Positions 1 to 64,000 of a DNA stretch of 64,000 nt are shown here, in pieces. Source of the DNA: Streptomyces oceani (GTDB lineage: Bacteria; Actinomycetota; Actinomycetes; Streptomycetales; Streptomycetaceae); NCBI RefSeq assembly GCF_001751245.1, contig NZ_LJGU01000115.1, positions 1 to 64,000 of the forward strand, in the 5' to 3' direction. Position numbers and translations under genes: made by a program. A model generated the notes under the pieces. The model had not been told where the DNA came from, did no database searches, and worked only from the letters and a program-made list of their open reading frames with translations. Positions within the stretch are counted from its first letter, which is position 1. The number at the start of each line of letters is the position of its first letter.

Positions 1-351
1 ACCCAGACAAAACCGGCTGACGCCCAAACCGATGCCACCCCGCCACCCACTCACACACGGTCGCCCGGGAGAAGTCCAGCCGGTCCGCCGCCCGCAGCCG
101 GGCCAGCAGCACCTGCCGCAACTCCTCCCACAGTCCCGCCTCCTGCTTACTGCGCCAGCCGACGCCAGCACGTCGGACCCGATCCACAGCCCAGCTCCCG
201 TGGCGGGTACTCCCACTGAATACCGGTGTAGAGCACGAACAGGACCCCCTGAAGTGCGTCCTGCGGCCATCGATCCGCTTACGGCCCGGAGGCCGGAACC
301 GCCGCTGCGGCTTCGGAAGTAACGACTCGAGCACCGCCCACAACTCGTCGA
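1..351 (-). pseudogene. IS5-type transposase fragment (DUF4096-like N-terminal domain), frameshifted
   Basis: Read on the minus strand, this stretch gives LIDELWAVLESLLPKPQRRF, then RPPGRKRIDGRRT. After a frameshift near position 255 it continues with VLFVLYTGIQWEYPPRELG. After a second shift and an in-frame stop near 150 it gives LWEELRQVLLARLRAADRL. This order of blocks is the N-terminal half of the IS4/IS5-family transposases with a DUF4096 domain. The gene is therefore broken by at least two shifts and runs off the window at base 1. Its first codons appear to be separated from the rest by the second insertion element: the minus-strand stretch 1256 to 1245 (ATG GGA GGT CAG) fits as the displaced start. 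It is dead as an enzyme and is best read as an old element that hosted a later insertion. Confidence 0.75.
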
Positions 352-364
352 TGAGCCTTTTCCA
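352..364 (+). repeat. left terminal inverted repeat of the IS
   Basis: TGAGCCTTTTCCA, an exact inverted match to 1232-1244. Confidence 0.85.
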
Positions 365-464
365 AACCTGCGCTGTGGACACGTCAGTTGGTTCGACACG
401 TGAGTAAAGCCCCTGGTAGACGGGGTCACGACCAAGATCGCCCGATGCCCACCCGAGGCTTCAC

Positions 465-1228
465 GTGCTTGTCTGCCCGTGCGGGCTGGACGTGTCCAGT
501 CGGTCCCTGACCTTCCTCGCCGCTCGTCTGCGCGAACATCGTCGTCGGATCGGAGCCCCTGGCGCCGCCTCCCGGCCGGTCGTCAGGCCCTGCTGGTACT
601 GGCACATCTGCGTAACGGAACCACGTATGCCCAGCTCGCAGCGGGTTTCGAGGTCGGCACCAGCACGGTCCTACCGATACATCACCGAGGCCGTCGACCT
701 GCTGGTCTCACTCGCACCGACCCTCGAGGAGGCCGTCCGATCCGCGTCGAGGAAGGCTTACGTCCTGCTCAACGGGACGCTCCTGCCGATCGACCGGATC
801 GCCGCCGACCGGCCCTTCTTCTCCGGCAAGTACAAGAGACACGGCATGAAGTCCAGGTCCTGGCCGACCCCGCCGGACGCCTCCTGTGGGCCTCACCCGC
901 CGTGCCAGGAGCCATCCACGACATTCGCGCCGCACGCGAACACGGCATCCTCAACGCCCTCACCACAGCGGACATCAACCGCTGGGCGGACAAGGGTTAC
1001 CAGGGCGCCGGACCGACGGTACGCGTCCCGTATCGAGGCCGCTGGGAGAACCTGTCCGACGGCCAGCAGGCCGTGAACCGCTCGCAGGCCACGATCCGGG
1101 CCCTGGTCGAACCCGCCATCGCCACCCTCAAGACCTGGCGACTCCTGCGGAAGCTGCGATGCTCGACCACTCGGGTCACCGGCCTCGTCCAAGCCGTCCT
1201 CACCCTCCAGCTCACCTGCTCAAACTGA
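465..1228 (+). pseudogene. IS5-family DDE transposase, three frameshifts
   Basis: The protein can be pieced together from alternating frames. MLVCPCGLDVSSRSLTFLAA starts at 465. The frame then shifts to the block RRLPAGRQALLVLAHLR (HTH_Tnp_4-like). It shifts back for YRYITEAVDLLVSLAP through LLNGTLLPIDRIAADRPFF, and shifts again near 850 for VQVLADPAGRLLWASPAVPG, GAIHDIRAAREHG, WADKGYQGAG and KTWRLLRKLRCST. These are the signature blocks of the DDE_Tnp_4 transposases common in Streptomyces, and the frame ends at the TGA at 1226-1228. All catalytic-region blocks are recognisable, but no single frame spans them, so the gene is inactive. Confidence 0.85.
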
Positions 1229-1231
1229 GGA

Positions 1232-1244
1232 TGGAAAAGGCTCA
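1232..1244 (-). repeat. right terminal inverted repeat of the IS
   Basis: TGGAAAAGGCTCA, the exact inverted partner of 352-364. Confidence 0.85.
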
Positions 1245-1344
1245 CTGACCTCCCATGGCTTCGCCCGTGCCACCAACACCCCCTGCACACGCGGTCAGTT
1301 ACACACTCCCACCGTGCCACACAAGATCATTCTGAAAGGAACCC

Positions 1345-1929
1345 TCAGGCGGACCAGCCGATGCAGGAGACGAAGGTGTAGGCGTCCCAGTCGCTTCCCA
1401 GGTCCGCGATCGCGTCTTCCCAGATGCGTTGGAGACCCTGGGCGTCCCCGGCGGCCCAGGCGTCCACGGCGGCGTTCCACGCGGTCGGGCGGATCGTCAG
1501 GCGGCGCATCCCCACGTTCCGACGACGGTTACGCCGAGGGACGTCGCTGGGATCGGCGGGATCGATCTCTACACGGGTGCCGCCACCACGGGCGAGGCGG
1601 CGTGTGAGAGCGGGAAGCACCCGCTGGCGGCGTAGCGTCCAGTAGGCGTCATCCAACTTCGCGCGGTTGGCCGCGGAAGGAGTTTGCTCGGCGGCCAGCC
1701 ACGCGTACAGGGTGCGGGCAGTGACGGTGATTCCGGCGTGTTCCATGGCGGCGTATCCGGCGGGCGAGTCGGTCAGGTACCGCAGCCGTGCCGCGATCCC
1801 CCGGGCACTGTCGGGTGGGAAGGTGATGCCGGTGACCATGCGCTCCAGACCGAGCCCGACCGCAGCGCCGCCGGGCATGCCCTCAGCGCCGAACTCCCCC
1901 AGGCGCCGCCAGCGGTAGTCCTGCGCCAT
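1345..1929 (-). CDS. terminal-protein (Tpg)-like protein of a linear replicon
   Basis: The protein has 194 residues. The sequence shows a helix-turn-helix-like stretch around residues 57-100 (GITVTARTLYAWLAAEQTPS, then a basic helix), an Arg-rich middle (PRRNRRRNVGMRRL, 131-144) and a C-terminal alpha-helical part ending in GWSA. This order, the length (Streptomyces Tpg is about 184 residues) and the position directly after a Tap-like gene suggest a divergent telomere terminal protein, which primes end-patching DNA synthesis. The start codon overlaps the upstream stop by one base (TGATG), so the two are probably translationally coupled. The stop codon lies where the neighbouring IS seems to begin, so the natural C terminus may have been cut off. 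Residue identity to known Tpg is weak. The family call is an inference from architecture and context; a plasmid DNA-binding protein is the main alternative. Confidence 0.5.
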   Translation of the reverse strand: MAQDYRWRRLGEFGAEGMPGGAAVGLGLERMVTGITFPPDSARGIAARLRYLTDSPAGYAAMEHAGITVTARTLYAWLAAEQTPSAANRAKLDDAYWTLRRQRVLPALTRRLARGGGTRVEIDPADPSDVPRRNRRRNVGMRRLTIRPTAWNAAVDAWAAGDAQGLQRIWEDAIADLGSDWDAYTFVSCIGWSA

Positions 1930-2612
1930 CAGCCACTCTCCTTGACGGTGTAGTGGAGCGGGTAGCCCTCGCTGTCGTGTTTGATCTTCATCTGCGGCAG
2001 GCCGGTGCCCTCGTCGAAGGCCTGCCGCCAGTCGCCTGCCACGTGCAGTTCATCGGTACCAAGAACGGCGACCACGGTCAGGCCGGCGTTGTGGGCCTTG
2101 AGAGCACGGCCCCACAGGTTGGTGAAGGCCTGGGAACGGATCAAGTGCATCCAGTCCGGGCGGGTGATCTCCCGGTTGTGGACGCTCTCCCCGATCATGG
2201 AGACGAACTTCGCGTACATGGCCTTCACATCAGCGATCTTGACGTCGTTACCGGCATGCAAGGCGTCATCACGGGCCTCCACGAGCGCGGCCCGGAGATA
2301 CTTCAGCAGGCCCTCCGATGAACCGGACGTCCACGACTCGTGGATCGTCGGCGCCTTCACGAGGCCATAGTTAGGCCCGGCCAGACGCAGCAGCAAGCGC
2401 AGCATCGGCTCCCCGACCCAGAGCGGGCCCGGCTCCTGTCGGGCTCCGAGCGGATTGAGAAGGTGGGCATGCCGCCAGAGCGGCGGAGCGATCAGGTAGA
2501 ACCCGACACGCTTGGTGTCGTACCTACCGGTGGTGGAGTGCTCCAACCGGCCAATCGGCAGATGCGTGGTGAACGCGCAGAGGTAGGCGGCGTTGACGTC
2601 CAGACCCGTCAC
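1929..2612 (-). CDS. telomere-associated (Tap)-like protein, polymerase-motif region only, probably N-terminally truncated
   Basis: The reading frame has 227 residues and a GTG start. Three blocks resemble the palm motifs of family B-like polymerases: LDVNAAY at 4-10 (motif A), K130 to G141 with YAKFVSMIG (motif B) and GTDELH at 185-190 (motif C). Between them lie LLNPLG (51-56), ESWT (92-95) and RPDW (151-154). This block order matches my recollection of the C-terminal part of Streptomyces Tap, which together with Tpg extends the terminal protein in vitro. Full-length Tap is about 740 residues, so most of the N terminus is absent. Just upstream, the minus-strand reading KRARLGATRVYGVL lies in another frame and is joined by a stop, which points to a frameshifted remnant. 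The gene is coupled to the Tpg-like gene that follows. Confidence 0.5.
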   Translation of the reverse strand: MTGLDVNAAYLCAFTTHLPIGRLEHSTTGRYDTKRVGFYLIAPPLWRHAHLLNPLGARQEPGPLWVGEPMLRLLLRLAGPNYGLVKAPTIHESWTSGSSEGLLKYLRAALVEARDDALHAGNDVKIADVKAMYAKFVSMIGESVHNREITRPDWMHLIRSQAFTNLWGRALKAHNAGLTVVAVLGTDELHVAGDWRQAFDEGTGLPQMKIKHDSEGYPLHYTVKESG

Positions 2613-3009
2613 CGTGATCTTTCCGTCCTAAGAACGCCGTAGACCCGGGTGGCGCCAAGACGGGCGCGCTTCCCAGATCAGATCCGAGTCACCCTGCGTG
2701 GGGCGCTACAGGATCCCGGGCAGACGAGGGTAGGCGGTGTGCTCGTATCGGGCCTGTTTCCGCGGGTGCGTGAACAGGCCCATCACGTCCAGGATCACGC
2801 GTTTCACCAACGCCTCGACCACGGCATCCTGAACACCCCACGCACGCTCCAGCGCTACCCCGACCGTCTCATCAATCCACGCCGTCAACCCACTACGAGT
2901 CCGCTCAGCACTCGACACCCCACCAGCCCCACGCGCCTCGCCCCACGCACCCTCGAACCCACAAGACGAAACGCCCGCAAACCCACCAAGGTTCAGCCTC
3001 CCCGCACCC
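2613..3009 (-). other. decayed coding stretch between the Tap-like gene and the HIT gene
   Basis: Minus-strand frames retain the fragment KRARLGATRVYGVLRTE (about 2675 to 2625), which seems to be lost upstream sequence of the Tap-like gene. A further open stretch ends at 2706 with the text FTHPRKQARYEHTAYPRLPG. Neither has a credible start codon with a ribosome-binding site. The second fragment is not recognised. No complete gene is visible here. Confidence 0.4.
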
Positions 3010-3423
3010 TCAGCTGACCATCGCCGTACGGATCCGGCAGGCCACGGCGCTCGCCTCCGCCTCGTCGGCGTAGCGGCCGCGCGGCCAGAAGAAGCCACGC
3101 AGCCCGTCCTTCCTGTTCCGGGGGACGACATGGGTATGAAAGTGCGGCACGGACTGACTAACCCGATTGTTCGACGCCACGAAAGAACCAGCCGCTGACA
3201 CCCCCCGCTCGACCGCCGCTGCGACTCGCTGCACCCGACCGAAATACGGTCCCAGCTGATCGGTGGGCAACTCTGTCAGAGTCTCAACGTGCTGTGCGGG
3301 CACGACCAAGACATGGCCGGGAAAGAGCGGCCGAGCATCAAGGAACGCCACCGCCCAAGCGTCCTCGAGGACGACATGTGCGTTGCTGTCGTGCCGCACG
3401 ATCGCGCAGAAACCGCAGTCCAC
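3010..3423 (-). CDS. HIT-family nucleotide-binding protein
   Basis: The protein has 137 residues, normal for a compact HIT hydrolase. The histidine triad is HFHTH at residues 94-98 within QSVPHFHTHVVPR. The N-terminal CGFC (residues 3-6) and the block ARPLFPGHVLVVPAQH (30-45) are typical of the family, which cleaves nucleoside phosphoramidates or dinucleoside polyphosphates in the cytosol. The start is GTG at 3423; no strong ribosome-binding site is visible, and no better start lies nearby. It stands alone, between transposon debris and a secreted protein gene. The natural substrate cannot be told from sequence. Confidence 0.9.
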   Translation of the reverse strand: MDCGFCAIVRHDSNAHVVLEDAWAVAFLDARPLFPGHVLVVPAQHVETLTELPTDQLGPYFGRVQRVAAAVERGVSAAGSFVASNNRVSQSVPHFHTHVVPRNRKDGLRGFFWPRGRYADEAEASAVACRIRTAMVS

Positions 3424-3584
3424 CTATCCAGTCCAACCCCGTCGACACCGACAGTCCAGCCCGGACCGCCGGCCGGGCGCGCCCCCGGCCCCTGGGCTCA
3501 AGGAGCGCCCCCGTTCGGCGCGAGTCGCGAAATGGCGGCCGACGGCGGCCGGCACGCGCTGAACGGGGGCTTCAGCGGCGCCCC

Positions 3585-4109
3585 TCAGCAGCGCTTCGAG
3601 CTGTGCGCCTGGCGTGCGAGCGGTTCCCCGGCGGGACGTACGGCGCCCACCCCGGCGGTGCAGTCCTGCACCGTGTCCGTGCCGTGGGACCAGTACTCCT
3701 GGCCATTGCTGTTGGTCCACGAGTCGCCGCCGAGCACCTCGTCCTGGGTGTAGCTGTACACGGCGGTGCTGACGTCGTAGTCGTCCTCCCGGTCGCGGAA
3801 ACTGTCCCACACCCAGAGGTAGCCGTAGTTCTCGTCGCACTTGGGTGAGTAGAACTGCTTCACGGAGGCGATGGTTTCGCCACCCCGGGTGATCCGGCCC
3901 CGCTCGCCGATGGGGTAGGCGTCCTCACAGACGTCCGCGGCCTGGGCCTTGGCACTTCTGGGGTTGCCCTCGGGAGAGGGTGCGGTGGACTGGGCGGACG
4001 GCCGCTCCGACGGGTCGGGGGCCGGTCCGCTGCCAGCCACGGCGGTTGCCGCTGGTGTCAGCGCGAGGGCACAGGCGGCGGCTACTACGGCGATCTTGCG
4101 TGAGCGCAT
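3585..4109 (-). CDS. secreted DUF2690-like (YjfA-type) protein
   Basis: The protein has 174 residues. A signal peptide is clear: RSRK, a hydrophobic run AVVAAACALALTPAAT, and cleavage probably after AVAG. A Pro/Ser-rich linker follows at about 27-50. The mature domain begins near DVCEDAYPIGERG (59-71) and contains FYSPKCDENYGYLWVWDSF. The Cys, then a YSPKC motif and aromatic residues match the DUF2690 pattern (Cys, LRYSPKC, W). Cysteines at about 61, 91, 150 and 174 could form two disulfides. The function of the family is unknown; these are small exported proteins. The gene is monocistronic by spacing. Confidence 0.6.
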   Translation of the reverse strand: MRSRKIAVVAAACALALTPAATAVAGSGPAPDPSERPSAQSTAPSPEGNPRSAKAQAADVCEDAYPIGERGRITRGGETIASVKQFYSPKCDENYGYLWVWDSFRDREDDYDVSTAVYSYTQDEVLGGDSWTNSNGQEYWSHGTDTVQDCTAGVGAVRPAGEPLARQAHSSKRC

Positions 4110-4258
4110 GGCTTAGTTCCCCTTGTTCTGCGACGTGTCAACGATCTCCGAAGCCTCACCCCCACGGTTGGCTCCTCCGGTTGGCGCGGAGTCATACGGG
4201 GTCATGCGCTTCGGCTGTCAGGTCAGACAGTTGAGTCGGACAAATGGTTGCCCTCTAC

Positions 4259-5128
4259 TCATCGGGGACCGTACACGGAGATCAGGAAGGAAACCGTCAT
4301 CTCGATCGGGGTGTCCAATTCGGCAGCGTGACCGGCCGCTTCACCGGCCATCAGGTGATGCCCCGTCGGGCCCATGGACAGCAGGTTCGTGGCGTCGGTG
4401 GCGGAGAGGCGGACGGTGTACTCCAGGGGACACGTCTCCTCCTCGGTGAAGTGCGCGGACAGCGTGTTCGCCAGTCGCTCCGGTTTCGCGGCGTCAACTG
4501 CCAGGAGGGGCACCCGCGCACGGAGTTCCGCCATGTGCCGGTCGGTCGGCGTGACGACCAGAAGCGTGCCGCCCGGTCCCAACACGCGCTGGAACTCCGG
4601 CCCGTTGCGCGGCGCGAACACGTTGAGCAGTACGTCCACGGTGCCGCTGCCGATCGGCAGCGGCTTCCATACGTCCCAGGTTGCGACAGTGGCGCGGGGA
4701 TGTGCGCGGGCCGCGCGGCGCAGCGCGTACTTGGACACGTCCAGCCCGAGTCCCGTCGTGCCCGGGCACGCGTCGAGCACGGCGGCGAGGTAGTGACCGG
4801 TGCCGGTCCCAGCGTCCAACACCGTACTGCCGGGGGCGCATCGGCCGGCGACGAGTCGGCCGAGCGTGGCCGCCAGCGGCGCGTAGTGGCCGGCGTGCAG
4901 GAAGGCGACGCGGGCCGCGACCATGTCGGCGGTGTCCGCGCTGCCGGTGCGCATGTTCCCGGTCAGCAGGCCGATGTAGCCCTGCCGAGCGATGTCGAAG
5001 GAGTGCTGTCGGGCGCAGGCCACCGATCCACGCTCCCGTCGTAGGCGGTTTCCGCACAGGGGGCAGCGCAGGAGGTCGATCGGGTCGGGAAGGCGACGGT
5101 GGGGGAGATCAGTGGGCGTGCTGGGCAT
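4259..5128 (-). CDS. 23S rRNA (guanine-N1)-methyltransferase, RlmA/TlrB family
   Basis: The protein has 289 residues. An N-terminal zinc-binding site is formed by C22, C25, C38 and H42 (CPLCG and CARQH). The SAM-binding motif DAGTGTGHYL lies at 105-114, and a later block reads NVFAPRNGPEFQRVLGPGGT. This architecture is that of RlmA(I)/RlmA(II), which methylate G745 or G748 in helix 35 of 23S rRNA; TlrB gives tylosin resistance in producers. The start at 5128 was chosen because GAGGAA lies just upstream of this ATG, while the longer open frame starts with low-complexity sequence. Position 745 versus 748 cannot be decided here. No macrolide biosynthesis genes are in the window. Confidence 0.85.
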   Translation of the reverse strand: MPSTPTDLPHRRLPDPIDLLRCPLCGNRLRRERGSVACARQHSFDIARQGYIGLLTGNMRTGSADTADMVAARVAFLHAGHYAPLAATLGRLVAGRCAPGSTVLDAGTGTGHYLAAVLDACPGTTGLGLDVSKYALRRAARAHPRATVATWDVWKPLPIGSGTVDVLLNVFAPRNGPEFQRVLGPGGTLLVVTPTDRHMAELRARVPLLAVDAAKPERLANTLSAHFTEEETCPLEYTVRLSATDATNLLSMGPTGHHLMAGEAAGHAAELDTPIEMTVSFLISVYGPR

Positions 5129-5376
5129 CGTTTCCTCGGTGGCCGGCCGCGGTGTGCGGGCGCCACTGGCGTTCGGTGCGCGGTCGCCTGCGGGCGGCGC
5201 GCTCCACGGGCCCGGGAGGGTTGCTACCGGGCGCCACTGGCGACCGTACGAAGCGGCGACCTGTGGTCGTACGGACGTGACCATGATGCCGTGCGGCCCC
5301 CGCGCGCCCGAGCGTGGGATGCGCGGGGAACCGTGCATCAGCGGCGCGGCCCGGGCCGGCCGGGGCCGGGGTTCGT

Positions 5377-6210
5377 TCAGTGGGTCGGCGCCCGCAGGTG
5401 TTCCTGCTCCCGCAGTCCTTCCGCTTCGATCCGCCGGTGAATCCGGTCGCAGGTCTGGTTGATGAGCCGGGACACGTGCATCTGGGAGATGCCGAGTTGC
5501 TCCGCTATCCGGCTCTGCGTCATCTCACAGAAGAACCGCAGGTAGAGAATGCGCTGTTCCCGCTCGGGCAGTCGGCGCAACTGCGGTTTCACCGCTTCCC
5601 GGTAGAGCACCAGGTCGAAGCCGGGTTCCGCGCTGGTGAGGGTGTCCTGGAGGGAGTAGCCGTCGTCCGCGCCGGGCAGTTCCGCGTCCAGGGAGAGGGT
5701 GCTGTAGCTGTCCAGGGCCTCCATCCCCAGTAGCACGTCCTCCTGGGACAGTCCGCTGTGCTCGGCGATCTGGGCCACGGAAGGTGAGCGGCCGAGGGTG
5801 AGGCTCAGCTCCCGGTGACTGGTGCGCACGTGGTTGCGCAGATGTTGGACCCGGCGGGGTACGTGCACGTCCCACATGTGGTCCCGGAAGTGGCGCTTGA
5901 GTTCGCCGACGATGGTAGGCACCGCGTAACTCTCGAACGCGGTGCCGCGGGACGGGTCGTACCGCGCCACGGCCTTGACGAGTCCAAGCGCGGCGACCTG
6001 CTGGAGGTCCTCCAGCGACTCGCCCCGGTTGCGGTACCGGGCCGCGAGTCGGTGCGCCATGGGAATCCAGGCGCGCACCACCCGCTGGCGCAGCTCCTCC
6101 CGGTGGGGGCCGTCGGGTAGGCCGGCGATCCGTTGGAAGTCGGCGGCGGTGTCGGGCGCGTCGTCATGGGGGTGACGCGGACGCCGGGATGGGTACATCA
6201 CAGCGCTCAT
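5377..6210 (-). CDS. RNA polymerase sigma factor, SigB/SigF/SigG subfamily
   Basis: The protein has 277 residues. Region 2 is seen in RYRNRGESLEDLQQVAALGL and SYAVPTIVGELKRHFRD. The block MWDVHVPRRVQ follows, characteristic of stress and sporulation sigma factors. Region 3 is ELSLTLGRSPSVAQIAEHSG, and region 4 contains LPEREQRILYLRFFCEMTQS and GISQMHVSRLI. ATG at 6210 is chosen because GGGAGAG lies 8 bases before it; an in-frame start 54 bases upstream lacks this. There is no anti-sigma or anti-anti-sigma gene beside it, unlike many sigB loci, so its partner must be encoded elsewhere. It is separated from the upstream secDF remnant by a strong hairpin. Confidence 0.92.
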   Translation of the reverse strand: MSAVMYPSRRPRHPHDDAPDTAADFQRIAGLPDGPHREELRQRVVRAWIPMAHRLAARYRNRGESLEDLQQVAALGLVKAVARYDPSRGTAFESYAVPTIVGELKRHFRDHMWDVHVPRRVQHLRNHVRTSHRELSLTLGRSPSVAQIAEHSGLSQEDVLLGMEALDSYSTLSLDAELPGADDGYSLQDTLTSAEPGFDLVLYREAVKPQLRRLPEREQRILYLRFFCEMTQSRIAEQLGISQMHVSRLINQTCDRIHRRIEAEGLREQEHLRAPTH

Positions 6211-6534
6211 GGCTTCGCTCTCCCATCGCGCGGTGCCTGAGCGGGCACCGCAAGAGGCGGTCACCAGCGGGTAGCGGTCCGGAGGCCGGGCCGTTGCTGC
6301 CGGGTTTCACGGGTCCGAAGCACGGAGAGGGGCGGGCCTCAGTCTCCCGGGACCCAGCCGTTGTCTTCTTGCGCTTATCACGCTACGCGACAGTGCGCGG
6401 GGGCGCGATCCGGTGCCACTCGCGGGGCTGCGCCGGGGCCCGTCGGGGGTGCCCTGCCCCTGAGCACCTGAGTACCGTGCCCGTTCGGCGCGTACGCAGG
6501 TCCGCGTACGCGCCGAACGGGTTACGGTGTGTGT
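6211..6534. other. upstream region of the sigma factor gene
   Basis: This gene-free stretch of 324 bp holds the hairpin listed at 6480-6521. An AT-richer patch around 6370-6395 (TCTTCTTGCGCTTATC) may contain the sigma gene promoter. I did not find a convincing -10/-35 pair. Confidence 0.4.
6480..6521 (-). terminator. perfect hairpin downstream of secDF remnant
   Basis: CCCGTTCGGCGCGTACGC (6480-6497) and its exact complement (6504-6521) form an 18-bp stem with a 6-nt loop. No U-tract follows, which is normal for Streptomyces terminators. Confidence 0.7.
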
Positions 6535-8253
6535 TCAGACCCGGGCTCCGTCGTCGTCGGACGTACCAGGACGCCGGGTCGGGTGCCGGCCCTCCCGCCC
6601 AGTGACCCGTCCGGCCCTCTCGGGGCGGGGTGGTGGGGAACTGCCACGGGCCTCCAGCTCGACGGCGAGCGGAGTGGCCGTCAACATCGAGGAGTACGTC
6701 CCCACGAGCACGCCGATCAGCAGCGCCAGGGCGAAGTCGGTCAACGAGTCCCCGCCCAGCAGTACCAGGGCGGCCAGGATGAAGACCGCGCCCATGCCGG
6801 TGTTCACCGTGCGCGGCAGGGTCTGCAGCAGCGCGGAGTTGGCCACCCGCGCGAACGGGGCGTGACGTCGCCCAGCCCACTGTTCCCGTACCCGGTCGAA
6901 GACCACCACCGAGTCGTTGACGGAGTACCCGATCACGGTGAGCAGGACGGCCAGGAAGGTCTTGTCCATGGGCTTGCCCAGCCAGGCGAAGATCCCGAGC
7001 ACGACGAGGACGTCGTGTGCCATCGCCACCACGGAGGACGCCGCGAAGGTCCAGCGGAACCGCAGCGCGAGATAGCCCAGCTGCGCCGCGAGGGCCACGC
7101 CGAGCGCGATGAGCGCGTTGCGTCGCAGTTCGTCGCCGAGGCTGGGGCCGATCATCTCGTCGCGCATCCTCTCCGCGTCGCCGCCGACCTCGTCGAGTGC
7201 GGAGCGGACCTTTGCCTCCTGGTCGTTGGAGGGTTCGTCGGAGCGGACCGACACGGCGCCGTTCCCGGCGGACTGCACCACGGCGTCCGGCTGTCCGGCG
7301 TCGGCCACCGCCTCTCGGGCGGTTTCGACGTCGAGCGGTGACTGGTGGAGTATTCGACGAGCCGCCCGCCGGTGAACTCCACGCCGAAGTCCAGCCCGCG
7401 TACCAGCAGCCCGCCGGTGGCCAGGAGGAGCGCCACGGCGGAGGCGGCCAGCCAGCGCTTCCGGTGGCGGATCAGGTCCGGTCCGCGTGCTACCAGCCGA
7501 CGTCGTACGCGCCCGATCCCGGCGATACCGGTCCACTGCGACGCTCGCGCAGGAGTGAGCGGTCGGTGGCGAAGTCCGCCAGCGCCCTGGTGATGAGCAG
7601 CGCGTTGACCATGGAGGCGAGGACTCCGAGCGACAGCGTGATACCGAAGCCGCGCACCGGCCCGGAGGCCAGGAAGAACAGCAGGGCGGCCGCGAGCAGG
7701 GTGGTGATGCTGGAGTCCGCGATGACGGCGAGGGCGTTGCGGAAGCCGGCGGCGAGGGCGCCGAGCACCCGGTAGACGTACACCATGAAGGCCGCTGTCA
7801 GGGTGATTCCGATGACCGCTGCCCAGGTGCTCGCCGCGATGGCCTCGTCTCCGAGGGTCGCGCCGACGGAACGCTGTTCGACGACCTCCACCGGTGCGGG
7901 CAGCGCGCCGTCGACCGCGTTACCCGTCATGTCGGCGCCGCCGAGCCGCAGGCGGTTCCGGGACTCGTCGGGGAGTACCTTCGGCTCCTCGGGGTCGCTG
8001 GAGGAACTGTCTGCCTCATCCTGATCTTGCTGCTTTTTCGTTCCTTCTGTTCCTCGGGTTGGGCGAGGCCGCGTACGGGGTGGAAGGTGAGTTGTGCCGT
8101 GTGTCCCAGGACTTCGGCCGCTTCCCTGGAGTCCTGGACCCGCCCCAGGGCAGAAGGGCAGCCAGCCACGAGCAGCAGGTGTTGCGGACGCAGTCGTCGG
8201 TGTCCGGTCACGCGGGAGTACGAGGGACGGAAGGCGCCGTTCCGCTGGGGCAT
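6535..8253 (-). pseudogene. secDF: secDF-type protein-export membrane protein, decayed
   Basis: Pieces of a fused SecDF lie in order but in different frames. A SecD P1-domain scrap (GHTAQLTFHPVRG, about 8100) is followed by a join GADMTGNAVDGALPAPVEVV (about 7945-7880), where roughly a hundred P1 residues are missing. The SecD membrane half (IAASTWAAVIGITLTAAFMV to the stop at 7490) comes next. The SecF start then lies in another frame (RGLDFGVEFTGGRLVEYST, about 7400-7345) and shifts again near 7340 into PLDVETAREAVADA and the SecF membrane half with GYSVNDSVVVFDRVRE. The SecD N terminus and first transmembrane segment are absent. Export would rely on another secD/secF copy in the genome. 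Confidence 0.8.
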
Positions 8254-8299
8254 ACGGCTTCCTTCCGGTGAGTGGGTGCTGCCGCGTCGGGCCGGTGGG

Positions 8300-8962
8300 T
8301 CACGGTTCGATCAGGCCGACCCGGATCGCGTATCGGGTGAGCTCCAGCCGGTCGCGTAGCCCCAGTTTCTGTAGCACGTTCGCGCGGTGGCGCTCCACCG
8401 TCTTGACGCTGATGAACAGCGTAGTGGCGATGTCCTTCGAGGAATGTCCCTCGGCCACGAGCTTCAGGACCTCCTCCTCACGGAGGGTCAGGACCCGGTC
8501 CGGCACGTCCTCTCCCCTGCCGGCGCGGTCCAGGTAGTTGCGGATGAGCGCGGTGATCGCGCCCGGGTAGAGGAAGGGCTCACCGCGCATGGCGGCCCGG
8601 CACGCCTCGACGAGGTCGCGGTCGGCCACGGACTTGAGTACGTAGCCGGAGGCCCCGGCCTTGAGCGCCTCGAAGAAGTACTGCTCGTTGTCGTACATGG
8701 TCAGCATCAGGATGCGCAGCTCCGGCTGTCGGCGGGCGAGTTCGCGAGCAGCCTGCAACCCGGTCATACGGGGCATCGCGACATCCAGCACCGCGAGGTC
8801 GACCCGGTGCGACTGGGCCTTCTCGATCGCCTCGGCTCCGTCGCCGGCCTCCGTGACCACCTCGAGGTCCGGTTCCCCGTCCAGGATGAGGCGTACTCCA
8901 CGGCGTACGAGGGCGTGGTCGTCGGCGAGGAGGATGCGGGTGGTGGTGTGGTGGTGCGGCAT
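8300..8962 (-). CDS. NarL/FixJ-family response regulator
   Basis: The protein has 220 residues. The receiver domain starts at TRILLADDHALVRRG, with the phosphoacceptor Asp in VDLAVLDVAMP and a conserved Lys in YVLKSVADRDL. A LuxR-type HTH lies at the C terminus (LTLREEEVLKLVAEGHSSKD, then SVKTVERHRANVLQKLGL). The ATG lies 2 bases after the stop of the kinase gene and has GGAGGGG in front. It is therefore the second gene of a kinase-regulator operon and should be phosphorylated by that kinase. Its targets are not evident; the downstream gene in the same direction is a dead secDF. Confidence 0.95.
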   Translation of the reverse strand: MPHHHTTTRILLADDHALVRRGVRLILDGEPDLEVVTEAGDGAEAIEKAQSHRVDLAVLDVAMPRMTGLQAARELARRQPELRILMLTMYDNEQYFFEALKAGASGYVLKSVADRDLVEACRAAMRGEPFLYPGAITALIRNYLDRAGRGEDVPDRVLTLREEEVLKLVAEGHSSKDIATTLFISVKTVERHRANVLQKLGLRDRLELTRYAIRVGLIEP

Positions 8963-8964
8963 GC

Positions 8965-9927
8965 TCACCCCTCCTCTCGGATGGCCGGGACGCACAGCGT
9001 GACCTCGGTACCGCCGCTTGGCGCGGGGCCGACGGCGAGGTCGCCGCCGACCAGCAGGGCCCGCTCGCGCATCCCGCGGATGCCGGCGCCTTCGGGGCTG
9101 TCTCCGGTGCCCCGGCCGTTGTCGCGGATACGCAGTGTGGTGCCCTCCGGTCCGCCGGCCAGCCGGAGGTCCACCTCGGTGGCGTCGGCGTGCCGGGCGA
9201 TGTTGGTGAGGCCCTCCTGTGCGACGCGGAAGAGGACCAGTTCGGTCTCCTGACTGGTCGCGGAGGGCCGCGGCTCGAAGTGGCGGCGTACCGTCACGCC
9301 GCTGTGGGCGGAGAGGTCGGTGGCGAGTGAGGTGAGGGCGCTGACCAGGCCGAGATCCTCCAGTACGCCGGGACGGAGCCGGTGGGCGAGCCGGCGTACC
9401 TCCTCCAGGCTCTCGCGGGTGGTCTCCTGGGCGCCACGAAGGTCCTGGCGGAGGGGTTCCGGTGCGGCATCGACGGCTCGTTTGAGTTCGAGCAGCACGG
9501 CGGTGAGGCTCTGGCCGACCTCGTCGTGCAGTTCCTGGGCGACGCGTCGGCGTTCGGCTTCCTGGGCGGACAGCGCACGGGCCGCGCTGGTGGCTCGTTC
9601 CTGCTCCAGCCGGTCCAGCATCTCGTTGAACGTACGGATCAGGGCCGCGACTCCGCCGTGTCCGGTCACCTGCAGGCGGTGGCCGGGCCGGAGCAGGTCG
9701 ACCGTGGTCATCCGCCGGGCGACCCGGTCCAGGGGGGCGAGCCCGATACGGAGAAGCGCGGCGTTGGCGACGAGCATGATGGCCAGTCCCGTGACCAGGA
9801 CGACGGCCTCGGTGAGCACCACCCGCGCCGAGACGGTCACCGGTGCCAGCAGCAGCACTCCGGTGGCGACGCCGAGAACCACCGCGTTGAGGGAGAAGAT
9901 CCGCCAGAACAGGGACACGGTACGCAT
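8965..9927 (-). CDS. sensor histidine kinase (HisKA_3/HATPase_c)
   Basis: The protein has 320 residues. Two transmembrane helices fill roughly 5-28 and 33-60 with almost no extracytoplasmic loop, so the signal is probably sensed in or near the membrane. A HAMP-like segment follows (PLDRVARRMTTVDLLRPG). The dimerisation motif is RRRVAQELHDEVGQSLTAVL with the phosphoacceptor His. The ATPase part has VAQEGLTNIARHADA (N box) and IRDNGRGTG (G1 box). The gene sits 2 bases before its response regulator. This type controls degradative or stress genes in many Gram-positives. Confidence 0.95.
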   Translation of the reverse strand: MRTVSLFWRIFSLNAVVLGVATGVLLLAPVTVSARVVLTEAVVLVTGLAIMLVANAALLRIGLAPLDRVARRMTTVDLLRPGHRLQVTGHGGVAALIRTFNEMLDRLEQERATSAARALSAQEAERRRVAQELHDEVGQSLTAVLLELKRAVDAAPEPLRQDLRGAQETTRESLEEVRRLAHRLRPGVLEDLGLVSALTSLATDLSAHSGVTVRRHFEPRPSATSQETELVLFRVAQEGLTNIARHADATEVDLRLAGGPEGTTLRIRDNGRGTGDSPEGAGIRGMRERALLVGGDLAVGPAPSGGTEVTLCVPAIREEG

Positions 9928-10272
9928 GGCCTCCTCGGTCGCCGCTGTCCCTGTCCACTATGGGTGATGGGGTCGGGCGGCGGCCGGTGGGGCGTCGTGG
10001 CTGACCATCGGCACGGGGATGGTACGGCTCACGGAGGAGGCGGTGTTCGGGCGCTCGGGGCGGCTCGCGGTCGGCGACGGCGCTCGGCGTACGGTCTGGC
10101 GCGTACGAACCTGCCGTACGCCCGGCACACTGCCGGGAGCGGCTCGATTGGACCCGCGCCCGGCACGGCGTCCGGCGGTTGGGGGGAGACCGCGGTGGCC
10201 GTGCCGGGGCCTGGCATCGTGGCGCCGTCTCGGCCGGGTGTGCCCGTCAGGGCGCCGACCGACCCTCGCCGA
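9928..10272. other. gene-free stretch between kinase and endonuclease genes
   Basis: About 345 bp, GC-rich, with GTACG repeats typical of Streptomyces spacer DNA. No reading frame with a ribosome-binding site, no RNA gene and no strong hairpin was found. It should hold the promoter of the two-component operon. Confidence 0.4.
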
Positions 10273-11094
10273 CTAACTCGCCCAGATCTCCTCGACCCAC
10301 TCGGGGTGGTCGATGAACGGGTTGCGGTTCTTCTGGAACTGGTCGTAGATGACCTCGTTGCGGTTCTTCTCGAAGTCGTCCGGCGGGTCCTCCTTGTGCC
10401 ACTGCTTGAGGACCGACTCCCTGCCCATGAAGGGCTGCGAGCCGTTGTCGACGTTGTCGTTCAGCTCCAGGTCAGGGTACTTCTCACCGTCGTAGCGCAC
10501 CGCCATGTAGAAGATCATGCGGGCGACGTCGCCCTTGACCTCGTCCCGGGGTTCGTAGGAGTCGTCGTCGGTGAAGTTGCCTGGTGCGCCGTCGACTTCG
10601 GAGCCGCCGGCGTCGAAGTCCTTGTTGCCGCGGGTGCTGTTGACGCTCACATCGGTGGGGCGGAGGTGGTGAGCGTCGGTGCCGGGCCCGGGCGAGGTGC
10701 CGAAGTCGCCGTGTGACTTGGCCCAGACGTGCTCCCGGTTCCAGTCGCCCTGGCCGCCGCCGTTGGCGTCGCCGCTGCGGGACTCGCCGCTGTAGAGCAG
10801 GATGACGTTGCCGGAGTTCTCCGGGTCCTGGTCGCTGACCTTGAGCGCGTCCCACACCTCGTCGTACGAGAGGACGTCCTGCTCGCTGATGATGCCGTTC
10901 AGGGCGTCCTTCAGCTCCTGACCGGTCTTGCCCTCGGCGTCCTTGTAGTAGCCGTCGGGGGCGCTGGTGCCACCTTGGGCGTTCTGCTCCGGCGCGGGGG
11001 TGGCCGTGGCGGGTATCTGCACCGCGAGGCCGGCTATCGCGGCTCCGGCGACGAGTCCCAGGGTCGTCCGGCTGCGTAGGCGAGGAACGTGCAT
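10273..11094 (-). CDS. secreted endonuclease I (His-Me finger) family protein
   Basis: The protein has 273 residues. A signal peptide is visible: RLRSRTTLGLVAGAAIAGLA and cleavage after ATA. The nuclease signature NREHVW (119-124) and DAHHLRP (140-146) is that of the EndA/NucM family, which uses a His-Me finger and one metal ion to cut DNA non-specifically. ATG at 11094 is preferred because GAGAGGAC lies upstream; the longer frame adds 26 residues before the signal peptide. It probably degrades extracellular DNA. The gene stands alone and is divergent from the doxX gene. Confidence 0.88.
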   Translation of the reverse strand: MHVPRLRSRTTLGLVAGAAIAGLAVQIPATATPAPEQNAQGGTSAPDGYYKDAEGKTGQELKDALNGIISEQDVLSYDEVWDALKVSDQDPENSGNVILLYSGESRSGDANGGGQGDWNREHVWAKSHGDFGTSPGPGTDAHHLRPTDVSVNSTRGNKDFDAGGSEVDGAPGNFTDDDSYEPRDEVKGDVARMIFYMAVRYDGEKYPDLELNDNVDNGSQPFMGRESVLKQWHKEDPPDDFEKNRNEVIYDQFQKNRNPFIDHPEWVEEIWAS

Positions 11095-11289
11095 GTGGGG
11101 GTCCTCTCCCATGAGGCCCGTGGCATTGCGTGAACAGCGCTGCGACGGGCGGCGGTTGACTGGCCCCGTCATTCTGCCCGGTCATGCTCACTTCAACATG
11201 CCCTTTCCAAGGAATTCCCTCGAGATTCAGCGGCCACGACGACTCCCGGCGTTCGAGGTACGACTCCGCGCTCACGAAGAGAAGGCGCC

Positions 11290-11305
11290 ACTGGTCTAGA
11301 CATGC
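11290..11305. promoter_or_regulatory. DasR-like operator (dre), distal box
   Basis: ACTGGTCTAGACATGC matches the left half and the centre of the DasR box consensus (A-S-TGGTCTAGACCA-S-T). It lies 73 bases before the doxX start. Other GntR/HutC-type regulators can use similar sites. Confidence 0.6.
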
Positions 11306-11328
11306 CAACCTCAGCCGGCCTACCGTCA

Positions 11329-11344
11329 TTAGGTCTAGACCAAG
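11329..11344. promoter_or_regulatory. DasR-like operator (dre), proximal box
   Basis: TTAGGTCTAGACCAAG keeps the palindrome core GGTCTAGACC and lies 39 bp from the distal box, centre to centre. The pair implies cooperative binding and repression near the doxX promoter. Confidence 0.6.
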
Positions 11345-11377
11345 TCCGTCGGAATGCCGCCCACTTGGGAGTTGATC

Positions 11378-11836
11378 ATGCGACAACACCAGACGCCCGC
11401 GCCCTCCTCGCTCGCGACCACCCGTCAGCAGACCGCGATCCTCGGGCTCTTCCGCATCGTCGTCGGGCTGCTCTTCGCCAGTCACGGCGCGTCGACCCTT
11501 TTCGGCGTGCTGGGCGGTCCGCCGGGACCGTCCCCCGACTTCGCGGCGTGGCCCGGATGGTGGGCCGCAGCCATCCAACTGATCGGCGGGCTCCTCGTAC
11601 TTCTGGGGCTCGGCACCCGAACTTCCGCGGTGATCTGCTCCGGCTCCATGGCGTACGCCTACTTCACCGAGCACCAGGCGAGCGCCCTCTTCCCCATCCA
11701 GAACGGCGGCGAGCCGGCCGCGATGTTCTGCTGGACGTTCCTGCTGATCGCGGCCCTGGGGCCGGGCGACTGGGCACTGGGCACGCTCCTCCGACGGACC
11801 GAGACGCCAGTACGAGGAAGCCGACAAATCACCTGA
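11378..11836 (+). CDS. DoxX-family membrane protein
   Basis: The protein has 152 residues with four predicted transmembrane helices: ILGLFRIVVGLLFASHG, WAAAIQLIGGLLVLLGLG, TSAVICSGSMAYAYF and MFCWTFLLIAALG. RIVVGLLFASHGASTLFG is the N-terminal DoxX signature. In actinobacteria, DoxX proteins form complexes with superoxide detoxification and thiol systems, but many paralogues are uncharacterised. ATG at 11378 follows GGGAG by 6 bases; an ATG 24 bases upstream lacks such a site. Two DasR-like boxes lie in its promoter region, so GlcNAc-linked control is likely. Confidence 0.85.
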   Translation: MRQHQTPAPSSLATTRQQTAILGLFRIVVGLLFASHGASTLFGVLGGPPGPSPDFAAWPGWWAAAIQLIGGLLVLLGLGTRTSAVICSGSMAYAYFTEHQASALFPIQNGGEPAAMFCWTFLLIAALGPGDWALGTLLRRTETPVRGSRQIT

Positions 11837-11913
11837 TTGCGACTTTATTCCTACGATACTTTCTGTGAGTCTGTAATGGCCCATGGTGACAACCCCCCAC
11901 TTGAGGAGTATCC

Positions 11914-12108
11914 ATGGTCCTGAACATCTCCGGTGTGCTGATGCTCGGCATCATCGCCTTCCTGTTCTTCCGCAAGGACGGGATGAAGCTCTCGCACGCG
12001 TTCGTATGCTGCCTGTTCGGGTTCTTCCTGGCCGGGACGGCCATCGCGCCGAGTATCCACGCGGGCAGCGAGAGCCTCGCCGGTCTCCTCGGCGGTCTCC
12101 AGCTGTAG
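11914..12108 (+). CDS. small conserved membrane protein
   Basis: The protein has 64 residues. It has two hydrophobic helices, ISGVLMLGIIAFLFF (5-19) and HAFVCCLFGFFLAGTAIA (28-45), joined by a short basic loop RKDGMK, and a Gly/Leu-rich tail. A strong GAGGAG stands 5 bases before the ATG. The next gene, 37 bp on, encodes a membrane-bound FtsK/TraB-like ATPase, so the two probably act together, as small membrane proteins do beside plasmid transfer ATPases. I do not recognise a named family. Confidence 0.7.
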   Translation: MVLNISGVLMLGIIAFLFFRKDGMKLSHAFVCCLFGFFLAGTAIAPSIHAGSESLAGLLGGLQL

Positions 12109-12145
12109 CCGCGTCGACCGACCAGGAACCGAAGGACGACGTGCC

Positions 12146-13816
12146 ATGCCCTCGCCGCCCGGAGTACCGCGCTCCGCCTCACCACCGCCCCGATCCGCTC
12201 ACCGGAGCCGGCTGGCGCTCCGAACCGGCGCACGGTGGCTACTCCGCCCCCTGCTGGCCGCCGCACGCGGGCTCGGTCCGCTCACCACCACCGCACGCTC
12301 CCACTGGTCCCGGGTGCCCAAGGAGCGGCGGGGAGTGGTCGTGTGCCTGCTCGCGACGGTGCTGCTGCTGGTCGGGCTCGCACCGTACGGCCCCGCGGTG
12401 GCCGGGCTCACCGTGGCCCTGGCGGCAGCCTGGCAGGGACGGGAACGCAACCCCCCACCGCCCGAGGAGGGCCCCGGCGCGGAGGAGGAGGCCCGGCTGC
12501 ACGCGGTGTACGAGGCTCTCGTGCCGCACTTCTCCCTCCCGGAGGACCCGCACCCGCACCCGCTGTACGCCCACGAGGGCACCTGGCAAGGCCCCTTCGA
12601 GGCGTACGAGTTCGACGAGACCGGACGCCTGACGGCGCTCACCCTGCGCTACCCCGCGCACTTCCGGGACGGCGACGCACGGGAGCGACTCGGGGTCGAA
12701 CGGACGCTCGGTGCCAAGATGGGCCGGGCCCGCGAGCACCGCCTCGATTGGGACGAGGAACGCAACCGGCTGCGCCTGTCAGTACTGCCCGCGCTGCCGG
12801 GCAGCGTCCGCGCCCAACGGTTCGTCACCTCCCCCGGCGAGACCGTGCTCGGCTTCACGGACGCCGATTCCGTACAGCGTACGATTCCCGTTCGACAGGT
12901 CGACCGGGAGCACGACCTGCCCCCGGTGATGTGGCGAGGCGGGCCCCGCTCCACCGAACCCCACCTGCTGGCCCTCGGTGGTCCGGGCACGGGGGTGAGC
13001 ACGCTCCTGCGCTCGGTGACACTGCAGGCGCTGCGGGCTGCGGACGTGCTGCTGGTGGACGGTGGCGGGGCAGGTGAGTTCGCCTGCCTGGCCGGACGAG
13101 CCGGGATGCTCGCCGTGGAATCCTCGGTGACCGGCGCGTTGACGGCGTTGGAGTGGGCCGGGCAGGAGACGGAACGCCGGCTACTGAGCGCCAATCGGGC
13201 CCGACAGGCCGGGATGCCGGTGCCGGAGGACGTCCGACGGCCGCTGTGGCTGGTCGTCGACCGGCCAGCGGTGCTCAGCCAACTCGCCCGTACGGAGGGG
13301 CGACGCGACCCGCTGGAGTTGCTGGAGACGCCCCTTCGGCACGGCCGCGCGGCACGGGTCACGGTCGCGGTGGGCGAACAGTTCCAGGAGGCGGACGCGC
13401 TCAGCGAGCCGGTACGGGCGCACACCCGGGCCCGCGTGGTGCTGGGCGCCCTGACCCGCGAACAGGTGACGACCGTACTGGGCGAGGCACCACCGACGAC
13501 ACCCGTGCCACACCCGCCAGCGGGACGGGGGTACGCCCGCCTGGGTTGCGGCCCGGTGCTGCGGCTCCAGGTGCCGGCGACTCCGGACCCGCAGGACGAG
13601 GCGACGGCCGAGGGGGAGCGACAGGCGGTCGTGGCTCTCCTGCCGGAACGGAACGGAGCGGGCGCGGGGACGGCGAGCGGGGCGAGCACCCCGACAAGCA
13701 CGACAAGCACGAGGCCAACACAGGCCGAGGTGACGGGAGCGGCGGAAACCCCCGAGCGGGTTAGGACGACGGCAGCGGGGGCTCTCGCGACCGGCACCAC
13801 CCGGACAGCCGGATGA
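12146..13816 (+). CDS. membrane-anchored FtsK/TraB-like P-loop protein
   Basis: The protein has 556 residues. Two N-terminal transmembrane helices lie at about 63-79 and 82-97. A charged linker follows, then an ATPase-like core with LALGGPGTGVSTLLRS (276-290) in the Walker A position and VLLVDGGG (301-308) and LWLVVD in Walker B-like positions. The canonical P-loop Lys is replaced by Val at 284, so ATP hydrolysis may be weak or lost. The C-terminal 80 residues are Thr/Ala-rich and probably disordered. The order small membrane protein then FtsK-like ATPase resembles transfer modules of Streptomyces plasmids, but this pair sits among chromosomal genes. It ends 147 bp before a convergent regulator gene. 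Confidence 0.6.
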   Translation: MPSPPGVPRSASPPPRSAHRSRLALRTGARWLLRPLLAAARGLGPLTTTARSHWSRVPKERRGVVVCLLATVLLLVGLAPYGPAVAGLTVALAAAWQGRERNPPPPEEGPGAEEEARLHAVYEALVPHFSLPEDPHPHPLYAHEGTWQGPFEAYEFDETGRLTALTLRYPAHFRDGDARERLGVERTLGAKMGRAREHRLDWDEERNRLRLSVLPALPGSVRAQRFVTSPGETVLGFTDADSVQRTIPVRQVDREHDLPPVMWRGGPRSTEPHLLALGGPGTGVSTLLRSVTLQALRAADVLLVDGGGAGEFACLAGRAGMLAVESSVTGALTALEWAGQETERRLLSANRARQAGMPVPEDVRRPLWLVVDRPAVLSQLARTEGRRDPLELLETPLRHGRAARVTVAVGEQFQEADALSEPVRAHTRARVVLGALTREQVTTVLGEAPPTTPVPHPPAGRGYARLGCGPVLRLQVPATPDPQDEATAEGERQAVVALLPERNGAGAGTASGASTPTSTTSTRPTQAEVTGAAETPERVRTTAAGALATGTTRTAG

Positions 13817-13963
13817 GCGGACCAGCAGGACAGCTGTCCAGCCGTACGGCGGATCAGGCAGCCGTGAACGGCGTCGGCAGCGCCCGGCCCAGCACCGGCC
13901 CAGGGAGCGATTGGCCTCCGCCCGCTGACCAGGCCGGTCAGGCCAGGTCGCACCGCGTCGTGG

Positions 13964-15478
13964 TCACGCCACCTGGCTGCGTGGCGTCTCCCCGGGCGTG
14001 TGCACGCCCGACCGTACGAGTTCGGCCGCGCTCGCCAGCCGCGCCACCGCTTCGCCCGCCAGCGGTCCGGCCAGGGTGAACGGCAGCCGGACGTACGCCT
14101 CGAACGCGCCGTCAATGCCGAACCTCGGCCCGGCGGGCACTCGTACCCCCAGCCGCTCCCCCGCCTCCGCGAGCCGTGAACCGGACAGGCCGCCGGTGCG
14201 CACCCACAGGGTGAGACCGCCGCGCGGCACCGTGAACTCCCAGTCGGGAAGCTCTCTGCGCAGCGCGGTGACCAGGGCGTCGCGGTTGCCGCGCACCGCT
14301 TCCCGCCGGGCGTCGACCGCCTCCCGCCAGCCGCCCCCGGTGATCAGCCCGCTGACCGCCAGTTGCTCCAGCACGGGGCTGCCCAGATCGGCGTACGGGC
14401 GTGCCCCCACCATCCGACGGATGACCTCGGGCGCGGCCCGTACCCAACCGATCCGCAGCCCGGCCCAGATGGCCTTGCTCGCCGAGCCGACGGTCAGCAC
14501 GGTGGCTCCACCCGGGTCGAAGGCCGCCATGGGACGCGGGAGTTCGACGTCCGCGTCGAGCGGCAGCTCGGCCATGGTCTCGTCGGCGACCAGCAGGGTG
14601 CCGGCGGAACGGGCCGCGGCCACCAGCTCGCGGCGCTGCTCCTCGTCCGCCAGGGCGCCGGTCGGGTTGTGGAAGTCGGCCACGACGTACGCCATCCGGG
14701 GAGCCGCGTCCCGCAGCACCTGGCGCCAGGCCGGCAGGTCCCAGCCGCCGAGCGCCCCGGCCATCGGGACCGGTACCAGCCGGGCGCCGTTCCGCCGCAG
14801 CAGCTGGAGGATGTTCGCGTACGACGGGTGCTCCACGGCGACGCGCTCGCCACGGGAGGTGAAGAGGCCGGCCAGAGCCGCCACTCCCCCCATCGCGCCG
14901 GTGGCGACCATGATCTGCTCCGGCATGGTGGGCACGCCACGCGCCGTGTAGTGCTCGGCGATCGCGACGCGCAACGCCGGCAGGCCCGCCGGGTAGTCGC
15001 CGTGGGTGCGGCTGTAGGGGGCGAGTTCGGTCAGGGCACGCTCGAAGGCACGGGTGAGCTGCGGCTCCGGTGCCGGCAGGGCGGCGCAGCCGAGGTCGAG
15101 CACCGTCTCGGCGGCTTCCGGGGGCAGCGGCTCGAGCCCGCCCGTCGGCACCGGGTTGCCGTCCGGCACCACGGTCCAACTGCCCGCGCCCCGCCGTGAG
15201 GTGAGGAATCCGTCGCCGCGCAGCGCCTCGAAGGCGGCGGCCACGGTCGTACGGGACACGGCCAACGCGGTGGCCAGTTCGCGCTCCGCGGGCAACCGGG
15301 TCGCGACCGGGAGCCGGCCCTCCAGGACCAGCAGCCGGATTCCGTCCGCCAGGGCACGGTAGGCGGGCACTCGGGCACGGCTGGACGCGCCCTGGCCGCG
15401 GTCGGGCGTGCTGCCGCGCTGGGTACGCAGTAGCCGGGCGAGCTGTGCGGCTCCCATGGCCGAGGTCCACTGAGCCAT
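13964..15478 (-). CDS. MocR-type regulator (GntR HTH fused to aminotransferase domain), YczR-like
   Basis: The protein has 504 residues. The GntR winged helix spans about 38-104 (ADGIRLLVLEGRLPVATRLP, ELATALAVSRTTVAAAFEAL). The class I aminotransferase domain follows, with DFHNPTG (268-274) and the PLP Lys at 335 in GSASKAIWAG. MocR proteins sense PLP or amino compounds and usually do not transaminate. The divergent neighbour encodes a YczE-family membrane protein, the conserved partner of YczR-type MocR regulators, so the gene most likely controls that promoter and itself. The start is ATG at 15478; the longer open frame upstream overlaps the yczE promoter and coding region. Confidence 0.9.
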   Translation of the reverse strand: MAQWTSAMGAAQLARLLRTQRGSTPDRGQGASSRARVPAYRALADGIRLLVLEGRLPVATRLPAERELATALAVSRTTVAAAFEALRGDGFLTSRRGAGSWTVVPDGNPVPTGGLEPLPPEAAETVLDLGCAALPAPEPQLTRAFERALTELAPYSRTHGDYPAGLPALRVAIAEHYTARGVPTMPEQIMVATGAMGGVAALAGLFTSRGERVAVEHPSYANILQLLRRNGARLVPVPMAGALGGWDLPAWRQVLRDAAPRMAYVVADFHNPTGALADEEQRRELVAAARSAGTLLVADETMAELPLDADVELPRPMAAFDPGGATVLTVGSASKAIWAGLRIGWVRAAPEVIRRMVGARPYADLGSPVLEQLAVSGLITGGGWREAVDARREAVRGNRDALVTALRRELPDWEFTVPRGGLTLWVRTGGLSGSRLAEAGERLGVRVPAGPRFGIDGAFEAYVRLPFTLAGPLAGEAVARLASAAELVRSGVHTPGETPRSQVA

Positions 15479-15501
15479 GCGTTCAGTCCACCTTCCGGGA
15501 A

Positions 15502-15519
15502 TTGGACATGTATTTGGCC
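15502..15519. promoter_or_regulatory. direct-repeat element in the mocR-yczE divergent promoter
   Basis: TTGGAC (15502) and TTGGCC (15514) recur 12 bp apart in the 99-bp spacer. MocR regulators bind spaced direct repeats, so this is a candidate site. It is unproven. Confidence 0.35.
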
Positions 15520-15577
15520 TTGTCGAGGGATCCAGACTGTCACGCGTTCGACGCTTCCCGCCAGGAGGGGATTCTTC

Positions 15578-16312
15578 TTGTCCGCACAGCCCGACTCCGG
15601 TTCCGACTTCGGCCCGGACTCCGCCTCCGACTCCCGTCCCGCCTCCGCTCCCGTTCGAGGCGGCGCTCTGCCGCGACGGCTGATCCAGCTGTACGCGGGC
15701 CTCCTGCTGTACGGGGCGAGCCTGGGCCTGCTCGTACGCGCCGAACTCGGGGTGTCCCCCTGGGACGTGCTGCATCAGGGCGTCGCGCGGCACACCGGGC
15801 TCACTATCGGAACGGTCTCGGTGCTGACGGGAGCCGTCGTACTGGTGCTGTGGATTCCGCTGCGACAGCGGCCCGGGCTCGGCACCGTGTCCAACGTGTT
15901 CCTGGTCGGCCTCTCCATGGACGGCGCCCTGTGGCTCGTGCCGGAGACCTCGGCACCGGCGCTGCGGGTCGTGCTGCTGGTCGCCGGAGTCGTGCTCAAC
16001 GGCCTCGCCACCGGGCTGTACGTCTCGGCGCACTTCGGGCCCGGCCCCCGGGACGGCCTGATGACCGGCCTGCACCAACGGACGGGCCGATCGATCCGGC
16101 TCGTCCGCACGGCGATCGAGGTGGCGGTGCTGGCCAGCGGATTCGCGCTCGGCGGCTCCGTGGGCGTGGGCACCATCGCGTACGCCCTGGCGGTCGGCCC
16201 GCTGGCCCAGTTGTCACTGCGGATGTTCGCCACCCCCGCACCGGAACGCCCGACCTCTCTGGTCGTTGCCCGCGGTGGCCTGCGGAGGCGTGCGATCCCG
16301 TGGCGGCGTTGA
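15578..16312 (+). CDS. YczE-family integral membrane protein
   Basis: The protein has 244 residues. About five transmembrane helices start at LIQLYAGLLLYGASLGLLVR. Signature blocks are ELGVSPWDVLHQGV, a Gly-rich loop SAHFGPGPRDGLMTGL and IRLVRTAIEVAVL, all typical of YczE/YitT-like proteins. The start is TTG at 15578, supported by AGGAGG at 15563-15568. The gene is divergent from the MocR regulator. In Bacillus, YczE affects lipopeptide production; transport of a pyridoxal- or amino-acid-related compound is a guess from the regulator type. The first 28 residues are Ser/Asp/Pro-rich and probably unstructured. Confidence 0.85.
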   Translation: MSAQPDSGSDFGPDSASDSRPASAPVRGGALPRRLIQLYAGLLLYGASLGLLVRAELGVSPWDVLHQGVARHTGLTIGTVSVLTGAVVLVLWIPLRQRPGLGTVSNVFLVGLSMDGALWLVPETSAPALRVVLLVAGVVLNGLATGLYVSAHFGPGPRDGLMTGLHQRTGRSIRLVRTAIEVAVLASGFALGGSVGVGTIAYALAVGPLAQLSLRMFATPAPERPTSLVVARGGLRRRAIPWRR

Positions 16313-16515
16313 GGCGGGACTCGACGACGGACGGGCCGGGAGCTTGCAGTCGGCTTCCGACCGGCGTGCGGCGTGTGCGTGTGCTGCCCCGGCCGCGTTC
16401 CCCGGACGGATTTCGAACCAGCGGCCTACTGCCGGTAAAGTACGTCTGCGCCCGCCGTACGGACCCCCGAGACCCTCCGGCATCGCACCGCGACAGCGGT
16501 CATCTCCCGGAAGAT

Positions 16516-16544
16516 GTGACAAAGCGGGCGATGGTGGGTATAAG
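16516..16544 (+). promoter_or_regulatory. vegetative-type promoter far upstream of rbpA
   Basis: GTGACA (16516-16521), a 17-bp spacer and TATAAG (16539-16544) make a near-consensus HrdB-type promoter. Transcription would start near 16550, leaving a leader of about 300 nt before rbpA or a separate small RNA. Confidence 0.65.
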
Positions 16545-16851
16545 AGGTCCGGCAACAGAGTGTGTGGAGAGAAGCGAGTCAGCATCGGCAGGCTCCGGCG
16601 AAGCCGGTGGCGCGTCCAGGCAGGGCGCAGCGACCGGCATCAGGACCGTGGGCCGGCGACTCTGACAGCTGTCGCCACGCGCCCGACGGCTGGTGCTCGG
16701 TGGCCCCGGTCTCCGAGCGGCTCTTCGAAAATGGTGCGGCACGACGGGTGCATGTCCCGTGACGGGAATCTTCACCGCCGACCGGACGTTGACCGGAAGA
16801 CGACGACAGCGACACCTGTCCTGTGGGCGACAAGCCCGGGAGGCACAATTC
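16545..16851 (+). other. long rbpA leader or small-RNA region
   Basis: No reading frame here has a good ribosome-binding site and Streptomyces codon bias. The stretch contains several short GC-rich inverted repeats, for example GGCTCCGGCGAAGCC around 16591. It lies between a strong vegetative promoter and the sigma-R promoter of rbpA. It could be a structured 5' leader or an independent non-coding RNA. Confidence 0.4.
16764..16790 (+). promoter_or_regulatory. sigma-R-type promoter of rbpA
   Basis: GGGAAT (16764-16769), an 18-bp spacer and GTT (16788-16790) match the SigR consensus GGGAAT-N18-GTT. In Streptomyces coelicolor rbpA is a known member of the SigR thiol-stress regulon. Confidence 0.85.
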
Positions 16852-17235
16852 ATGAGTGAGCGAGCTCTTCGCGGCACGCGGCTTGTGGTGACCAGCTACG
16901 AGACCGACCGCGGTATCGACCTGGCCCCTCGCCAGGCCGTGGAGTACGCATGTGAGAGCGGCCATCGCTTTGAGATGCCGTTCTCCGTCGAGGCCGAGAT
17001 TCCACCGGAGTGGGAGTGCAAGGAGTGTGGCGCTCAGGCTCTGCTGGTGGACGGTGAGGGGCCCGAGGAGAAGAAGGGCAAGCCAGCGCGTACGCACTGG
17101 GACATGCTCATGGAGCGGCGTACACGCGAGGAGCTGGAGGAAGTGTTGGCCGAGCGCCTCGCGGTCCTGCGCTCCGGCACGATGAACATCGCCATCCACC
17201 CCCGGGAGAACGGCAACAAGAGCAAGTCCGCCTGA
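16852..17235 (+). CDS. rbpA: RNA polymerase-binding protein RbpA
   Basis: The protein has 127 residues, the family's usual length. The zinc-binding residues C34, H38, C56 and C59 are present (CESGHRF and CKECG). The C-terminal half (RTHWDMLMERRTREELEEVL) is the sigma-interacting region that contacts HrdB region 1.2/2. RbpA stabilises the open complex at vegetative promoters and affects rifampicin sensitivity. CGGGAGG lies before the ATG. Two promoters are visible upstream, one vegetative and one SigR-type, so a basal supply is raised under disulfide stress. A near-perfect hairpin terminates the transcript. Confidence 0.98.
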   Translation: MSERALRGTRLVVTSYETDRGIDLAPRQAVEYACESGHRFEMPFSVEAEIPPEWECKECGAQALLVDGEGPEEKKGKPARTHWDMLMERRTREELEEVLAERLAVLRSGTMNIAIHPRENGNKSKSA

Positions 17236-17250
17236 GCGATCAGGCTTCGC

Positions 17251-17290
17251 CCGCCCTCCCTGGTGGTGTGCACACCACCAGGGAGGGCGG
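17251..17290 (+). terminator. loop-less perfect hairpin after rbpA
   Basis: Two 20-base arms are exact complements with no spacer (centre at 17270/17271, sequence GGTGTGCACACC at the middle). It should stop transcription in both directions. Confidence 0.85.
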
Positions 17291-17491
17291 TGTTGCTGTG
17301 ATCAGAGACGCTGTATCAGAGGCACAGCAGCGCAGCGTCCGCCCGGTTTGGCGAGTGCGCGGCCGGTGAGGGCGGAGCCGACGGCTTCCCGAACTGATGC
17401 CCGCGAAGGGGACAGGCGGCGGGTGGCGCACCTCCGATGCCAGCCCCGCTCCCCCCGGACCGGCGCACGCACCGCCGGGCGCCCCCTGACC

Positions 17492-18091
17492 TCAGCTACC
17501 GGGCGGCTCCTCGTCCCGGATGACCTCGCCCTGTACGACCTTCCCGTCCGGCCGGCGCATCCGCGCCTGGTCACCCGCGCTACGGGCCTGGCGTAGCGCC
17601 TCCCCGAACTCGCCACGATTCACCACCCGCTCCGTGCCGCGGCGCAGCAGTGTCGCGGTGGGCGGGAAGAGGCAGAGCAGCCCGAGCGCGTCCGAGACCA
17701 GGCCGGGAACCATCAGCAGCAAGCCGCCCAGCATCGCCAGGGCGTTGCCTCCGCCACGCCCGCGGTCCGTGGGAGCCGTGGGCACGCCGGACTGCTGGGC
17801 CTGCTGCATCGTCTTCGCGAGGTTGTCCCAGGCCCGCCGCCCGGCCCGTTTGATGGCGACCCCGCCGAGTACGAATCCGGCGACCAGCACCGCCAGCACG
17901 GTCAGCCCGCCCGCGGCCTCCCCGAGCAGGATGAGCAGCCAGATCTCGAGGATCGCCCAGGCTGCGAAGCCGAGAGCCGTGAAGGAGCGGGCGCGGGAGC
18001 GCCGGGTGCCCGGTCGCCGCTCGCCCGGCTGACGGGCGCCCTGGTCATGCTGCTGACCGGGCTCGTACGGGTAGGGTGCGCCGTTCGTCAT
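17492..18091 (-). CDS. fxsA: FxsA-family membrane protein
   Basis: The protein has 199 residues. After a polar N terminus, transmembrane helices lie at AAWAILEIWLLILLGEAAG, LTVLAVLVAGFVLGGVAI and further on at MLGGLLLMVPGLVSDALGLL. The block GLLLMVPGLVSDALGLLCLF PPT is the FxsA signature. In E. coli, excess FxsA relieves F-plasmid exclusion of phage T7; its normal role is unknown. The C-terminal cytosolic tail is charged. It lies just downstream of ppm1, with 3 bp between them, and so is probably cotranscribed with lnt-ppm1. Confidence 0.88.
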   Translation of the reverse strand: MTNGAPYPYEPGQQHDQGARQPGERRPGTRRSRARSFTALGFAAWAILEIWLLILLGEAAGGLTVLAVLVAGFVLGGVAIKRAGRRAWDNLAKTMQQAQQSGVPTAPTDRGRGGGNALAMLGGLLLMVPGLVSDALGLLCLFPPTATLLRRGTERVVNRGEFGEALRQARSAGDQARMRRPDGKVVQGEVIRDEEPPGS

Positions 18092-18094
18092 ATC

Positions 18095-18862
18095 TCAAGT
18101 GTGCCTGCGGCCGAGAGTTTTCCTCGCCCGCCCGACGACGCCCCAGGTGGTGACCCGCCAGAACGCCTCCGCGACGATGCTTCGGCTCATCTTGGAGTCG
18201 CCGCGCTCGCGTTCGACGAAGGTGATCGGCACCTCCCTGACCCGGAAACCCCTGCGGATCGCCCGGTGCGCCAGGTCGACCTGGAAGCAGTACCCCTGGG
18301 AGGCGACAGTGTCCATGTCGATTCCCTCGAGCGTCTCCCGGCGGAAGGCGCGGTAGCCGCCGGTCATGTCGCGCACGGACACGTCGAGAAGCAGGCGGGA
18401 GTAGACGCTGCCGCCACGCGAGATGAACTCCCGGTGCTTGGGCCAGTTCACGATGCGGCCACCGGGCACCCAGCGGGAGCCTAGGACGAGGTCGGCGTTG
18501 CGCAGGGAGGTGAGCAGACGCGGCAACTCCTCCGGCTGGTGCGAGCCGTCGGCGTCCATCTCGACGAGCACGCCGTAGTCACGCTCGAGCCCCCAGCGGA
18601 AGCCCGCCAGATAGGCGGCGCCCAGCCCTTCCTTGCCCTGCCGGTGCAGCACCCGGACGTGGTCGTCCTCGGCGGCCAGCTCATCCGCGACCTTCCCGGT
18701 GCCGTCCGGGCTGTTGTCGTCCGCGACCAGTACGTGCGCCTCCGGCACCGCCGTACGGACGCGGCCCACGATCGACGCGATGTTGTCCGCCTCGTTGAAG
18801 GTCGGGATGATGACCAGCACCGTACCGAGCGGTCCGTACTGCCGCTGCTCGCTGTGCGTCAC
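18095..18862 (-). CDS. ppm1: polyprenol monophosphomannose synthase (DPM1-like, GT2)
   Basis: The protein has 255 residues. GT2 motifs are VIIPTFNEADNI near the N terminus, VADDNSPDGTG and VEMDADGSHQPEELP (the metal-binding DAD), followed by DMTGGYRAFRR. It transfers mannose from GDP-mannose to polyprenyl phosphate, feeding protein O-mannosylation and lipoglycan synthesis at the membrane. It has no membrane domain of its own. The GTG start overlaps the lnt stop by 4 bases (GTGA). In mycobacteria the two activities are fused in Ppm1; here they are coupled separate genes. Confidence 0.93.
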   Translation of the reverse strand: MTHSEQRQYGPLGTVLVIIPTFNEADNIASIVGRVRTAVPEAHVLVADDNSPDGTGKVADELAAEDDHVRVLHRQGKEGLGAAYLAGFRWGLERDYGVLVEMDADGSHQPEELPRLLTSLRNADLVLGSRWVPGGRIVNWPKHREFISRGGSVYSRLLLDVSVRDMTGGYRAFRRETLEGIDMDTVASQGYCFQVDLAHRAIRRGFRVREVPITFVERERGDSKMSRSIVAEAFWRVTTWGVVGRARKTLGRRHT

Positions 18863-20853
18863 TGCTGCCCCTTAGCCTGCGCCTCTTGACTGCGTGCCCG
18901 ACGACCGAGGAACAGCGCCCCCGCCCAGGACAGCACGCCCAGGGCGGCGAGCGCCCATTCCGGGGCGGCTCCGACGCGGTTGGCGAGCGTGATGTCGTCG
19001 CGCAACGGCAGCTTAGCGGTCAGTACATCCTGGGTGAACTCGTCGGTACGTTGTTGCACCGTTCCGTCCGGGGCGACGATGGCGCTGATCCCGCTGGTCG
19101 CGGCGGTGACCACGGCCCGGCCGTGCTCGACCGCGCGCAACTTGGACATCACCAGCTGCTGTTCGGGCTGGCCGGTGTTGCCGTACGTGGCGTTGTTGGT
19201 CTGGACGACCAGGGCGCGCGCCCCGTCGTTGACGGTGTCCCGCACGATCTCGTCATAGGCGACCTCGAAGCAGATGACGTCGCCGAGGCGGGCGGGGCCG
19301 ACATCCAACACGCCGCTGTGCTCACCCGGCCAGAAGTCGCGCGGGACCCGCTGCAGCCGCGTGATGATCTTGCTCAACTGGTCCCGGTAGGGGACGTACT
19401 CCCCGAACGGCACCGGGTGCTGCTTGGTGTAGGAGTCACCGGGGCCGGTGTCCGGGTCCCACACGATGCCCTGGTTCTTGACGTAGCCGTCCTTGCTGGG
19501 ATGGTCGACGAGCGCGCCGACGAGGATCGGCACGCCGACGGCGTCGACGGCCTGCTGGATGCGGTCCCGGGCCGCGGGGTGCTTGTACGGGTCCAGGTCC
19601 GAGGCGTTCTCCGGCCAGATGACCAACTCGGGCTGTTCGGTCTTGCCGGCCTCCACCCGTTCGGCGAGGTCTAGCGTGGCGTCGACGTGATTGTTGAGGA
19701 TCTTCATCGGGCGGCCGAGGAAGTCCATCCCGGGCTGCTGCACATTGCCCTGCACGACGGCGATGTCGACGCTGTCGGCCGGCTTGGTGTGCACCGGCAC
19801 CGCGTATCCGGCGAGGGTGACCACCAGGGCCAGCGCCGCGGAGCCGAGCACCGGGAGACCGACCGTACGGGGCGTACGCGGCACCTCGGGCGTACGGCGC
19901 AGCCGCCAGGCCGCGCGCAGGGCGTAGGCGAGCAACGCACCGACCAGAGCGACCGCGAAGGTGACCAGTGGGGCCCCGGCGAGCGCGGCGAGCGGCGTGA
20001 AGGGCGAGCCGGCGTTCGCGAAGGCGAGGCGCCCCCAGGGGAATCCGCCGAACGGCACCCGGTCCCGTGCCCATTCCTCGGCCACCCACAGACAGGCGCC
20101 CCACAGCGGCCACAGCGGCAACCGTGAGGTCACCGCGAGTCCGGCACCGAGAACGCTCACGAAGAGCCCTTGGAGGAAGGCGAGTCCGATCGTCGCGTCC
20201 CAGCCGACCACGCTCAGCCACTTCAACAGGAAGGCGAAGAACGGCAGTCCGAAGGCGAGCCCCGTCCAGGCGCCCTGTCGGGCGGTACGACCGTGGGTGA
20301 GCAGGCTCAGCGCGGCGACCGCCGCCAGCGAGAGCGGCCAGGCGCCGAACGGGGGGAAGGCCAGCGCGAGGGCGAGGCCGAAGAACGCCGCGAGGGCAGT
20401 GCGCGCGGCTTCCCGACGGATCAGGTCGCCGAAGCGTCGGAGCCGTCCGAGGCGGTCGGTGGTGGCGGTTTCCGGGTCGGTGCCACGGGTCCGCGTCCCG
20501 GTCGGGTGCGCCGAGGGGTTGGCCTCCGCAGTACGGTCAGCTTCCGCCGTACGGCCCGGCGCCGCTGCGTCGGCGACCTGGCGGCCGTCGTCGGCCGCTT
20601 CCTCCGCGACGGGGTCAGCCGACTCAGTCGAACGAGAGCCGTCCGCACGGTCGCCCCGCGGGCCGTCGTCGCCGGAGCTGCCGTCCCTGGAGTCGCCGTC
20701 GACGGAGCTGCCGTCCCCAGGGCTGTCGTCTCCGGGGCTGGCCCCGACGTGCCCGCCGGAGTCAGCCAGCACCTCCGTCGGGTCCTCCGCCTGCTGGTCG
20801 GCGGCGTGTCCGCGCGCGGCGGATGCGTCGGTGGTCTCGGGGCCCGAGGGCAC
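18859..20853 (-). CDS. lnt: apolipoprotein N-acyltransferase with long acidic N-terminal extension
   Basis: The protein has 664 residues. The catalytic triad of the nitrilase domain is E415 (LVIWPENAS), K477 (YTKQHPVPFGEY) and C528 (GDVICFEVAYDE). Several transmembrane helices precede it, and one follows near the C terminus. Lnt adds the third acyl chain to lipoproteins at the membrane. The first about 140 residues are rich in Asp, Gly, Ser and Glu with no fold visible; E. coli Lnt is about 510 residues. GTG at 20853 is chosen for AGGAAGG upstream; a longer frame exists but lacks a site. It is translationally coupled to ppm1, as expected from the fused mycobacterial protein. Confidence 0.92.
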   Translation of the reverse strand: MPSGPETTDASAARGHAADQQAEDPTEVLADSGGHVGASPGDDSPGDGSSVDGDSRDGSSGDDGPRGDRADGSRSTESADPVAEEAADDGRQVADAAAPGRTAEADRTAEANPSAHPTGTRTRGTDPETATTDRLGRLRRFGDLIRREAARTALAAFFGLALALAFPPFGAWPLSLAAVAALSLLTHGRTARQGAWTGLAFGLPFFAFLLKWLSVVGWDATIGLAFLQGLFVSVLGAGLAVTSRLPLWPLWGACLWVAEEWARDRVPFGGFPWGRLAFANAGSPFTPLAALAGAPLVTFAVALVGALLAYALRAAWRLRRTPEVPRTPRTVGLPVLGSAALALVVTLAGYAVPVHTKPADSVDIAVVQGNVQQPGMDFLGRPMKILNNHVDATLDLAERVEAGKTEQPELVIWPENASDLDPYKHPAARDRIQQAVDAVGVPILVGALVDHPSKDGYVKNQGIVWDPDTGPGDSYTKQHPVPFGEYVPYRDQLSKIITRLQRVPRDFWPGEHSGVLDVGPARLGDVICFEVAYDEIVRDTVNDGARALVVQTNNATYGNTGQPEQQLVMSKLRAVEHGRAVVTAATSGISAIVAPDGTVQQRTDEFTQDVLTAKLPLRDDITLANRVGAAPEWALAALGVLSWAGALFLGRRARSQEAQAKGQQ

Positions 20854-21338
20854 GGTCGTGGCCTTCCTGCAGGTCGTGCGATGGTGCGTTGACCGTACAT
20901 CGGAAAGACCCACGAGTGGACCGCGGGTGGTGGGTGTGCGGATCGGGGCCCGGCACCCTTCGGGCCGACCTGGGACCCGCTGGCTGCGGATCGACCGAAA
21001 GCCGTTGTCTACTGAGCGTCCGGGCCCCACCCGGGTCGCACCCGCCGACCAGACAAAACCTTCCGTCCCCGTGCCGCGGGCGCTGGACCTGGCTCCCTGT
21101 GGTGGTGCGCCGGTGTGGAGGCACCACCCCATGGCCCAGCGGCGTTCGACGACTGCGCGGAGGATTCCCGGCCGGACGTCCTGTGGTGGACTGGTCCGAA
21201 CCTACCGGGCCGACGGCGCTGCCTGTCAACAGTCGTTCGACCTGGGGTGTTTCGCGGAACGGGCCGGTCAACGCGGACAGCGCGGGGGCGCGGGACAGCG
21301 ACCCAGGGCCGCCGCCCCACCGTACTGGGCACCGGAGT
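20854..21338. other. 485-bp gene-free stretch upstream of lnt
   Basis: It contains no reading frame with a start, a ribosome-binding site and recognisable protein, no RNA gene I can identify, and no long hairpin. Several short complementary stretches such as CCACCCGGGTCGCACCCG near 21028 occur. It must carry the promoter of the lnt-ppm1-fxsA operon. Confidence 0.4.
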
Positions 21339-23003
21339 TCACCCGTTCGGCCGCGCGTGGACGGTGCGCCCACCCACCACCGTCCTTAGGCATACGGGCA
21401 GTTGGCCGCCCGGAGACAGATCCGGGAGGCCGGGAGTGCCGGACCGGGGGTCGGTGGACCAGTTCGTGACCCGGTCGTCCGGGGTCTGGACGACGAGTTC
21501 ACCCGTACGCCAGATCGCGTAGTCGGCGGGCGCGCCGGGGACGAGAACCCCGGCGTCGTCCTGCCCGGCGGCCCGCCAGCCGCCCCGGGTGTGCGCGGTG
21601 AACGCGGCCCGGACGGAGACGCGGTGCTCGGGGGTCCGGTGGAAGGCCGCGGCTCGCACGGCCGCCCACGGGCCGAGCGGCGTGACCGGACTGTCCGAGC
21701 CGAGGGCGAGCGGCACTCCGGCACGCAGCAGCGCGGCGTACGGGTTGAGGGTGCGCGCGCGGTCCCGGCCGAGCCGTTCGGCGTACATGCCGTGGTCGCC
21801 GCCCCACGCCGCGTCGAAGCCGGGCTGTACCGAAGCGGTCAGGCCGAACTCGGCGAACGCTCGGATGGCGTCCTCGTCCAGCATCTCGGCGTGCTCGATC
21901 CGGTGCCGGGCGGCGCGGACCCGCCCGACACCCACCCGCTCGGCGGCGGCGCGGACGCCGTCGGTGACCGCCCGGAGCGCGGCGTCCCCGATGGCGTGGA
22001 AGCCGGCCTGGATGCCGGCCTCGCTGCAGCTGGCGACATGGGCGGCGATGTCCTCGGCCTCAAGCAGCGCGCTGCCGGTGTGTCCGGCGTCCGCGTACGG
22101 GCTCTCCAGGTGCGCGGTGTGCGAACCGAGGGAGCCGTCCGCGAAGAGGTCGCCGGCCGCGCCGACGGCGCCGAGCTCCCGGATGCGAGCGGCGTCCTTC
22201 GCGGAAGTGACGGCCTCGGCCCAGTAGCCCGTGACCCGGGGCAGCGCTTCCGTACGGGCCAGCCGAAGCAGTCCGGTGAGGTCCTCCGCGCCGGAGATCG
22301 TTGGCCCGGCGCACTCGTGGACACTGCCGATACCCGCCTCCGCGGCCTGCCGCAGCGCGGCACGCTGGGCCTCGGTCCGCTGCTCGGCGGTGAGGGTCGC
22401 GTGCGCGGCGGCGCGTACGGCGTGGTGCGCGTCGCCGGTCAGCGGGCCGTCCGGGAGGTACCCCGGCAGTTCGGTGACGCCCTGCACCAGGTCCAGCAAC
22501 GCGGTGCTGACCAGGGCGGAGTGCACGTCGACCCGGGTGAGGTAAAGCGGCCGCCCCCCGGCCGCCTCGTCCAGTTCGCGGCGGGTCGGGTGTCGACGGT
22601 CGGGCCAGCCGGTGGTGTCCCAGCCAGTGCCGAGCAGGACCCGGTCACAGGGCCGGGCCACGGTGTGTTCCCGTACGGCGGCGAGCGCCTCCGTACGGGA
22701 ACCGACGGTGCTGAGGTCGAGGCCGGTGAGGGCCAGCCCGGTGGCGGTGCTGTGCACGTGGGCGTCGGTGAACGCGGGGGTGACGAGGGCCCCGTCCAGG
22801 TGGACGGTCTCCGAGACCCCCTCGGCGAAGGAGTCCGCGGCGCCCTCGGAGCCGACCCAGGCGATCCGGTCGCCCTGCACCACCATCGCGGTCGCGAACG
22901 GGTCGGCCGGGCTGTGCACCTCGCCACCGCGCAACAGGAGGGTGTGCTCCTTGGCGGAGTTGGGGGCCGAGTCGGCGTCGGGGGAGGAAGGGGTGTCGTT
23001 CAC
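21339..23003 (-). CDS. amidohydrolase family 3 (YtcJ/NfdA-like)
   Basis: The protein has 554 residues. Metal-binding H82 and H84 lie in TDAHVHSTATG. Later blocks are LFADGSLGSHTAHL, FHAIGDAALRAV, RIEHAEML and LALGSDSPVTPLGPW, all diagnostic for this group. NfdA-type members hydrolyse N-substituted formamides; most are uncharacterised, so the substrate is open. The start is GTG at 23003, just before the conserved N-terminal beta-sandwich (TLLLRGGEVH). The ribosome-binding site is weak. An Lrp-type regulator lies upstream on the same strand and may control it. Confidence 0.88.
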   Translation of the reverse strand: MNDTPSSPDADSAPNSAKEHTLLLRGGEVHSPADPFATAMVVQGDRIAWVGSEGAADSFAEGVSETVHLDGALVTPAFTDAHVHSTATGLALTGLDLSTVGSRTEALAAVREHTVARPCDRVLLGTGWDTTGWPDRRHPTRRELDEAAGGRPLYLTRVDVHSALVSTALLDLVQGVTELPGYLPDGPLTGDAHHAVRAAAHATLTAEQRTEAQRAALRQAAEAGIGSVHECAGPTISGAEDLTGLLRLARTEALPRVTGYWAEAVTSAKDAARIRELGAVGAAGDLFADGSLGSHTAHLESPYADAGHTGSALLEAEDIAAHVASCSEAGIQAGFHAIGDAALRAVTDGVRAAAERVGVGRVRAARHRIEHAEMLDEDAIRAFAEFGLTASVQPGFDAAWGGDHGMYAERLGRDRARTLNPYAALLRAGVPLALGSDSPVTPLGPWAAVRAAAFHRTPEHRVSVRAAFTAHTRGGWRAAGQDDAGVLVPGAPADYAIWRTGELVVQTPDDRVTNWSTDPRSGTPGLPDLSPGGQLPVCLRTVVGGRTVHARPNG

Positions 23004-23167
23004 TGCGTGCTGCCTCGCGGGTCGTCGCGGGATGGGTACGGGGTCGGGTCGCCTAGCCGGGTCGCCGGCCCGCCGGCGGTATGGCACGCCAGTCTCGCGG
23101 ATCCGCCGCGGGCCGGGCGTGCCAGGGTCACCCGGGCACCCTCCCGCGACGAGGCGACGGCGCCTGG

Positions 23168-23608
23168 TCAGATGCTGGGTGGCCGCGCCTCGTAGGGCGT
23201 GGAGAGGACGACCGTCGTACGGGTGGAGACGCCGGCCAGCGTCCGAATCCGGGCCAACAGGTGCTCCAACTCGAGGGGGCTGGCCACGCGCACCTTGAGG
23301 ATGTAGTTCTCGTCCCCGGCGACGCTGTGGCACGCCTCGATCTCCGGTACGTCCGCCAGCCGGTCCGCGATGTCGTCCGGCGCGCTGGGGTCGAAGGGGG
23401 TGACGGAGATGAACGCGGTCAGCGGCAGACCCACCGCGTCCGGGTCGACGATCGCGGCATAGCCGCGCACGACTCCCCGCTGCTCCAGCCTCCGCACTCG
23501 CTGGTGCACGGCCGAGGTGGACAGGCCCGTGGCCTTGCCCAGATCCGTGTAGCTCATACGCCCGTCCTTGACGAGCAATTCCACGATGCGCCTGTCCAAC
23601 TCCTCCAC
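23168..23608 (-). CDS. Lrp/AsnC-family transcriptional regulator
   Basis: The protein has 146 residues. The N-terminal helix-turn-helix is LDRRIVELLVKDGRMSYTDL with TGLSTSAVHQRVRRLEQRGV. The C-terminal RAM/AsnC domain starts near YAAIVDPDAVGLPLTAFISV and binds an amino acid or similar effector (VAGDENYILKVRV). GTG at 23608 is the only sensible start. It is divergent from a short unknown gene and upstream of an amidohydrolase on the same strand, so either could be a target. Confidence 0.92.
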   Translation of the reverse strand: MEELDRRIVELLVKDGRMSYTDLGKATGLSTSAVHQRVRRLEQRGVVRGYAAIVDPDAVGLPLTAFISVTPFDPSAPDDIADRLADVPEIEACHSVAGDENYILKVRVASPLELEHLLARIRTLAGVSTRTTVVLSTPYEARPPSI

Positions 23609-23806
23609 AACAGCTCAACCTACTGCGCCCGACGCCCTCTGACCCAGTCGACGGGTGATACGGCAACCGCGCGACGCCACATTGTGACGAACACCACACC
23701 ATCCGGGGGGCGTGCGCGCGCACGTGGCGATTATGCGCGCGGCATGGCGGGCATTGCTTGCTGTGGCCGGACGCAGCGGTCCGGCGGTCTCGTCCGAGGG
23801 GGATGT

Positions 23807-24214
23807 ATGCGTACCGCGAAGTCACGACGAGCTGGACGTACGGCCAGCGTGTCCGCCATCCCGGCCGCGCTCTCCGAGCATGAGGGGGACCGCATCGAGG
23901 GGGGCGAGACGTACCAGATCTATCGGGTCGGCTGCCCGGAGTGCGCCCAGCCGATCGCGCTGCTCGCCGACGAGGAGCGGCTGCCGGAGCACGCGCTGTG
24001 CGCCACCTGGTGGGACCCGTTCGGGATGACGGTCTGCCCGGGGACGGACCGGCCGGTCGCGCACGCTCTGCACACCAGCGGGGAGATGGACGTCCGGGGG
24101 GACACCGCGGCGTTGCTCACCCTCCCCGCCGGGCTGGACTGGCGCACCCAGCCGTTCTCGCACGCCGGCGAGCCGTCGGCACGTCCGCCGAGAGCTACCG
24201 CGACGCGGGGCTGA
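23807..24214 (+). CDS. hypothetical protein with CPEC motif
   Basis: The protein has 135 residues, with ATG preceded by GAGGGGG. A basic N terminus (MRTAKSRRAGRT) leads into GDRIEGGETYQIYRVGCPEC and further Cys at CATWWDPFGMTVCPG. Four cysteines in C-x2-C ... C ... C spacing could bind zinc. The last 30 residues look disordered. I do not recognise the family; it reads as a small cytosolic Streptomyces protein. It is divergent from the Lrp regulator, so it is a possible target. Confidence 0.65.
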   Translation: MRTAKSRRAGRTASVSAIPAALSEHEGDRIEGGETYQIYRVGCPECAQPIALLADEERLPEHALCATWWDPFGMTVCPGTDRPVAHALHTSGEMDVRGDTAALLTLPAGLDWRTQPFSHAGEPSARPPRATATRG

Positions 24215-24314
24215 GAGACCCGGCCGACCGCGAACCGGACGGTAGTCCGCGGTCCGCCCGGGTACTCGGGCCTTCCACCTCGGTTCCGGAGGAAGGAAGG
24301 GCACGGGTAAAGCC

Positions 24315-24995
24315 ATGAACCGCAAACGGGCGACAGACGAGGACACCACGCGGGCACTGCTGGAGTGCGCGGGACGTACCTACGCGGCGCAGGCCGGGAT
24401 CACCCTGCGGAACACGCCCGGCCCGCTGTTCCAACTGCTGGTCCTCACACACCTGCTGAGCGCACGGATCAAGGCTGACATCGCGGTGGCGGCGGCTCAC
24501 GCGCTGTTCGACGCGGGGATGCGGACGCCACAGCGGATGGCCTCCGCCACCTGGCAGCAACGGGTCGACGCGCTCGGCGTGGGCGGCTACCGGCGCTACG
24601 ACGAACGCACCTCCAGCCAGCTGGGCGACGGCGCCGAGCTGCTCGCTGAGCGCTACCACGGCGACCTGCGGCGACTGCGGAACGCCGGTACGGGCACCAG
24701 TCAGGTGCGTGACCTACTGCGGGAGTTCCCCGGGATCGGCCCCACCGGGGCGGACATATTCCTGCGGGAAGCGCAGGGCGTGTGGCCGGAGTTCGCGCCG
24801 TACATCGACCGCAAGGCCAAGGACGGCGCGAGCCGGCTCGGGCTGCCCCGGTCGGCGTCGGACCTCGCCGAGTTGGTGGACGAGGCGGACCTGCCGCGGC
24901 TGGCGGCGGGGCTGGTGCGGGTGGCCCTGGACGAGGAGGTCGGCGAGGAGGTCCGGCGGGCCGCGAGGCGGGAACCGGCTTCCGCGCGGGGCTGA
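24315..24995 (+). CDS. endonuclease III-like HhH-GPD protein without iron-sulfur cluster
   Basis: The protein has 226 residues. The helix-hairpin-helix GIGPTG (140-145) and the catalytic-type Asp 165 in APYIDRKAKD place it in the HhH-GPD base-excision superfamily. The Lys that makes Nth bifunctional is not found before the hairpin, and no four-cysteine cluster follows, so it is a monofunctional or divergent member. GGAGGAAGGAAGG precedes the ATG. Activity on damaged bases is plausible but unproven. Confidence 0.8.
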   Translation: MNRKRATDEDTTRALLECAGRTYAAQAGITLRNTPGPLFQLLVLTHLLSARIKADIAVAAAHALFDAGMRTPQRMASATWQQRVDALGVGGYRRYDERTSSQLGDGAELLAERYHGDLRRLRNAGTGTSQVRDLLREFPGIGPTGADIFLREAQGVWPEFAPYIDRKAKDGASRLGLPRSASDLAELVDEADLPRLAAGLVRVALDEEVGEEVRRAARREPASARG

Positions 24996-25105
24996 AGGCT
25001 CGTACCGGGCACGGTCGCGCGCTGGTGTCCGCCCGCGCGACCGTACGATCCGGACTGCGGTGCGCGCCGTACGGCCGCAGCGCGGCTGGTCGCCGAAGGC
25101 CGCCG

Positions 25106-26278
25106 CTAGCCCTCCTCCGGCCCCAGCAGGTCACGGGCGATCACCAGGCGCTGGATCTGGTTGGTGCCCTCGACGATCTGCAGCACCTTGGCCTCCCGCA
25201 TGTGGCGCTCGAGGGGGAAGTCGGTGGTGTAGCCGTAGCCGCCCAGCAACTGCACCGCGTCGGTGGTGACACGCATGGCGGCGTCCGTGCAGTGCAGCTT
25301 GGCCATGGCGGCCTGGCGGGCGAACGGCCGGCCGCTGTCCCGCAGTCGGGCCGCGGTGAGCAGCAGACTGCGGCCGGCCTCGATCTGGGTGGCCATGTCC
25401 GCGACCATGAAGTGCAGGCCCTGGAAGTCCGCGAGCGGGCGGCCGAACTGTCGGCGCTGGTGCAGGTAGCGCAGCGCCTCGTCCAGCGCGGCCTGGGCGA
25501 GCCCCACGGCGCAGGCGGCGATGCCGAGCCGCCCGGAGGCCAGTGCGGACAGCGCGATGGCGAAGCCCTGGCCCTCCTCCCCCACCCTGTTGTGCTCCGG
25601 CAGGCGTACGCCGTCGAAGTGGACCTGGGCGGTGGGCGAACCGCGCATGCCCATCTTGCGTTCCGGCGCGGCGAAGGTCAGCCCCGGGGCGTCCCCCGGC
25701 ACCAGGAAGGCGGTGATCCCGCGCGGGCCGGCCTCCCCGGTACGCGCCAGCACGGTGTAGAAATCGGCGATCCCGCCGTGCGTGATCCACGCCTTGGTGC
25801 CCTCGATGACCCACTCGTCGCCGTCCCTGCGTGCCTTCGTACGCAGCGACGCGGCGTCCGATCCGGAGGTCGGCTCGGACAGGCAGTACGCGCCCAGGGT
25901 CCCGCCGCCGAGCATGTCCGGCAGCCGCGCGGACCGCTGCTCCTTGCTGCCGAACTCCGCCAGGGCATGGCAGGACAGGGTGTGCACGCTGGTCCCGAGC
26001 CCGACCGTCAGGCTGGCGTGCGCCAGCTCCTCCAGGACCTGGAGGTAGACCTCGTACGGCTGGTCGCCGCCGCCGTACTCGCTCGGGTAGGGCAGACCGA
26101 GCAGCCCGGACGCGGAGAGCTGCCGGAAGGTGTCGCGGGGGAACCGGCCGGCCTCCTCGTCGGCGTCGACGGTGGGCCGTACCTCCCTCCTCGCCATCTC
26201 ACGCACCAGGTCCAGCAGGTCTCGGGCTTCCTCGGTGGGCAACTGGCGCTCCACGGGCTGGGGGCCGTACTCGGGCAT
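25106..26278 (-). CDS. acyl-CoA dehydrogenase
   Basis: The protein has 390 residues, the normal length. The FAD-binding signature AYCLSEPTSGSDAASL and the second ACAD block QLLGGYGYTTDFPLER are present, and the C-terminal catalytic loop reads LQIVEGTNQIQRLVIARDLL with the Glu base. It introduces a trans-2 double bond into acyl-CoAs and passes electrons to ETF. ATG at 26278 has AGGAGGAG just upstream. Short- or branched-chain preference cannot be decided. It is monocistronic, convergent with the glycosylase-like gene. Confidence 0.95.
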   Translation of the reverse strand: MPEYGPQPVERQLPTEEARDLLDLVREMARREVRPTVDADEEAGRFPRDTFRQLSASGLLGLPYPSEYGGGDQPYEVYLQVLEELAHASLTVGLGTSVHTLSCHALAEFGSKEQRSARLPDMLGGGTLGAYCLSEPTSGSDAASLRTKARRDGDEWVIEGTKAWITHGGIADFYTVLARTGEAGPRGITAFLVPGDAPGLTFAAPERKMGMRGSPTAQVHFDGVRLPEHNRVGEEGQGFAIALSALASGRLGIAACAVGLAQAALDEALRYLHQRRQFGRPLADFQGLHFMVADMATQIEAGRSLLLTAARLRDSGRPFARQAAMAKLHCTDAAMRVTTDAVQLLGGYGYTTDFPLERHMREAKVLQIVEGTNQIQRLVIARDLLGPEEG

Positions 26279-26530
26279 GGCGGCGCTACTCCTCCTGTCG
26301 GGGACTGCGGCGGGGCGCTGGGTGTGGCGCTTCCGCCGGGTCGTCATCGCCCCTGCCGTGATGCTGCACTCCGGGGTACGGGTGCCGGGCTGACCAGCGG
26401 CTGTGGCGCACAGGAGTATGCCCGATCGGCGGCGGCACGTCACGGCCGCCCGGACACGGGACCGCCCGCCTGCGCGACGCGCGGCCGCCGCCCCTTCCGT
26501 GAGGGGCCGGGATCGGGAAGTGTGGCCCGT

Positions 26531-28705
26531 ATGCAGTCAACTGACTTTCCGCATGTGGGAAACGGCGCGGTCTCGCTGCTCCTCGACGCGCGGGGGCCGG
26601 GTCTCCCCTCGGTGCTGCACTGGGGGGCGCCGCTCTCCGCCTCCGAGCTGGACCAGGCTCCGGAGCTCGCGAGAGCGCTGGACCGCCCGGTGCCGTCCGG
26701 CGGTCCGGACACGGCGGTGACCGTCGGGACGCTGCCGGAGCACGCGGCGGGCTTCCCGGGCCGGCCGGGACTGCGGGGTCACCGGCAGGACGGTGCCGGC
26801 TGGGCGCCGGTCTTCACACGTACCGAGTTGCGGCAGGAGAGCGCCGGATCCCTGGTGGTGACCGCTCGGGACGTCGAGGCCGGACTGACCCTGGTCTCCG
26901 AGACGGAGCTGGATGACAGCGGACTGCTGCGGCTGCGGCACCGGCTGCGCAACGACGGCCCCGGTCCGTACACCGTGGACGCGCTGGAGGGCACTCTGCC
27001 CCTGCCGGCGCAGGCGACGGAACTGCTGGACTTCACCGGGCGGCACTGCCGCGAGCGGCAGCCGCAGCGGCGCCGGCTGCACGACGGCACGTGGCTGCGG
27101 GAGAGCCGCCGGGGCAAGCCGGGGCTGGACGCGACCCTCGGGCTGCTGGCCGGCACCACCGACTTCGGCTTCCGGCACGGCGAGGTGTGGGCGCTGCACG
27201 TCGCCTGGAGCGGCAACCATGTCGCGTACACGCAGCGCCTGCCCGAGGGCCATACCCTGCTCGGCGGCGGCGAGTTGCTGCTGCCCGGCGAGATCACGCT
27301 GGACCCGGGCGCCGAGTACGCCACTCCGTGGCTCTGCGCCGCCTACAGCGAGCGCGGCATCGACGGCGTCAGTGCCGCCTTCCACGGCTGGCTGCGTGCG
27401 CTGCACCGCCAGGGCGGTCGGCTGGCCGGTCCGGTGACGCTCAACACCTGGGAGGCGGTCTACTTCGACCACGACCTGGACCGGCTGCGCACGCTGGCGG
27501 ACACGGCCGCGCGGTGTGGCGTGGAACGTTTCGTGCTGGACGACGGCTGGTTCCGTGGACGCCGCAACGACCGGGCGGGCCTGGGTGACTGGTACGTGGA
27601 CGAGGACGTGTGGCCGGACGGGCTGGGTCCGCTGATCGACCATGTGCGGGGCCTCGGCATGGAGTTCGGGCTGTGGGTGGAGCCCGAGATGATCAGTCCC
27701 GACTCCGAGCTGTGCCGTGCCCACCCCGAGTGGCTGCTGGCGCCCGAGCACCGCGCGGCGCCGCCGGCCCGGCACCAGCAGGTGCTGGACGTCGCCCGGC
27801 CCGAGGCGTACGCGTATCTGCTGGAGCGGCTGGACACGCTGCTGACCCGGTATCCGATCGGCGCGCTGAAGTGGGACCACAACCGCGACCTGGTCGCCGC
27901 CCAGCACGCCGGACGGGCCGGGGTACACGCGCAGACGCGGGCGGTCTACGAGCTGCTGGACACGCTGCGGCAGCGGCACCCGCGGGTCAGTGTGGAGAGC
28001 TGTGCCTCCGGCGGCGGCCGAGTGGACCTGGGGATTCTGGAGCGTACCGACCGGGTGTGGGCGAGCGACTGCAACGACGCCCTGGAACGGCAGGCCATCC
28101 AGCGCTGGACCGGCGTGTTCGTGCCACCGGAGATGCTGGGGGCACACGTCGGCCCGACCCGCGCGCACACCACCGGGCGACGGCATGGTCTGGGGTTCCG
28201 CGCGGCCACCGCGCTGTTCGGGCACATGGGTGCCGAGTGGGACATCGAGCGGGGCGCGAGCGAGCCGCAACGGGAGCGGCTGGCGGCGGCGTTCGCCCTG
28301 TACAAGCGGCATCGGGAGCTGCTGCACGGCGGTGCGGTGGTGCACGCGGACCACCCGGACCCGGCCGCCTGGGTGCACGGGGTGGTGGCCCGGGACGGCG
28401 GCAGCGCGCTGTTCTGCTATGCCCAACTGGCCATGTCCGACCACGCGGTGCCGCCACGGGTCCGGCTGCCCGGGCTGGACCCGGCGGGGCGCTACCAGGT
28501 GCGGCTCGAGCATCCGGCGGGCGCCCCGCGCAAGCGGGGCCGTGAGGTGCCCGAGTGGTGGGCGGCGGGCGGCACGGTGCTGTCCGGGCGGCTGCTCGAA
28601 CGGGTCGGAGTACAGGCGCCGGTGACCGACCCGGAGGACGCCTGGCTGCTGAGTCTGGAGCGGCTGGACGGGCGGGACGAGTCCTTTGGCGAGGTGCCGG
28701 ACTGA
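26531..28705 (+). CDS. alpha-galactosidase, glycoside hydrolase family 36
   Basis: The protein has 724 residues with no signal peptide, so it is intracellular. The N-terminal beta-sandwich is followed by the barrel: LDDGWFRGRRNDRAGLGDWY, then K447-W448-D449 (nucleophile, in KWDHNRD), and ESCASGGGRVDLGIL with D513 (acid/base, in WASDCNDA). It should hydrolyse alpha-1,6-galactosides such as melibiose or raffinose after uptake. No dedicated transporter is adjacent. The start was chosen as the first ATG of the conserved domain; GGGAAG lies 11 bases upstream, rather distant. Confidence 0.93.
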   Translation: MQSTDFPHVGNGAVSLLLDARGPGLPSVLHWGAPLSASELDQAPELARALDRPVPSGGPDTAVTVGTLPEHAAGFPGRPGLRGHRQDGAGWAPVFTRTELRQESAGSLVVTARDVEAGLTLVSETELDDSGLLRLRHRLRNDGPGPYTVDALEGTLPLPAQATELLDFTGRHCRERQPQRRRLHDGTWLRESRRGKPGLDATLGLLAGTTDFGFRHGEVWALHVAWSGNHVAYTQRLPEGHTLLGGGELLLPGEITLDPGAEYATPWLCAAYSERGIDGVSAAFHGWLRALHRQGGRLAGPVTLNTWEAVYFDHDLDRLRTLADTAARCGVERFVLDDGWFRGRRNDRAGLGDWYVDEDVWPDGLGPLIDHVRGLGMEFGLWVEPEMISPDSELCRAHPEWLLAPEHRAAPPARHQQVLDVARPEAYAYLLERLDTLLTRYPIGALKWDHNRDLVAAQHAGRAGVHAQTRAVYELLDTLRQRHPRVSVESCASGGGRVDLGILERTDRVWASDCNDALERQAIQRWTGVFVPPEMLGAHVGPTRAHTTGRRHGLGFRAATALFGHMGAEWDIERGASEPQRERLAAAFALYKRHRELLHGGAVVHADHPDPAAWVHGVVARDGGSALFCYAQLAMSDHAVPPRVRLPGLDPAGRYQVRLEHPAGAPRKRGREVPEWWAAGGTVLSGRLLERVGVQAPVTDPEDAWLLSLERLDGRDESFGEVPD

Positions 28706-28721
28706 CGCCGGCCGATCGGGC

Positions 28722-29633
28722 TCAGCGCAGCGCGTCGAGCAGGTGCTGGAGGAACTCGCCCGTCTTCTCCGGGGTTTGCGCCTCGGCGCACAAGCGCTCC
28801 ATCACCAGTGTGTGCTGCTCGATGTCCTCCCGCTTGTCCAGGTAGACGGCGCCGTTCAACTGCTCCAGGTAGACCTTGTCCGGCAGATCCGGCTCGGCGA
28901 ACCGCAGGATCGTCATCGGCGAGCCCGCCGCGGCGTTGGCGCCGACGCTGAAGGGCGCGTACTGCAGCGTGACGTTCGGCATGGCGATCACCTTGAGCAG
29001 GTGCTCCAGTTGCCGGCGCATCACCCCGGCACCACCGAACGGGCGGCGCAGCACGGCCTCGTCCACCACCGCCCACAGCGTGGGGGCCCCGGGCCGCTCG
29101 AGCAGGCGCTGTCGGGCCAACCGCAGTTCGACGAGCCGCTGGATGCGCCGCGCGGAGGCATCCGGGTGTCCGAGCCGGGTGACGACGTGCGCGTACGACT
29201 CCGTCTGCAGGAGTCCGGGCAGGAACTGCACCTCGTACGTCCGAATGATCGAGGCGGACTCCTCGAGCCCGATGTGGAGTTCGAACCAGTCGGCCAGCAC
29301 GTCGCTGTACTGGTTCCACCAGCCCGGGGTGTTGGCCCGCGCCGCCAGTGACTCCAACTCCGCGCGCTCGGTCGGCCCGGTCACGCCGTAGAGCTTCATC
29401 AGGTCCGCGAGGTCACGCTTCTTGAAGCTCACCTGCCCCAGCTCCAGCCGGCTGATCTTGGCGTGCGAGCCACGAATGGCCTTGCCGGCGTCCTCCCGAG
29501 TGATTCCGCGCTGCTGCCGCAGCCGGCGCAGCCGTGCCCCCAGGACGATACGTACGACCGTCGGACTGGTGGGTTGGAGGTGCCGTGGCGACCCGGGGGT
29601 CAGCTCGCCATCCGGCTGGTTCATGGCGGTCAT
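28722..29633 (-). CDS. XRE-family regulator with DUF5753 domain
   Basis: The protein has 303 residues. The N-terminal HTH reads LGARLRRLRQQRGITREDAG then KISRLELGQVSFKKRDL. The long C-terminal DUF5753 domain begins near NTPGWWNQYSDVLADWFELH and includes IRTYEVQFLPGLLQTESYA, the family signature. Such proteins are abundant in Streptomyces and often pair with small DUF397 proteins (BldB/WhiJ systems). No DUF397 gene is present here; instead a DUF574 methyltransferase gene precedes it on the same strand, 45 bp away. ATG at 29633 follows GGGAG by 5 bases. Confidence 0.92.
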   Translation of the reverse strand: MTAMNQPDGELTPGSPRHLQPTSPTVVRIVLGARLRRLRQQRGITREDAGKAIRGSHAKISRLELGQVSFKKRDLADLMKLYGVTGPTERAELESLAARANTPGWWNQYSDVLADWFELHIGLEESASIIRTYEVQFLPGLLQTESYAHVVTRLGHPDASARRIQRLVELRLARQRLLERPGAPTLWAVVDEAVLRRPFGGAGVMRRQLEHLLKVIAMPNVTLQYAPFSVGANAAAGSPMTILRFAEPDLPDKVYLEQLNGAVYLDKREDIEQHTLVMERLCAEAQTPEKTGEFLQHLLDALR

Positions 29634-29678
29634 GGTCACTCCCGTACGTGAAAAGTCCGACGCGCTCCTGACTTGGTA

Positions 29679-30521
29679 TCACTTCTTGCGGCCGACACCG
29701 GCATAGGCCGGAATATCGGCGGGACCGAGAGCATCCGCTCCGATCTCCACCGGATCGGGGCGCCAGCGCTGTACCACCTCGAGGCCGGGGTCGACCAGTT
29801 CCATGCCGTCGAAGAACCGCAGGACCTCCGCGTGGCTACGCGCCTCGGTGTTCGCCCCGGTCCGGTTGAGCCCGTTCACGGCCGCCTGCATGGACTCCTG
29901 CTGGAAGTCGTCGGTCACGTGCGTGAGCGCGAGGTAGCTCCCGGATGGCAGCCGGTCGAATATTCGGGTCACCAGCTCGTGCGGCTGCTGCTCCGAGGAC
30001 AGCCAGTGCAGGATCGCCACCAGAGTCACCGCGACCGGCTGGTTCAGGTCGAAGGTCCGCAGCAGCTCCGGGTCCGACAGGAAGTCCTCCGGCCGGGTCA
30101 GATCACCCTCGAGGTAGGCGGTGCGCCCGTCCGGATGGCCTTGGTGGAGCGCGCGGGAGTGGACGAGGACGATCGGGTCGTTGTCCGTGTATATCACCCG
30201 GGTGTCCGGAGCGACCTGTTGTGCGACCTCGTGCAGATTGGGCGAGGTGGGGATGCCGGTGCCGATGTCCAGGAACTGCCGGACGCCGGCCTCCTGGGCG
30301 AGGTAGCGGGTGGCACGGTGCATGAAGGCGCGATTCTGGTGGGCCAGCATGGGCGCGCTGGGCAGCGCCTCGACCAGCTTCTCGGCGGCCTCCCGGTCGG
30401 CCGGGTAGTTGGTCTTGCCGCCGAGCAGCACGTCGTACACCCGTGCTCCGTGCGGCCGGTCGGTGTGCAGCTCCACCGAGGGTTTCGTGTCCGCCCTCAT
30501 CCAGCTCTCCGTCTCCGCCAT
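29679..30521 (-). CDS. SAM-dependent methyltransferase, DUF574 family
   Basis: The protein has 280 residues. It contains the family blocks RVYDVLLGGKTNYPADREAA, MLAHQNRAFMHRATRYLA, FLDIGTGIPTSPNLHEVA (SAM site) and VIYTDNDPIVLVHSRAL. This family (Methyltransf_19) is nearly restricted to actinomycetes, with many copies per Streptomyces genome, often next to XRE/DUF5753 regulators as here. Substrates are unknown. GAGGAGTCCGGG precedes the ATG. It is likely cotranscribed with the regulator gene that follows. Confidence 0.93.
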   Translation of the reverse strand: MAETESWMRADTKPSVELHTDRPHGARVYDVLLGGKTNYPADREAAEKLVEALPSAPMLAHQNRAFMHRATRYLAQEAGVRQFLDIGTGIPTSPNLHEVAQQVAPDTRVIYTDNDPIVLVHSRALHQGHPDGRTAYLEGDLTRPEDFLSDPELLRTFDLNQPVAVTLVAILHWLSSEQQPHELVTRIFDRLPSGSYLALTHVTDDFQQESMQAAVNGLNRTGANTEARSHAEVLRFFDGMELVDPGLEVVQRWRPDPVEIGADALGPADIPAYAGVGRKK

Positions 30522-30644
30522 CCCGGACTCCTCCCCCGGCCCGTGCCTTCCTGGCGGGCCGTCAACCTCCCTTCCACACTATCGGGTTGGGGTACGACAC
30601 GGCGACGCGCTGGTGCGCGGCAGGTGACGGGCGCCCGGTGTCAC

Positions 30645-31313
30645 TCACCCCGTGCGGGCCCGGGCGAGGTGCCGGCGCATGTGCTCCTCAGCGGCGGCGG
30701 CGTCGCCGGCACGCATGGCGTCCAGCAGCCGGAAGTGATCCCGCGCCGCGTCGAGCAGAGTACGATGTCTGCCCGCCCCGGCGAGTCCGTGCAGCCGGGA
30801 GCGCCGGTGCAGATCGCCGACCACCTCGCCCGCGTGCCGGTTGCCCGCCAGCCCCAGCAGGTCGAGGTGGAACCGCCGGTCCGCCACCAGGTAGCCGTCG
30901 ACCTCCCGTGCCTCGGCCCGGGCCAGTGCCTCCTCGGCGGTCGTACGCAGCGCGTCCAGTTGCTCGGCGGTGGTGCCCGGAGTGACCCGGCCGACCAGCG
31001 GTATCTCGATCAGTTCCCGAAGTTGGGTGAACTCCGCCAGCTCCTGGGAGGTGATCCGGGTGATTCGGAACCCCCGGTTGCGCACCGGCTCGACCAGGCC
31101 GTCCCTGGCCAGTTGGAGCATCGCCTCGCGCACCGGGGTGGCGGACACGCCGTACTCGGCCGCGAGGGTGGGGGCGGAGTACACCCGGTCGGGCAGCAGC
31201 TTCCCGGAGTTCAGCGCACAGCGCAGTTCGTGGGCCACCTGATCCCGCAGGTGCTCCGGCACGGCGACGGATCCAGGAGGGTCCGAACGGCCCGGCGACC
31301 GCCTGCTGTCCAT
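30645..31313 (-). CDS. GntR-family regulator, FadR/FCD type
   Basis: The protein has 222 residues. The winged HTH covers about 22-83 (LAAEYGVSATPVREAMLQLA, then GFRITRI). The all-alpha FCD ligand domain follows, with REVDGYLVADRRFHLDLLGL and a metal-type His pattern (RRFHLDLL, GAGRHRTLLDAARDHFRLLD). FCD regulators respond to carboxylic acids. The gene lies in its own transcription unit next to an LLM oxidoreductase gene on the same strand, which might be downstream in its regulon. GGAGG stands before the ATG. Confidence 0.9.
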   Translation of the reverse strand: MDSRRSPGRSDPPGSVAVPEHLRDQVAHELRCALNSGKLLPDRVYSAPTLAAEYGVSATPVREAMLQLARDGLVEPVRNRGFRITRITSQELAEFTQLRELIEIPLVGRVTPGTTAEQLDALRTTAEEALARAEAREVDGYLVADRRFHLDLLGLAGNRHAGEVVGDLHRRSRLHGLAGAGRHRTLLDAARDHFRLLDAMRAGDAAAAEEHMRRHLARARTG

Positions 31314-31433
31314 GCCCGAGACCCTCCGTCCTCCCGCATCCGGGTCGGTCGGTGTGCGGCCGCTGCGGGGTGGCAGCAGCGTACCGCCGCAGGCAAGGGG
31401 CGTACGAGGTGCGGTGGGAGCATACGCCTCGGG

Positions 31434-32450
31434 TCACACCACCGGCTCTCGGGGCATCAACCCCAGTTGTCCGGCGAGTAACTGGTACGACGCGAGCTGC
31501 TCCGCGCGGTCGTACGCGTTGAGGCTGAGCAGCACCTCGTCGGCTCCGGTGCGCTCCACCAGCGCCCGCAGCCGCTCGGCCACCTCGTCAGCCGTGCCGC
31601 GTGTCTGGGTCTCCCGCGCCTCGGCGTAGTAGCGGCTCTCCCGCGGGGTCATCCGCTGGGACCGTACCTCGTCCGGTGGCAGCAGGGGGACGAAGACGCC
31701 ACGGGTACGGGAGACCACGGTCGACCATGCCTCGGACGTCTGAAGCGGTTCGGCACGCTCGGCGGTGCCGGCAGCGGCGGCGCTGACCGCGATGACCAGG
31801 TACGGGCGCCCGGCGTGGCGAGAGGGCCGGAAGCCCGCGCGGTAGCTCTCGACGGCCGCGCGCATCCGTTCCTCGCTCCGCGGCGCGCCGATGACCAGCG
31901 GCAGGCCGTGCGCGGCGGCGACGTCCGCGCCGGAGCCGGTCGCCAGGACGAACGGCGTGGCCCGCAGCCCTTCGGCGGGGACGGCACGCGCCTGTCCACC
32001 ACCCTCGAAGTAGCCCAGGAGCTCCTTGAGTTGCGCGGCGAATCCCTCCGCGGCCGACTTGTCCGTACGCAGCGCCCGGCGCACGCCGTCGGTGAAGCCG
32101 ACCGACCGCCCCAGCCCCATGTCGACGCGCCCGGGATACAGCGCCTCCAGCACGCCGAACTGCTCGGCCACCACCAGAGGGGCGTGGTTGGGCAGCATCA
32201 CCCCGCCGGTACCGACCCGTATCCGAGAGGTCGCCGAGGCCACGGCGGCGGCCAGCACGGTCGGCGCGGACCCGGCCACCCCGGGCACGCCGTGGTGCTC
32301 GGACACCCAGAACCGGTGGTAGCCCAACGCCTCGGCCTGCCGGGCGAAGGCGACCGTCTCGCGCAGGGCCGCGTCCGGCCGTTCGCCGTCCCGTACGAGC
32401 GAGCGGTCGAGTACGGAGAAGCGGGTGTCCGGCGGGCGCTGTGCGTGCAT
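31434..32450 (-). CDS. LLM-class flavin-dependent oxidoreductase (MsnO8-like)
   Basis: The protein has 338 residues. It begins with FSVLDRSLVRDGE and has YHRFWVSEHHGVPGVAGSAP, RIRVGTGGVMLPNH and YPGRVDMGLGRSVGF, the characteristic order of the MsnO8 subgroup of luciferase-like monooxygenases. These use FMNH2 or F420; this subgroup is usually assigned FMN. The N-terminal SVLD and the EHHG motif are intact. The substrate is unknown. It is upstream of a GntR regulator on the same strand with a 120-bp spacer. Confidence 0.88.
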   Translation of the reverse strand: MHAQRPPDTRFSVLDRSLVRDGERPDAALRETVAFARQAEALGYHRFWVSEHHGVPGVAGSAPTVLAAAVASATSRIRVGTGGVMLPNHAPLVVAEQFGVLEALYPGRVDMGLGRSVGFTDGVRRALRTDKSAAEGFAAQLKELLGYFEGGGQARAVPAEGLRATPFVLATGSGADVAAAHGLPLVIGAPRSEERMRAAVESYRAGFRPSRHAGRPYLVIAVSAAAAGTAERAEPLQTSEAWSTVVSRTRGVFVPLLPPDEVRSQRMTPRESRYYAEARETQTRGTADEVAERLRALVERTGADEVLLSLNAYDRAEQLASYQLLAGQLGLMPREPVV

Positions 32451-32559
32451 GTGCCGTACAACACCGCGGGGCGCGGAGGATTCCCGGAGCTCATCGGTCA
32501 GGCATACCGGGGCGCCGGAGGCACCGGGAGTACGGGCCGCCGGGCGGCGTGCGGCGCGC

Positions 32560-33219
32560 TCAGTGCTCCGGTTCGCCCGCGTCGTAGGCGAGCAGTGCGA
32601 TCTGCACCCGGTTGTTGAGGTCCAGCTTGGTGAGGATGCGGGAGACGTGGGTCTTGACGGTCGGCACGCTCAGGTGCAGCGCGCGTGCGATCTCCGCGTT
32701 GCTGCCGCCGCGTGCGACGGCGCGCGCCACCTCCCGTTCACGCTCCCCCAGTGCGGCGAGGGCGTCCCGAGCGCGACTGCGGCGGTCGTCCGGCGGGCCG
32801 CCGCCGACATGCCGGATGAGGGCCTTGGTGGCGGTCGGGGAGAGCACCGGGTCGCCCCGGGAGACCTTCCGTACGGCGGCGACGATCTCGTCCGGCGGGG
32901 TGTCCTTGAGCAGGAACCCGGCGGCCCCGACACGCAGCGCGCGCAGCACGTGCTCGTCCGCGTCGAAGGTGGTGAGCACGAGGATCTCGGGTGGCTGGGG
33001 CCGGGCGCGCAGCGACTCGGTGGCGGTGAGCCCGTCGACCTGGGGCATCCGGATGTCCATCAGCACCACGTCCGGGGCGTGTTGGCGTACCAGGGGGAGC
33101 ACCTCGGAGCCGTCGGCGGCCTCGCCGACGATCTCGAGGTCGGGGAGGCCGCTGAACATCAGCCGCAGTCCGGTTCGTACGAGGGAGTCGTCGTCGACGA
33201 GGAGCACGCGGATGGTCAT
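32560..33219 (-). CDS. NarL/FixJ-family response regulator
   Basis: The protein has 219 residues. The receiver motif starts with IRVLLVDDDSLVRTGLRLMF, the phosphoacceptor Asp lies in DVVLMDIRMPQVDG, and the Lys in FLLKDTPPDE. The LuxR-type HTH reads LGEREREVARAVARGGSNAE then SVPTVKTHVSRILTKLDL. The ATG chosen (33219) overlaps the kinase stop by 4 bases (ATGA), so the pair is coupled. This is the DesR/LiaR-like type common in actinobacteria. Confidence 0.95.
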   Translation of the reverse strand: MTIRVLLVDDDSLVRTGLRLMFSGLPDLEIVGEAADGSEVLPLVRQHAPDVVLMDIRMPQVDGLTATESLRARPQPPEILVLTTFDADEHVLRALRVGAAGFLLKDTPPDEIVAAVRKVSRGDPVLSPTATKALIRHVGGGPPDDRRSRARDALAALGEREREVARAVARGGSNAEIARALHLSVPTVKTHVSRILTKLDLNNRVQIALLAYDAGEPEH

Positions 33220-34328
33220 GCCGGCCACGGTAGCCAGGCGTCCAGTCGGAAGGAGTCGCCGGTGTGGGCGTGCTCCAGGGTGCCGCCGACCAGTCGTACG
33301 CGTTCGGCGAGCCCGATCAGGCCCTGCCCGGCGCCCGGGATGGGCGAGTTGCGACCGGTGGCGGCGGTCGCCGGGTTGGACACCCGCACGGTCAACCCCT
33401 CCCCCGGGGCGCCGCCGACGGCCAGGATGACGGCGTCCTGCGGGGCGTGCTTGCGCGCGTTGGTGAGTGCCTCCTGCACGACACGGTAGGCGGTACGGCC
33501 GGTCAGCGCGGGCGGCTGCGCGAGTTCGGCGGCGGGCTCGTCCAGGGTGATGCGGGTGCCGGCCGCGCGGCTCTCCGCCACCAGCGACGGCAGGTCGGTG
33601 AGGTCGGGCTGCGGCCGGTCCTCAGCGGTGGGACTACGCAACACCCCGATGATCTCCCGCATGTCCTCCAGGGCCTGGTGGGCGCTGTCCCGGATCACGC
33701 CCGCGGCCCGCCTCACGTCCTCCTGGGCGGCGCCGGGATTGAACTCGAGGGCGCCCGCGTGCACGCTCAGGAGCGACAACCGGTGCGCGAGGACGTCGTG
33801 CATCTCCCGTGCGATGTCCTCCCGGGCCTGCCGCCGCGCCTCCTCGCCGGCGCGTTCGGCGCGGTCCCGCAGCGAGCGGATCAACTCCCGGCGAGAGCGC
33901 CGGTAGAGACCCCAGCCGAGGCTCGCACCGACCAACGCGAAGTAGGTGACGCTCTGCGAGGTCTCCTCCACGCTGTCGCCCGGGATCTGCAGGAGGAACA
34001 CCGGCACCGGGGCGAAGGCGAGCGCGGCCACCCAGGCGGTGAGGCGTGGCTGGCAGCGGGAGGCGACGGTGAACAGCGCCACCATGATCGGACCGGTGAA
34101 GAAGTGGCCGATGGTGCCCGCCACCAGCAGCGTCACCGCGAGCGGCACGGGCCACCGGCGGCGCAGGAACAGCGCCGCGCATCCGAGTCCGCCGGCCAGC
34201 AGGTCGTAGAACTCGGCCCGCGGGGACAGGTCCTGGGGGGCGGCGGCTCCGGAGGCGGTGAAGGCGAAAGCCGAGGCGAGGAGGAAGAGACCGATGTCGG
34301 TGGTCCAGTCCAGGAGACTACGGCGCAT
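33216..34328 (-). CDS. sensor histidine kinase (HisKA_3)
   Basis: The protein has 370 residues. Several transmembrane helices fill the first about 150 residues (SLLDWTTDIGLFLLASAFAF onward), making an intramembrane-sensing kinase. The phosphoacceptor His lies in REDIAREMHDVLAHRLSLLS; the ATPase N box is VVQEALTNARKHAPQD and the late G box VGQGLIG-like (GAGQGLIGLAERVRL). It forms an operon with the overlapping regulator gene. The membrane signal is unknown; members near envelope genes often react to cell-wall stress. Confidence 0.94.
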   Translation of the reverse strand: MRRSLLDWTTDIGLFLLASAFAFTASGAAAPQDLSPRAEFYDLLAGGLGCAALFLRRRWPVPLAVTLLVAGTIGHFFTGPIMVALFTVASRCQPRLTAWVAALAFAPVPVFLLQIPGDSVEETSQSVTYFALVGASLGWGLYRRSRRELIRSLRDRAERAGEEARRQAREDIAREMHDVLAHRLSLLSVHAGALEFNPGAAQEDVRRAAGVIRDSAHQALEDMREIIGVLRSPTAEDRPQPDLTDLPSLVAESRAAGTRITLDEPAAELAQPPALTGRTAYRVVQEALTNARKHAPQDAVILAVGGAPGEGLTVRVSNPATAATGRNSPIPGAGQGLIGLAERVRLVGGTLEHAHTGDSFRLDAWLPWPA

Positions 34329-34474
34329 GGTCGACCAACTTACGGCCTCGGATCGCCGCCGGGCAGCGGGGACTTCCAGGTCGGTACTTTCGGATGACCC
34401 GCTCCGGCCGACCTCTCGACTTTCGTCGCCGATCCCGCTCCGCTCGGCGGATGTGGCTGGTTGGTCGAGGTCCC

Positions 34475-34480
34475 TAGCGT
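34475..34480 (+). promoter_or_regulatory. -10 element of a leaderless transcript
   Basis: TAGCGT lies 6 bases before the ATG at 34487, so transcription should start at or next to the start codon. Confidence 0.5.
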
Positions 34481-34486
34481 GCGGGC

Positions 34487-34693
34487 ATGCGGAAACTCCT
34501 GGGCCTGGTGGCCTTCGTCCTGATCGCGCAAGGGGCCGGTACGTTGGCCCACCTCCTCACCGGGGGCTGGTTCGACCAGTGGACGGTGGTCCACCGGATC
34601 GGCCTCTTGGACGGCTACGAGGCGTACGTGGGCGTGGTGTTGACGGCTCTCGGTGTCGCGCTCGGGGCCGCGTCCGAACGCCTCCCGAGGTAG
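34487..34693 (+). CDS. small integral membrane protein
   Basis: The protein has 68 residues. Two hydrophobic helices, LLGLVAFVLIAQGAGTLAHL (4-23) and YVGVVLTALGVALGAAS (47-63), are linked by a polar loop rich in Trp, Asp and Gly. No ribosome-binding site precedes the ATG, but a -10 hexamer is placed for leaderless expression. It is divergent from the kinase-regulator pair. No family is recognised; a target or partner of that sensor is possible. Confidence 0.65.
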   Translation: MRKLLGLVAFVLIAQGAGTLAHLLTGGWFDQWTVVHRIGLLDGYEAYVGVVLTALGVALGAASERLPR

Positions 34694-34723
34694 TCGCGGG
34701 CGGGCGACCCCTTGACCCGAGAA

Positions 34724-34737
34724 TTGGTCTATGCCAA
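34724..34737. promoter_or_regulatory. DasR-like operator upstream of a sugar-binding protein gene
   Basis: TTGGTCTATGCCAA shares 10 of 12 core bases with TGGTCTAGACCA. It lies 120 bp before the start of a sugar-binding lipoprotein gene. Confidence 0.5.
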
Positions 34738-34856
34738 ACCTAGGGTTTACCCCCACAGAAGCACGTGTTTCCGAGCTTTCCCGCACCCGGTGCCGCAGCA
34801 GTCGGCGTCGGGCGCTTACCGCGGGCTCGAAGCGCGCCTGACCGAAAGGGGGGCCC

Positions 34857-36176
34857 ATGCTCACTCGTACCAGCAGCCGTACCCGTACCAACACCCGCAC
34901 GCGCCCTGGAGCGAGACGCACCGCCGTCGGCCGACGCGCGGTTCCGCTCGCGCTGTCGCTGTCGCTGCTCGCCGGTTGCGGCACGCTGTCCGACTCCGGA
35001 GACGACACCACCACACTCGAGGTGTGGCTGATGGCGGGAAGTCTCTCGGCCGACTTCCGGGAGAGGTTCGTACGGGACTACGAGTCCCGGAATCCCGATG
35101 TCCGGGTGAACATCACCGTCCACGAGTGGCCCGGCATCAACGAGAAGGTGCGCACGGCGCTGGACTCGCAGAATCCGCCGGACGTCATCGAGGTGGGCAA
35201 CAGTCAGGTCGCGGAGTACGTCGAGGCCGGCGGCGTACGCAATCTCACCACCCGGGTCTACGACCTCGGCGGCGACGACTGGGTGCCCAGCCTGGCCAAG
35301 TCCGGCCAGGTGGACGGCTATCAGTACGGTGTCCCCTTCTACGCCGCGAACCGGGTGGTGATCTACCGCGAGGACCTGTTCCGCGCGGCCGGCGTCACCA
35401 GCCCGCCCCGCACCCGGGACGAGTGGCTGACCGTCACCGAACTTCTCGACGAGGGCGAACAGCAGGGGATCTACCTACCGGGGCAGAACTGGTACGTCCT
35501 CGCCGGGTTCGTCTGGGACGAGGGTGGCCAACTGGCGGTCGAGCGCAGTGGCACGTGGGCCGGAGCGCTGGACAGCCCCGAGGCACTGCGCGGGATGGCC
35601 TTCTACGAGCGGATGCACGCCCTCGGTGACGCCAAACCCGGCTCGGACGAGTCCAGTCCGGACGAGTTGCAGGTCTTCGCGGACGGTGGCGTCGCCCAGT
35701 TGATCGCGGTGCCGGGCGCGGCCCGGTTGATCACCGAGCACAATCCCGAACTCGCCGGCAAGCTCGGCTTCTTCCCGATCCCGGGCAAGACGGCGGAGAA
35801 GCCCGGCGCGGTGTTCACCGGCGGGTCGGTGCTGATCGCGCCGGAGCGGAACCCGGAGGCGGAGACGGAGGCCGGTTATGCCTTCGTCAAGCGACTCACC
35901 GGCCGGAAGTGGCAACGCGAGATGGCGGACACGATGAGCTTCGTGCCGAACAGGACGAACCTGTCGGACGCGCTGAAGGGCGAACCGGGGGGCGCGGCGA
36001 TGGCGAAGGCGGCGAAGAACGGCCACCCCACCCCGGCGTCCCCGCGCTGGGGCGACCTGGAGGCGAACAACCCGATCAAGGACTACCAGACCGCCGTGCT
36101 GCGGGGCGCGGACCCGAAGGCCGCGGCACGTAAGGCGTCCGAGCAGATCAGCGAGCTGCTCAGCGGCGGGGCCTGA
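34857..36176 (+). CDS. extracellular sugar-binding lipoprotein (CUT1 ABC importer)
   Basis: The protein has 439 residues. An N terminus unusually rich in Arg and Thr is followed by a hydrophobic stretch and lipobox LLAGC (residues 37-41). The mature protein begins TLEVWLMAGS and has TALDSQNPPDVIEVGNSQVA and YGVPFYAANRVVIYREDLF, typical of SBP_bac_1 carbohydrate receptors. No permease or ATPase gene is beside it, so its partners are elsewhere. The DasR-like box in front suggests an amino-sugar or chitooligosaccharide ligand. GAAAGGGGG precedes the ATG. Confidence 0.88.
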   Translation: MLTRTSSRTRTNTRTRPGARRTAVGRRAVPLALSLSLLAGCGTLSDSGDDTTTLEVWLMAGSLSADFRERFVRDYESRNPDVRVNITVHEWPGINEKVRTALDSQNPPDVIEVGNSQVAEYVEAGGVRNLTTRVYDLGGDDWVPSLAKSGQVDGYQYGVPFYAANRVVIYREDLFRAAGVTSPPRTRDEWLTVTELLDEGEQQGIYLPGQNWYVLAGFVWDEGGQLAVERSGTWAGALDSPEALRGMAFYERMHALGDAKPGSDESSPDELQVFADGGVAQLIAVPGAARLITEHNPELAGKLGFFPIPGKTAEKPGAVFTGGSVLIAPERNPEAETEAGYAFVKRLTGRKWQREMADTMSFVPNRTNLSDALKGEPGGAAMAKAAKNGHPTPASPRWGDLEANNPIKDYQTAVLRGADPKAAARKASEQISELLSGGA

Positions 36177-36274
36177 CCGGCCGTACGGGCCCGGGCCGCG
36201 GCAGGGGGCGACGGCACGGTTGAACGGCACGGCCTGAGCGGTGCGTGGTTGCCGAGGGTGGTACGGATGGGCGG

Positions 36275-37723
36275 GTGGAGTGGTTCACGGCCCCCGAGCA
36301 GTGGCTGAGTCGGCTGGTCATGCAGCGTGCGCTGGCCGTCGTCTACGTCCTGGCGTTCCTGTCGGCGGCGCTGCAGTTCCGAGCGCTGCTCGGCAGCCAC
36401 GGAATCCTGCCGGTGCCGCGCTTCGTCGCGGCGGTGCCGTTCCGTGCCGCGCCGAGCCTGTTCCAGTGGCACTACTCGGACCGCTTCTTCGCCGGTGTCG
36501 CCTGGTGCGGCGTGGCCCTGGCCGCGGCGGTGGCGGCCGGCGCCGCCGATCTGGTGCCGTTGTGGGCCGGGATGCTCATGTGGGCCGCACTGTGGGCGCT
36601 GTACCTGTCGATCGTAAACGTCGGCCAGCTTTGGTACGGGTTCGGCTGGGAGTCGTTGCTGTTGGAGGCCGGCTTCCTCGCCATCTTCCTGGGGAACGCG
36701 CGGACCGCTCCGCCGATCCTGGTGCTGTGGCTGCTGCGCTGGCTGCTCTTCCGGGTGGAGTTCGGCGCCGGGCTGATCAAGTGGCGCGGCGACCGCTGCT
36801 GGCGGGAGCTGACCTGCCTGTACTACCACCACGAGACGCAACCGATGCCCGGGCCGTTGAGCTGGTACTTCCACCACCTGCCCCGGCGAGCGCACCGGAT
36901 GGAGGTGGCGGCCAACCATGTCACCCAGCTCGCCGTGCCGTTCGCGCTGTTCCTGCCACAGCCGGCCGCCGGAGCCGCCGCCGCCCTGATGATCGTCACC
37001 CAGCTGTGGCTGGTGCTGTCGGGGAACTTCGCCTGGCTGAACTGGCTCACCATCGTCCTCGCGCTCTCCGCCCTGGACAGCTCTCCGGTCACCGAGCCGC
37101 GGGCGTACGCGGATCCGCCGAGCTGGTTCCTGGCGCTGGTGTGCGCCGTCACCGTGCTGGTGGTCGTCCTCAGTTACCGTCCGGTGCGCAATCTGCTGAG
37201 CCGGCGGCAGCAGATGAACCGGGCCTTCGACAGTCTCCATCTGGTCAACACCTACGGCGCGTTCGGCAGCATCACCCGAGTGCGGCACGAGGTGATCATC
37301 GAGGGCACGGCTGTCACCCCCCAGGAGGGCGCTGGGGAGGGTGGTACGGACGGCGGCTGGCGGGAGTACGGGTTCCGGGGAAAGCCGGGCGACGTGCGTC
37401 GGCTGCCCCGCCAGTGGGCGCCGTACCACCTGCGGCTGGACTGGCAGCTGTGGTTCGCCGCGCTCGCCCCCGCCCGGTCGCTGGGCTGGCTGTCCGGCCT
37501 GGTCTCCCGGCTGCTGACGAACGACCCGGCGACGCTGCGGCTGCTGCGCGACAATCCGTTCCCCACCGAGCCGCCGGCGTACGTACGGGTGTCGCTGTAT
37601 CGCTACCGGTACACCACCCGGCGGGAGCGCCGGGAGACCGGCGAATGGTGGCACCGGGTGTGGGTGCGCGAGTTGCTGCCCCCGGTCGGACGCGACGCGC
37701 GCGATCCGACACGAGGCCCGTGA
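36275..37723 (+). CDS. lipase maturation factor family (LMF1-like) membrane protein
   Basis: The protein has 482 residues and about nine transmembrane helices. It begins VEWFTAPEQWLSRLVMQRAL, the typical family start, and contains QLWYGFGWESLLLEAGF, FRVEFGAGLIKWRGDRCW, CLYYHHETQPMPGPLSWYF and AWLNWLTIVL. The C-terminal part is soluble (WAPYHLRLDWQLWFAAL). LMF1 helps lipases fold in eukaryotes; the bacterial role is unknown. GTG at 36275 was preferred over one 30 bases upstream because the domain starts there and GGATGGGCGG precedes it. Confidence 0.9.
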   Translation: MEWFTAPEQWLSRLVMQRALAVVYVLAFLSAALQFRALLGSHGILPVPRFVAAVPFRAAPSLFQWHYSDRFFAGVAWCGVALAAAVAAGAADLVPLWAGMLMWAALWALYLSIVNVGQLWYGFGWESLLLEAGFLAIFLGNARTAPPILVLWLLRWLLFRVEFGAGLIKWRGDRCWRELTCLYYHHETQPMPGPLSWYFHHLPRRAHRMEVAANHVTQLAVPFALFLPQPAAGAAAALMIVTQLWLVLSGNFAWLNWLTIVLALSALDSSPVTEPRAYADPPSWFLALVCAVTVLVVVLSYRPVRNLLSRRQQMNRAFDSLHLVNTYGAFGSITRVRHEVIIEGTAVTPQEGAGEGGTDGGWREYGFRGKPGDVRRLPRQWAPYHLRLDWQLWFAALAPARSLGWLSGLVSRLLTNDPATLRLLRDNPFPTEPPAYVRVSLYRYRYTTRRERRETGEWWHRVWVRELLPPVGRDARDPTRGP

Positions 37724-37764
37724 CACGAGGCACATGACGCGGCGACCGGCGGGCACGAGCTTTC

Positions 37765-38952
37765 TCAGCGCTTCGGTAGCGCGGGCGCGGTACGCAGCGC
37801 CTCCGGGTCGTGGAAGGTGTATTCGGCGGCACCGCTGCGGTACAGCTCGGCGTACCGTGCCACCTTGTCCGCGTCGAGGGTCACGCCCAGTCCCGGACCG
37901 TCCGGCACCTCGAGGCAGCCGTCCCGGTAGTTCGCGGCCGGCCCGCCGAACGCGCCGATCACCACGTCATCGGTCAGCAGGGCTCCGTACGCCTGGTTGG
38001 CACAGCGGAAGTTCGGGGTGGCCGCGATGACGTGCAGGCCGGCGGCCAGCGCGACACCGAGTTCCCCGAGGCTGTGCTTGACGACCGGCAGCCCCGCGGC
38101 GGCGCACATGCCGGCGGAGCGCTTCATGTTGAGCAGCCCGCCGTCCATCTGGTGGTCCACCGAGATGGCGTCGGCGGCTCCGTGCTGGAGCACGGCGAGC
38201 TGGTCGGCCCGGGTCCAGGACGCCTCGTTGGCCAGCAGGGGGACGTCGCTCCTGCCGCGTACGTACGCCATCTCGGGCAGGTTGCGGCCGGACACCGGCT
38301 GTTCGACCAGCTCCAGGTCGTACTCCCGCAGTGCCCGGAGGGCACGCAGCGCGGCGCCGGGCGACCACGCCTCGTTCGGGTCCACCCGGACGCCCATCTC
38401 CGGGCCCGCGCCCTCGCGTAGCGCGGCCACCCGGTCGATGTCGGTGGCGAGTTCGTCGGCGCCGATCTTCAGGTAACAGACCCGGGCGCCCGCCTCGGCG
38501 GCGCGCCGCCCCTCGTCCCGTACGCCCTCCGGGCTGGCGGCGGCGACGTAGTGGAAGTACTCCACCCGGTCGCGGAACCGGCCGCCGAAAAGGTTGACCA
38601 GCGGCTGTCCGGAGACCTTGCCGAGGATGTCCCAGCAGGCGGTCTCCACGGCGGCGATCGCGGGGCTGCTGTGTCCGACGTGGTGCCAGGTGCCGACCAC
38701 GTCGATCCGCTGGATGAGCGCCTCGACGCGCAGCGGGTCGGCCCCGACCACGAGCGGTTCCAGGCCACGCAGCACGCTCAGGACGACGTCCGCGGAGGGG
38801 TAGGCGGCGGCTTCCCCGAGGCCGGTGACGCCCTCGTCCGTCTCCATCTCCAGCAGCACGGAGACCAGTCCGGCACGCCGGCCGAAGGCCCACACCTCGT
38901 CGGTGCGGTAGGGCACGGCCACCGGGGTGGCGCGCAGGGCGGTGATACGCAT
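37765..38952 (-). CDS. enolase-superfamily enzyme (mandelate racemase/muconate lactonizing type)
   Basis: The protein has 395 residues. The barrel carries K162 (YLKIGAD), metal ligands D191 (RVDPNEAW), E217 (LVEQPV) and E243 (LLANEA), then D266 (ISVDHQMDGG) and H293 (VVKHSLGELG). The second Lys of the usual K-x-K pair is Gly, which narrows the base chemistry: proton abstraction may come from K162 or from the D266/H293 side, as in dehydratases. It is upstream of no obvious partner except the M24 hydrolase on the same strand, 91 bp away. Substrate is likely a hydroxy acid, sugar acid or amino-acid derivative. Confidence 0.9.
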   Translation of the reverse strand: MRITALRATPVAVPYRTDEVWAFGRRAGLVSVLLEMETDEGVTGLGEAAAYPSADVVLSVLRGLEPLVVGADPLRVEALIQRIDVVGTWHHVGHSSPAIAAVETACWDILGKVSGQPLVNLFGGRFRDRVEYFHYVAAASPEGVRDEGRRAAEAGARVCYLKIGADELATDIDRVAALREGAGPEMGVRVDPNEAWSPGAALRALRALREYDLELVEQPVSGRNLPEMAYVRGRSDVPLLANEASWTRADQLAVLQHGAADAISVDHQMDGGLLNMKRSAGMCAAAGLPVVKHSLGELGVALAAGLHVIAATPNFRCANQAYGALLTDDVVIGAFGGPAANYRDGCLEVPDGPGLGVTLDADKVARYAELYRSGAAEYTFHDPEALRTAPALPKR

Positions 38953-38974
38953 TCGTTCCTCTCGGCAGAGTGGC

Positions 38975-39001
38975 GGGGTGTACGGGGTGTACGGGGTGTA
39001 C
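38975..39001. repeat. three tandem copies of a 9-mer
   Basis: GGGGTGTAC is repeated exactly three times in the spacer between the M24 gene and the enolase-superfamily gene. Confidence 0.8.
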
Positions 39002-39043
39002 GGGACGTGCGGGGGCGCGGTGCGCCGGTGGTGCGACCCCGGC

Positions 39044-40333
39044 TCAGTCGGTGACGACCAGTTCGCGGGGCGCCCGGGTCAGCAGCTCGCAGCCGTCCGG
39101 GGTGACCAGCGCGGTGTCCGAGACGACATGTCCCACCGGGCGCTCCACCCAGGACATCAGGTGGAGGACCATGCCGGCGCGCACGCGCGTACGTCCGCCG
39201 GCGCGCACGCCGGGAACCCGGCTGCCGCCGACCCAACTGGGCGGGAACCCGAGGCCGGTGAGATAGCCGCAGTGGTGGCGGCGCGGCCGGTGCCCGATGA
39301 CCGAGGCCACCGCCGCCGCCCAGGCCGCGTACACCTCGCCGGTACGGGCTCCGGGGACCAGCGCGTCGGCCGCCGCGCGCAGCCCGGCCAACGCGGCGGT
39401 GGCGGCCGTACGGGCGCCGGGCGGTGGCGGGCCGCAGCGTACGGTGCGGCTCATCGGCGCGTGATAGCGGTGCACGCAGCCGGACAGTTCCACGAAGAGC
39501 CCCTCGCCGGCCGCCAGTCGGTGCTCGCGCCACGTGACGTGTTCCTGGGCGAGCCGGTCGGTGGAACGGATCAGTGGCACGAACCCTGGTTCCTGGCCGC
39601 CCGCTTCGGTCATCGCGCCGTGCACCCGGGCCGCGACCGAACGCTCGCTGACGCCGCTGCACGTGGTGGCCATCGCCGCTCGCATCGCGGCCCCGGACAC
39701 CCCGGCGGCCTGCCGTACCCACTGGATCTCGGTGGCGGACTTGACGCTGCGCTGCCGCGCCGGAAGGGCCGAGCAGTCCGCCCAGGTCCGCTGCGGCAGG
39801 CCGGTGCGGATGCGGGACAGCACGGCGGGTGGCAGCCGCATCGCCTGTTCTTCCACCCCGACGGTGCCGCCGGTCGGCGTGGCCTCCGCCAACACCCGGG
39901 CGGCGATCCGGGCCGGGTCCTGGCCCTCGCCGTACAACGCCTGTCGGGTGCCGGGCAGTTGTGCCGCAAGGGTGTGCCGCTCCATCCGGCGGGCGACGAG
40001 CACCGGAGGGCCCTCCCGGGGCAGCACCAGCATGGTGAAGGCGAAATGGCCGAGATGGTCCAGGCCCAGCAGGTAGTGCACGTTCTCCGGGCTGACGAGG
40101 GCCAGGGCGTGCAGCCCACGGCGGCGCATCGCGGCCCGCAGGGCGGCGCGGCGGGCGGCGTACTCCGCTTCGGCGAAGGCGGAGTCGGGTCCGCTGCCGG
40201 GTTCGGGGCGGGGTCCGGCCCCGGCAGCGGGTGTGTACGGCTCCCGGGCGGGCGGCATGTCGGTAGCCGCCCCCCGGATGGGCTCCCCGGTGGCTGCCGA
40301 CGCGGGTGCCGCCGGTAGCGGTTCGGCTGTCAT
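39044..40333 (-). CDS. M24 creatinase-like hydrolase, ectoine hydrolase (DoeA/EutD) branch
   Basis: The protein has 429 residues. The first about 50 residues are Pro/Ala-rich. A creatinase N domain (RRRGLHALALVSPENVHYLL) and the pita-bread domain follow. The usual metal ligands of aminopeptidases are not seen: the block that should carry Asp reads GCVHRYHAPMSRT, and the late Glu positions read LHLMSW and VVSDTALVTPDG. That pattern is known from metal-independent members, including ectoine hydrolases (DoeA). It would cleave an amide or amidine in a small molecule. ATG at 40333 has no strong ribosome-binding site. It pairs with the enolase-superfamily gene and a divergent LysR regulator. Confidence 0.75.
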   Translation of the reverse strand: MTAEPLPAAPASAATGEPIRGAATDMPPAREPYTPAAGAGPRPEPGSGPDSAFAEAEYAARRAALRAAMRRRGLHALALVSPENVHYLLGLDHLGHFAFTMLVLPREGPPVLVARRMERHTLAAQLPGTRQALYGEGQDPARIAARVLAEATPTGGTVGVEEQAMRLPPAVLSRIRTGLPQRTWADCSALPARQRSVKSATEIQWVRQAAGVSGAAMRAAMATTCSGVSERSVAARVHGAMTEAGGQEPGFVPLIRSTDRLAQEHVTWREHRLAAGEGLFVELSGCVHRYHAPMSRTVRCGPPPPGARTAATAALAGLRAAADALVPGARTGEVYAAWAAAVASVIGHRPRRHHCGYLTGLGFPPSWVGGSRVPGVRAGGRTRVRAGMVLHLMSWVERPVGHVVSDTALVTPDGCELLTRAPRELVVTD

Positions 40334-40392
40334 GCGGCCAGTGTGCTGCCGCCGTTGGGGCCACACCAGCGAGGATTTCCGATGCCGGGCGT

Positions 40393-40398
40393 TAGCGT
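40393..40398 (+). promoter_or_regulatory. -10 element of leaderless lysR transcript
   Basis: TAGCGT, 6 bases before the ATG at 40405, the same layout as at 34475. Confidence 0.5.
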
Positions 40399-40404
40399 GA
40401 CTAC

Positions 40405-41313
40405 ATGTTCTACGAGGTGCGCCGGCTCCGGCTGCTGCGCGAGGTCGCCACCCACAAGACCATCGCGGCAGCCGCCGAGGCGTGCCGCCTCACGCCCTCG
40501 GCCGTCTCCCAGCAGCTGTCCCTGCTGGAGCGGGAGGCCGGCGTCCCGTTGCTGGTACGCGACGGCCGTCGGCTGGCGCTCACCGAGGCGGCGCTGGTCC
40601 TGGTGGACCACACCGAGCGGGTGCTGGCGCAGCTCGAGCGGGCACGTGCCGAGGTGGCCGCGCTGAGCGCCAGCGTGCGCGGCACCGTGCGGCTCAGCGG
40701 CTTCCCCAGCGCGGCGGTCGCGCTGGCGGCCCCGGCGATCGCGACGTGCCGGGCCGCCCACCCCGACCTGCGGGTGCTGCTGGACCAGGCGGAACCGGCG
40801 GAGAGTCTCGGGGCGTTGCGTCGGCACGCCGTCGACGTGGCGCTGGTCTACGAGTACGACCTGCTGCCGCGCATCCACGATCACGGTGTGGAACTGGTGG
40901 AACTGCTCCGGGAACCGCTGTTGGCGGCGCTGCCGCCGACGGCCGACGCGCCCGGGGACGGCGACCCGGTGGAGCTGGTGGACCTGCGCGCACAACCGTG
41001 GATCGCGCCGCACGGCGACCCAGCTCTGCGTACGGTGCTCGAACGCGCCTGCCAGAGCGCCGGTTTCGAGCCCCGGCTGGACTACACGAGCGACGACTAC
41101 ACCGTGCTCATGTCACTCGTGGAGGCCGGGCTCGGGGTGTCCCTGCTGCCGCGACTGGTGACCGAGCCGCTGTCCTCCGACGTGCGGCTGCGGGAGGTCG
41201 CCGGGCTGCGCCTGACCCGTACGATCTCGGTGGCCGTGCGGGCGGGCGGCTCCGGCGACCCGCGGGTCGCGGCGTTGACGGACGCGCTGGTCGATGCGGC
41301 CGGACGGATCTGA
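40405..41313 (+). CDS. LysR-family transcriptional regulator
   Basis: The protein has 302 residues. The winged HTH is FYEVRRLRLLREVATHKTIA followed by ACRLTPSAVSQQLSLLEREA. The periplasmic-binding-like effector domain starts near VRGTVRLSGFPSAAVALAA and ends with GLGVSLLPRLVTEP. It is divergent from the M24/enolase genes with only 71 bp between starts, so it should control them in response to a pathway intermediate. The promoter has a leaderless layout. Confidence 0.94.
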   Translation: MFYEVRRLRLLREVATHKTIAAAAEACRLTPSAVSQQLSLLEREAGVPLLVRDGRRLALTEAALVLVDHTERVLAQLERARAEVAALSASVRGTVRLSGFPSAAVALAAPAIATCRAAHPDLRVLLDQAEPAESLGALRRHAVDVALVYEYDLLPRIHDHGVELVELLREPLLAALPPTADAPGDGDPVELVDLRAQPWIAPHGDPALRTVLERACQSAGFEPRLDYTSDDYTVLMSLVEAGLGVSLLPRLVTEPLSSDVRLREVAGLRLTRTISVAVRAGGSGDPRVAALTDALVDAAGRI

Positions 41314-41364
41314 CAGCTCGGTGACGTCCGGTGGCGCAACGCCCGAACGGGCCGGTGCGCGGCC

Positions 41365-41370
41365 TACGGT
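41365..41370 (+). promoter_or_regulatory. -10 element of leaderless transcript
   Basis: TACGGT, 6 bases before the GTG at 41377. Confidence 0.45.
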
Positions 41371-41376
41371 GGCGCC

Positions 41377-42852
41377 GTGTGTACGACCCAGGATGTCCGC
41401 GATCCCGCCGAGCCGCGCACCAGCCGAATCCGCGGGGTGTCCCGCCGCGACCTGTACGCCGCCGGAGCGGCGCTGCTGCTCTTCCTCACCGCGCTGTTCG
41501 TCGGGCGGGCCATCCGGGCGGAGGAGGACGTCCTGCACATCCGGTGGCCACCGCTCTACGCGTACTGGGATCCCCACGTGGGTCCCGGGACGGTGGCGGC
41601 GCCGCTGGTCGCGCTGCTGGTGGTGGCGTACGGACCGGTGCTGGCCCGTCGGCTGTCCTGGCGCGGGGTGCTGCTCGCCGGGTGGGTCGGCTCGCTGCTG
41701 TGGACCTGGTCGCTGGCGCTGATCGACGGCTGGCAGCGGGGCGTGGCGGAGCGGCTGACCACGAAGTACGAGTACCTCCAGTCCGTCCCGGACGTGCACG
41801 ACATCGGGCACACCGTGCGCACGTTCACCGATCACATCCTGCTGAACAGTCCCGACAACTGGCCGCCGCACGTCGCCGGGCACCCGCCGGGCGCGCTGCT
41901 CACCTTCGTCGGCCTGGACCGGATCGGGCTGGCGGGCGGCGGATGGGCGGCCGTCTGGTGCGTCACCCTGGCCTCCTCGGCCGCCGTGGCCGTACTGCTG
42001 ACCGTACGGGCACTGGGCGACTCGGGGAGCGACGGTACCGCCGAGGACGGCTCGGACGGAGCCAGGAAGGGCGGCTCCGCCGACGGCCTGGGCGGCGGCG
42101 AGCTCCTCGCCCGCCGGGCGGCGCCGTTCGTCGTACTGGCGCCGGCGGCCGTCTGGTTCGGGGTGTCCGCCGACGCCTACTTCATGGGCGTCGGCGCCTG
42201 GGGCGTGGCGCTGCTGGCGCTGGCCGCGACGCGTCGGGCACGCGCGCCCCGGGCCGCGGCGGTGGGCGCGGGCCTGCTGTTCGGGCTGGTGCTGTACCTC
42301 TCGTACGGCCTGGTGCTGCTGGGCCTGGTGTGTCTGGCGGTGCTGGCTGCCGCGCGTACGGCGCGCCCGGTGCCGTACGTGTTGCTGGGCATGCTGCCGT
42401 GGGTCATCGCGTTCACGGCGGCCGGGTTCTGGTGGTTCGACGGCTACACCACCCTGGTCGAGCGCTACTACCAGGGCTCGGCCCGGTTCCGTCCGTACGG
42501 CTATTTCGTCTGGGCCAATCTGGCGGCCAACGTCGCCGTCGTCGGGCTGGCCACCGCGGCGGCCCTGCGACATGCCGGAGGGGCTCTGCCAGGAGCGGTG
42601 CGGGGGCTACGCCGAGCGCCCGCACGGGGCGAGGCGGCGCTGGTGCTGCTGGTCGCGGGAGCGGCGGCGGCCGTGCTCGCGGCGGATCTCTCGGGTATGA
42701 GCAAGGCCGAGACGGAACGGATCTGGTTGCCGTTCACCCTGTGGCTCCTCCCGGCCGCCGCCCTGCTGCCCACGCGTGGCCACCGCTGGTGGCTGGCGGT
42801 GCAGGCGGCGGTGCCGCTGACGCTGAACCACCTGTTGTTCACCGGCTGGTGA
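41377..42852 (+). CDS. polytopic membrane protein, GT-C-like
   Basis: The protein has 491 residues with about eleven transmembrane helices. A large extracytoplasmic loop between helices 1 and 2 holds VLHIRWPPLYAYWDPHVGPG, and a later polar segment reads VPDVHDIGHTVRTF and NWPPHVAGHPPGALL. A Ser/Asp/Gly-rich cytosolic insert lies at about 210-245. Acidic residues in the first outside loop of a multi-spanning protein suggest a GT-C glycosyltransferase using polyprenyl-phosphate sugars, but the diagnostic motif is not certain. It is the first gene of a plus-strand group with the molybdopterin oxidoreductase. The GTG start fits a leaderless mRNA. Confidence 0.7.
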   Translation: MCTTQDVRDPAEPRTSRIRGVSRRDLYAAGAALLLFLTALFVGRAIRAEEDVLHIRWPPLYAYWDPHVGPGTVAAPLVALLVVAYGPVLARRLSWRGVLLAGWVGSLLWTWSLALIDGWQRGVAERLTTKYEYLQSVPDVHDIGHTVRTFTDHILLNSPDNWPPHVAGHPPGALLTFVGLDRIGLAGGGWAAVWCVTLASSAAVAVLLTVRALGDSGSDGTAEDGSDGARKGGSADGLGGGELLARRAAPFVVLAPAAVWFGVSADAYFMGVGAWGVALLALAATRRARAPRAAAVGAGLLFGLVLYLSYGLVLLGLVCLAVLAAARTARPVPYVLLGMLPWVIAFTAAGFWWFDGYTTLVERYYQGSARFRPYGYFVWANLAANVAVVGLATAAALRHAGGALPGAVRGLRRAPARGEAALVLLVAGAAAAVLAADLSGMSKAETERIWLPFTLWLLPAAALLPTRGHRWWLAVQAAVPLTLNHLLFTGW

Positions 42853-42880
42853 CGGCTGGCTCCGAGTCACGACGTCCGTG

Positions 42881-42888
42881 TTTCGTAA
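42881..42888. promoter_or_regulatory. TTTCGTAA element upstream of the oxidoreductase gene
   Basis: The octamer TTTCGTAA recurs (inverted) at 47059-47066 before the two-component genes. It is rare-looking in this GC-rich DNA and may be a regulator-binding half-site. Confidence 0.35.
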
Positions 42889-42927
42889 CCCTCAGAACTC
42901 TCGGAGACGCCACCGGAACACGGTGGG

Positions 42928-44133
42928 ATGGAAGGCATGGAACACCCGACCCCGCCCGGGTCTGACAGGTCACCTGGGTCCCACACCGCCGGCCCGCCCG
43001 CACCGAGGCCGCCGCTCGCGCACTTTCGCGGCCGCCTCCACGACCCCCGCACGGCGACCGTCCTGGGGCGCTGGCTGGGCCTGCTGGTGCTGCTCTGCTT
43101 CGGCACCGGGCTGTTCAGTCACCTGCTGCAGGAGCCGCCCGCCTTCCTCGCCGGGGACCTGCCCACCCGGCCCGTGTGGGGCTACCGACTGACCCAGGGG
43201 CTGCACGTCGCCAGTGGAACCGCGGCGATCCCGCTGCTGCTGGCGAAGCTGTGGACGGTGTATCCCAGGCTCTTCGTCCGTCCACCGGTCCGGGGCCTCC
43301 GGCACGCGCTGGAGCGGTTGTCGGTGGCGGTGCTGGTCGCCACCGCGCTGCTGGAGGTGTTCCTGGGGCTGCTCAACACCGTCCAGTGGTACCCCTGGCC
43401 GTACTCGTTCCGCTCGGTGCACTGGGCGCTGGCGTGGCTCCTGGTGGGCGCGCTGCTGCTGCATCTGGCGGTACAGGCACCGGCGATCACCGCGCACTGG
43501 CGGGCCCGCTCGCCGGGCACCCGGCGGCTGCCGGCCGATGACGAGCCGAACCGACGCTCGCTGCTACGGGGCGTGACCGCCGCCGTCGGAGCGGTGACGG
43601 CGGTGTCCGTCGGCCAGTCCCTCACCCCGCTGCGGGACCTCACGTTGCTCGCGCCCCGCCACCCCGGCCACGGCACCCAGGGTCTGCCCGTCAACCGCAC
43701 CGCCGCCCAGGCCGCCATCCCACCGGCCGAGCTGCGTGACTGGCGGCTACGAGTGGCCGGCCCCCGTACGTACCAGCTGACCCGCGTCGAACTGGCCCGG
43801 CTGCCGCAGCACCGGGCGCGGTTGCCGATCGCCTGTGTCGAGGGCTGGAGCAAGGTGGCGGACTGGGAGGGCGTCCGGCTACGGGATCTGCTGGAGCGGT
43901 CCGGAGCGCCGCCGGGTGCCAGGATACGGATCGTGTCGCTGCAGCGACGCGGCGGCTACGGCGTCTCCGAGCTGGGCGAGTCGTACGCGCGTGACCCGCT
44001 GACGCTGCTGGCGCTGAGGTTGAACGGCGAGGTGCTCAGCGCCGACCACGGCTATCCGGCACGGCTCATCGCCCCCAATCGCCCCGGTGCGCTACAGACC
44101 AAGTGGGTCTCCCGGATCGAGGTGCTGTCGTGA
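42928..44133 (+). CDS. molybdopterin oxidoreductase fused to cytochrome b561-like membrane domain
   Basis: The protein has 401 residues. The N-terminal half has four transmembrane helices (about 49-66, 86-110, 131-151, 163-184) with His at 65, 93, 165 and 179 as possible haem ligands. A twin-Arg hydrophobic segment, NRRSLLRGVTAAV (208-220), follows. The C-terminal half is a sulfite-oxidase-fold molybdopterin domain with the ligand Cys 303 in IACVEGWSKVADWEGV and the end AGYPARLIAPNR-like block (HGYPARLIAPNRPGALQTKW). The layout equals an MsrP/MsrQ-like pair joined in one chain. It should oxidise or reduce a substrate outside the membrane. Its stop overlaps the next start. Confidence 0.85.
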   Translation: MEGMEHPTPPGSDRSPGSHTAGPPAPRPPLAHFRGRLHDPRTATVLGRWLGLLVLLCFGTGLFSHLLQEPPAFLAGDLPTRPVWGYRLTQGLHVASGTAAIPLLLAKLWTVYPRLFVRPPVRGLRHALERLSVAVLVATALLEVFLGLLNTVQWYPWPYSFRSVHWALAWLLVGALLLHLAVQAPAITAHWRARSPGTRRLPADDEPNRRSLLRGVTAAVGAVTAVSVGQSLTPLRDLTLLAPRHPGHGTQGLPVNRTAAQAAIPPAELRDWRLRVAGPRTYQLTRVELARLPQHRARLPIACVEGWSKVADWEGVRLRDLLERSGAPPGARIRIVSLQRRGGYGVSELGESYARDPLTLLALRLNGEVLSADHGYPARLIAPNRPGALQTKWVSRIEVLS

Positions 44134-44678
44134 CCACGGTGCGCTGGACGCTGGGCGCGGCCGGTGCAGTGCTGCTGATCGTGGGCTGCTGGCTGCTGCT
44201 GGACACCCGCTCGGGAACCGTGGGGCAGGTGCTGCTCTGGCTCGCGGGCGCGGTGGCGGTGCACGACGGGCTGCTGGTGCCGTCGGTGCTGTTGGTGGGC
44301 CTGGGGTTGCGGATGCCGCGCCGGCGCCTGCCGGGGTACGCCTTCGGGGTCCTGCGCGGTGGCCTGGTGGTGGCCGGCTCGCTGACCCTGCTGGCGCTCC
44401 CGCTGGTGATCCGGGAGGGGCAGGGGCGTAATCCCTCCGTGCTGCCACTGGACTACGCCGACAACTGGGCGGCGTTGGTCGCCGGGACCGCGGTGGTCAC
44501 CCTGGTACTGCTGCTGGGCGGCGGTGTACGCGCCCGCGTACGGGGACGTACGAGCGGTCGGGCGCCGCGGGCGACCGGGGCCGAGGGTCCTGGCCGCCGG
44601 TCCGGCGACCGGGCGGCCCCACCGGTGGGACGGCGCTCGGCGGCACGGCGAACACGCTCAGCACGCCCACGTCGTTGA
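44130..44678 (+). CDS. small membrane protein coupled to the oxidoreductase
   Basis: The protein has 182 residues with about four transmembrane helices (TLGAAGAVLLIVGCWLLLD, VLLWLAGAVAVHDGLLVPSV, YAFGVLRGGLVVAGSLTLLA, WAALVAGTAVVTLVLLLGGG) and a basic, disordered tail. The GTG start overlaps the oxidoreductase stop by 4 bases (GTGA), which fixes the start and implies equal expression. It may be an assembly or electron-transfer partner. No family name is known to me. Confidence 0.7.
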   Translation: MTTVRWTLGAAGAVLLIVGCWLLLDTRSGTVGQVLLWLAGAVAVHDGLLVPSVLLVGLGLRMPRRRLPGYAFGVLRGGLVVAGSLTLLALPLVIREGQGRNPSVLPLDYADNWAALVAGTAVVTLVLLLGGGVRARVRGRTSGRAPRATGAEGPGRRSGDRAAPPVGRRSAARRTRSARPRR

Positions 44679-44720
44679 GCCGGGCTCCGGGGGCCGACCG
44701 GGCCCGCCCGTGCCGCTTCC

Positions 44721-44750
44721 GGTCAGTCCCGGTCAGTCCCGGTCAGTCGC
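44721..44750. repeat. three tandem copies of a 10-mer
   Basis: GGTCAGTCCC is repeated three times (the last copy ends GTCGC). It overlaps the 3' end of the methyltransferase gene in the convergent spacer. Confidence 0.75.
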
Positions 44751-45426
44751 GGCGCAGGGCCAGGAAGTCCCGCTCTCCGGCCGTCCAGTGCTCGGTGACC
44801 CTCCAGCCGCCCGCCTCAGCGCGGCGCCGTAGCGCCGTGTCGCCGACCCGTGCCCAGGGGAACGCCTGGCCGCGTACGCCCCGGCCGTTGTCCAGGCGTA
44901 CCTCCACCCTCTCCTCGACGTCGGCGGGCGCCACCTCGGCGATCAACGAGCCGCCGGGAGAGAGGAGTTCCGCGGCCCGATGCAGCAGTGCGGCGGGGTC
45001 ACCGCCGATGCCGATGTTGCCGTCGAGCAGCAGGGCGCTCTCCCACCGTCCTTCCCCCGGCAGCGGTTCGAAGACCGAACGGCACAACGCGTCGACGCCC
45101 CGGAGCCGGGTACGCGCCACGGCGAACGGAGAGGCGTCGACGCCCAGCGCCAGCGTGCCCGTCCGAGCCAGTGCGTCCACCATGCGTCCCGGCCCGCAAC
45201 CGATGTCGAGCACCGACCCGGTGCAACGCTGCAGTACGGTGAGGTCCGCGAAATCCGCGTGCGCGCACCAGCGCTCCACGTCCAGCGGCAGCAGCCAGCC
45301 GTCCGTGCGGCGTAGGAAGAGCGGACCGCGGCCGGTGCGCAGCGCGTCGGCGTACAGATCGGTATGCCAGGGCGGCGGGACGGTCGCCGCGGGCGCTAGG
45401 GGCACAGAGGGGGACACGTCGGTCAT
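44743..45426 (-). CDS. class I SAM-dependent methyltransferase
   Basis: The protein has 227 residues. The SAM motif is VLDIGCGPGRMVDALAR with LGVDASPFAVARTR after it. Upstream blocks are LRTGRGPLFLRRTDGWLLPL and ERWCAHADFADLTVLQRC. Its start overlaps the stop of the DUF2064 gene by 4 bases (ATGA), so it is the third gene of a coupled operon (GT2, DUF2064, methyltransferase). A role in methylating the sugar product or its carrier is inferred from this context. Confidence 0.85.
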   Translation of the reverse strand: MTDVSPSVPLAPAATVPPPWHTDLYADALRTGRGPLFLRRTDGWLLPLDVERWCAHADFADLTVLQRCTGSVLDIGCGPGRMVDALARTGTLALGVDASPFAVARTRLRGVDALCRSVFEPLPGEGRWESALLLDGNIGIGGDPAALLHRAAELLSPGGSLIAEVAPADVEERVEVRLDNGRGVRGQAFPWARVGDTALRRRAEAGGWRVTEHWTAGERDFLALRRD

Positions 45427-46298
45427 ACGTCCCTCCCCCGCCCGCTTCGCGGGTGTTCCGGCCGCTGGGCCGGTGACTCCGGGCCGCTCCGGCGCGTTTC
45501 CCGGGCCGGCGTCGCCAACTCCGCGTGCCGCGCGGCGAATCCGCCACTGGCCTGCCGCGCGATCTCGGCGGCGTCCGGTGCGGTGTCCATGTCCCTCAGC
45601 CGAGGCAGGTCCCGTACGCGCAGCCCGGCGTCGACGAGCCGCCGCCGCTGGGCGGCTCCGGTGTGCGGGGTGGACATCGGCACGCCTCGCGCCAGTTCGG
45701 GGTCCGGCACGGCGAGGCCCAGCGCCCAGAACCCTCCGTCCACCGCTGGACCGAACCAGGCGTCGCAGTCGTCCCAGGCCCGCGGCCCGGTCACCGGGGC
45801 CAGCAGCTCCGCGGTGAGTTGCGGTGTGTCCATGCCCAACAGCAACGCGGGGCCGTCGCACAGCGCGAAGGCCGCGGCGATCCGCTCGTCGAGCCCGCCG
45901 GTCGCCTGCGGCACGACCTCGAAGCCCGCGCCCGTCGGCAGCCACGGGCCGGTGCTCCCGGACAACACCAGCACCCGACGACGCGCCGGCACCCGCGCCA
46001 CCACCTCGAGGGTGTCCTCGAGCGCGGCAGCCGCCAACTCCGCGGCCTCGGTGGGGGTGTACGGGGGGACGAGCCGGGTCTTGACCCGGCCCGGCACCGG
46101 TTCCTTGGCGATCACCAGCAGGATGGTCCCGCCAGCTCGGGGATCGTCTGCCGGACCCTCGTCTTCTCGCCTCTCGTCGTATCGGGAGTCACCGCCCGCG
46201 CCGTGCCGGCGGCCCGCCGGGACCACCGGACCCGCCGTGGTCGCCGCGGGCGCGGTGGTCGCCGCTTCCCCCGGGACTCCCCTTTCCGGGTACGTCAT
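45423..46298 (-). CDS. DUF2064/TIGR04282-family glycosyltransferase-like protein
   Basis: The protein has 291 residues. After about 55 low-complexity residues comes LLVIAKEPVPGRVKTRLVPP, the nucleotide-binding start of the family. The blocks LLLGMDTPQLTAELL and WFGPAVDGGFWALGL follow. The fold is that of GT-A nucleotidyl- or glycosyltransferases; a few members are linked to arsenosugar synthesis. ATG at 46298 overlaps the GT2 stop by 4 bases. The constant company of a GT2 and a methyltransferase points to one modified glycan or glycolipid. Confidence 0.85.
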   Translation of the reverse strand: MTYPERGVPGEAATTAPAATTAGPVVPAGRRHGAGGDSRYDERREDEGPADDPRAGGTILLVIAKEPVPGRVKTRLVPPYTPTEAAELAAAALEDTLEVVARVPARRRVLVLSGSTGPWLPTGAGFEVVPQATGGLDERIAAAFALCDGPALLLGMDTPQLTAELLAPVTGPRAWDDCDAWFGPAVDGGFWALGLAVPDPELARGVPMSTPHTGAAQRRRLVDAGLRVRDLPRLRDMDTAPDAAEIARQASGGFAARHAELATPARETRRSGPESPAQRPEHPRSGRGRDV

Positions 46299-47011
46299 CG
46301 CAGCACCGCCCGCATGTCGCGCACGGCGTGCCAGGTGCCCCGCCAGGTGCCGGTCACCTTGGAGCGGCCGGCCCGGGGCAGGTAGTCCACCTCGGTCTCC
46401 AGAATCCGCCATCCGGCGTCGGCTGCGCGTACCACCGTCTGCAGCGGGTAGCCGCTGCGCCGGTCGGTGAGCGCGAGGTCGAGCATCGGCTGGCGGCGGG
46501 TCACCCGCATCGGTCCGAGGTCGTGCAGCCGCACCCCGGTGCGTCGCCGCACCATGGTGGACAGCGCGCGGTTGCCCGCCCGCGCGTGCAACGGGAAGGC
46601 GCCACGGGCCACGGGCCGACGGCGGGCTAGCACCAGGTCCGCGGTGCCGTCCCGTACGGCAGCCGCCACGGAGGGCAGAGCCGTCGGATCGAGTGTGGCG
46701 TCGCAGTCGCAGAAGCCGATCAGCTCGGCGGTGGCGGCCCGTAGTCCGGCGTGGCAGGCCGACCCGAAGCCCCTGCGGGGCTCGTGCACGACGAGGGCTC
46801 CGTACGCCCGGGCGATCTCGTCGGAGCCGTCACTCGACCCGTTGTCCACGACGAGCGCCCGCCAGCCGTCCGGGATGCGGCTCAGCACCCACGGCAGGGC
46901 CTCGGCCTCGTTGAGACAGGGCAGCACGACCTCGCCGTACGGGGGTGGCGGATGCGAAGGCCGGCTGGACTGCGCGGACGTGAGTGGCGGTGGGGGCTGA
47001 ATCGTTGTCAT
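46295..47011 (-). CDS. glycosyltransferase family 2
   Basis: The protein has 238 residues from the chosen ATG. GT2 motifs are VVLPCLNEAEALPWVL, ALVVDNGSSDGSDEIAR and IGFCDCDATLDP (the D-x-D in CDCDA). A late block DYLPRAGRSKVTGTWRGTW resembles dolichyl-phosphate sugar synthases. It is first in the coupled operon with the DUF2064 and methyltransferase genes. GTG at 47020 is a possible alternative start; AGGG before the GTG-AGG-GAG-ATG run supports the ATG slightly better. Confidence 0.88.
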   Translation of the reverse strand: MTTIQPPPPLTSAQSSRPSHPPPPYGEVVLPCLNEAEALPWVLSRIPDGWRALVVDNGSSDGSDEIARAYGALVVHEPRRGFGSACHAGLRAATAELIGFCDCDATLDPTALPSVAAAVRDGTADLVLARRRPVARGAFPLHARAGNRALSTMVRRRTGVRLHDLGPMRVTRRQPMLDLALTDRRSGYPLQTVVRAADAGWRILETEVDYLPRAGRSKVTGTWRGTWHAVRDMRAVLR

Positions 47012-47015
47012 CTCC

Positions 47016-47066
47016 CTCACCCTACGAAGTCATAACGGGCAAAAACGGTCAGCTCACCTTACGAAA
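47016..47066. promoter_or_regulatory. direct repeat CTCACCYTACGAA in the divergent promoter region
   Basis: CTCACCCTACGAA (47016-47028) and CTCACCTTACGAA (47053-47065) recur 37 bp apart between the GT2 gene and the response regulator gene. OmpR-type regulators bind direct repeats, so this is a candidate autoregulatory site. Confidence 0.5.
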
Positions 47067-47135
47067 CACGGACATCGAACCCTCCGTCGCGATACACCTC
47101 CGTCACCGACACGGGTACCTGCAAAACTCGACCGC

Positions 47136-47846
47136 ATGCATGAGCCCTCCCCGCGCCGGATCCTCGTCGTGGACGACGACCCGACGGTGACCGAGGTGGT
47201 GGCCGGATACCTGCACCGCGCCGGGTTCGCCGTGGACCGTGCCGCCGACGGCCCCGCCGCACTGCGGTGCGCCAGCGCCACCCCGCCCGACCTCGTCGTC
47301 CTCGACCTGATGTTGCCGGGGCTGGACGGTCTTCGGGTCTGCCGTCGGCTACGCGAGGGCGGACCCGTCCCGGTGGTGATGCTGACCGCCCGTGGCGACG
47401 AGGAGGACCGTATCCTCGGCCTGGAGGTCGGCGCGGACGACTACGTGACCAAGCCGTTCAGTCCCCGCGAGCTGGTGCTGCGCGTCGAGTCGGTGCTGCG
47501 GCGCGCGGGCGACACCCGCTCCGCCGGCCCGCGGCTGTACGGCGGCGGGCTCACACTGGACCCGGCTGCCCGTACCGCCGCGGACGGCCGCGGCCCGCTC
47601 GCGCTGACGCTCCGCGAGTTCGATCTGCTGACACACTTCCTACGCCATCCCGGGCAGGCGTTCAGCCGGCAGGAGCTGATGTCGCAGGTGTGGGGCTGGG
47701 ACATCGGGGACCTGTCCACGGTGACCGTGCACGTGCGCCGGCTGCGGCACAAGGTCGAGACCGATCCGGCGTGTCCCCGGCTCATCACCACGGTGTGGGG
47801 GGTCGGCTACCGCTTCGACGGCAGCTCGGGGGACGCTGATGAGTGA
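47136..47846 (+). CDS. OmpR/PhoB-family response regulator
   Basis: The protein has 236 residues. The receiver starts RRILVVDDDPTVTEVVAGYL; the phosphoacceptor Asp is in DLVVLDLMLPGLDG and the Lys in DDYVTKPFSPRELV. The winged-helix DNA-binding domain contains LTLREFDLLTHFLRHPGQAF and TVTVHVRRLRHKVETDP. It overlaps the kinase gene by 8 bases. Its location, divergent from the GT2 operon and with direct repeats in between, makes that operon the likeliest target. Confidence 0.96.
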   Translation: MHEPSPRRILVVDDDPTVTEVVAGYLHRAGFAVDRAADGPAALRCASATPPDLVVLDLMLPGLDGLRVCRRLREGGPVPVVMLTARGDEEDRILGLEVGADDYVTKPFSPRELVLRVESVLRRAGDTRSAGPRLYGGGLTLDPAARTAADGRGPLALTLREFDLLTHFLRHPGQAFSRQELMSQVWGWDIGDLSTVTVHVRRLRHKVETDPACPRLITTVWGVGYRFDGSSGDADE

Positions 47847-48978
47847 CCTGCTGCTGATCGCGCTCTACGCCTCGGTGGGGGCGGCGGCCGTCGGGCTGGC
47901 CGGCGGGCTGGCATTGCGGGTACTGCGCCGCCGCTCGGTGGCGGTGTCACTCTCCGTGCTCACGGCGGTGGTGGTGGGCGCCATGCTGGCCGGGACGCTG
48001 TCGGTGGCCTGGGCCATGTTCCTCTCCTCGCACGACCTCTACGTCGTCACCACAGTGTGCGCCGTCGCCGCCGCCGCCTCCATGCTGACGGCGCTGGTGC
48101 TGGGCCGCTGGGTGATAGCCGGGCACCGGTCGCTGGAACAGGCGGCGCGGACCCTGGGAGACGGCGGCGGCTTCGACCGTCCGACCGTGCCCATGCCCGC
48201 GGAACTGGCCTCATTGGCCCGTCAGTTGGAGGACACCAGCAGCAAGCTGACGGCCTCCAGGGAGCGGGAGCGGACACTGGAGGAGTCGCGTCGGGAGCTG
48301 GTCGCCTGGATCTCGCACGATCTGCGTTCGCCGCTGGCTGGGCTACGCGCCATGGCAGAGGCCCTCGAGGACGGCATCGCGGACGATCCGCACCGCTACC
48401 ACCGACAGATCCGCGGCGACGTCGAGCGGCTGTCGGCCATGGTCGGCGACCTCTTCGAACTCTCCCGCATCCAGGCCGGCTCCCTCTCCCTCAGCCCCAC
48501 CCGGGTCTCCGCGTACGACCTGATCAGCGACGCGATCGCGGGAGCGGACCCGCTGGCCAGCGAACGCGGCGTACGTCTGGCGGACGAGGGGGTGGAACCC
48601 GTGCCCGTGGAGGTGGACGGCAAGGAGATGACCCGGGTGCTGGCGAACCTGCTGATCAACGCCATCCACCGGACCCCGGCCGACGGCACGGTCGCGGTCT
48701 CCGCACAACGCCGGGCGGACGCCGTGGTGCTGTCGGTGACCGACGGCTGCGGCGGCATCCCCACCGCCGACCTGCCGCGGGTCTTCGACACCGGCTGGCG
48801 GGGCAGCGACGCCCGCACCCCGCCCGGCGGTGCCGGTCTGGGACTCGCCATCGTACGGGGCATCGTGGAGGCACACGCGGGCCGGGCGGCCGTACGGAAC
48901 GTGCCCGGCGGCTGCCGTTTCGAGGTCACCCTGCCGGCGGCGCGGATGCTCGGCGGACCCGGCTCGGCAGCGGTGTGA
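47839..48978 (+). CDS. sensor histidine kinase
   Basis: The protein has 379 residues. Three N-terminal transmembrane helices are LLLIALYASVGAAAVGLAGG, VSLSVLTAVVVGAMLAGTLS and VVTTVCAVAAAASMLTALVL, with short loops. A HAMP-like linker follows, then RRELVAWISHDLRSPLAGLR with the phosphoacceptor His, LANLLINAIHRTPADG (N box) and GGAGLGLAIVRGIVEAHAGR (G2 box). The gene starts inside the end of its regulator gene. No large sensor domain is present, so the cue is probably in the membrane. Confidence 0.95.
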   Translation: MSDLLLIALYASVGAAAVGLAGGLALRVLRRRSVAVSLSVLTAVVVGAMLAGTLSVAWAMFLSSHDLYVVTTVCAVAAAASMLTALVLGRWVIAGHRSLEQAARTLGDGGGFDRPTVPMPAELASLARQLEDTSSKLTASRERERTLEESRRELVAWISHDLRSPLAGLRAMAEALEDGIADDPHRYHRQIRGDVERLSAMVGDLFELSRIQAGSLSLSPTRVSAYDLISDAIAGADPLASERGVRLADEGVEPVPVEVDGKEMTRVLANLLINAIHRTPADGTVAVSAQRRADAVVLSVTDGCGGIPTADLPRVFDTGWRGSDARTPPGGAGLGLAIVRGIVEAHAGRAAVRNVPGGCRFEVTLPAARMLGGPGSAAV

Positions 48979-48998
48979 CCCGTTCCCACAGTCCCAGC

Positions 48999-49027
48999 TT
49001 GACCGCCAATTTGCGTCCTTCTAGCCT
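48999..49027 (+). promoter_or_regulatory. vegetative promoter of the sulfotransferase operon, leaderless
   Basis: TTGACC (48999-49004), a 17-bp spacer and TAGCCT (49022-49027) stand 6 bases before the ATG at 49034. The mRNA should begin at the start codon; no ribosome-binding site is present. Confidence 0.7.
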
Positions 49028-49033
49028 TCAACG

Positions 49034-49957
49034 ATGAACCTCCGACGGACCCTTAATTCCACCCTGCGCAAGACCACCGGTCTGGAGCTCAGGCAAGCCC
49101 TCGCGCAGCCGGAATCACCGGCGTCGAAGAAACCCCCGGAGAAGAAGGCCGAGGCACCCAGCCGGCCCAAGCCCGTCGCCTTCCGACCTCCCACCGACCC
49201 GGAGGTTGACCGGCTACTCAAACAGCCGGTGTTCATCATGTCACCCGTTCGCTCCGGCTCCACCCTGCTGCGGGTGCTGCTCAACGGCCACTCCCAGCTG
49301 CACTCTCCGCACGAACTCCACATCCGGCGCCTGACCGTGGGCCACTCGACCCAGCTGGCCAAGAGGTCCATGGAGGAACTCGACCTGGACTCCGCGGACC
49401 TGGAGCACCTGCTCTGGGACCGCGTCATGCACCGCGAGGTGGTGAAGAGCGGCAAGGAGTTCATCGTCGAGAAGACGCCGAGCAACGCCTTCGCCTGGAA
49501 GCGCATCGCCGCCTGCTGGCCGGACGCCCGGTTCGTCTTCCTACTGCGCCACCCGGTCTCCATCGCCCGCTCGTGGTATGAGGCGGACACCGAGAAGCGC
49601 ACCCCGGAGTCCGCCGCCGAGGACGCGCTGCGCTACATGAAGGCGGTCGAGCGGGCTCGCAAGGGTCTTTCCGGGCACACCGTGCGGTACGAGGAGCTGA
49701 CCGCCGACCCGGAGGACTCGATCCAGCAGATCTGTGCCTTCCTGGGCGTGAAGTTCGAGCAGGACATGCTGTCGTACGGCCCGCGTGGTGACGAGGACCT
49801 GAAGAAGGGCCTGGGCGACTGGCGGGACAAGATCCGCAGTGGTTCCGTGCAGCCGGGTCGGGAGCTGCCGACCGCCGAGGAGATCCCGGCCGTCCTTCGG
49901 GAGATCAGCGAGTCCTGGGGATACCTTGATGAGCGGGCGGACGCGAAGTCCGAATGA
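49034..49957 (+). CDS. PAPS-dependent sulfotransferase family protein
   Basis: The protein has 307 residues. The 5'-phosphosulfate loop is SPVRSGSTLLR (70-80), followed by EKTPSN with FIVEKTPSNAFAWKRI, and the 3'-phosphate-binding block RFVFLLRHPVSIARSWYE. The first about 60 residues are basic and Pro-rich. It should move sulfate from PAPS to a carbohydrate or lipid hydroxyl in the cytosol. Its stop overlaps the next start (ATGA), and the operon ends in cysD, the first step in PAPS supply. This supports a dedicated sulfated product. Confidence 0.88.
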   Translation: MNLRRTLNSTLRKTTGLELRQALAQPESPASKKPPEKKAEAPSRPKPVAFRPPTDPEVDRLLKQPVFIMSPVRSGSTLLRVLLNGHSQLHSPHELHIRRLTVGHSTQLAKRSMEELDLDSADLEHLLWDRVMHREVVKSGKEFIVEKTPSNAFAWKRIAACWPDARFVFLLRHPVSIARSWYEADTEKRTPESAAEDALRYMKAVERARKGLSGHTVRYEELTADPEDSIQQICAFLGVKFEQDMLSYGPRGDEDLKKGLGDWRDKIRSGSVQPGRELPTAEEIPAVLREISESWGYLDERADAKSE

Positions 49958-50430
49958 CACCACACGCCGAACTCGAACAGGTATGGCCCAGAGACGGCCG
50001 CATCCGGCTGGTGGGCCGGCTGCACGAGCACATCCCGGGGGAGACGGCTGAGCGGTGGCGACTGCTGCTGGTGCTCCGGGACCAGGAGGACCAGCGGCTA
50101 AGTTACGACACCACGCTGGACGGGACGCGGTTCGAGGTGTCGTTCCCGGTGGACGACCTCGCCCTGGACGGACTCGCCGACGCGACCTGGGACCTGCATC
50201 TGGAACCAGGCACCGGCACTCCCCCACGGCTGCGTGTCGGTCGCCAGCTCGACGACATCCGGGGCAAGAAGAAGATCATGGTCTATCCGGCCCAGTCGGT
50301 CACGAGCGACGAGGACGCGACCGTGGTCCGCCCCTTCTACACTGTCAAGGACAACCTGTCGGTCGAATGCCTGCCCGGTGACATTCCACTGCGCCCCGGG
50401 GAGATCGAACTGCCGGAGTGGATCGGCTGA
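49954..50430 (+). CDS. unknown protein in the sulfotransferase operon
   Basis: The protein has 158 residues. No signal peptide or membrane helix is visible. The pattern of alternating hydrophobic residues (RIRLVGRL, WRLLLVLRD, RFEVSFPVDDL, TWDLHLEP) suggests a beta-sandwich domain. A later segment reads KKKIMVYPAQSVTSDEDATV. It overlaps the sulfotransferase gene by 4 bases and the GT4 gene by 1, so it is made together with both. Similar beta-rich domains accompany glycosyltransferases of teichoic-acid-like polymers, so a carbohydrate-binding accessory role is a guess. Confidence 0.6.
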   Translation: MTPHAELEQVWPRDGRIRLVGRLHEHIPGETAERWRLLLVLRDQEDQRLSYDTTLDGTRFEVSFPVDDLALDGLADATWDLHLEPGTGTPPRLRVGRQLDDIRGKKKIMVYPAQSVTSDEDATVVRPFYTVKDNLSVECLPGDIPLRPGEIELPEWIG

Positions 50431-51620
50431 TGCGCATCGCTTATCTCCTACTACATGCCTGGGGCATGGGCGGCACCATCCGCACCGTGATGAACCAGGC
50501 CAACACCCTGGTCGCCGCGGGACACGAGGTGGAACTCGTCAGCGCCGTACGGCACCGGGACGAGGTCCGGTTCCCGCTCGACCCCCGGGTGCGGGTCACC
50601 GCGCTCACCGACAGCCGCGGTGCGAGCGCGCCCACCGTGGCGGCCACGCCGAGCGACGGCCAGTCCGACAAGCCCAAGGAGGACGCACCGCTCCACATCC
50701 CGCGCGGCGAGTTCGGCTACCGGTACTTCAACCGGCACCTGGAAGACGCCATCATGGCCTACTGCAGTGGCGTGCGGGACATCGACGTGCTCGTCTCCAC
50801 TCGTCCCGGTCTGAACTTCCTCGTCGCGCGGTCCGCGCCGAAGAGCATCGTGCGCGTGGCACAGGAGCACATGAACCTCTCGGTGCACCGGCCGGACGTA
50901 CGAAAGTCCATCAAGGACTACTACCCGAAGTTCGACGCCGTGGCCGTCCTCACCCACCGGGACCGGGAGGACTACGGCGAGCTGCTGCCGAAGGCCCGTA
51001 TCCTGCGCATCCCCAACGCCGTGCACGAGATCGAGCCGAGATCCGTCGACTACGACTCGAAGATCGTGTCGGCGGCGGGCCGGCTCGCCCCGCAGAAGGG
51101 TTTCGACATGCTGCTCCCGGCCTTCCAGAAGGTCGCCGAGCGGCATCCGGACAGCCAGTTGCGGATCTACGGCGGCGGGGAGAAGAAGGCCGAGCTGCGG
51201 GAGCAGATCGAGAAGCTGCACTTGTACAACCACGTCTATCTCATGGGACACACCTCCCAGTTGGACAAGGAACTGGCCAAGTCCTCCGTGTACGTCCTCA
51301 GTTCCCGATTCGAGGGCCTGCCGATGGTGATGATCGAGGCCATGACGCACGGCCTGTGCGTCGTCAGTTTCGACTGTCCGACGGGCCCCGCGGACGTACT
51401 CACCGACGGCCAGGAAGGGCTGCTCGTGCCGGCGGAGGACGTCGACGCGCTGGCGGACGCGCTGTGCACGGTGCTGGACGACGCGGACCTGCGGCGGCGG
51501 ATGGGCGGGACGGCACGGGAGAGCGCCCGCGACTACGCCCCCGCCGCGGTGCACCCGCAGTGGGAGAAGCTGTTCGAGGAACTCCTCGCCGAGCGGGGCA
51601 CGAAGGCGGGGCAGCGATGA
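50430..51620 (+). CDS. glycosyltransferase family 4
   Basis: The protein has 396 residues. It begins MRIAYLLLHAWGMGGTIRTV, a GT-B start with a Gly-rich loop. The C-terminal nucleotide-sugar domain has VSAAGRLAPQKGFDMLLPAF, LRIYGGGEKKAELREQI and the E-x7-E motif in SRFEGLPMVMIEAMTHG. It is a retaining cytosolic transferase of the kind that adds glycerol-phosphate or hexose units to cell-surface polymers. ATG overlaps the preceding stop by one base (TGATG), and its own stop overlaps the cysD start. Confidence 0.92.
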   Translation: MRIAYLLLHAWGMGGTIRTVMNQANTLVAAGHEVELVSAVRHRDEVRFPLDPRVRVTALTDSRGASAPTVAATPSDGQSDKPKEDAPLHIPRGEFGYRYFNRHLEDAIMAYCSGVRDIDVLVSTRPGLNFLVARSAPKSIVRVAQEHMNLSVHRPDVRKSIKDYYPKFDAVAVLTHRDREDYGELLPKARILRIPNAVHEIEPRSVDYDSKIVSAAGRLAPQKGFDMLLPAFQKVAERHPDSQLRIYGGGEKKAELREQIEKLHLYNHVYLMGHTSQLDKELAKSSVYVLSSRFEGLPMVMIEAMTHGLCVVSFDCPTGPADVLTDGQEGLLVPAEDVDALADALCTVLDDADLRRRMGGTARESARDYAPAAVHPQWEKLFEELLAERGTKAGQR

Positions 51621-52552
51621 CCGGTCCGGAGCAACTGCCCGAAACACCGTACGAGCCGTACGCGTTGGCGCATCTGGATGCGTTGGAGTCGGAGGCGGTG
51701 CACATCTTCCGGGAGGTGGCCGGGGAGTTCGAGCGGCCGGTGATCCTCTACTCCGGTGGCAAGGACTCCATCGTGATGCTCCATCTGGCGCTGAAGGCGT
51801 TCGCCCCCGCGCCCGTGCCCTTCGCCCTGCTGCACGTGGACACCGGACACAACTTCCCCGAGGTCCTCCACCACCGGGACACCGAGGTCGCCCGGCACGG
51901 CCTGCGCCTGCACGTGGCCTCCGTCCAGGAGTACATCGACGACGGACGACTACGCGAACGCCCCGACGGCACCCGCAACCCCCTACAGACCACGCCCCTG
52001 CTGGAAGCCATCAACGGCAACCGCTTCGACGCCGTCTTCGGCGGCGGACGCCGCGACGAGGAGAAGGCCCGCGCCAAGGAACGCGTCTTCTCCCTGCGCG
52101 ACGAGTTCGGCGGCTGGAACCCACGCCGCCAACGCCCCGAACTGTGGCAGCTCTACAACGGCCGCCACGCCCCCGGCGAACACGTCCGCGTCTTCCCGCT
52201 GTCCAACTGGACCGAACTGGACGTGTGGCAGTACATCGCCCGGGAGGACATCAACCTGCCCGCCATCTACTACGCCCACCAGCGCGAGGTCTTCTCCCGC
52301 GACGGCATGTGGCTCTCCCCCGGCCACTGGGGCGGACCCGGCGAGGACGAACCACTCGAGAAGCGCCGGGTGCGCTACCGCACCGTCGGCGACATGTCCT
52401 GCACCGGAGCCGTCGACTCCGACGCCGACACCATCGAGAAGGTCATCACCGAGATCACCGCCTCCCGCCTGACCGAACGCGGCGCCACCCGCGCCGACGA
52501 CAAACTCTCCGAGGCCGCCATGGAAGACCGCAAGCGCGAGGGATACTTCTGA
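51617..52552 (+). CDS. cysD: sulfate adenylyltransferase subunit 2
   Basis: The protein has 311 residues. The PP-loop SGGKDS (46-51) and the blocks LLHVDTGHNFPEVLHHRD, FDAVFGGGRRDEEKARAKER and FPLSNWTELDVWQYI identify CysD. With the GTPase CysN it forms APS from ATP and sulfate, which CysC then phosphorylates to PAPS. No cysN or cysC gene follows; a terminator and a convergent importer operon stand there. The subunit must pair with a CysN from elsewhere. ATG overlaps the GT4 stop by 4 bases. Confidence 0.96.
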   Translation: MTGPEQLPETPYEPYALAHLDALESEAVHIFREVAGEFERPVILYSGGKDSIVMLHLALKAFAPAPVPFALLHVDTGHNFPEVLHHRDTEVARHGLRLHVASVQEYIDDGRLRERPDGTRNPLQTTPLLEAINGNRFDAVFGGGRRDEEKARAKERVFSLRDEFGGWNPRRQRPELWQLYNGRHAPGEHVRVFPLSNWTELDVWQYIAREDINLPAIYYAHQREVFSRDGMWLSPGHWGGPGEDEPLEKRRVRYRTVGDMSCTGAVDSDADTIEKVITEITASRLTERGATRADDKLSEAAMEDRKREGYF

Positions 52553-52555
52553 CGG

Positions 52556-52603
52556 GCGAGGGGCGAACTCACTCCCGCCTGGGGAAGTGAGTTCGCCCCT
52601 CGC
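52556..52603. terminator. bidirectional terminator between cysD and the importer operon
   Basis: GCGAGGGGCGAACTCACT (52556-52573) and its exact complement (52586-52603) form an 18-bp stem with a 12-nt loop. It lies between two convergent genes. Confidence 0.85.
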
Positions 52604-52604
52604 C

Positions 52605-53420
52605 TCACTTCAGACCCGTCAGCGCGATGCCTCGCACGAAGTAGCGCTGGCTGAAGATGAGGATCAACGCGGTCGGGACGAACATCAGCACCGAGCCGGC
52701 CGCGGTCAGGTGCCAGAGCGTGAAGTGCTCCTGGTTGAAGAGGGTGAGCCCGACCGGGATCGTCCGCATGTCCTCGGTGGTGGTCGCCACCAGCGGCCAC
52801 AGGAACTCGTTCCACTGGAAGACGAAGGTGAACAGTCCGAGCACCGCCATCGCCGGTTTCGCCTGCGGCAGCACGATCCGCCAGTAGATGCCGAACTCCG
52901 AGGCGCCGTCCACCCGGGCGGCGTGGATGAGGTCGTCCGGAATGGGCTGCATGAACTGCCGCATCAGGAAGATGCCGAAGCCGTCCATCAGGAACGGCAG
53001 GATGAGCGCCTGATAGCTGTTCAGCCAGCCCATGTTGGACATCATCACGTAGAGCGGGATCATCCGGACGAACAGGGGGATCATCAGGGTCGCCAGGATG
53101 GCGTAGAACAGCGTGTCGCGCAGCGGGAAGTCGAACTTCGCGAAGACGTAGCCCACCAGCGGGTCGAAGACCAGGTGGGCCACGGTGATGCCGCCCGCCA
53201 CGACGAGGCTGTTGAGGATGAAGTCACCGAACGGCGCCTGCTCGAAGAGCGTCGCGTAGTTCCCCCACTGCGGCGACTCGGGCAGCAGCACCGCCTCCCC
53301 GGACAGGGTCTCGCCCTCGGTCTGTAGGGACAGCGCGACCATGTAGAGCAGTGGTACGACGGTCAGCGCGCTGGCTCCCAGCAGCAACACGTAGATGGTG
53401 ATCCGCACACCGCGGGTCAT
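52605..53420 (-). CDS. carbohydrate ABC transporter permease (MalG type)
   Basis: The protein has 271 residues and six transmembrane helices. The EAA-loop block reads DDLIHAARVDGASEFGIYWR with IVLPQAKPA after it, the contact site for the ATPase. The start ATG overlaps the stop of the upstream permease gene by one base. As the last gene of the operon it is the inner partner of the MalF-type permease. Substrate is a sugar or oligosaccharide of unknown kind. Confidence 0.94.
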   Translation of the reverse strand: MTRGVRITIYVLLLGASALTVVPLLYMVALSLQTEGETLSGEAVLLPESPQWGNYATLFEQAPFGDFILNSLVVAGGITVAHLVFDPLVGYVFAKFDFPLRDTLFYAILATLMIPLFVRMIPLYVMMSNMGWLNSYQALILPFLMDGFGIFLMRQFMQPIPDDLIHAARVDGASEFGIYWRIVLPQAKPAMAVLGLFTFVFQWNEFLWPLVATTTEDMRTIPVGLTLFNQEHFTLWHLTAAGSVLMFVPTALILIFSQRYFVRGIALTGLK

Positions 53421-54325
53421 CAGTACTGCACCTCCCGACGCCGTCCGGCACGCAGTTGCAGGGCGGTGAACACCATGATCACGATGAGCAGCAGCACCGA
53501 CAACGCCGAGGAGTAGCCGAAGTCCCGGCTGTCGAAGGCGACGTTGAAGATGTGGAAGACGATCAGGTCGGAGCTGTTGGCCGGGCCGCCGTTGGTGATG
53601 ATGTACGCCTGGCCGAAGGCCTGCAGCCCGGTGATGACGGACATCACGGTGACGAACAGCGTCGTCGGGGTGAGCAGCGGCAGCGTGATACGCCAGAACC
53701 GTTGCGCCGTGCTGGCGCCGTCGACGTACGCCGCCTCGTAGTACACCTCGGGGATCCCCTGCAGACCCGCCAGGAAGAGGATCATGGTGTATCCGGCGAT
53801 CTGCCACACGGTGACCACGGTGATGGTGGCCAGCGGGTTGGTGTTCAGCCACTGCTGGGTGGGCAGACCGAGCTCCTCCAGCAGCCGGTTCAGGATGCCC
53901 AGGTGCGGATGCAGGATGTTGCGCCACAGCAGACCGACCACGGCCACCGAGGTGAGGTACGGCACCAGCAGCGCCAGTCGGAAGGCCGTACGCCCCCGCA
54001 GCGGGCGGTTCACCAGCAGCGCGAGGCCCAGTCCGAAGACGATCGCGCCGAGGGTCGTGCCGAGGGCGAAGAACAGCGTGATGGTGAAGGAGTTGCGTGC
54101 CGCCGGGTCGTCGAACGCCCTCTCGTAGTTGCCGAGACCGTTGAACTCGTCGGCCTGCGGTCCGGTGTGCAGGCTGGTGTTCACGATGTCCGCGATCGGC
54201 ATGTAGTAGAACACCGCGAAGAAGATCAGCGCGGGCGTGAGGAAGAGGTACGCGGTCCGGATCTGGCGTCCTCTGAGGGTGCGCGGACGTCTCCGGGCGA
54301 AGCGACCGGGTAGCTGCACCGCCAT
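53420..54325 (-). CDS. carbohydrate ABC transporter permease (MalF type)
   Basis: The protein has 301 residues and six transmembrane helices after a basic N terminus. The EAA-loop reads YYEAAYVDGASTAQRFWRIT. The block ANSSDLIVFHIFNVAF precedes the last helix. It lies 4 bp after the binding-protein gene. Like most Streptomyces CUT1 importers, the operon lacks an ATPase gene, so the general ATPase MsiK probably drives it. Confidence 0.94.
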   Translation of the reverse strand: MAVQLPGRFARRRPRTLRGRQIRTAYLFLTPALIFFAVFYYMPIADIVNTSLHTGPQADEFNGLGNYERAFDDPAARNSFTITLFFALGTTLGAIVFGLGLALLVNRPLRGRTAFRLALLVPYLTSVAVVGLLWRNILHPHLGILNRLLEELGLPTQQWLNTNPLATITVVTVWQIAGYTMILFLAGLQGIPEVYYEAAYVDGASTAQRFWRITLPLLTPTTLFVTVMSVITGLQAFGQAYIITNGGPANSSDLIVFHIFNVAFDSRDFGYSSALSVLLLIVIMVFTALQLRAGRRREVQY

Positions 54326-54329
54326 ACCG

Positions 54330-55628
54330 CTACCCCTCGATCAGCTTGCGGCCGGCGTCGACGTACTTCTCGTACGCCTCCTCGACCGGTTTCCGCTCCA
54401 TGATGACGCCCTGGTAGAGAACCTTGAAAAGCTCGCCGGAGAGTTCCCCGTAATGCCCGGTCAGATACAGGTCCTCGTAGGCGTCCTCGGCGTACGTCAA
54501 TCCCTCCGCGAAGGCGTTGGCCACCGGATCGTTCTGCACCACCGGGTCCTTCGCCCAGGACTTTCGGGGCATCAGCATGCCTTCCTTCTTGGTGACGGCG
54601 ATTTCCGTGCTGAGCTGGGTGAGGCGCTTGATCAGGTCCCAGGCGAGATCGGGGTTCTTCGCCTTGGCCGGGATCAGCAGGCTGCTCCCGGCGAGGATCG
54701 TGGACTGCTTCTCCTTCCTCGGCACCTGTGCGACGCCGAGTTCGAGCTCCGGGCTGCTCGCCCGGATCGGCTCCAGGTCCCACGGCCCGGAGACGATCAT
54801 CGCCACGCGCTCGGCGGACAGCAGCTTCTGCGGCCCCGAGTAGTCCGTGCTGGGCACCGGCACCGGCGAGATCTTGTGCTTGTGCACCAGGTCGGCCTGG
54901 AACTGGAGGGCTTCCAGGGTCGCCGAGCGCGGGATGAGCAGGTCCTTCGTCTTCGGGTCGTAGTGCCGTACGCCGTTCTGCAGCAGCCATGGCCAGGCGT
55001 AGGTGTAGTCCTGGTTGAGGGCGAGGGCGTGCACGTCTCCCCGCGTCAGCTCCTTCCCGACGCTCACCACCTCGTCCCAGGTGGTGGGGGGTCGGACGTT
55101 CGCCTCCCGGAACATCCTCTTGTTGTAGAGCAGCAGGCTGCACGTCTGGTGCAGCTGTATTCCGTAGGTGTCGCCCTCGTGCGTGTTCCGCTTGATCGTC
55201 GCGTCCTGCCAGTCGTCCGGGTAGCCGATGTCGGCGCCGTCCCGCTCGACGTACTTCTGCAGGTTGAGCGCGTTCCCGCTCAACGCGAACTCCTGAACCC
55301 AGGAGGTGTTCTCCAGCAGGTCCGGAACGTTCCCCGAGGCGAAGTCGGCGAGAATGCGGGTACGCATGTCCGGCCACTGGTACTTCTGCATGCGGACCCT
55401 GACGCCGTGTTCCTTCTCGAAAGCGGCGATGACCTTCCGGTAGGCCGCGTAATCATGCCCCGCGTTCCAGTACACGCTGACCGTGCCGCTTCCCCCGCTG
55501 CCCCCGGCCCCCCCGGCCTCCGGCGCCCCCGATCCGCAGGCGGACAACGGCACGGCCGCCGCGGCGCCTCCCGCCAGGCCCATGAGTCTGCGCCGGGACA
55601 GCGGTTCCGTGGAACCGTATTCGGGCAT
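54330..55628 (-). CDS. sugar-binding lipoprotein of the CUT1 importer
   Basis: The protein has 432 residues. The N terminus carries a twin-Arg motif and lipobox: SRRRLMGLAGGAAAAVPLSAC, with Cys 31. The mature part has VSVYWNAGHDYAAYRKVIAA and DFASGNVPDLLENTSWVQ, typical of SBP_bac_1. A Gly/Ser-rich linker follows the lipid anchor. It delivers its sugar to the two permeases encoded just downstream. ATG at 55628 is first in the operon; no operator like the DasR boxes is seen in its 152-bp upstream spacer. Confidence 0.92.
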   Translation of the reverse strand: MPEYGSTEPLSRRRLMGLAGGAAAAVPLSACGSGAPEAGGAGGSGGSGTVSVYWNAGHDYAAYRKVIAAFEKEHGVRVRMQKYQWPDMRTRILADFASGNVPDLLENTSWVQEFALSGNALNLQKYVERDGADIGYPDDWQDATIKRNTHEGDTYGIQLHQTCSLLLYNKRMFREANVRPPTTWDEVVSVGKELTRGDVHALALNQDYTYAWPWLLQNGVRHYDPKTKDLLIPRSATLEALQFQADLVHKHKISPVPVPSTDYSGPQKLLSAERVAMIVSGPWDLEPIRASSPELELGVAQVPRKEKQSTILAGSSLLIPAKAKNPDLAWDLIKRLTQLSTEIAVTKKEGMLMPRKSWAKDPVVQNDPVANAFAEGLTYAEDAYEDLYLTGHYGELSGELFKVLYQGVIMERKPVEEAYEKYVDAGRKLIEG

Positions 55629-55780
55629 CGATCACTCCTCTCGACGCTTGCGTCCTCGCACAGCCGAGTCCCTATTGCCGCCCTGGCACTGTCGCTCCGT
55701 CAACCTGTGTGCACCACTTGATCCCCCACACGTGTGCGGCGGGCCGGTACGGGCATGCACCAGCACCCGTGTGCCGGCGG

Positions 55781-56830
55781 TCACCGCACGGCACCCAGCG
55801 GCGCCTTGGCGAAGCTCTCCATCCCGGCCTCGAACCCCACCCTCGGCCGCCAACCGAGCCGCTCGCGCAGCCCGCGGGAGTCGGCGGTGATGTGCCGTAC
55901 GTCGCCCAGCCGGTACTCCCCCGTCACCACCGGTTCCGGACCGCCGTACGCCCGGGCCAGCGCGCTGGCCATCTCCCGGATGGTGTGCGGCTCCCCGCTG
56001 CCGGTGTTGTACGCCCGCAGCTCCCCGGCCGGTTGCGCGGCCTGCGCCAGTGCCTCCAGGGCGGTGACGTTCGCCGCCGCCACGTCGGTGACGTGTACGA
56101 AGTCCCGCCGCTGCGCCCCGTCCTCGTACACCCGGGGAGCCTCGCCGCGCTCCAGCGCGGAGCGGAAGAACGAGGCGACACCGGCGTACGGGGTGTCCCG
56201 GGGCATCCGCTCGCCGTACACGTTGTGGTAGCGCAGGCTGATCGCACGGCCGCCGGTGGCGCGGGCCCAGGCGGCTGCCAGGTGTTCCTGGGCCAGCTTG
56301 GTGGTGGCGTACACGTTCCTCGGGTCACAGGGCGCGTCCTCCCCCACCAGACCGGGTTCCAGGGCGGCGGCGCAGTGCGGGCAGGGCGGGTCGAAACGGC
56401 CGCCGTCCAGGTCCGCCCGCTCGCGTGGCCCGGGGCGTACGACACCGTGCGTGGGGCAGACGTAGCGGCCCTCGCCGTAGACGACCATCGAGCCGGCGAG
56501 CACCAGCGGAGGCGGCACGGACCCGCGGGCCATCTGGCTCAGCAGCACGGCGGTGCCCAGGTCGTTGTCGCTCACGTAGCCGGCGGCGTCCTCAAAGCCC
56601 TTGCCCAGTCCCACTCGGGCCGCCTGGTGGCATACGGCGTCCACGCCCACCAGCGCCCTCGCGACGGTCTCGGCGTCCCGCACGTCGCCGCGCACCTCGG
56701 TCGTGACCACGCTGCCTGGTCGCTCGGCAGGCGTGATGTCCAGCGACACGACCTCGTGCCCCGCCGACTCGAGCGCTTCCACGATGTGCGAGCCGATGAA
56801 GCCGGCTCCTCCGGTGACCAGTATCCGCAT
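55781..56830 (-). CDS. extended SDR NAD-dependent epimerase/dehydratase with Cys/His insert
   Basis: The protein has 349 residues. The Rossmann motif GGAGFIG lies at 7-13 and the catalytic Y174/K178 in NVYATTKLAQEH. Between strands, an insert of about 35 residues carries C125, H128, C150 and C153 (CPTHG and CPHC), which looks like a zinc knuckle. Ser/Thr for catalysis is S114 (LAGSMVVYGEG). It probably acts on an NDP-sugar. Its neighbours are the sugar importer and a thiolase; glycosyltransferase genes lie a few kilobases away. Confidence 0.87.
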   Translation of the reverse strand: MRILVTGGAGFIGSHIVEALESAGHEVVSLDITPAERPGSVVTTEVRGDVRDAETVARALVGVDAVCHQAARVGLGKGFEDAAGYVSDNDLGTAVLLSQMARGSVPPPLVLAGSMVVYGEGRYVCPTHGVVRPGPRERADLDGGRFDPPCPHCAAALEPGLVGEDAPCDPRNVYATTKLAQEHLAAAWARATGGRAISLRYHNVYGERMPRDTPYAGVASFFRSALERGEAPRVYEDGAQRRDFVHVTDVAAANVTALEALAQAAQPAGELRAYNTGSGEPHTIREMASALARAYGGPEPVVTGEYRLGDVRHITADSRGLRERLGWRPRVGFEAGMESFAKAPLGAVR

Positions 56831-56936
56831 GTGACCACGCTAGGCGCGGGCGTGGTCAGGGCGGCGATGCCGCTCCGTGCCGTCAGTGATCCGTAAGGTC
56901 TGGTCACCGCCCCCGGCTGCTGCCACGATCGGTGCC

Positions 56937-58160
56937 ATGACCGACGACCGGCTCCGTGATGTGTACGTCCTCGACGCCGTCCGCACCCCGATCGGCAAGT
57001 ACGGCGGCGCGCTGGCCTCCGCACGACCCGACGACCTGGCCGCGCATGCCGTGCGCGCCCTGCTGGAGCGTACGCCGGCCCTCCCGCCGGATCGGGTCGA
57101 CGACGTCGTCCTCGGCAACGCGAACGGCGCCGGTGAGGAGAACCGGAACGTCGGGCGGATGGCCGTACTGCTTTCCGGGCTGCCGCTGAGCGTGCCGGGT
57201 AGCACGGTCAACCGGCTGTGCGCCTCCGGGCTGGAAGCGGTGGTGCAGGCCGCACGTATGATCGCGGTCGGGGACGCGGCGGCGGTGATCGCCGGCGGGG
57301 TGGAGTCGATGAGCCGCGCGCCCTGGGTCGTACCGAAACCGGAACGCGCCTTCCCAGCCGGCGCGCCGCAGATGCACTCGACCACACTGGGCTGGCGCAT
57401 GGTGAACGCGCGTATGCGCCCGGAGTGGACGGTCTCCCTCGGGGAGGGCGCCGAACTGGTCGCGGACAAGCACGGGATCAGCCGGACGCGGCAGGACGAG
57501 TTCGCCGCGGCCAGTCATCACAAAGCGGTGGCGGCCTGGCAGGCCGGGAGGTACGACGCCGAGGTGGTGCCGTATCCGGGCGTGACCCTGGCGCGGGACG
57601 AGACCATCCGGGACGGCAGTACGCCGGAGGCCCTCGCGCGTCTGAAACCGGTCTTCCGCACGGGCGGGACCGGCAGCGACAGCGGTGGCACGGACGGCAC
57701 GGTCACCGCCGGAAACTCCTCTCCACTCAACGACGGGGCCGCGGCGCTGCTGCTCGTCGACGAGGCTGGTCTCGCCGAGACCGGCGGGGAGCCGCTGGCC
57801 CGGATCTCCGCCTCGGCGGTGACCGGGATCGAGCCCCAGCTGTTCGGCCTGGGGCCGGTGGAGGCCGTAGGGCGAGCGCTGGGCAAGGCGGGGCGCGGGT
57901 TCGACGAGCTGCGTACGGTCGAGCTCAACGAGGCATTCGCGGCGCAGGCCCTGGGCTGCCTCGCCGAGTGGCCAGAGCTGGACCCCGAGGTGGTCAACCC
58001 ACGAGGCGGCGCGATCGCGCTCGGCCACCCTCTCGGGGCGTCGGGCGCCCGACTGGCCGGCGCGGTGGCGCACCAACTGGCGGCGGCGGGGTCGGGTACG
58101 GGCCTGGCCGCGCTGTGCGTCGGGGTGGGGCAGGGTCAAGCGCTCGTCCTGGAGCGTTGA
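56937..58160 (+). CDS. acetyl-CoA acetyltransferase-type thiolase
   Basis: The protein has 407 residues. The nucleophile C95 lies in NRLCASGLEAVVQAARM. H364 lies in ALGHPLGASGARLAG and C394 in LCVGVGQGQALVLE; the last block is usually CIGGGQG, so Val replaces the middle Gly. NEAFAAQ is present. It may condense acetyl-CoA or cleave 3-oxoacyl-CoA (PaaJ/PcaF-like). No other beta-oxidation gene is adjacent. ATG at 56937 has no ribosome-binding site, but CACGAT 7 bases before it could be the -10 of a leaderless mRNA. Confidence 0.94.
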   Translation: MTDDRLRDVYVLDAVRTPIGKYGGALASARPDDLAAHAVRALLERTPALPPDRVDDVVLGNANGAGEENRNVGRMAVLLSGLPLSVPGSTVNRLCASGLEAVVQAARMIAVGDAAAVIAGGVESMSRAPWVVPKPERAFPAGAPQMHSTTLGWRMVNARMRPEWTVSLGEGAELVADKHGISRTRQDEFAAASHHKAVAAWQAGRYDAEVVPYPGVTLARDETIRDGSTPEALARLKPVFRTGGTGSDSGGTDGTVTAGNSSPLNDGAAALLLVDEAGLAETGGEPLARISASAVTGIEPQLFGLGPVEAVGRALGKAGRGFDELRTVELNEAFAAQALGCLAEWPELDPEVVNPRGGAIALGHPLGASGARLAGAVAHQLAAAGSGTGLAALCVGVGQGQALVLER

Positions 58161-58280
58161 GGGGCGGGCGGCCCACGGTCCTGCCCGGCGGCGCAGGAGG
58201 GAGTGCGCGATCACCGCCCTGAGTACGATATGGTTCTTCATGCGCGATCGGCACCGGGAAGCACCGGGCCGGGCGGGCAC

Positions 58281-58354
58281 CGGGACGTGGCGCAGTTTGG
58301 TAGCGCACCTGACTGGGGGTCAGGGGGTCGTGGGTTCAAATCCCGCCGTCCCGA
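58281..58354 (+). tRNA. tRNA-Pro (anticodon GGG)
   Basis: It is 74 nt without encoded CCA. The acceptor stem is CGGGACG/CGTCCCG, the D arm GCGC-AGTTTGGTA-GCGC, the anticodon stem CCTGA/TCAGG with loop CTGGGGG, and the T arm GTGGGTTCAAATCCCGC. All four stems pair. A terminator follows at 58382. Confidence 0.95.
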
Positions 58355-58381
58355 CGTGTGTGGTGTCTCAGGACATCGGAG

Positions 58382-58415
58382 ACTCCCGGACTCGCGGTTG
58401 TGGGTTCGGGAGTTT
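58382..58415 (+). terminator. terminator of tRNA-Pro
   Basis: ACTCCCGGA (58382-58390) pairs with TTCGGGAGT (58405-58413) and is followed by TTTGTTAT, a rare U-rich tail for this DNA. Confidence 0.75.
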
Positions 58416-58746
58416 GTTATGTGTGGGTGGGGTGGCTGGCTGGTGGGGCTGGGCGCGCAGCCAGTTCTTCATCGTCTGCTGGAAGCGTTCGTCCATGTCG
58501 CGGCGAATGCGCCGTACGTGAGCCTGTTGAAGACCGCAGCCCGCTCAGCCGGCACCCAACGACCCTTTCCAGCCTCGGCAAACGACGTCCACCGCAGCCT
58601 TCCCAGCAGCTTTCCGAGCTGTGCTGTGGTCATGGTCGGAGAGCGGAGGCACGACCCGCCCTTGTCGACCATACGGTCACCGCCCGCGCCGCCGTGGCCC
58701 AAGCCCACGCCCAGGACACGTCCTGACGCCAGTTGCGGGACAGCTG
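58416..58746 (-). other. gene-poor stretch after the tRNA with a short unresolved reading frame
   Basis: A 54-codon minus-strand frame (58633 to 58469) starts MTTAQLGKLLGRLRWTSFAE, but it has no ribosome-binding site and no recognised family. It may be the tail of a lost gene. No duplicate of the tRNA 3' end was found in the following 4 kb, so an integrated element is not demonstrated. Confidence 0.35.
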
Positions 58747-59952
58747 TTAGGCATGCGCTCCGGTCTGCGTATCGGCAGACGTTCGTGCGGGTATCCCGAT
58801 CAGGGATGCTCCACCAAGCACAGCCAGGATGGCCGCGGTCATGGTCATCGCGGAGGTGAACCCCGTCTGCTGGACGGCGAATCCGGTGAAGAGCGGGCCG
58901 CCCGCAAGCCCGGCGGCGTAAGCGAGGTTGTACAGGGAGTAGGACCCGCCGAGAGTGGGTGGTGCGGAGCGGGAGCCCTGTTCCCCGATCAGCGTGGTGG
59001 TTGGAGCGAGTAGCAGGGCTGACGAGATCCCGAGGAGCACCAGGCCGATGCTGGTCTGCCACAGTGTGGTCGCGAACCCGATCACGAGCAGAGCAACCGT
59101 GACGGCGATGACGCCGGAGCCGATCAGGGTCCTGGGCGATGCGGTGGTGACATAGCGGCCCACGAACGGGTTGGCGATGACTGCTGCCAGCGCTGTGAGG
59201 CCGAAGAGAAGCCCGATGGTCAGTGAGCTGGCTCCGAGGTGGACGGGCAAGACCGGTTCGACACCGGAGAGCACAGCGGCACCGACCGCGACACCGAGCA
59301 CGACCGACAACGATCCGGGCACGCGGAGAACTGTGAGGGGTCCTCCGGCATCATCCGTGACCCGGGGGGTGCCCCTGACCAGGACGACGCGCAGTATGCC
59401 GTCGACGAGGGCGACACCGGCGGCGAACAGGAACGGCGACGCGGTGCCGAAGTGCTCCACGAGGAACCCGGCCAGCGGGGGACCGATGAGCACGCCAAGG
59501 GTGAGGGAGGACAGGGCGATGCCCATCGCTTGGCCGCGCTTGGCGAAGCTTGTGGTCGCGGCGATCAGCGATAGGGCCGCGACCCAGGACATTCCGCCGG
59601 CGACGCCCTGGGCGAGGCGGGCCAACAGCAGGAGCCAGTAGGGACCGCCGGTGGCGAACAGCAGTGTCGCCGCGGCGAGGCTGACGAGGCCGATCAGAAG
59701 CGGTGTCTTGGGTCCGTACCGGTCGACGACGCGTCCGGCGAACAGCGTGGCGATGATCATCGCTACGGCGTACGAGGAGAACAGAATGCCGGTGGCCGCC
59801 GGTCCCGCCTGGACCACCGCGGGCAGCAGCGGCAGGACGGGCACGGCGAGGCCGTGGAGAAGCATGTCGGTGAAAACCGCGGCCGATCCGACGATCAGCG
59901 CACGCGTGGGTGTGGTGCCTCGCCACGGCGAGGCGAGGTGGTGAGTTGACAT
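58747..59952 (-). CDS. MFS efflux transporter
   Basis: The protein has 401 residues and 12 transmembrane helices. The loop between helices 2 and 3 reads FAGRVVDRYGPKTPLLIG, matching the MFS G-x-x-x-D-R-x-G signature. The helix 5 antiporter motif is seen in ALSSLTLGVLIGPPLAGFL. It is 15 bp downstream of a TetR-family regulator gene on the same strand, so the pair forms a drug- or metabolite-efflux operon. Its codon use is slightly less GC-extreme than its neighbours. Confidence 0.92.
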   Translation of the reverse strand: MSTHHLASPWRGTTPTRALIVGSAAVFTDMLLHGLAVPVLPLLPAVVQAGPAATGILFSSYAVAMIIATLFAGRVVDRYGPKTPLLIGLVSLAAATLLFATGGPYWLLLLARLAQGVAGGMSWVAALSLIAATTSFAKRGQAMGIALSSLTLGVLIGPPLAGFLVEHFGTASPFLFAAGVALVDGILRVVLVRGTPRVTDDAGGPLTVLRVPGSLSVVLGVAVGAAVLSGVEPVLPVHLGASSLTIGLLFGLTALAAVIANPFVGRYVTTASPRTLIGSGVIAVTVALLVIGFATTLWQTSIGLVLLGISSALLLAPTTTLIGEQGSRSAPPTLGGSYSLYNLAYAAGLAGGPLFTGFAVQQTGFTSAMTMTAAILAVLGGASLIGIPARTSADTQTGAHA

Positions 59953-59967
59953 GAAGTTGTCGTCTTT

Positions 59968-60552
59968 CTAGGAGAGCAACCCCCTGACCAGCGCCGCGGT
60001 CGCGGCGTGGAGGTGCTCGGGTTGCGGAAGATCATGGGGTCGAGTCACTGCCGTCACGGTGAACCCTTGAATCAGCACCAGCACCAGGCCGGCGGCCGTC
60101 TCGGCCGGCATCGGCAAGTCGGTACCAGCACGCAGAGACGTGGCGATCTCATCGCGCCATGCGTCCAGTGCCTCGTGTTTGCGACTGCTGTCATCGAGCG
60201 CTTGCGGTGCGACCAGGACCGTGGTGGAGGCCAACGCCCGGAACCGCCCATCGTGGCGCAGCGACGTCACGAACTCGCTCAGCACAGCCCGTAGCCAGCC
60301 CTCGACGTCGGAAGGCGTGTGCTCACGGCTGAAGATCCGGTTCCCGTAGTCCGACCAGCCCCACTCCAGGGCTTCGGTCAGCAGTACGGCCTTGCTCCGG
60401 AAGTGATGGTGCAGAGCGCCGCGCGTGACACCGGCGCGTTCGGCGATGTGCTCGAACGTCGCCCCCCGCCACCCCTTTTCCTCGAACGCCATCAACGCCG
60501 CCTCCAGCAGCGTGAGGCGCGTCATCGCCGCATCTTCGGCCGAGCGCTTCAT
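59968..60552 (-). CDS. TetR-family repressor of the MFS gene
   Basis: The protein has 194 residues. The HTH is ATFEHIAERAGVTRGALHHH with FRSKAVLLTEALE, an AcrR-like sequence. The C-terminal ligand domain is all-alpha. ATG at 60552 lies within an AT-rich inverted repeat that can serve as its operator, which implies autorepression and shared control of the MFS gene. Confidence 0.92.
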   Translation of the reverse strand: MKRSAEDAAMTRLTLLEAALMAFEEKGWRGATFEHIAERAGVTRGALHHHFRSKAVLLTEALEWGWSDYGNRIFSREHTPSDVEGWLRAVLSEFVTSLRHDGRFRALASTTVLVAPQALDDSSRKHEALDAWRDEIATSLRAGTDLPMPAETAAGLVLVLIQGFTVTAVTRPHDLPQPEHLHAATAALVRGLLS

Positions 60553-60573
60553 ACATACAAACTAACACGTATG
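60550..60573. promoter_or_regulatory. candidate TetR operator overlapping the tetR start
   Basis: CATAC (60550-60554) and GTATG (60569-60573) form an inverted repeat around the AT-rich centre AAACTAAC. AcrR-type operators have this layout. Confidence 0.5.
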
Positions 60574-60821
60574 ATTGAAGCCTTGGCGTCGTGAGGCGCG
60601 GTCTCGTCGTAGGCACCGTCCAGGACGCGGAACCGAGGATCAGGCCCTGCTTCACCTCGCCGTTCAGCGTCTCGACGGCGAACGTCCTCTCTCGCCATCC
60701 AGCGCCCGCCACTGAACGTGATCTTTGACCACGTTCACCGACTTCGGCTCGTGGCTGAGGGCGGGCGCTGTTCCAACGCGATCCTCAACTGACCTCTGAT
60801 AGAGGAGATCTGGGGCGTCGA
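60574..60821. other. spacer with coding-like debris
   Basis: A minus-strand reading near 60690-60620 gives RTFAVETLNGEVKQGLILGS, and another near 60780-60680 ends with VNVVKDHVQWRALDGERG. Neither has a start with a ribosome-binding site or a known family. Old transposon or gene debris is likely. Confidence 0.3.
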
Positions 60822-61883
60822 TCAGGAACGGTGGTTCGGCGAGGGTGGCCGGCTGGCGAAGTCGCGGGCCGGGGACCACACGCGTTGCAGCGGGCGGTAG
60901 TCGATCACGTCGATACCCTCCCGCTGGAGTACTTCCGCGGCTTGATCGGAGGTCAGGAAGTGGTGGTCGGACTGCCGTACACGCCAGCCGGCGGGTTCGA
61001 TCGTCCGCCACTCCTCGTCGACGATCGCCGGATGGACCGCCCACTCGCTGAGGCCCGCCGGTAGCTCGCTCAGCAGTTGGGCGTACCGCGCGGCCTTGCC
61101 CTCGATGTCCTGGGCCTCCAGGGAGAAACTGTCCAGGAACGCGTTGTCGGCGACCGGCAAGCCCTGCCGCCGTGCCTTCCCGCACCCAGGCTCCAGCCAG
61201 ACCCGTACGGCCAGGCCGTACTCGGCGGCCAAGGCGACCGTCAGGTCGAGGATGTCGTCCCGGCCTCCGTCGGCCAGGCAGTGGAAGTCCAGGTGGGTCG
61301 GTGCGTGGCCCACTGCCGCCACGGCCTCGATCTGGGCGCGGAATTCTCGCTCGATCTCCTCGGGACGCGCCTGTGCGAGGAGCCGTGCGCGCCCTTCGGG
61401 CGTCGCCACGAAGAACCAGCCCGTATCGTCGAGAAGCGAGGGCACCCGCTCCCGCGGGGCCAACGGCCCCCAGGAATGGCGCCGCGAGTCGCGTACCAGC
61501 GTGAGGTGGACGCCGAACGGAACCTCCGGTCGCCGGCTGAGCAGCCGCATGGCGTGGTCAGCGGCGGGGCACGGCGTCATCAGGCTGCACGAGCTTGCGA
61601 TCCCCCGCTCGACGGAGTCGACCACGGCGGTGTTGACCGCCGTATGCATGCCCATGTCGTCGCAGTTGACGAGAAGCACCCGGGCTTCCAGGGAGAATCC
61701 CAGCAGCTCGCTCGACAGTCTCGTCGCCCCGCTGGTGGTCGTGTGGGAGAGGTGCGTGTCGATCCTCGCAGTGTCCCGCCGAGTGAAGCGCGTGTCCGGT
61801 GACCCCGTGCCGCCGCCCCACTTCACCCACTGTTGGTCCTTGGGTGTACGAGTCCACGCGGCGGCCTCCTGACGCGTGTCCAC
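60822..61883 (-). CDS. YdjC/ChbG-type carbohydrate deacetylase
   Basis: The protein has up to 353 residues. The family start is LLVNCDDMGMHTAVNTAV with D75 and D76, then FGVHLTLVRDS and APTHLDFHCLADGG, whose His/Asp bind the metal. Chitooligosaccharide deacetylase ChbG removes one acetyl group from chitobiose; homologues act on other substrates. The first about 65 residues (GTG start at 61883) do not resemble the family, and a later start near residue 63 is possible. It stands alone. Confidence 0.85.
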   Translation of the reverse strand: MDTRQEAAAWTRTPKDQQWVKWGGGTGSPDTRFTRRDTARIDTHLSHTTTSGATRLSSELLGFSLEARVLLVNCDDMGMHTAVNTAVVDSVERGIASSCSLMTPCPAADHAMRLLSRRPEVPFGVHLTLVRDSRRHSWGPLAPRERVPSLLDDTGWFFVATPEGRARLLAQARPEEIEREFRAQIEAVAAVGHAPTHLDFHCLADGGRDDILDLTVALAAEYGLAVRVWLEPGCGKARRQGLPVADNAFLDSFSLEAQDIEGKAARYAQLLSELPAGLSEWAVHPAIVDEEWRTIEPAGWRVRQSDHHFLTSDQAAEVLQREGIDVIDYRPLQRVWSPARDFASRPPSPNHRS

Positions 61884-61964
61884 GCGGACGCCCGCCGTAC
61901 GGGGAGTTGTTCACCGCGGCGGAAGGGGTGACTGAACAATTCCCGGATCCGTTGGACTGGGCGT

Positions 61965-61991
61965 ACGTGCCGGGCAGCGGGCCCGGCACGT
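61965..61991. promoter_or_regulatory. perfect inverted repeat before the lipoprotein gene
   Basis: ACGTGCCGGGC (61965-61975) pairs with 61981-61991 over a 5-nt loop. It ends 22 bases before the lipoprotein ATG, so it would be an mRNA hairpin in the leader or an operator. Confidence 0.5.
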
Positions 61992-62013
61992 CCTGGTGGA
62001 GAGAGGGCTTGGG

Positions 62014-62907
62014 ATGGGCGGTAAGAGGGGAAGTCTCGCCGTGCTGGCCGTCGGCCTGGTGCTGACGGTCACCGGTTGCGGAGGCGGGGCCGAGGGGTCC
62101 GGGGCCTCGGACAAGGGGTCGGCCGTACCGACGTCGAGTCGGTCCCCCTCGAAGGAACTGGTGCGCTGGGTCGGCGACCTGTGCGAGTCGACGGCGGCGC
62201 TCAAGACCGTACGGTCGGACAGCGCGGCGGACCTGAAGGAGATCCGGAACCCCGAGCGGTCCGGTCCGAACGCCGCCGAACACCTCGCCAGCCGATATCT
62301 CATCGAGACGCCGTGGGCGGTGGAGGAGGTGCAGCGGGATCTGAAGGACCTCGATCCGTCCGGGGTGTCGGCGGCCGACGGGCTGCGCGACGCCTGGTTG
62401 AAGAAGCTGGGCCGGGTCATGCCCGAGTTGGAGGAGATGTCCCCGGCCGCGGCCTTCGAGGACGCCGAGGGGAGCGCCGAGAAGGTCGACAAGCTGGTGC
62501 GGTCCCTCACCTCGCCGGACCCGGACCTGCCGGAGCTGACGAGGAAGGACCCACGGCTGAAGGCGGCGCAGGACGACGCCGAGCAGTGCGCCCCGGACTG
62601 GAAGCCACCCGAGGAGACACCCGCGCCCGATCCGTCCGGCCCGCTGCCCGAGGCCGCCGACGGGAAGAACACGGACGCCTGCGCGGACGGCAGTTGCGAG
62701 GTCCTGGTGACCTCGCACGCGAACGTCACGGCGAACGGGCTGACCGTGGACATCACCGTCGAGGAACAGCTCACCACCTTCCGCAGTGGGGGCTCGGTGA
62801 TGCAACTGGGTGGTCAGAGCGGTGAGGTGGAGTTCGGCGACGACCTGAAGATCACCATCGTCGCGCAGAACGAGGAAGGGGCCGTGCTGGAGTTCACCCC
62901 CGGCTGA
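62014..62907 (+). CDS. secreted lipoprotein of unknown function
   Basis: The protein has 297 residues. The signal reads GKRGSLAVLAVGLVLTVTGC with lipobox VTGC. A Gly/Ser-rich linker follows, then a helical region (about 50-200, rich in Glu and Lys) and a C-terminal beta-rich part with VLVTSHANVTANGLTVDITV. ATG at 62014 is chosen because GGAGAGAGGG lies upstream; a GTG 18 bases earlier lies within that site. No known family is evident. It is convergent with the WD40 gene. Confidence 0.75.
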   Translation: MGGKRGSLAVLAVGLVLTVTGCGGGAEGSGASDKGSAVPTSSRSPSKELVRWVGDLCESTAALKTVRSDSAADLKEIRNPERSGPNAAEHLASRYLIETPWAVEEVQRDLKDLDPSGVSAADGLRDAWLKKLGRVMPELEEMSPAAAFEDAEGSAEKVDKLVRSLTSPDPDLPELTRKDPRLKAAQDDAEQCAPDWKPPEETPAPDPSGPLPEAADGKNTDACADGSCEVLVTSHANVTANGLTVDITVEEQLTTFRSGGSVMQLGGQSGEVEFGDDLKITIVAQNEEGAVLEFTPG

Positions 62908-62943
62908 GCCGGCGCTCAGGCGCTCAGGCGCTTTGGAGCACGG

Positions 62944-64000
62944 CTATCCCGTCTCGCACGCTTCGCGGTAGCCGAGGCGTGGTAGGTGCTGTGACCATTC
63001 GGCCCGGCCCAGGACGCCGCCGGTGCGGGCGCAGACGTAGTCGCTCGCGCGCTCCGCGTCCAGGGTCCACACCCGGGCCGTCAGGTCGTAGCTGCCGGAG
63101 GTGAGGGTGTCCCCGTCCGGGCTGAACGCGACGGAGGTGACGGTCTCCAGGTGGCCGGTGAGTTCCTGACTGGCCGTCGTCCCGGCCTCCTCGGGCTCAC
63201 TCAGGTCCCACAGTCGCACCGTGCTGTCTCCGCTGCCGCTGGCCAGGGTCCGCCCGTTTGGGGAGAAGGTCACGGACCGCACCGCGTCGCTGTGCCCGGC
63301 CAGCTCCGCCAGCGGCCGGGCGCGCTGGCTCCGCCGGGCGTCGTCCGCCCGCCGTACGTCCCACAGCCGCACCGTACGATCCTCGCTGCCGGTCGCCAGG
63401 GTGTGCCCGTCCGGGGAGAACGCCACGGCGTTGACCGCCTGTTCGTGCCGGGTGAGTGCCGCACCCGCCGGCCGGGCCCGCGCCGGGTCCCCCACGTGCC
63501 ACAGCCGCGCCGTGTCGTCCTCGCTGCCGCTGGCGAGCGTACGGCCGTCCGGGGCGAAGGCCACGGAGGTGACGGTGTCCCCGTGGCCATGCAGCGGTTC
63601 CCCGACGGGTCGTACGCGTTCCCGCTGGCGCACGTCCCACAGCCGTACGGTGTCGTCCTCCCCGCCCGTGGCGAGCGTACGGCCGTCCGGGGCGAACGCG
63701 ACGGTGAGAGCGCCGCCTTCGTGCGCCTCCAGCGGTTCACCGAGCGGGGCGGGACGCCCGGGTGTGGTCAGGTCCCAGAGTCGTACGGTGCCGTCCTGGG
63801 AGCCGCTGGCCAGCGTACGGCCGTCCGGGGCGAAGGCGACGGCCAGCACGTCGTCCTCGTGGCCGGCGAGGGGCCGCGGTATCAGGCGTGGCCGGTGCGG
63901 GTCGTCCGTACGCCACAGGCGGATCAGCGCGTCATCGGTGCTGGCGGCGGCGAGCAGGCCGCCGTCGGGGCTGTGGGCGACTGCGGTCAGCGGGTTGGTG
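62944..64000 (-). CDS. WD40-repeat protein, C-terminal part (runs off the window)
   Basis: About 350 residues are visible; the start is beyond the window. Seven WD40 units can be counted, each with a core like VAFAPDGRTLASGSQDGTVR followed by LWDL. The repeats are closely similar to each other at the protein level. The end (DYVCARTGGVLGRAEWSQHL) resembles the tail of Streptomyces nSTAND-type proteins with an N-terminal HTH or kinase, a NACHT-like ATPase and WD40 repeats. The seven blades would form one propeller for protein binding. Whether an ATPase precedes it cannot be seen here. Confidence 0.88.
   Translation of the reverse strand, partial: TNPLTAVAHSPDGGLLAAASTDDALIRLWRTDDPHRPRLIPRPLAGHEDDVLAVAFAPDGRTLASGSQDGTVRLWDLTTPGRPAPLGEPLEAHEGGALTVAFAPDGRTLATGGEDDTVRLWDVRQRERVRPVGEPLHGHGDTVTSVAFAPDGRTLASGSEDDTARLWHVGDPARARPAGAALTRHEQAVNAVAFSPDGHTLATGSEDRTVRLWDVRRADDARRSQRARPLAELAGHSDAVRSVTFSPNGRTLASGSGDSTVRLWDLSEPEEAGTTASQELTGHLETVTSVAFSPDGDTLTSGSYDLTARVWTLDAERASDYVCARTGGVLGRAEWSQHLPRLGYREACETG

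Follow-up and report, generated by a model that had tools for sequence, protein, structure and literature searches.

The window, a stretch of 64,000 nt at the start of contig C161 of the Streptomyces oceani draft genome (6.3 Mb in 166 contigs), carries two coupled genes on its minus strand. The first (1929..2612, GTG start) encodes 227 residues that include the blocks LDVNAAY, KAMY and GTDEL, and the second (1345..1929, ATG start) encodes a protein of 194 residues. The two open reading frames share one base. A sequence-only reading of this DNA had singled out both genes as a diverged Tap/Tpg-type telomere pair, and we found the genes, and the blocks LDVNAAY, K-x2-Y-x7-G and GTDEL that it had listed for the first of them, as described. 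We refer to the two families as TapL and TpgL, names coined in this analysis; the TapL part is predicted to be the C-terminal, phi29-like palm/fingers domain of a longer protein, and TpgL is a Tpg-like terminal-protein candidate. Downstream of TpgL lies a DDE transposase ORF (DDE_Tnp_4; 479..1228, plus strand), which may be degraded, since a second long frame overlaps it. On the other side, just past the TapL break, there is a HIT-domain gene (3010..3423, minus strand), and an RlmA-like methyltransferase and a sigma factor are encoded on the same side. Neither the TapL fragment nor TpgL matched any Pfam or NCBIfam model at E ≤ 10, and each is present in one copy in its own genome at E ≤ 0.001. 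Elsewhere in the window, a 1307-aa ORF of glycoside hydrolase family 36 (melibiase; 24782..28705) has no Pfam match over its first ≈ 600 residues.

The TapL reading frame of the window begins at about residue 290 of the shorter (477–523 aa) plasmid relatives. In the translated region, homology extends further upstream in the same frame to about position 2912, across TAG codons at 2628–2630 and 2706–2708, and the interval 2613..2912 (minus strand) appears to be the decayed upstream part of the gene. Intact relatives have an N-terminal helix-turn-helix (HTH) region, and this is absent from the window copy beyond ≈ 2912. Judged by its reading frame, the window TapL copy looks like a dead remnant and the TpgL frame looks intact. 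The earlier description of the locus as a remnant is supported; the truncation of TapL and its two in-frame stops are additions to that description.

Curated models of the classic telomere proteins gave partial or no matches. Two full-length TapL proteins scored 65.9 and 80 bits against the Tap model NF047542 (cut-off 600), in both cases over the N-terminal part only; a fusion protein encoded by record L014 gave no match, and the window fragment gave none at E ≤ 10. The Tpg model NF047541 (cut-off 90 bits) did not match TpgL from the window or from L011, L014 or L003. By these scores neither TapL nor TpgL belongs to its curated counterpart, Tap or Tpg. Comparison of profiles told more. The catalytic region of TapL aligned with the C-terminus of 22 classic Taps at an hhalign probability of 96.9 (reversed control, 0.4), and TpgL showed a weaker link to 10 classic Tpgs (72.8), which bears out the suggestion of a diverged Tap/Tpg-type pair. 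With a Tap-homologous C-terminal domain and a tpg-type gene directly downstream, TapL fits a Tap-like superfamily. As in Tap/Tpg, the two genes form an operon with the polymerase-type gene first and a partner of ≈ 190 aa second; intact TapL further resembles Tap in its N-terminal HTH, its homologous C-terminal domain and its frequent location near replicon ends. TapL differs from Tap in being shorter (477–523 aa in seven of eight relatives) or fused to other sequence.

A tblastn search of 72,556 plasmid records found TapL relatives in 140 and TpgL relatives in 145, almost all of them from Streptomyces. These numbers exclude chance as the source of the window ORFs. Seven full-length plasmid TapL proteins have 477–523 residues and the eighth, the L014 fusion, has 1073; the intact relatives of L011 and L003 carry an N-terminal helix-turn-helix (HTH_3). 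A scan of genomes confirmed 278 TapL relatives, and the best 80 of the 278 loci were taken for analysis; the closest of these 80 was that of Streptomyces sp. XM4193 (75%), and S. rimosus NRRL WC-3904 was also among them. The loci were fetched by their TapL match, so that TapL is present in all 80 by construction; a TpgL ORF overlapped TapL or lay just after it in 67 of them. Full-length relatives are widespread across Streptomyces; some sit on linear plasmids, among them the small L011 and L012, and others at the ends of chromosomes.

Alignment of the window TapL with the 80 loci revealed residues identical in all 81 sequences: L4, D5, N7, A9, Y10 and L11 (window TapL numbering), K130, M132, Y133 and G141, and G185-T186-D187-E188-L189. 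The L014 fusion, a plasmid relative outside this alignment, has no equivalent of G141. In TpgL, T118 (within GTRxE) was invariant in 76 of 76 aligned sequences. The deoxynucleotidylation site of Tpg is reported to be T114 (PMC3572947); it has no clear counterpart in TpgL, where the alignment is weak. The S128 position, considered as its equivalent, is S or T in 69 of the 76 sequences and was dropped because it is not invariant.

Some longer frames also end in a TapL palm. The L014 fusion (L014:1877-5098, 1073 aa) is one, and L250–L253 measure 1057, 1021, 2017 and 1318 aa from stop to stop; all are located on linear plasmids or at chromosome ends. The L014 protein matched no Pfam or NCBIfam model, and PHROGs held no significant match to it, to an S. 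rimosus TapL or to TpgL of the window. Six of 150 genomes contain more distant relatives (L243–L248), frames of 745–872 aa ending in a TapL-like palm, with a TpgL-like gene adjoining in five of the six. Similar plasmid genes are annotated as DnaB-like helicase C-terminal domain proteins, and these genes possibly represent another telomere pair.

To obtain a view of the fold, we used AlphaFold2 to model the C-terminal 335 residues of an S. rimosus TapL, which shares 65% identity with the window fragment where the two align (mean pLDDT of the model 87.6). The best match among solved structures was phi29 DNA polymerase (Foldseek E 2e-7, probability 1.00), the type of polymerase against which the sequence-only reading had proposed a structure search. 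In VIA-align the two aligned over 276 residues with Z 16.1 and rmsd 5.5; the other family-B polymerases listed gave Z of about 8–10. Among viral models, the top matches were mostly DNA polymerases. The TapL catalytic domain is therefore predicted to be a family-B palm fold closest to that of phi29 polymerase. The blocks of the sequence-only reading, which had called them palm-like, fit motifs A, B and C. These motifs read LDVNAAYL, KAMYAKFVSTLG and GTDELHVAG in TapL versus DVNSLYP, KLMLNSLYG and YCDTDSIHLTG in phi29 polymerase, and the DVNxxY, K-x2-Y and TD blocks occur in identical order. TapL differs from phi29 polymerase in motif C, which is GTDE instead of DTDS, the first Asp being replaced and only the second retained in 81 of 81 sequences, and in its separate HTH domain. 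The relationship did not emerge at the level of sequence: hhalign of TapL against phi29 polymerase gave a probability of 0.4, and searches of PDB sequences returned no polymerase either with the TapL family profile or with the window fragment, for which a designed protein came first (E 4e-5), none of the aligned stretches passing by itself. The TpgL model (mean pLDDT 84.6) had no PDB fold match at E ≤ 0.001.

Sg2247-type telomeres occur in S. rimosus, S. albidoflavus J1074 and several plasmids, with GTA, GAA and GGA loops (PMC8743542). That paper (2021) states that the telomere proteins of these ends are not known, and PMC3937824 (2014) assumed an unidentified telomere pair in J1074. The open-access literature that we searched names no proteins for Sg2247-type ends. 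The ends of L011 and L012, both of which carry the pair, consist of hairpin arrays with TAC, TTC and TCC loops. On the 3′ strand these are GTA, GAA and GGA, that is, the loops reported for Sg2247-type telomeres. The same pattern, in which a TAC-loop palindrome comes after a GACGC linker, marks the left end of pSHJG1, the start of S. rimosus pPZG101 and eight of the contig ends scored below. Inspection also showed it in an S. albidoflavus plasmid, whose end lies 1.3 kb from TapL. PMC8743542 places the one Sg2247 end of pSHJG1 on the right; we take the left end, since the archetypal match lies at the right in CP003276.

Telomere ends were scored with a structural rule. A first regular expression had proved too narrow, matching two of 120 ends, both of one chromosome, and was replaced by the rule. 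The fetched loci extended to 26 contig ends, of which eight conformed to the rule (L020, L027, L033, L041, L043, L066, L069 and L090) and 18 did not. Four records that carry the pair also have ends that failed the rule: L013 (S. mobaraensis), L014, NC_015951 on the left and NZ_CP109454 on the right, although L014 does have hairpins. In S. cattleyicolor, NC_017585 has no Sg2247-type end and NC_016113 has one, at its left.

Plasmid records were also searched with telomere sequences. A subtype 1 query, the end of linear plasmid NZ_CP108608, matched 34 records, in each case at most ≈ 50 bases from the record end; pSGZL, an Sg2247 plasmid named in PMC8743542, was among them. A subtype 2 query from a complete chromosome matched 58 records, with pSCAT, likewise named as Sg2247 in that paper, at the top. 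Both pSGZL and pSCAT encode TapL. Among the matches listed (113 records, with hits of ≈ 27% identity and short hits left uncounted), the pair was present in at least 53 of 74 listed Sg2247-telomere records versus at least one of 60 listed archetypal records (Fisher p 8e-19), where subtype 2 contributed 40 of its 58 records and the archetypal set 60 of 138. When terminal matches only were considered, leaving out six internal matches of the subtype 2 set and three of the archetypal set, the figures among the matches listed were at least 47 of 68 and 0 of 57 (p 5e-18). The pair thus goes with Sg2247-type and not with archetypal ends, in contrast to Tap/Tpg and in agreement with the earlier suggestion of a distinct telomere class. 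A TapL relative of ≈ 27% identity, not counted as TapL, sits on the archetypal-ended NZ_CP109206. Among the matches listed, 21 of the 74 Sg2247-telomere records were without the pair; pSCAT, searched whole, has TapL. None was found on pSHJG1, also a paper-named Sg2247 plasmid, on S. xanthii CP061282 or on S. rimosus pPZG101; these three would depend on a pair supplied in trans.

The subtype of telomere corresponded to the clade of TapL. Among the matches listed, the 23 subtype 1 records with a TapL all had one of clade 1, and the 23 subtype 2 records with a TapL (19 for terminal matches only) all had one from outside that clade. The subtype 1 set comprised 23 of the 29 clade-1 TapL records among the matches listed.

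In most Streptomyces genomes, TapL and classic Tap appear to substitute for one another. Among 149 genomes, not including that of the window, 19 had both, 79 had Tap only, 34 had TapL only and 17 had neither (odds ratio 0.12, p 2e-8). In this count Tap had to score above its cut-off, and six genomes with sub-cut-off Tap only were taken as Tap-negative; eight genomes whose TapL matches were weak (E 1e-21 to 1e-24; distant relatives in six and short fragments in two) were scored as TapL-negative. Of 12 TapL genomes picked for their end-located or named loci, and hence not a random sample, two had classic Tap above cut-off and one had a split copy; the S. rimosus genome, one of the 12, had none above cut-off. 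No classic Tap above cut-off was found on any of eight plasmid records, pSHJG1 having fragments.

The structural rule was satisfied at 12 of 120 ends (60 contigs of 58 genomes chosen, not at random, from those with few contigs) and in none of the interior or shuffled controls. All seven rule-positive genomes have TapL (seven of 20 TapL-positive versus 0 of 38 genomes, p 2.6e-4); the rule was shaped after the ends had been viewed, and this p-value is less clean than those of the Tap/TapL and plasmid-record counts. Thirteen of the 20 TapL-positive genomes had no end conforming to the rule, and true ends may be absent from many assemblies. In six cases TapL lies equally far from both replicon ends, at 1.2 kb (G077), 1.9 kb (G037, contig 2), 3.2 kb (G141), 3.7 kb (G061), 11.4 kb (G121) and 14.3 kb (G080). 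Other kinds of ends were also seen. Those of G064 (L141/L201), a genome with a partial TapL and no classic Tap, carry hairpin arrays with TGGC and TGAC tetraloops and perhaps belong to another telomere class. L109, L162 and L217, at ends of G043, G153 and G119, have hairpins with CAAG loops (CTTG when read on the opposite strand), a kind that PMC7205883 describes for type I Tap-Tpg strains. 

A GtpB/GtpA telomere pair of Streptomyces griseus 13350 was reportedly described by Suzuki et al. in 2008. If TapL/TpgL were this pair, the family would already be known, and this is the main doubt about its novelty. Like Tac/Tpc of SCP1, it is a non-archetypal Streptomyces pair that we considered by published description only. 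Two points favour identity: GtpA shares only 18% identity with Tpg, and GGA loops also occur in the telomere class of GtpB/GtpA (PMC7205883). The linear plasmid pRLB1-9.2 bears on the question. It carries TapL/TpgL and matches subtype 2 at its end, and its telomere has been described as having GGA loops (PMC7205883). PMC7205883 used GtpB/GtpA as queries (cut-off 50% identity, 98% coverage) and gives no Tap or Tpg homologue for the linear plasmid of RLB1-9; this is suggestive only, since two names, pRLB1-9.1 and pRLB1-9.2, are used there for that plasmid. In addition, PMC8743542 treats Sg13350 and Sg2247 as distinct classes of telomere. On these published descriptions, we consider identity of the two pairs unlikely.

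In the window strain, end patching is presumably done by a classic pair. Contig C88 encodes a Tap as an open frame of 796 aa that scores above the family cut-off and is 52–65% identical to the reference Tap over three stretches, and a Tpg (53% identity) follows directly. This Tap (L016, G000:C88) contains a direct internal duplication of ≈ 90 aa, which may be an assembly artefact; another frame across the junction reads X. Neither an Sg2247-type telomere query (best E 0.3) nor an archetypal one (best E 0.5) had a significant match in the draft genome. Neither the contig start (z −1.4) nor the DNA just downstream of TpgL (z +0.6) folded better than expected by chance, and a third strand, used as a control, gave −1.8; three Sg2247-type and one archetypal telomere strands reached z −7.0 to −9.4. 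The sequence-only reading had proposed an integrated linear plasmid as the source of the pair. The lack of telomere-like palindromes at these two sites, and the occurrence of full-length relatives on chromosome ends in addition to linear plasmids, leave that proposal unsupported; the source of the pair may be either a plasmid or an older chromosome end.

Could the window copy still work? A short TapL might be made from the GTG at 2612, or TpgL might work alone with a Tap encoded elsewhere, an arrangement that PMC3572947 reports for SLP2 and its lone tpg. The unbroken TpgL frame and the palm motifs kept in the TapL fragment would suit this, and in a draft assembly both stops could be sequencing errors. 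Against it stand the two stops themselves and the loss of the HTH part, the single copy of each gene in the genome and the want of a significant Sg2247-type telomere match there, and we regard a functional window copy as improbable. Records often annotate both genes as transcriptional regulators or HTH proteins, and TapL does have an HTH, but a plasmid maintenance or regulatory module merely travelling with these replicons is very improbable given the polymerase fold and conserved active-site blocks, the location of TapL at both chromosome ends, its complementarity to Tap across genomes and the match of telomere subtype to TapL clade.

The window holds the decayed remnant of a TapL/TpgL operon, and its intact counterparts are very probably the end-patching pair of Sg2247-type ends. 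The more general proposition, that TapL/TpgL is the missing end-patching system of Sg2247 telomeres at large, with a phi29-type polymerase, replacing Tap/Tpg widely and with clades that co-evolve with telomere subtypes, we consider likely. Homology, fold and linkage make a Tap/Tpg-type reaction at these ends the most likely role. For the archetypal system, PMC4513846 reports that Tap and Tpg by themselves perform protein-primed synthesis in vitro. Intact TapL would combine an N-terminal HTH with a C-terminal protein-primed DNA-polymerase domain of the phi29 type, and the small TpgL would serve as primer. The single-stranded 3′ end left by replication would fold into hairpins. TapL would recognize this Sg2247-type end, prime from a hydroxyl of TpgL and copy the last nucleotides, and TpgL would remain covalently bound to the 5′ end. 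The data show the operon, the predicted fold, the conserved active-site blocks, the link with Sg2247-type telomeres and the complementarity to classic Tap; we infer the catalysis, the priming, the TpgL residue used and the recognition of DNA.

With two candidate genes, one of them for a protein of predicted polymerase fold, the completion of Sg2247 ends becomes testable. If the assignment is true, TapL/TpgL would provide a marker for this telomere class in draft genomes. The predicted fold of TapL further suggests that the telomere proteins of Streptomyces belong with the protein-primed polymerases of the phi29 type.
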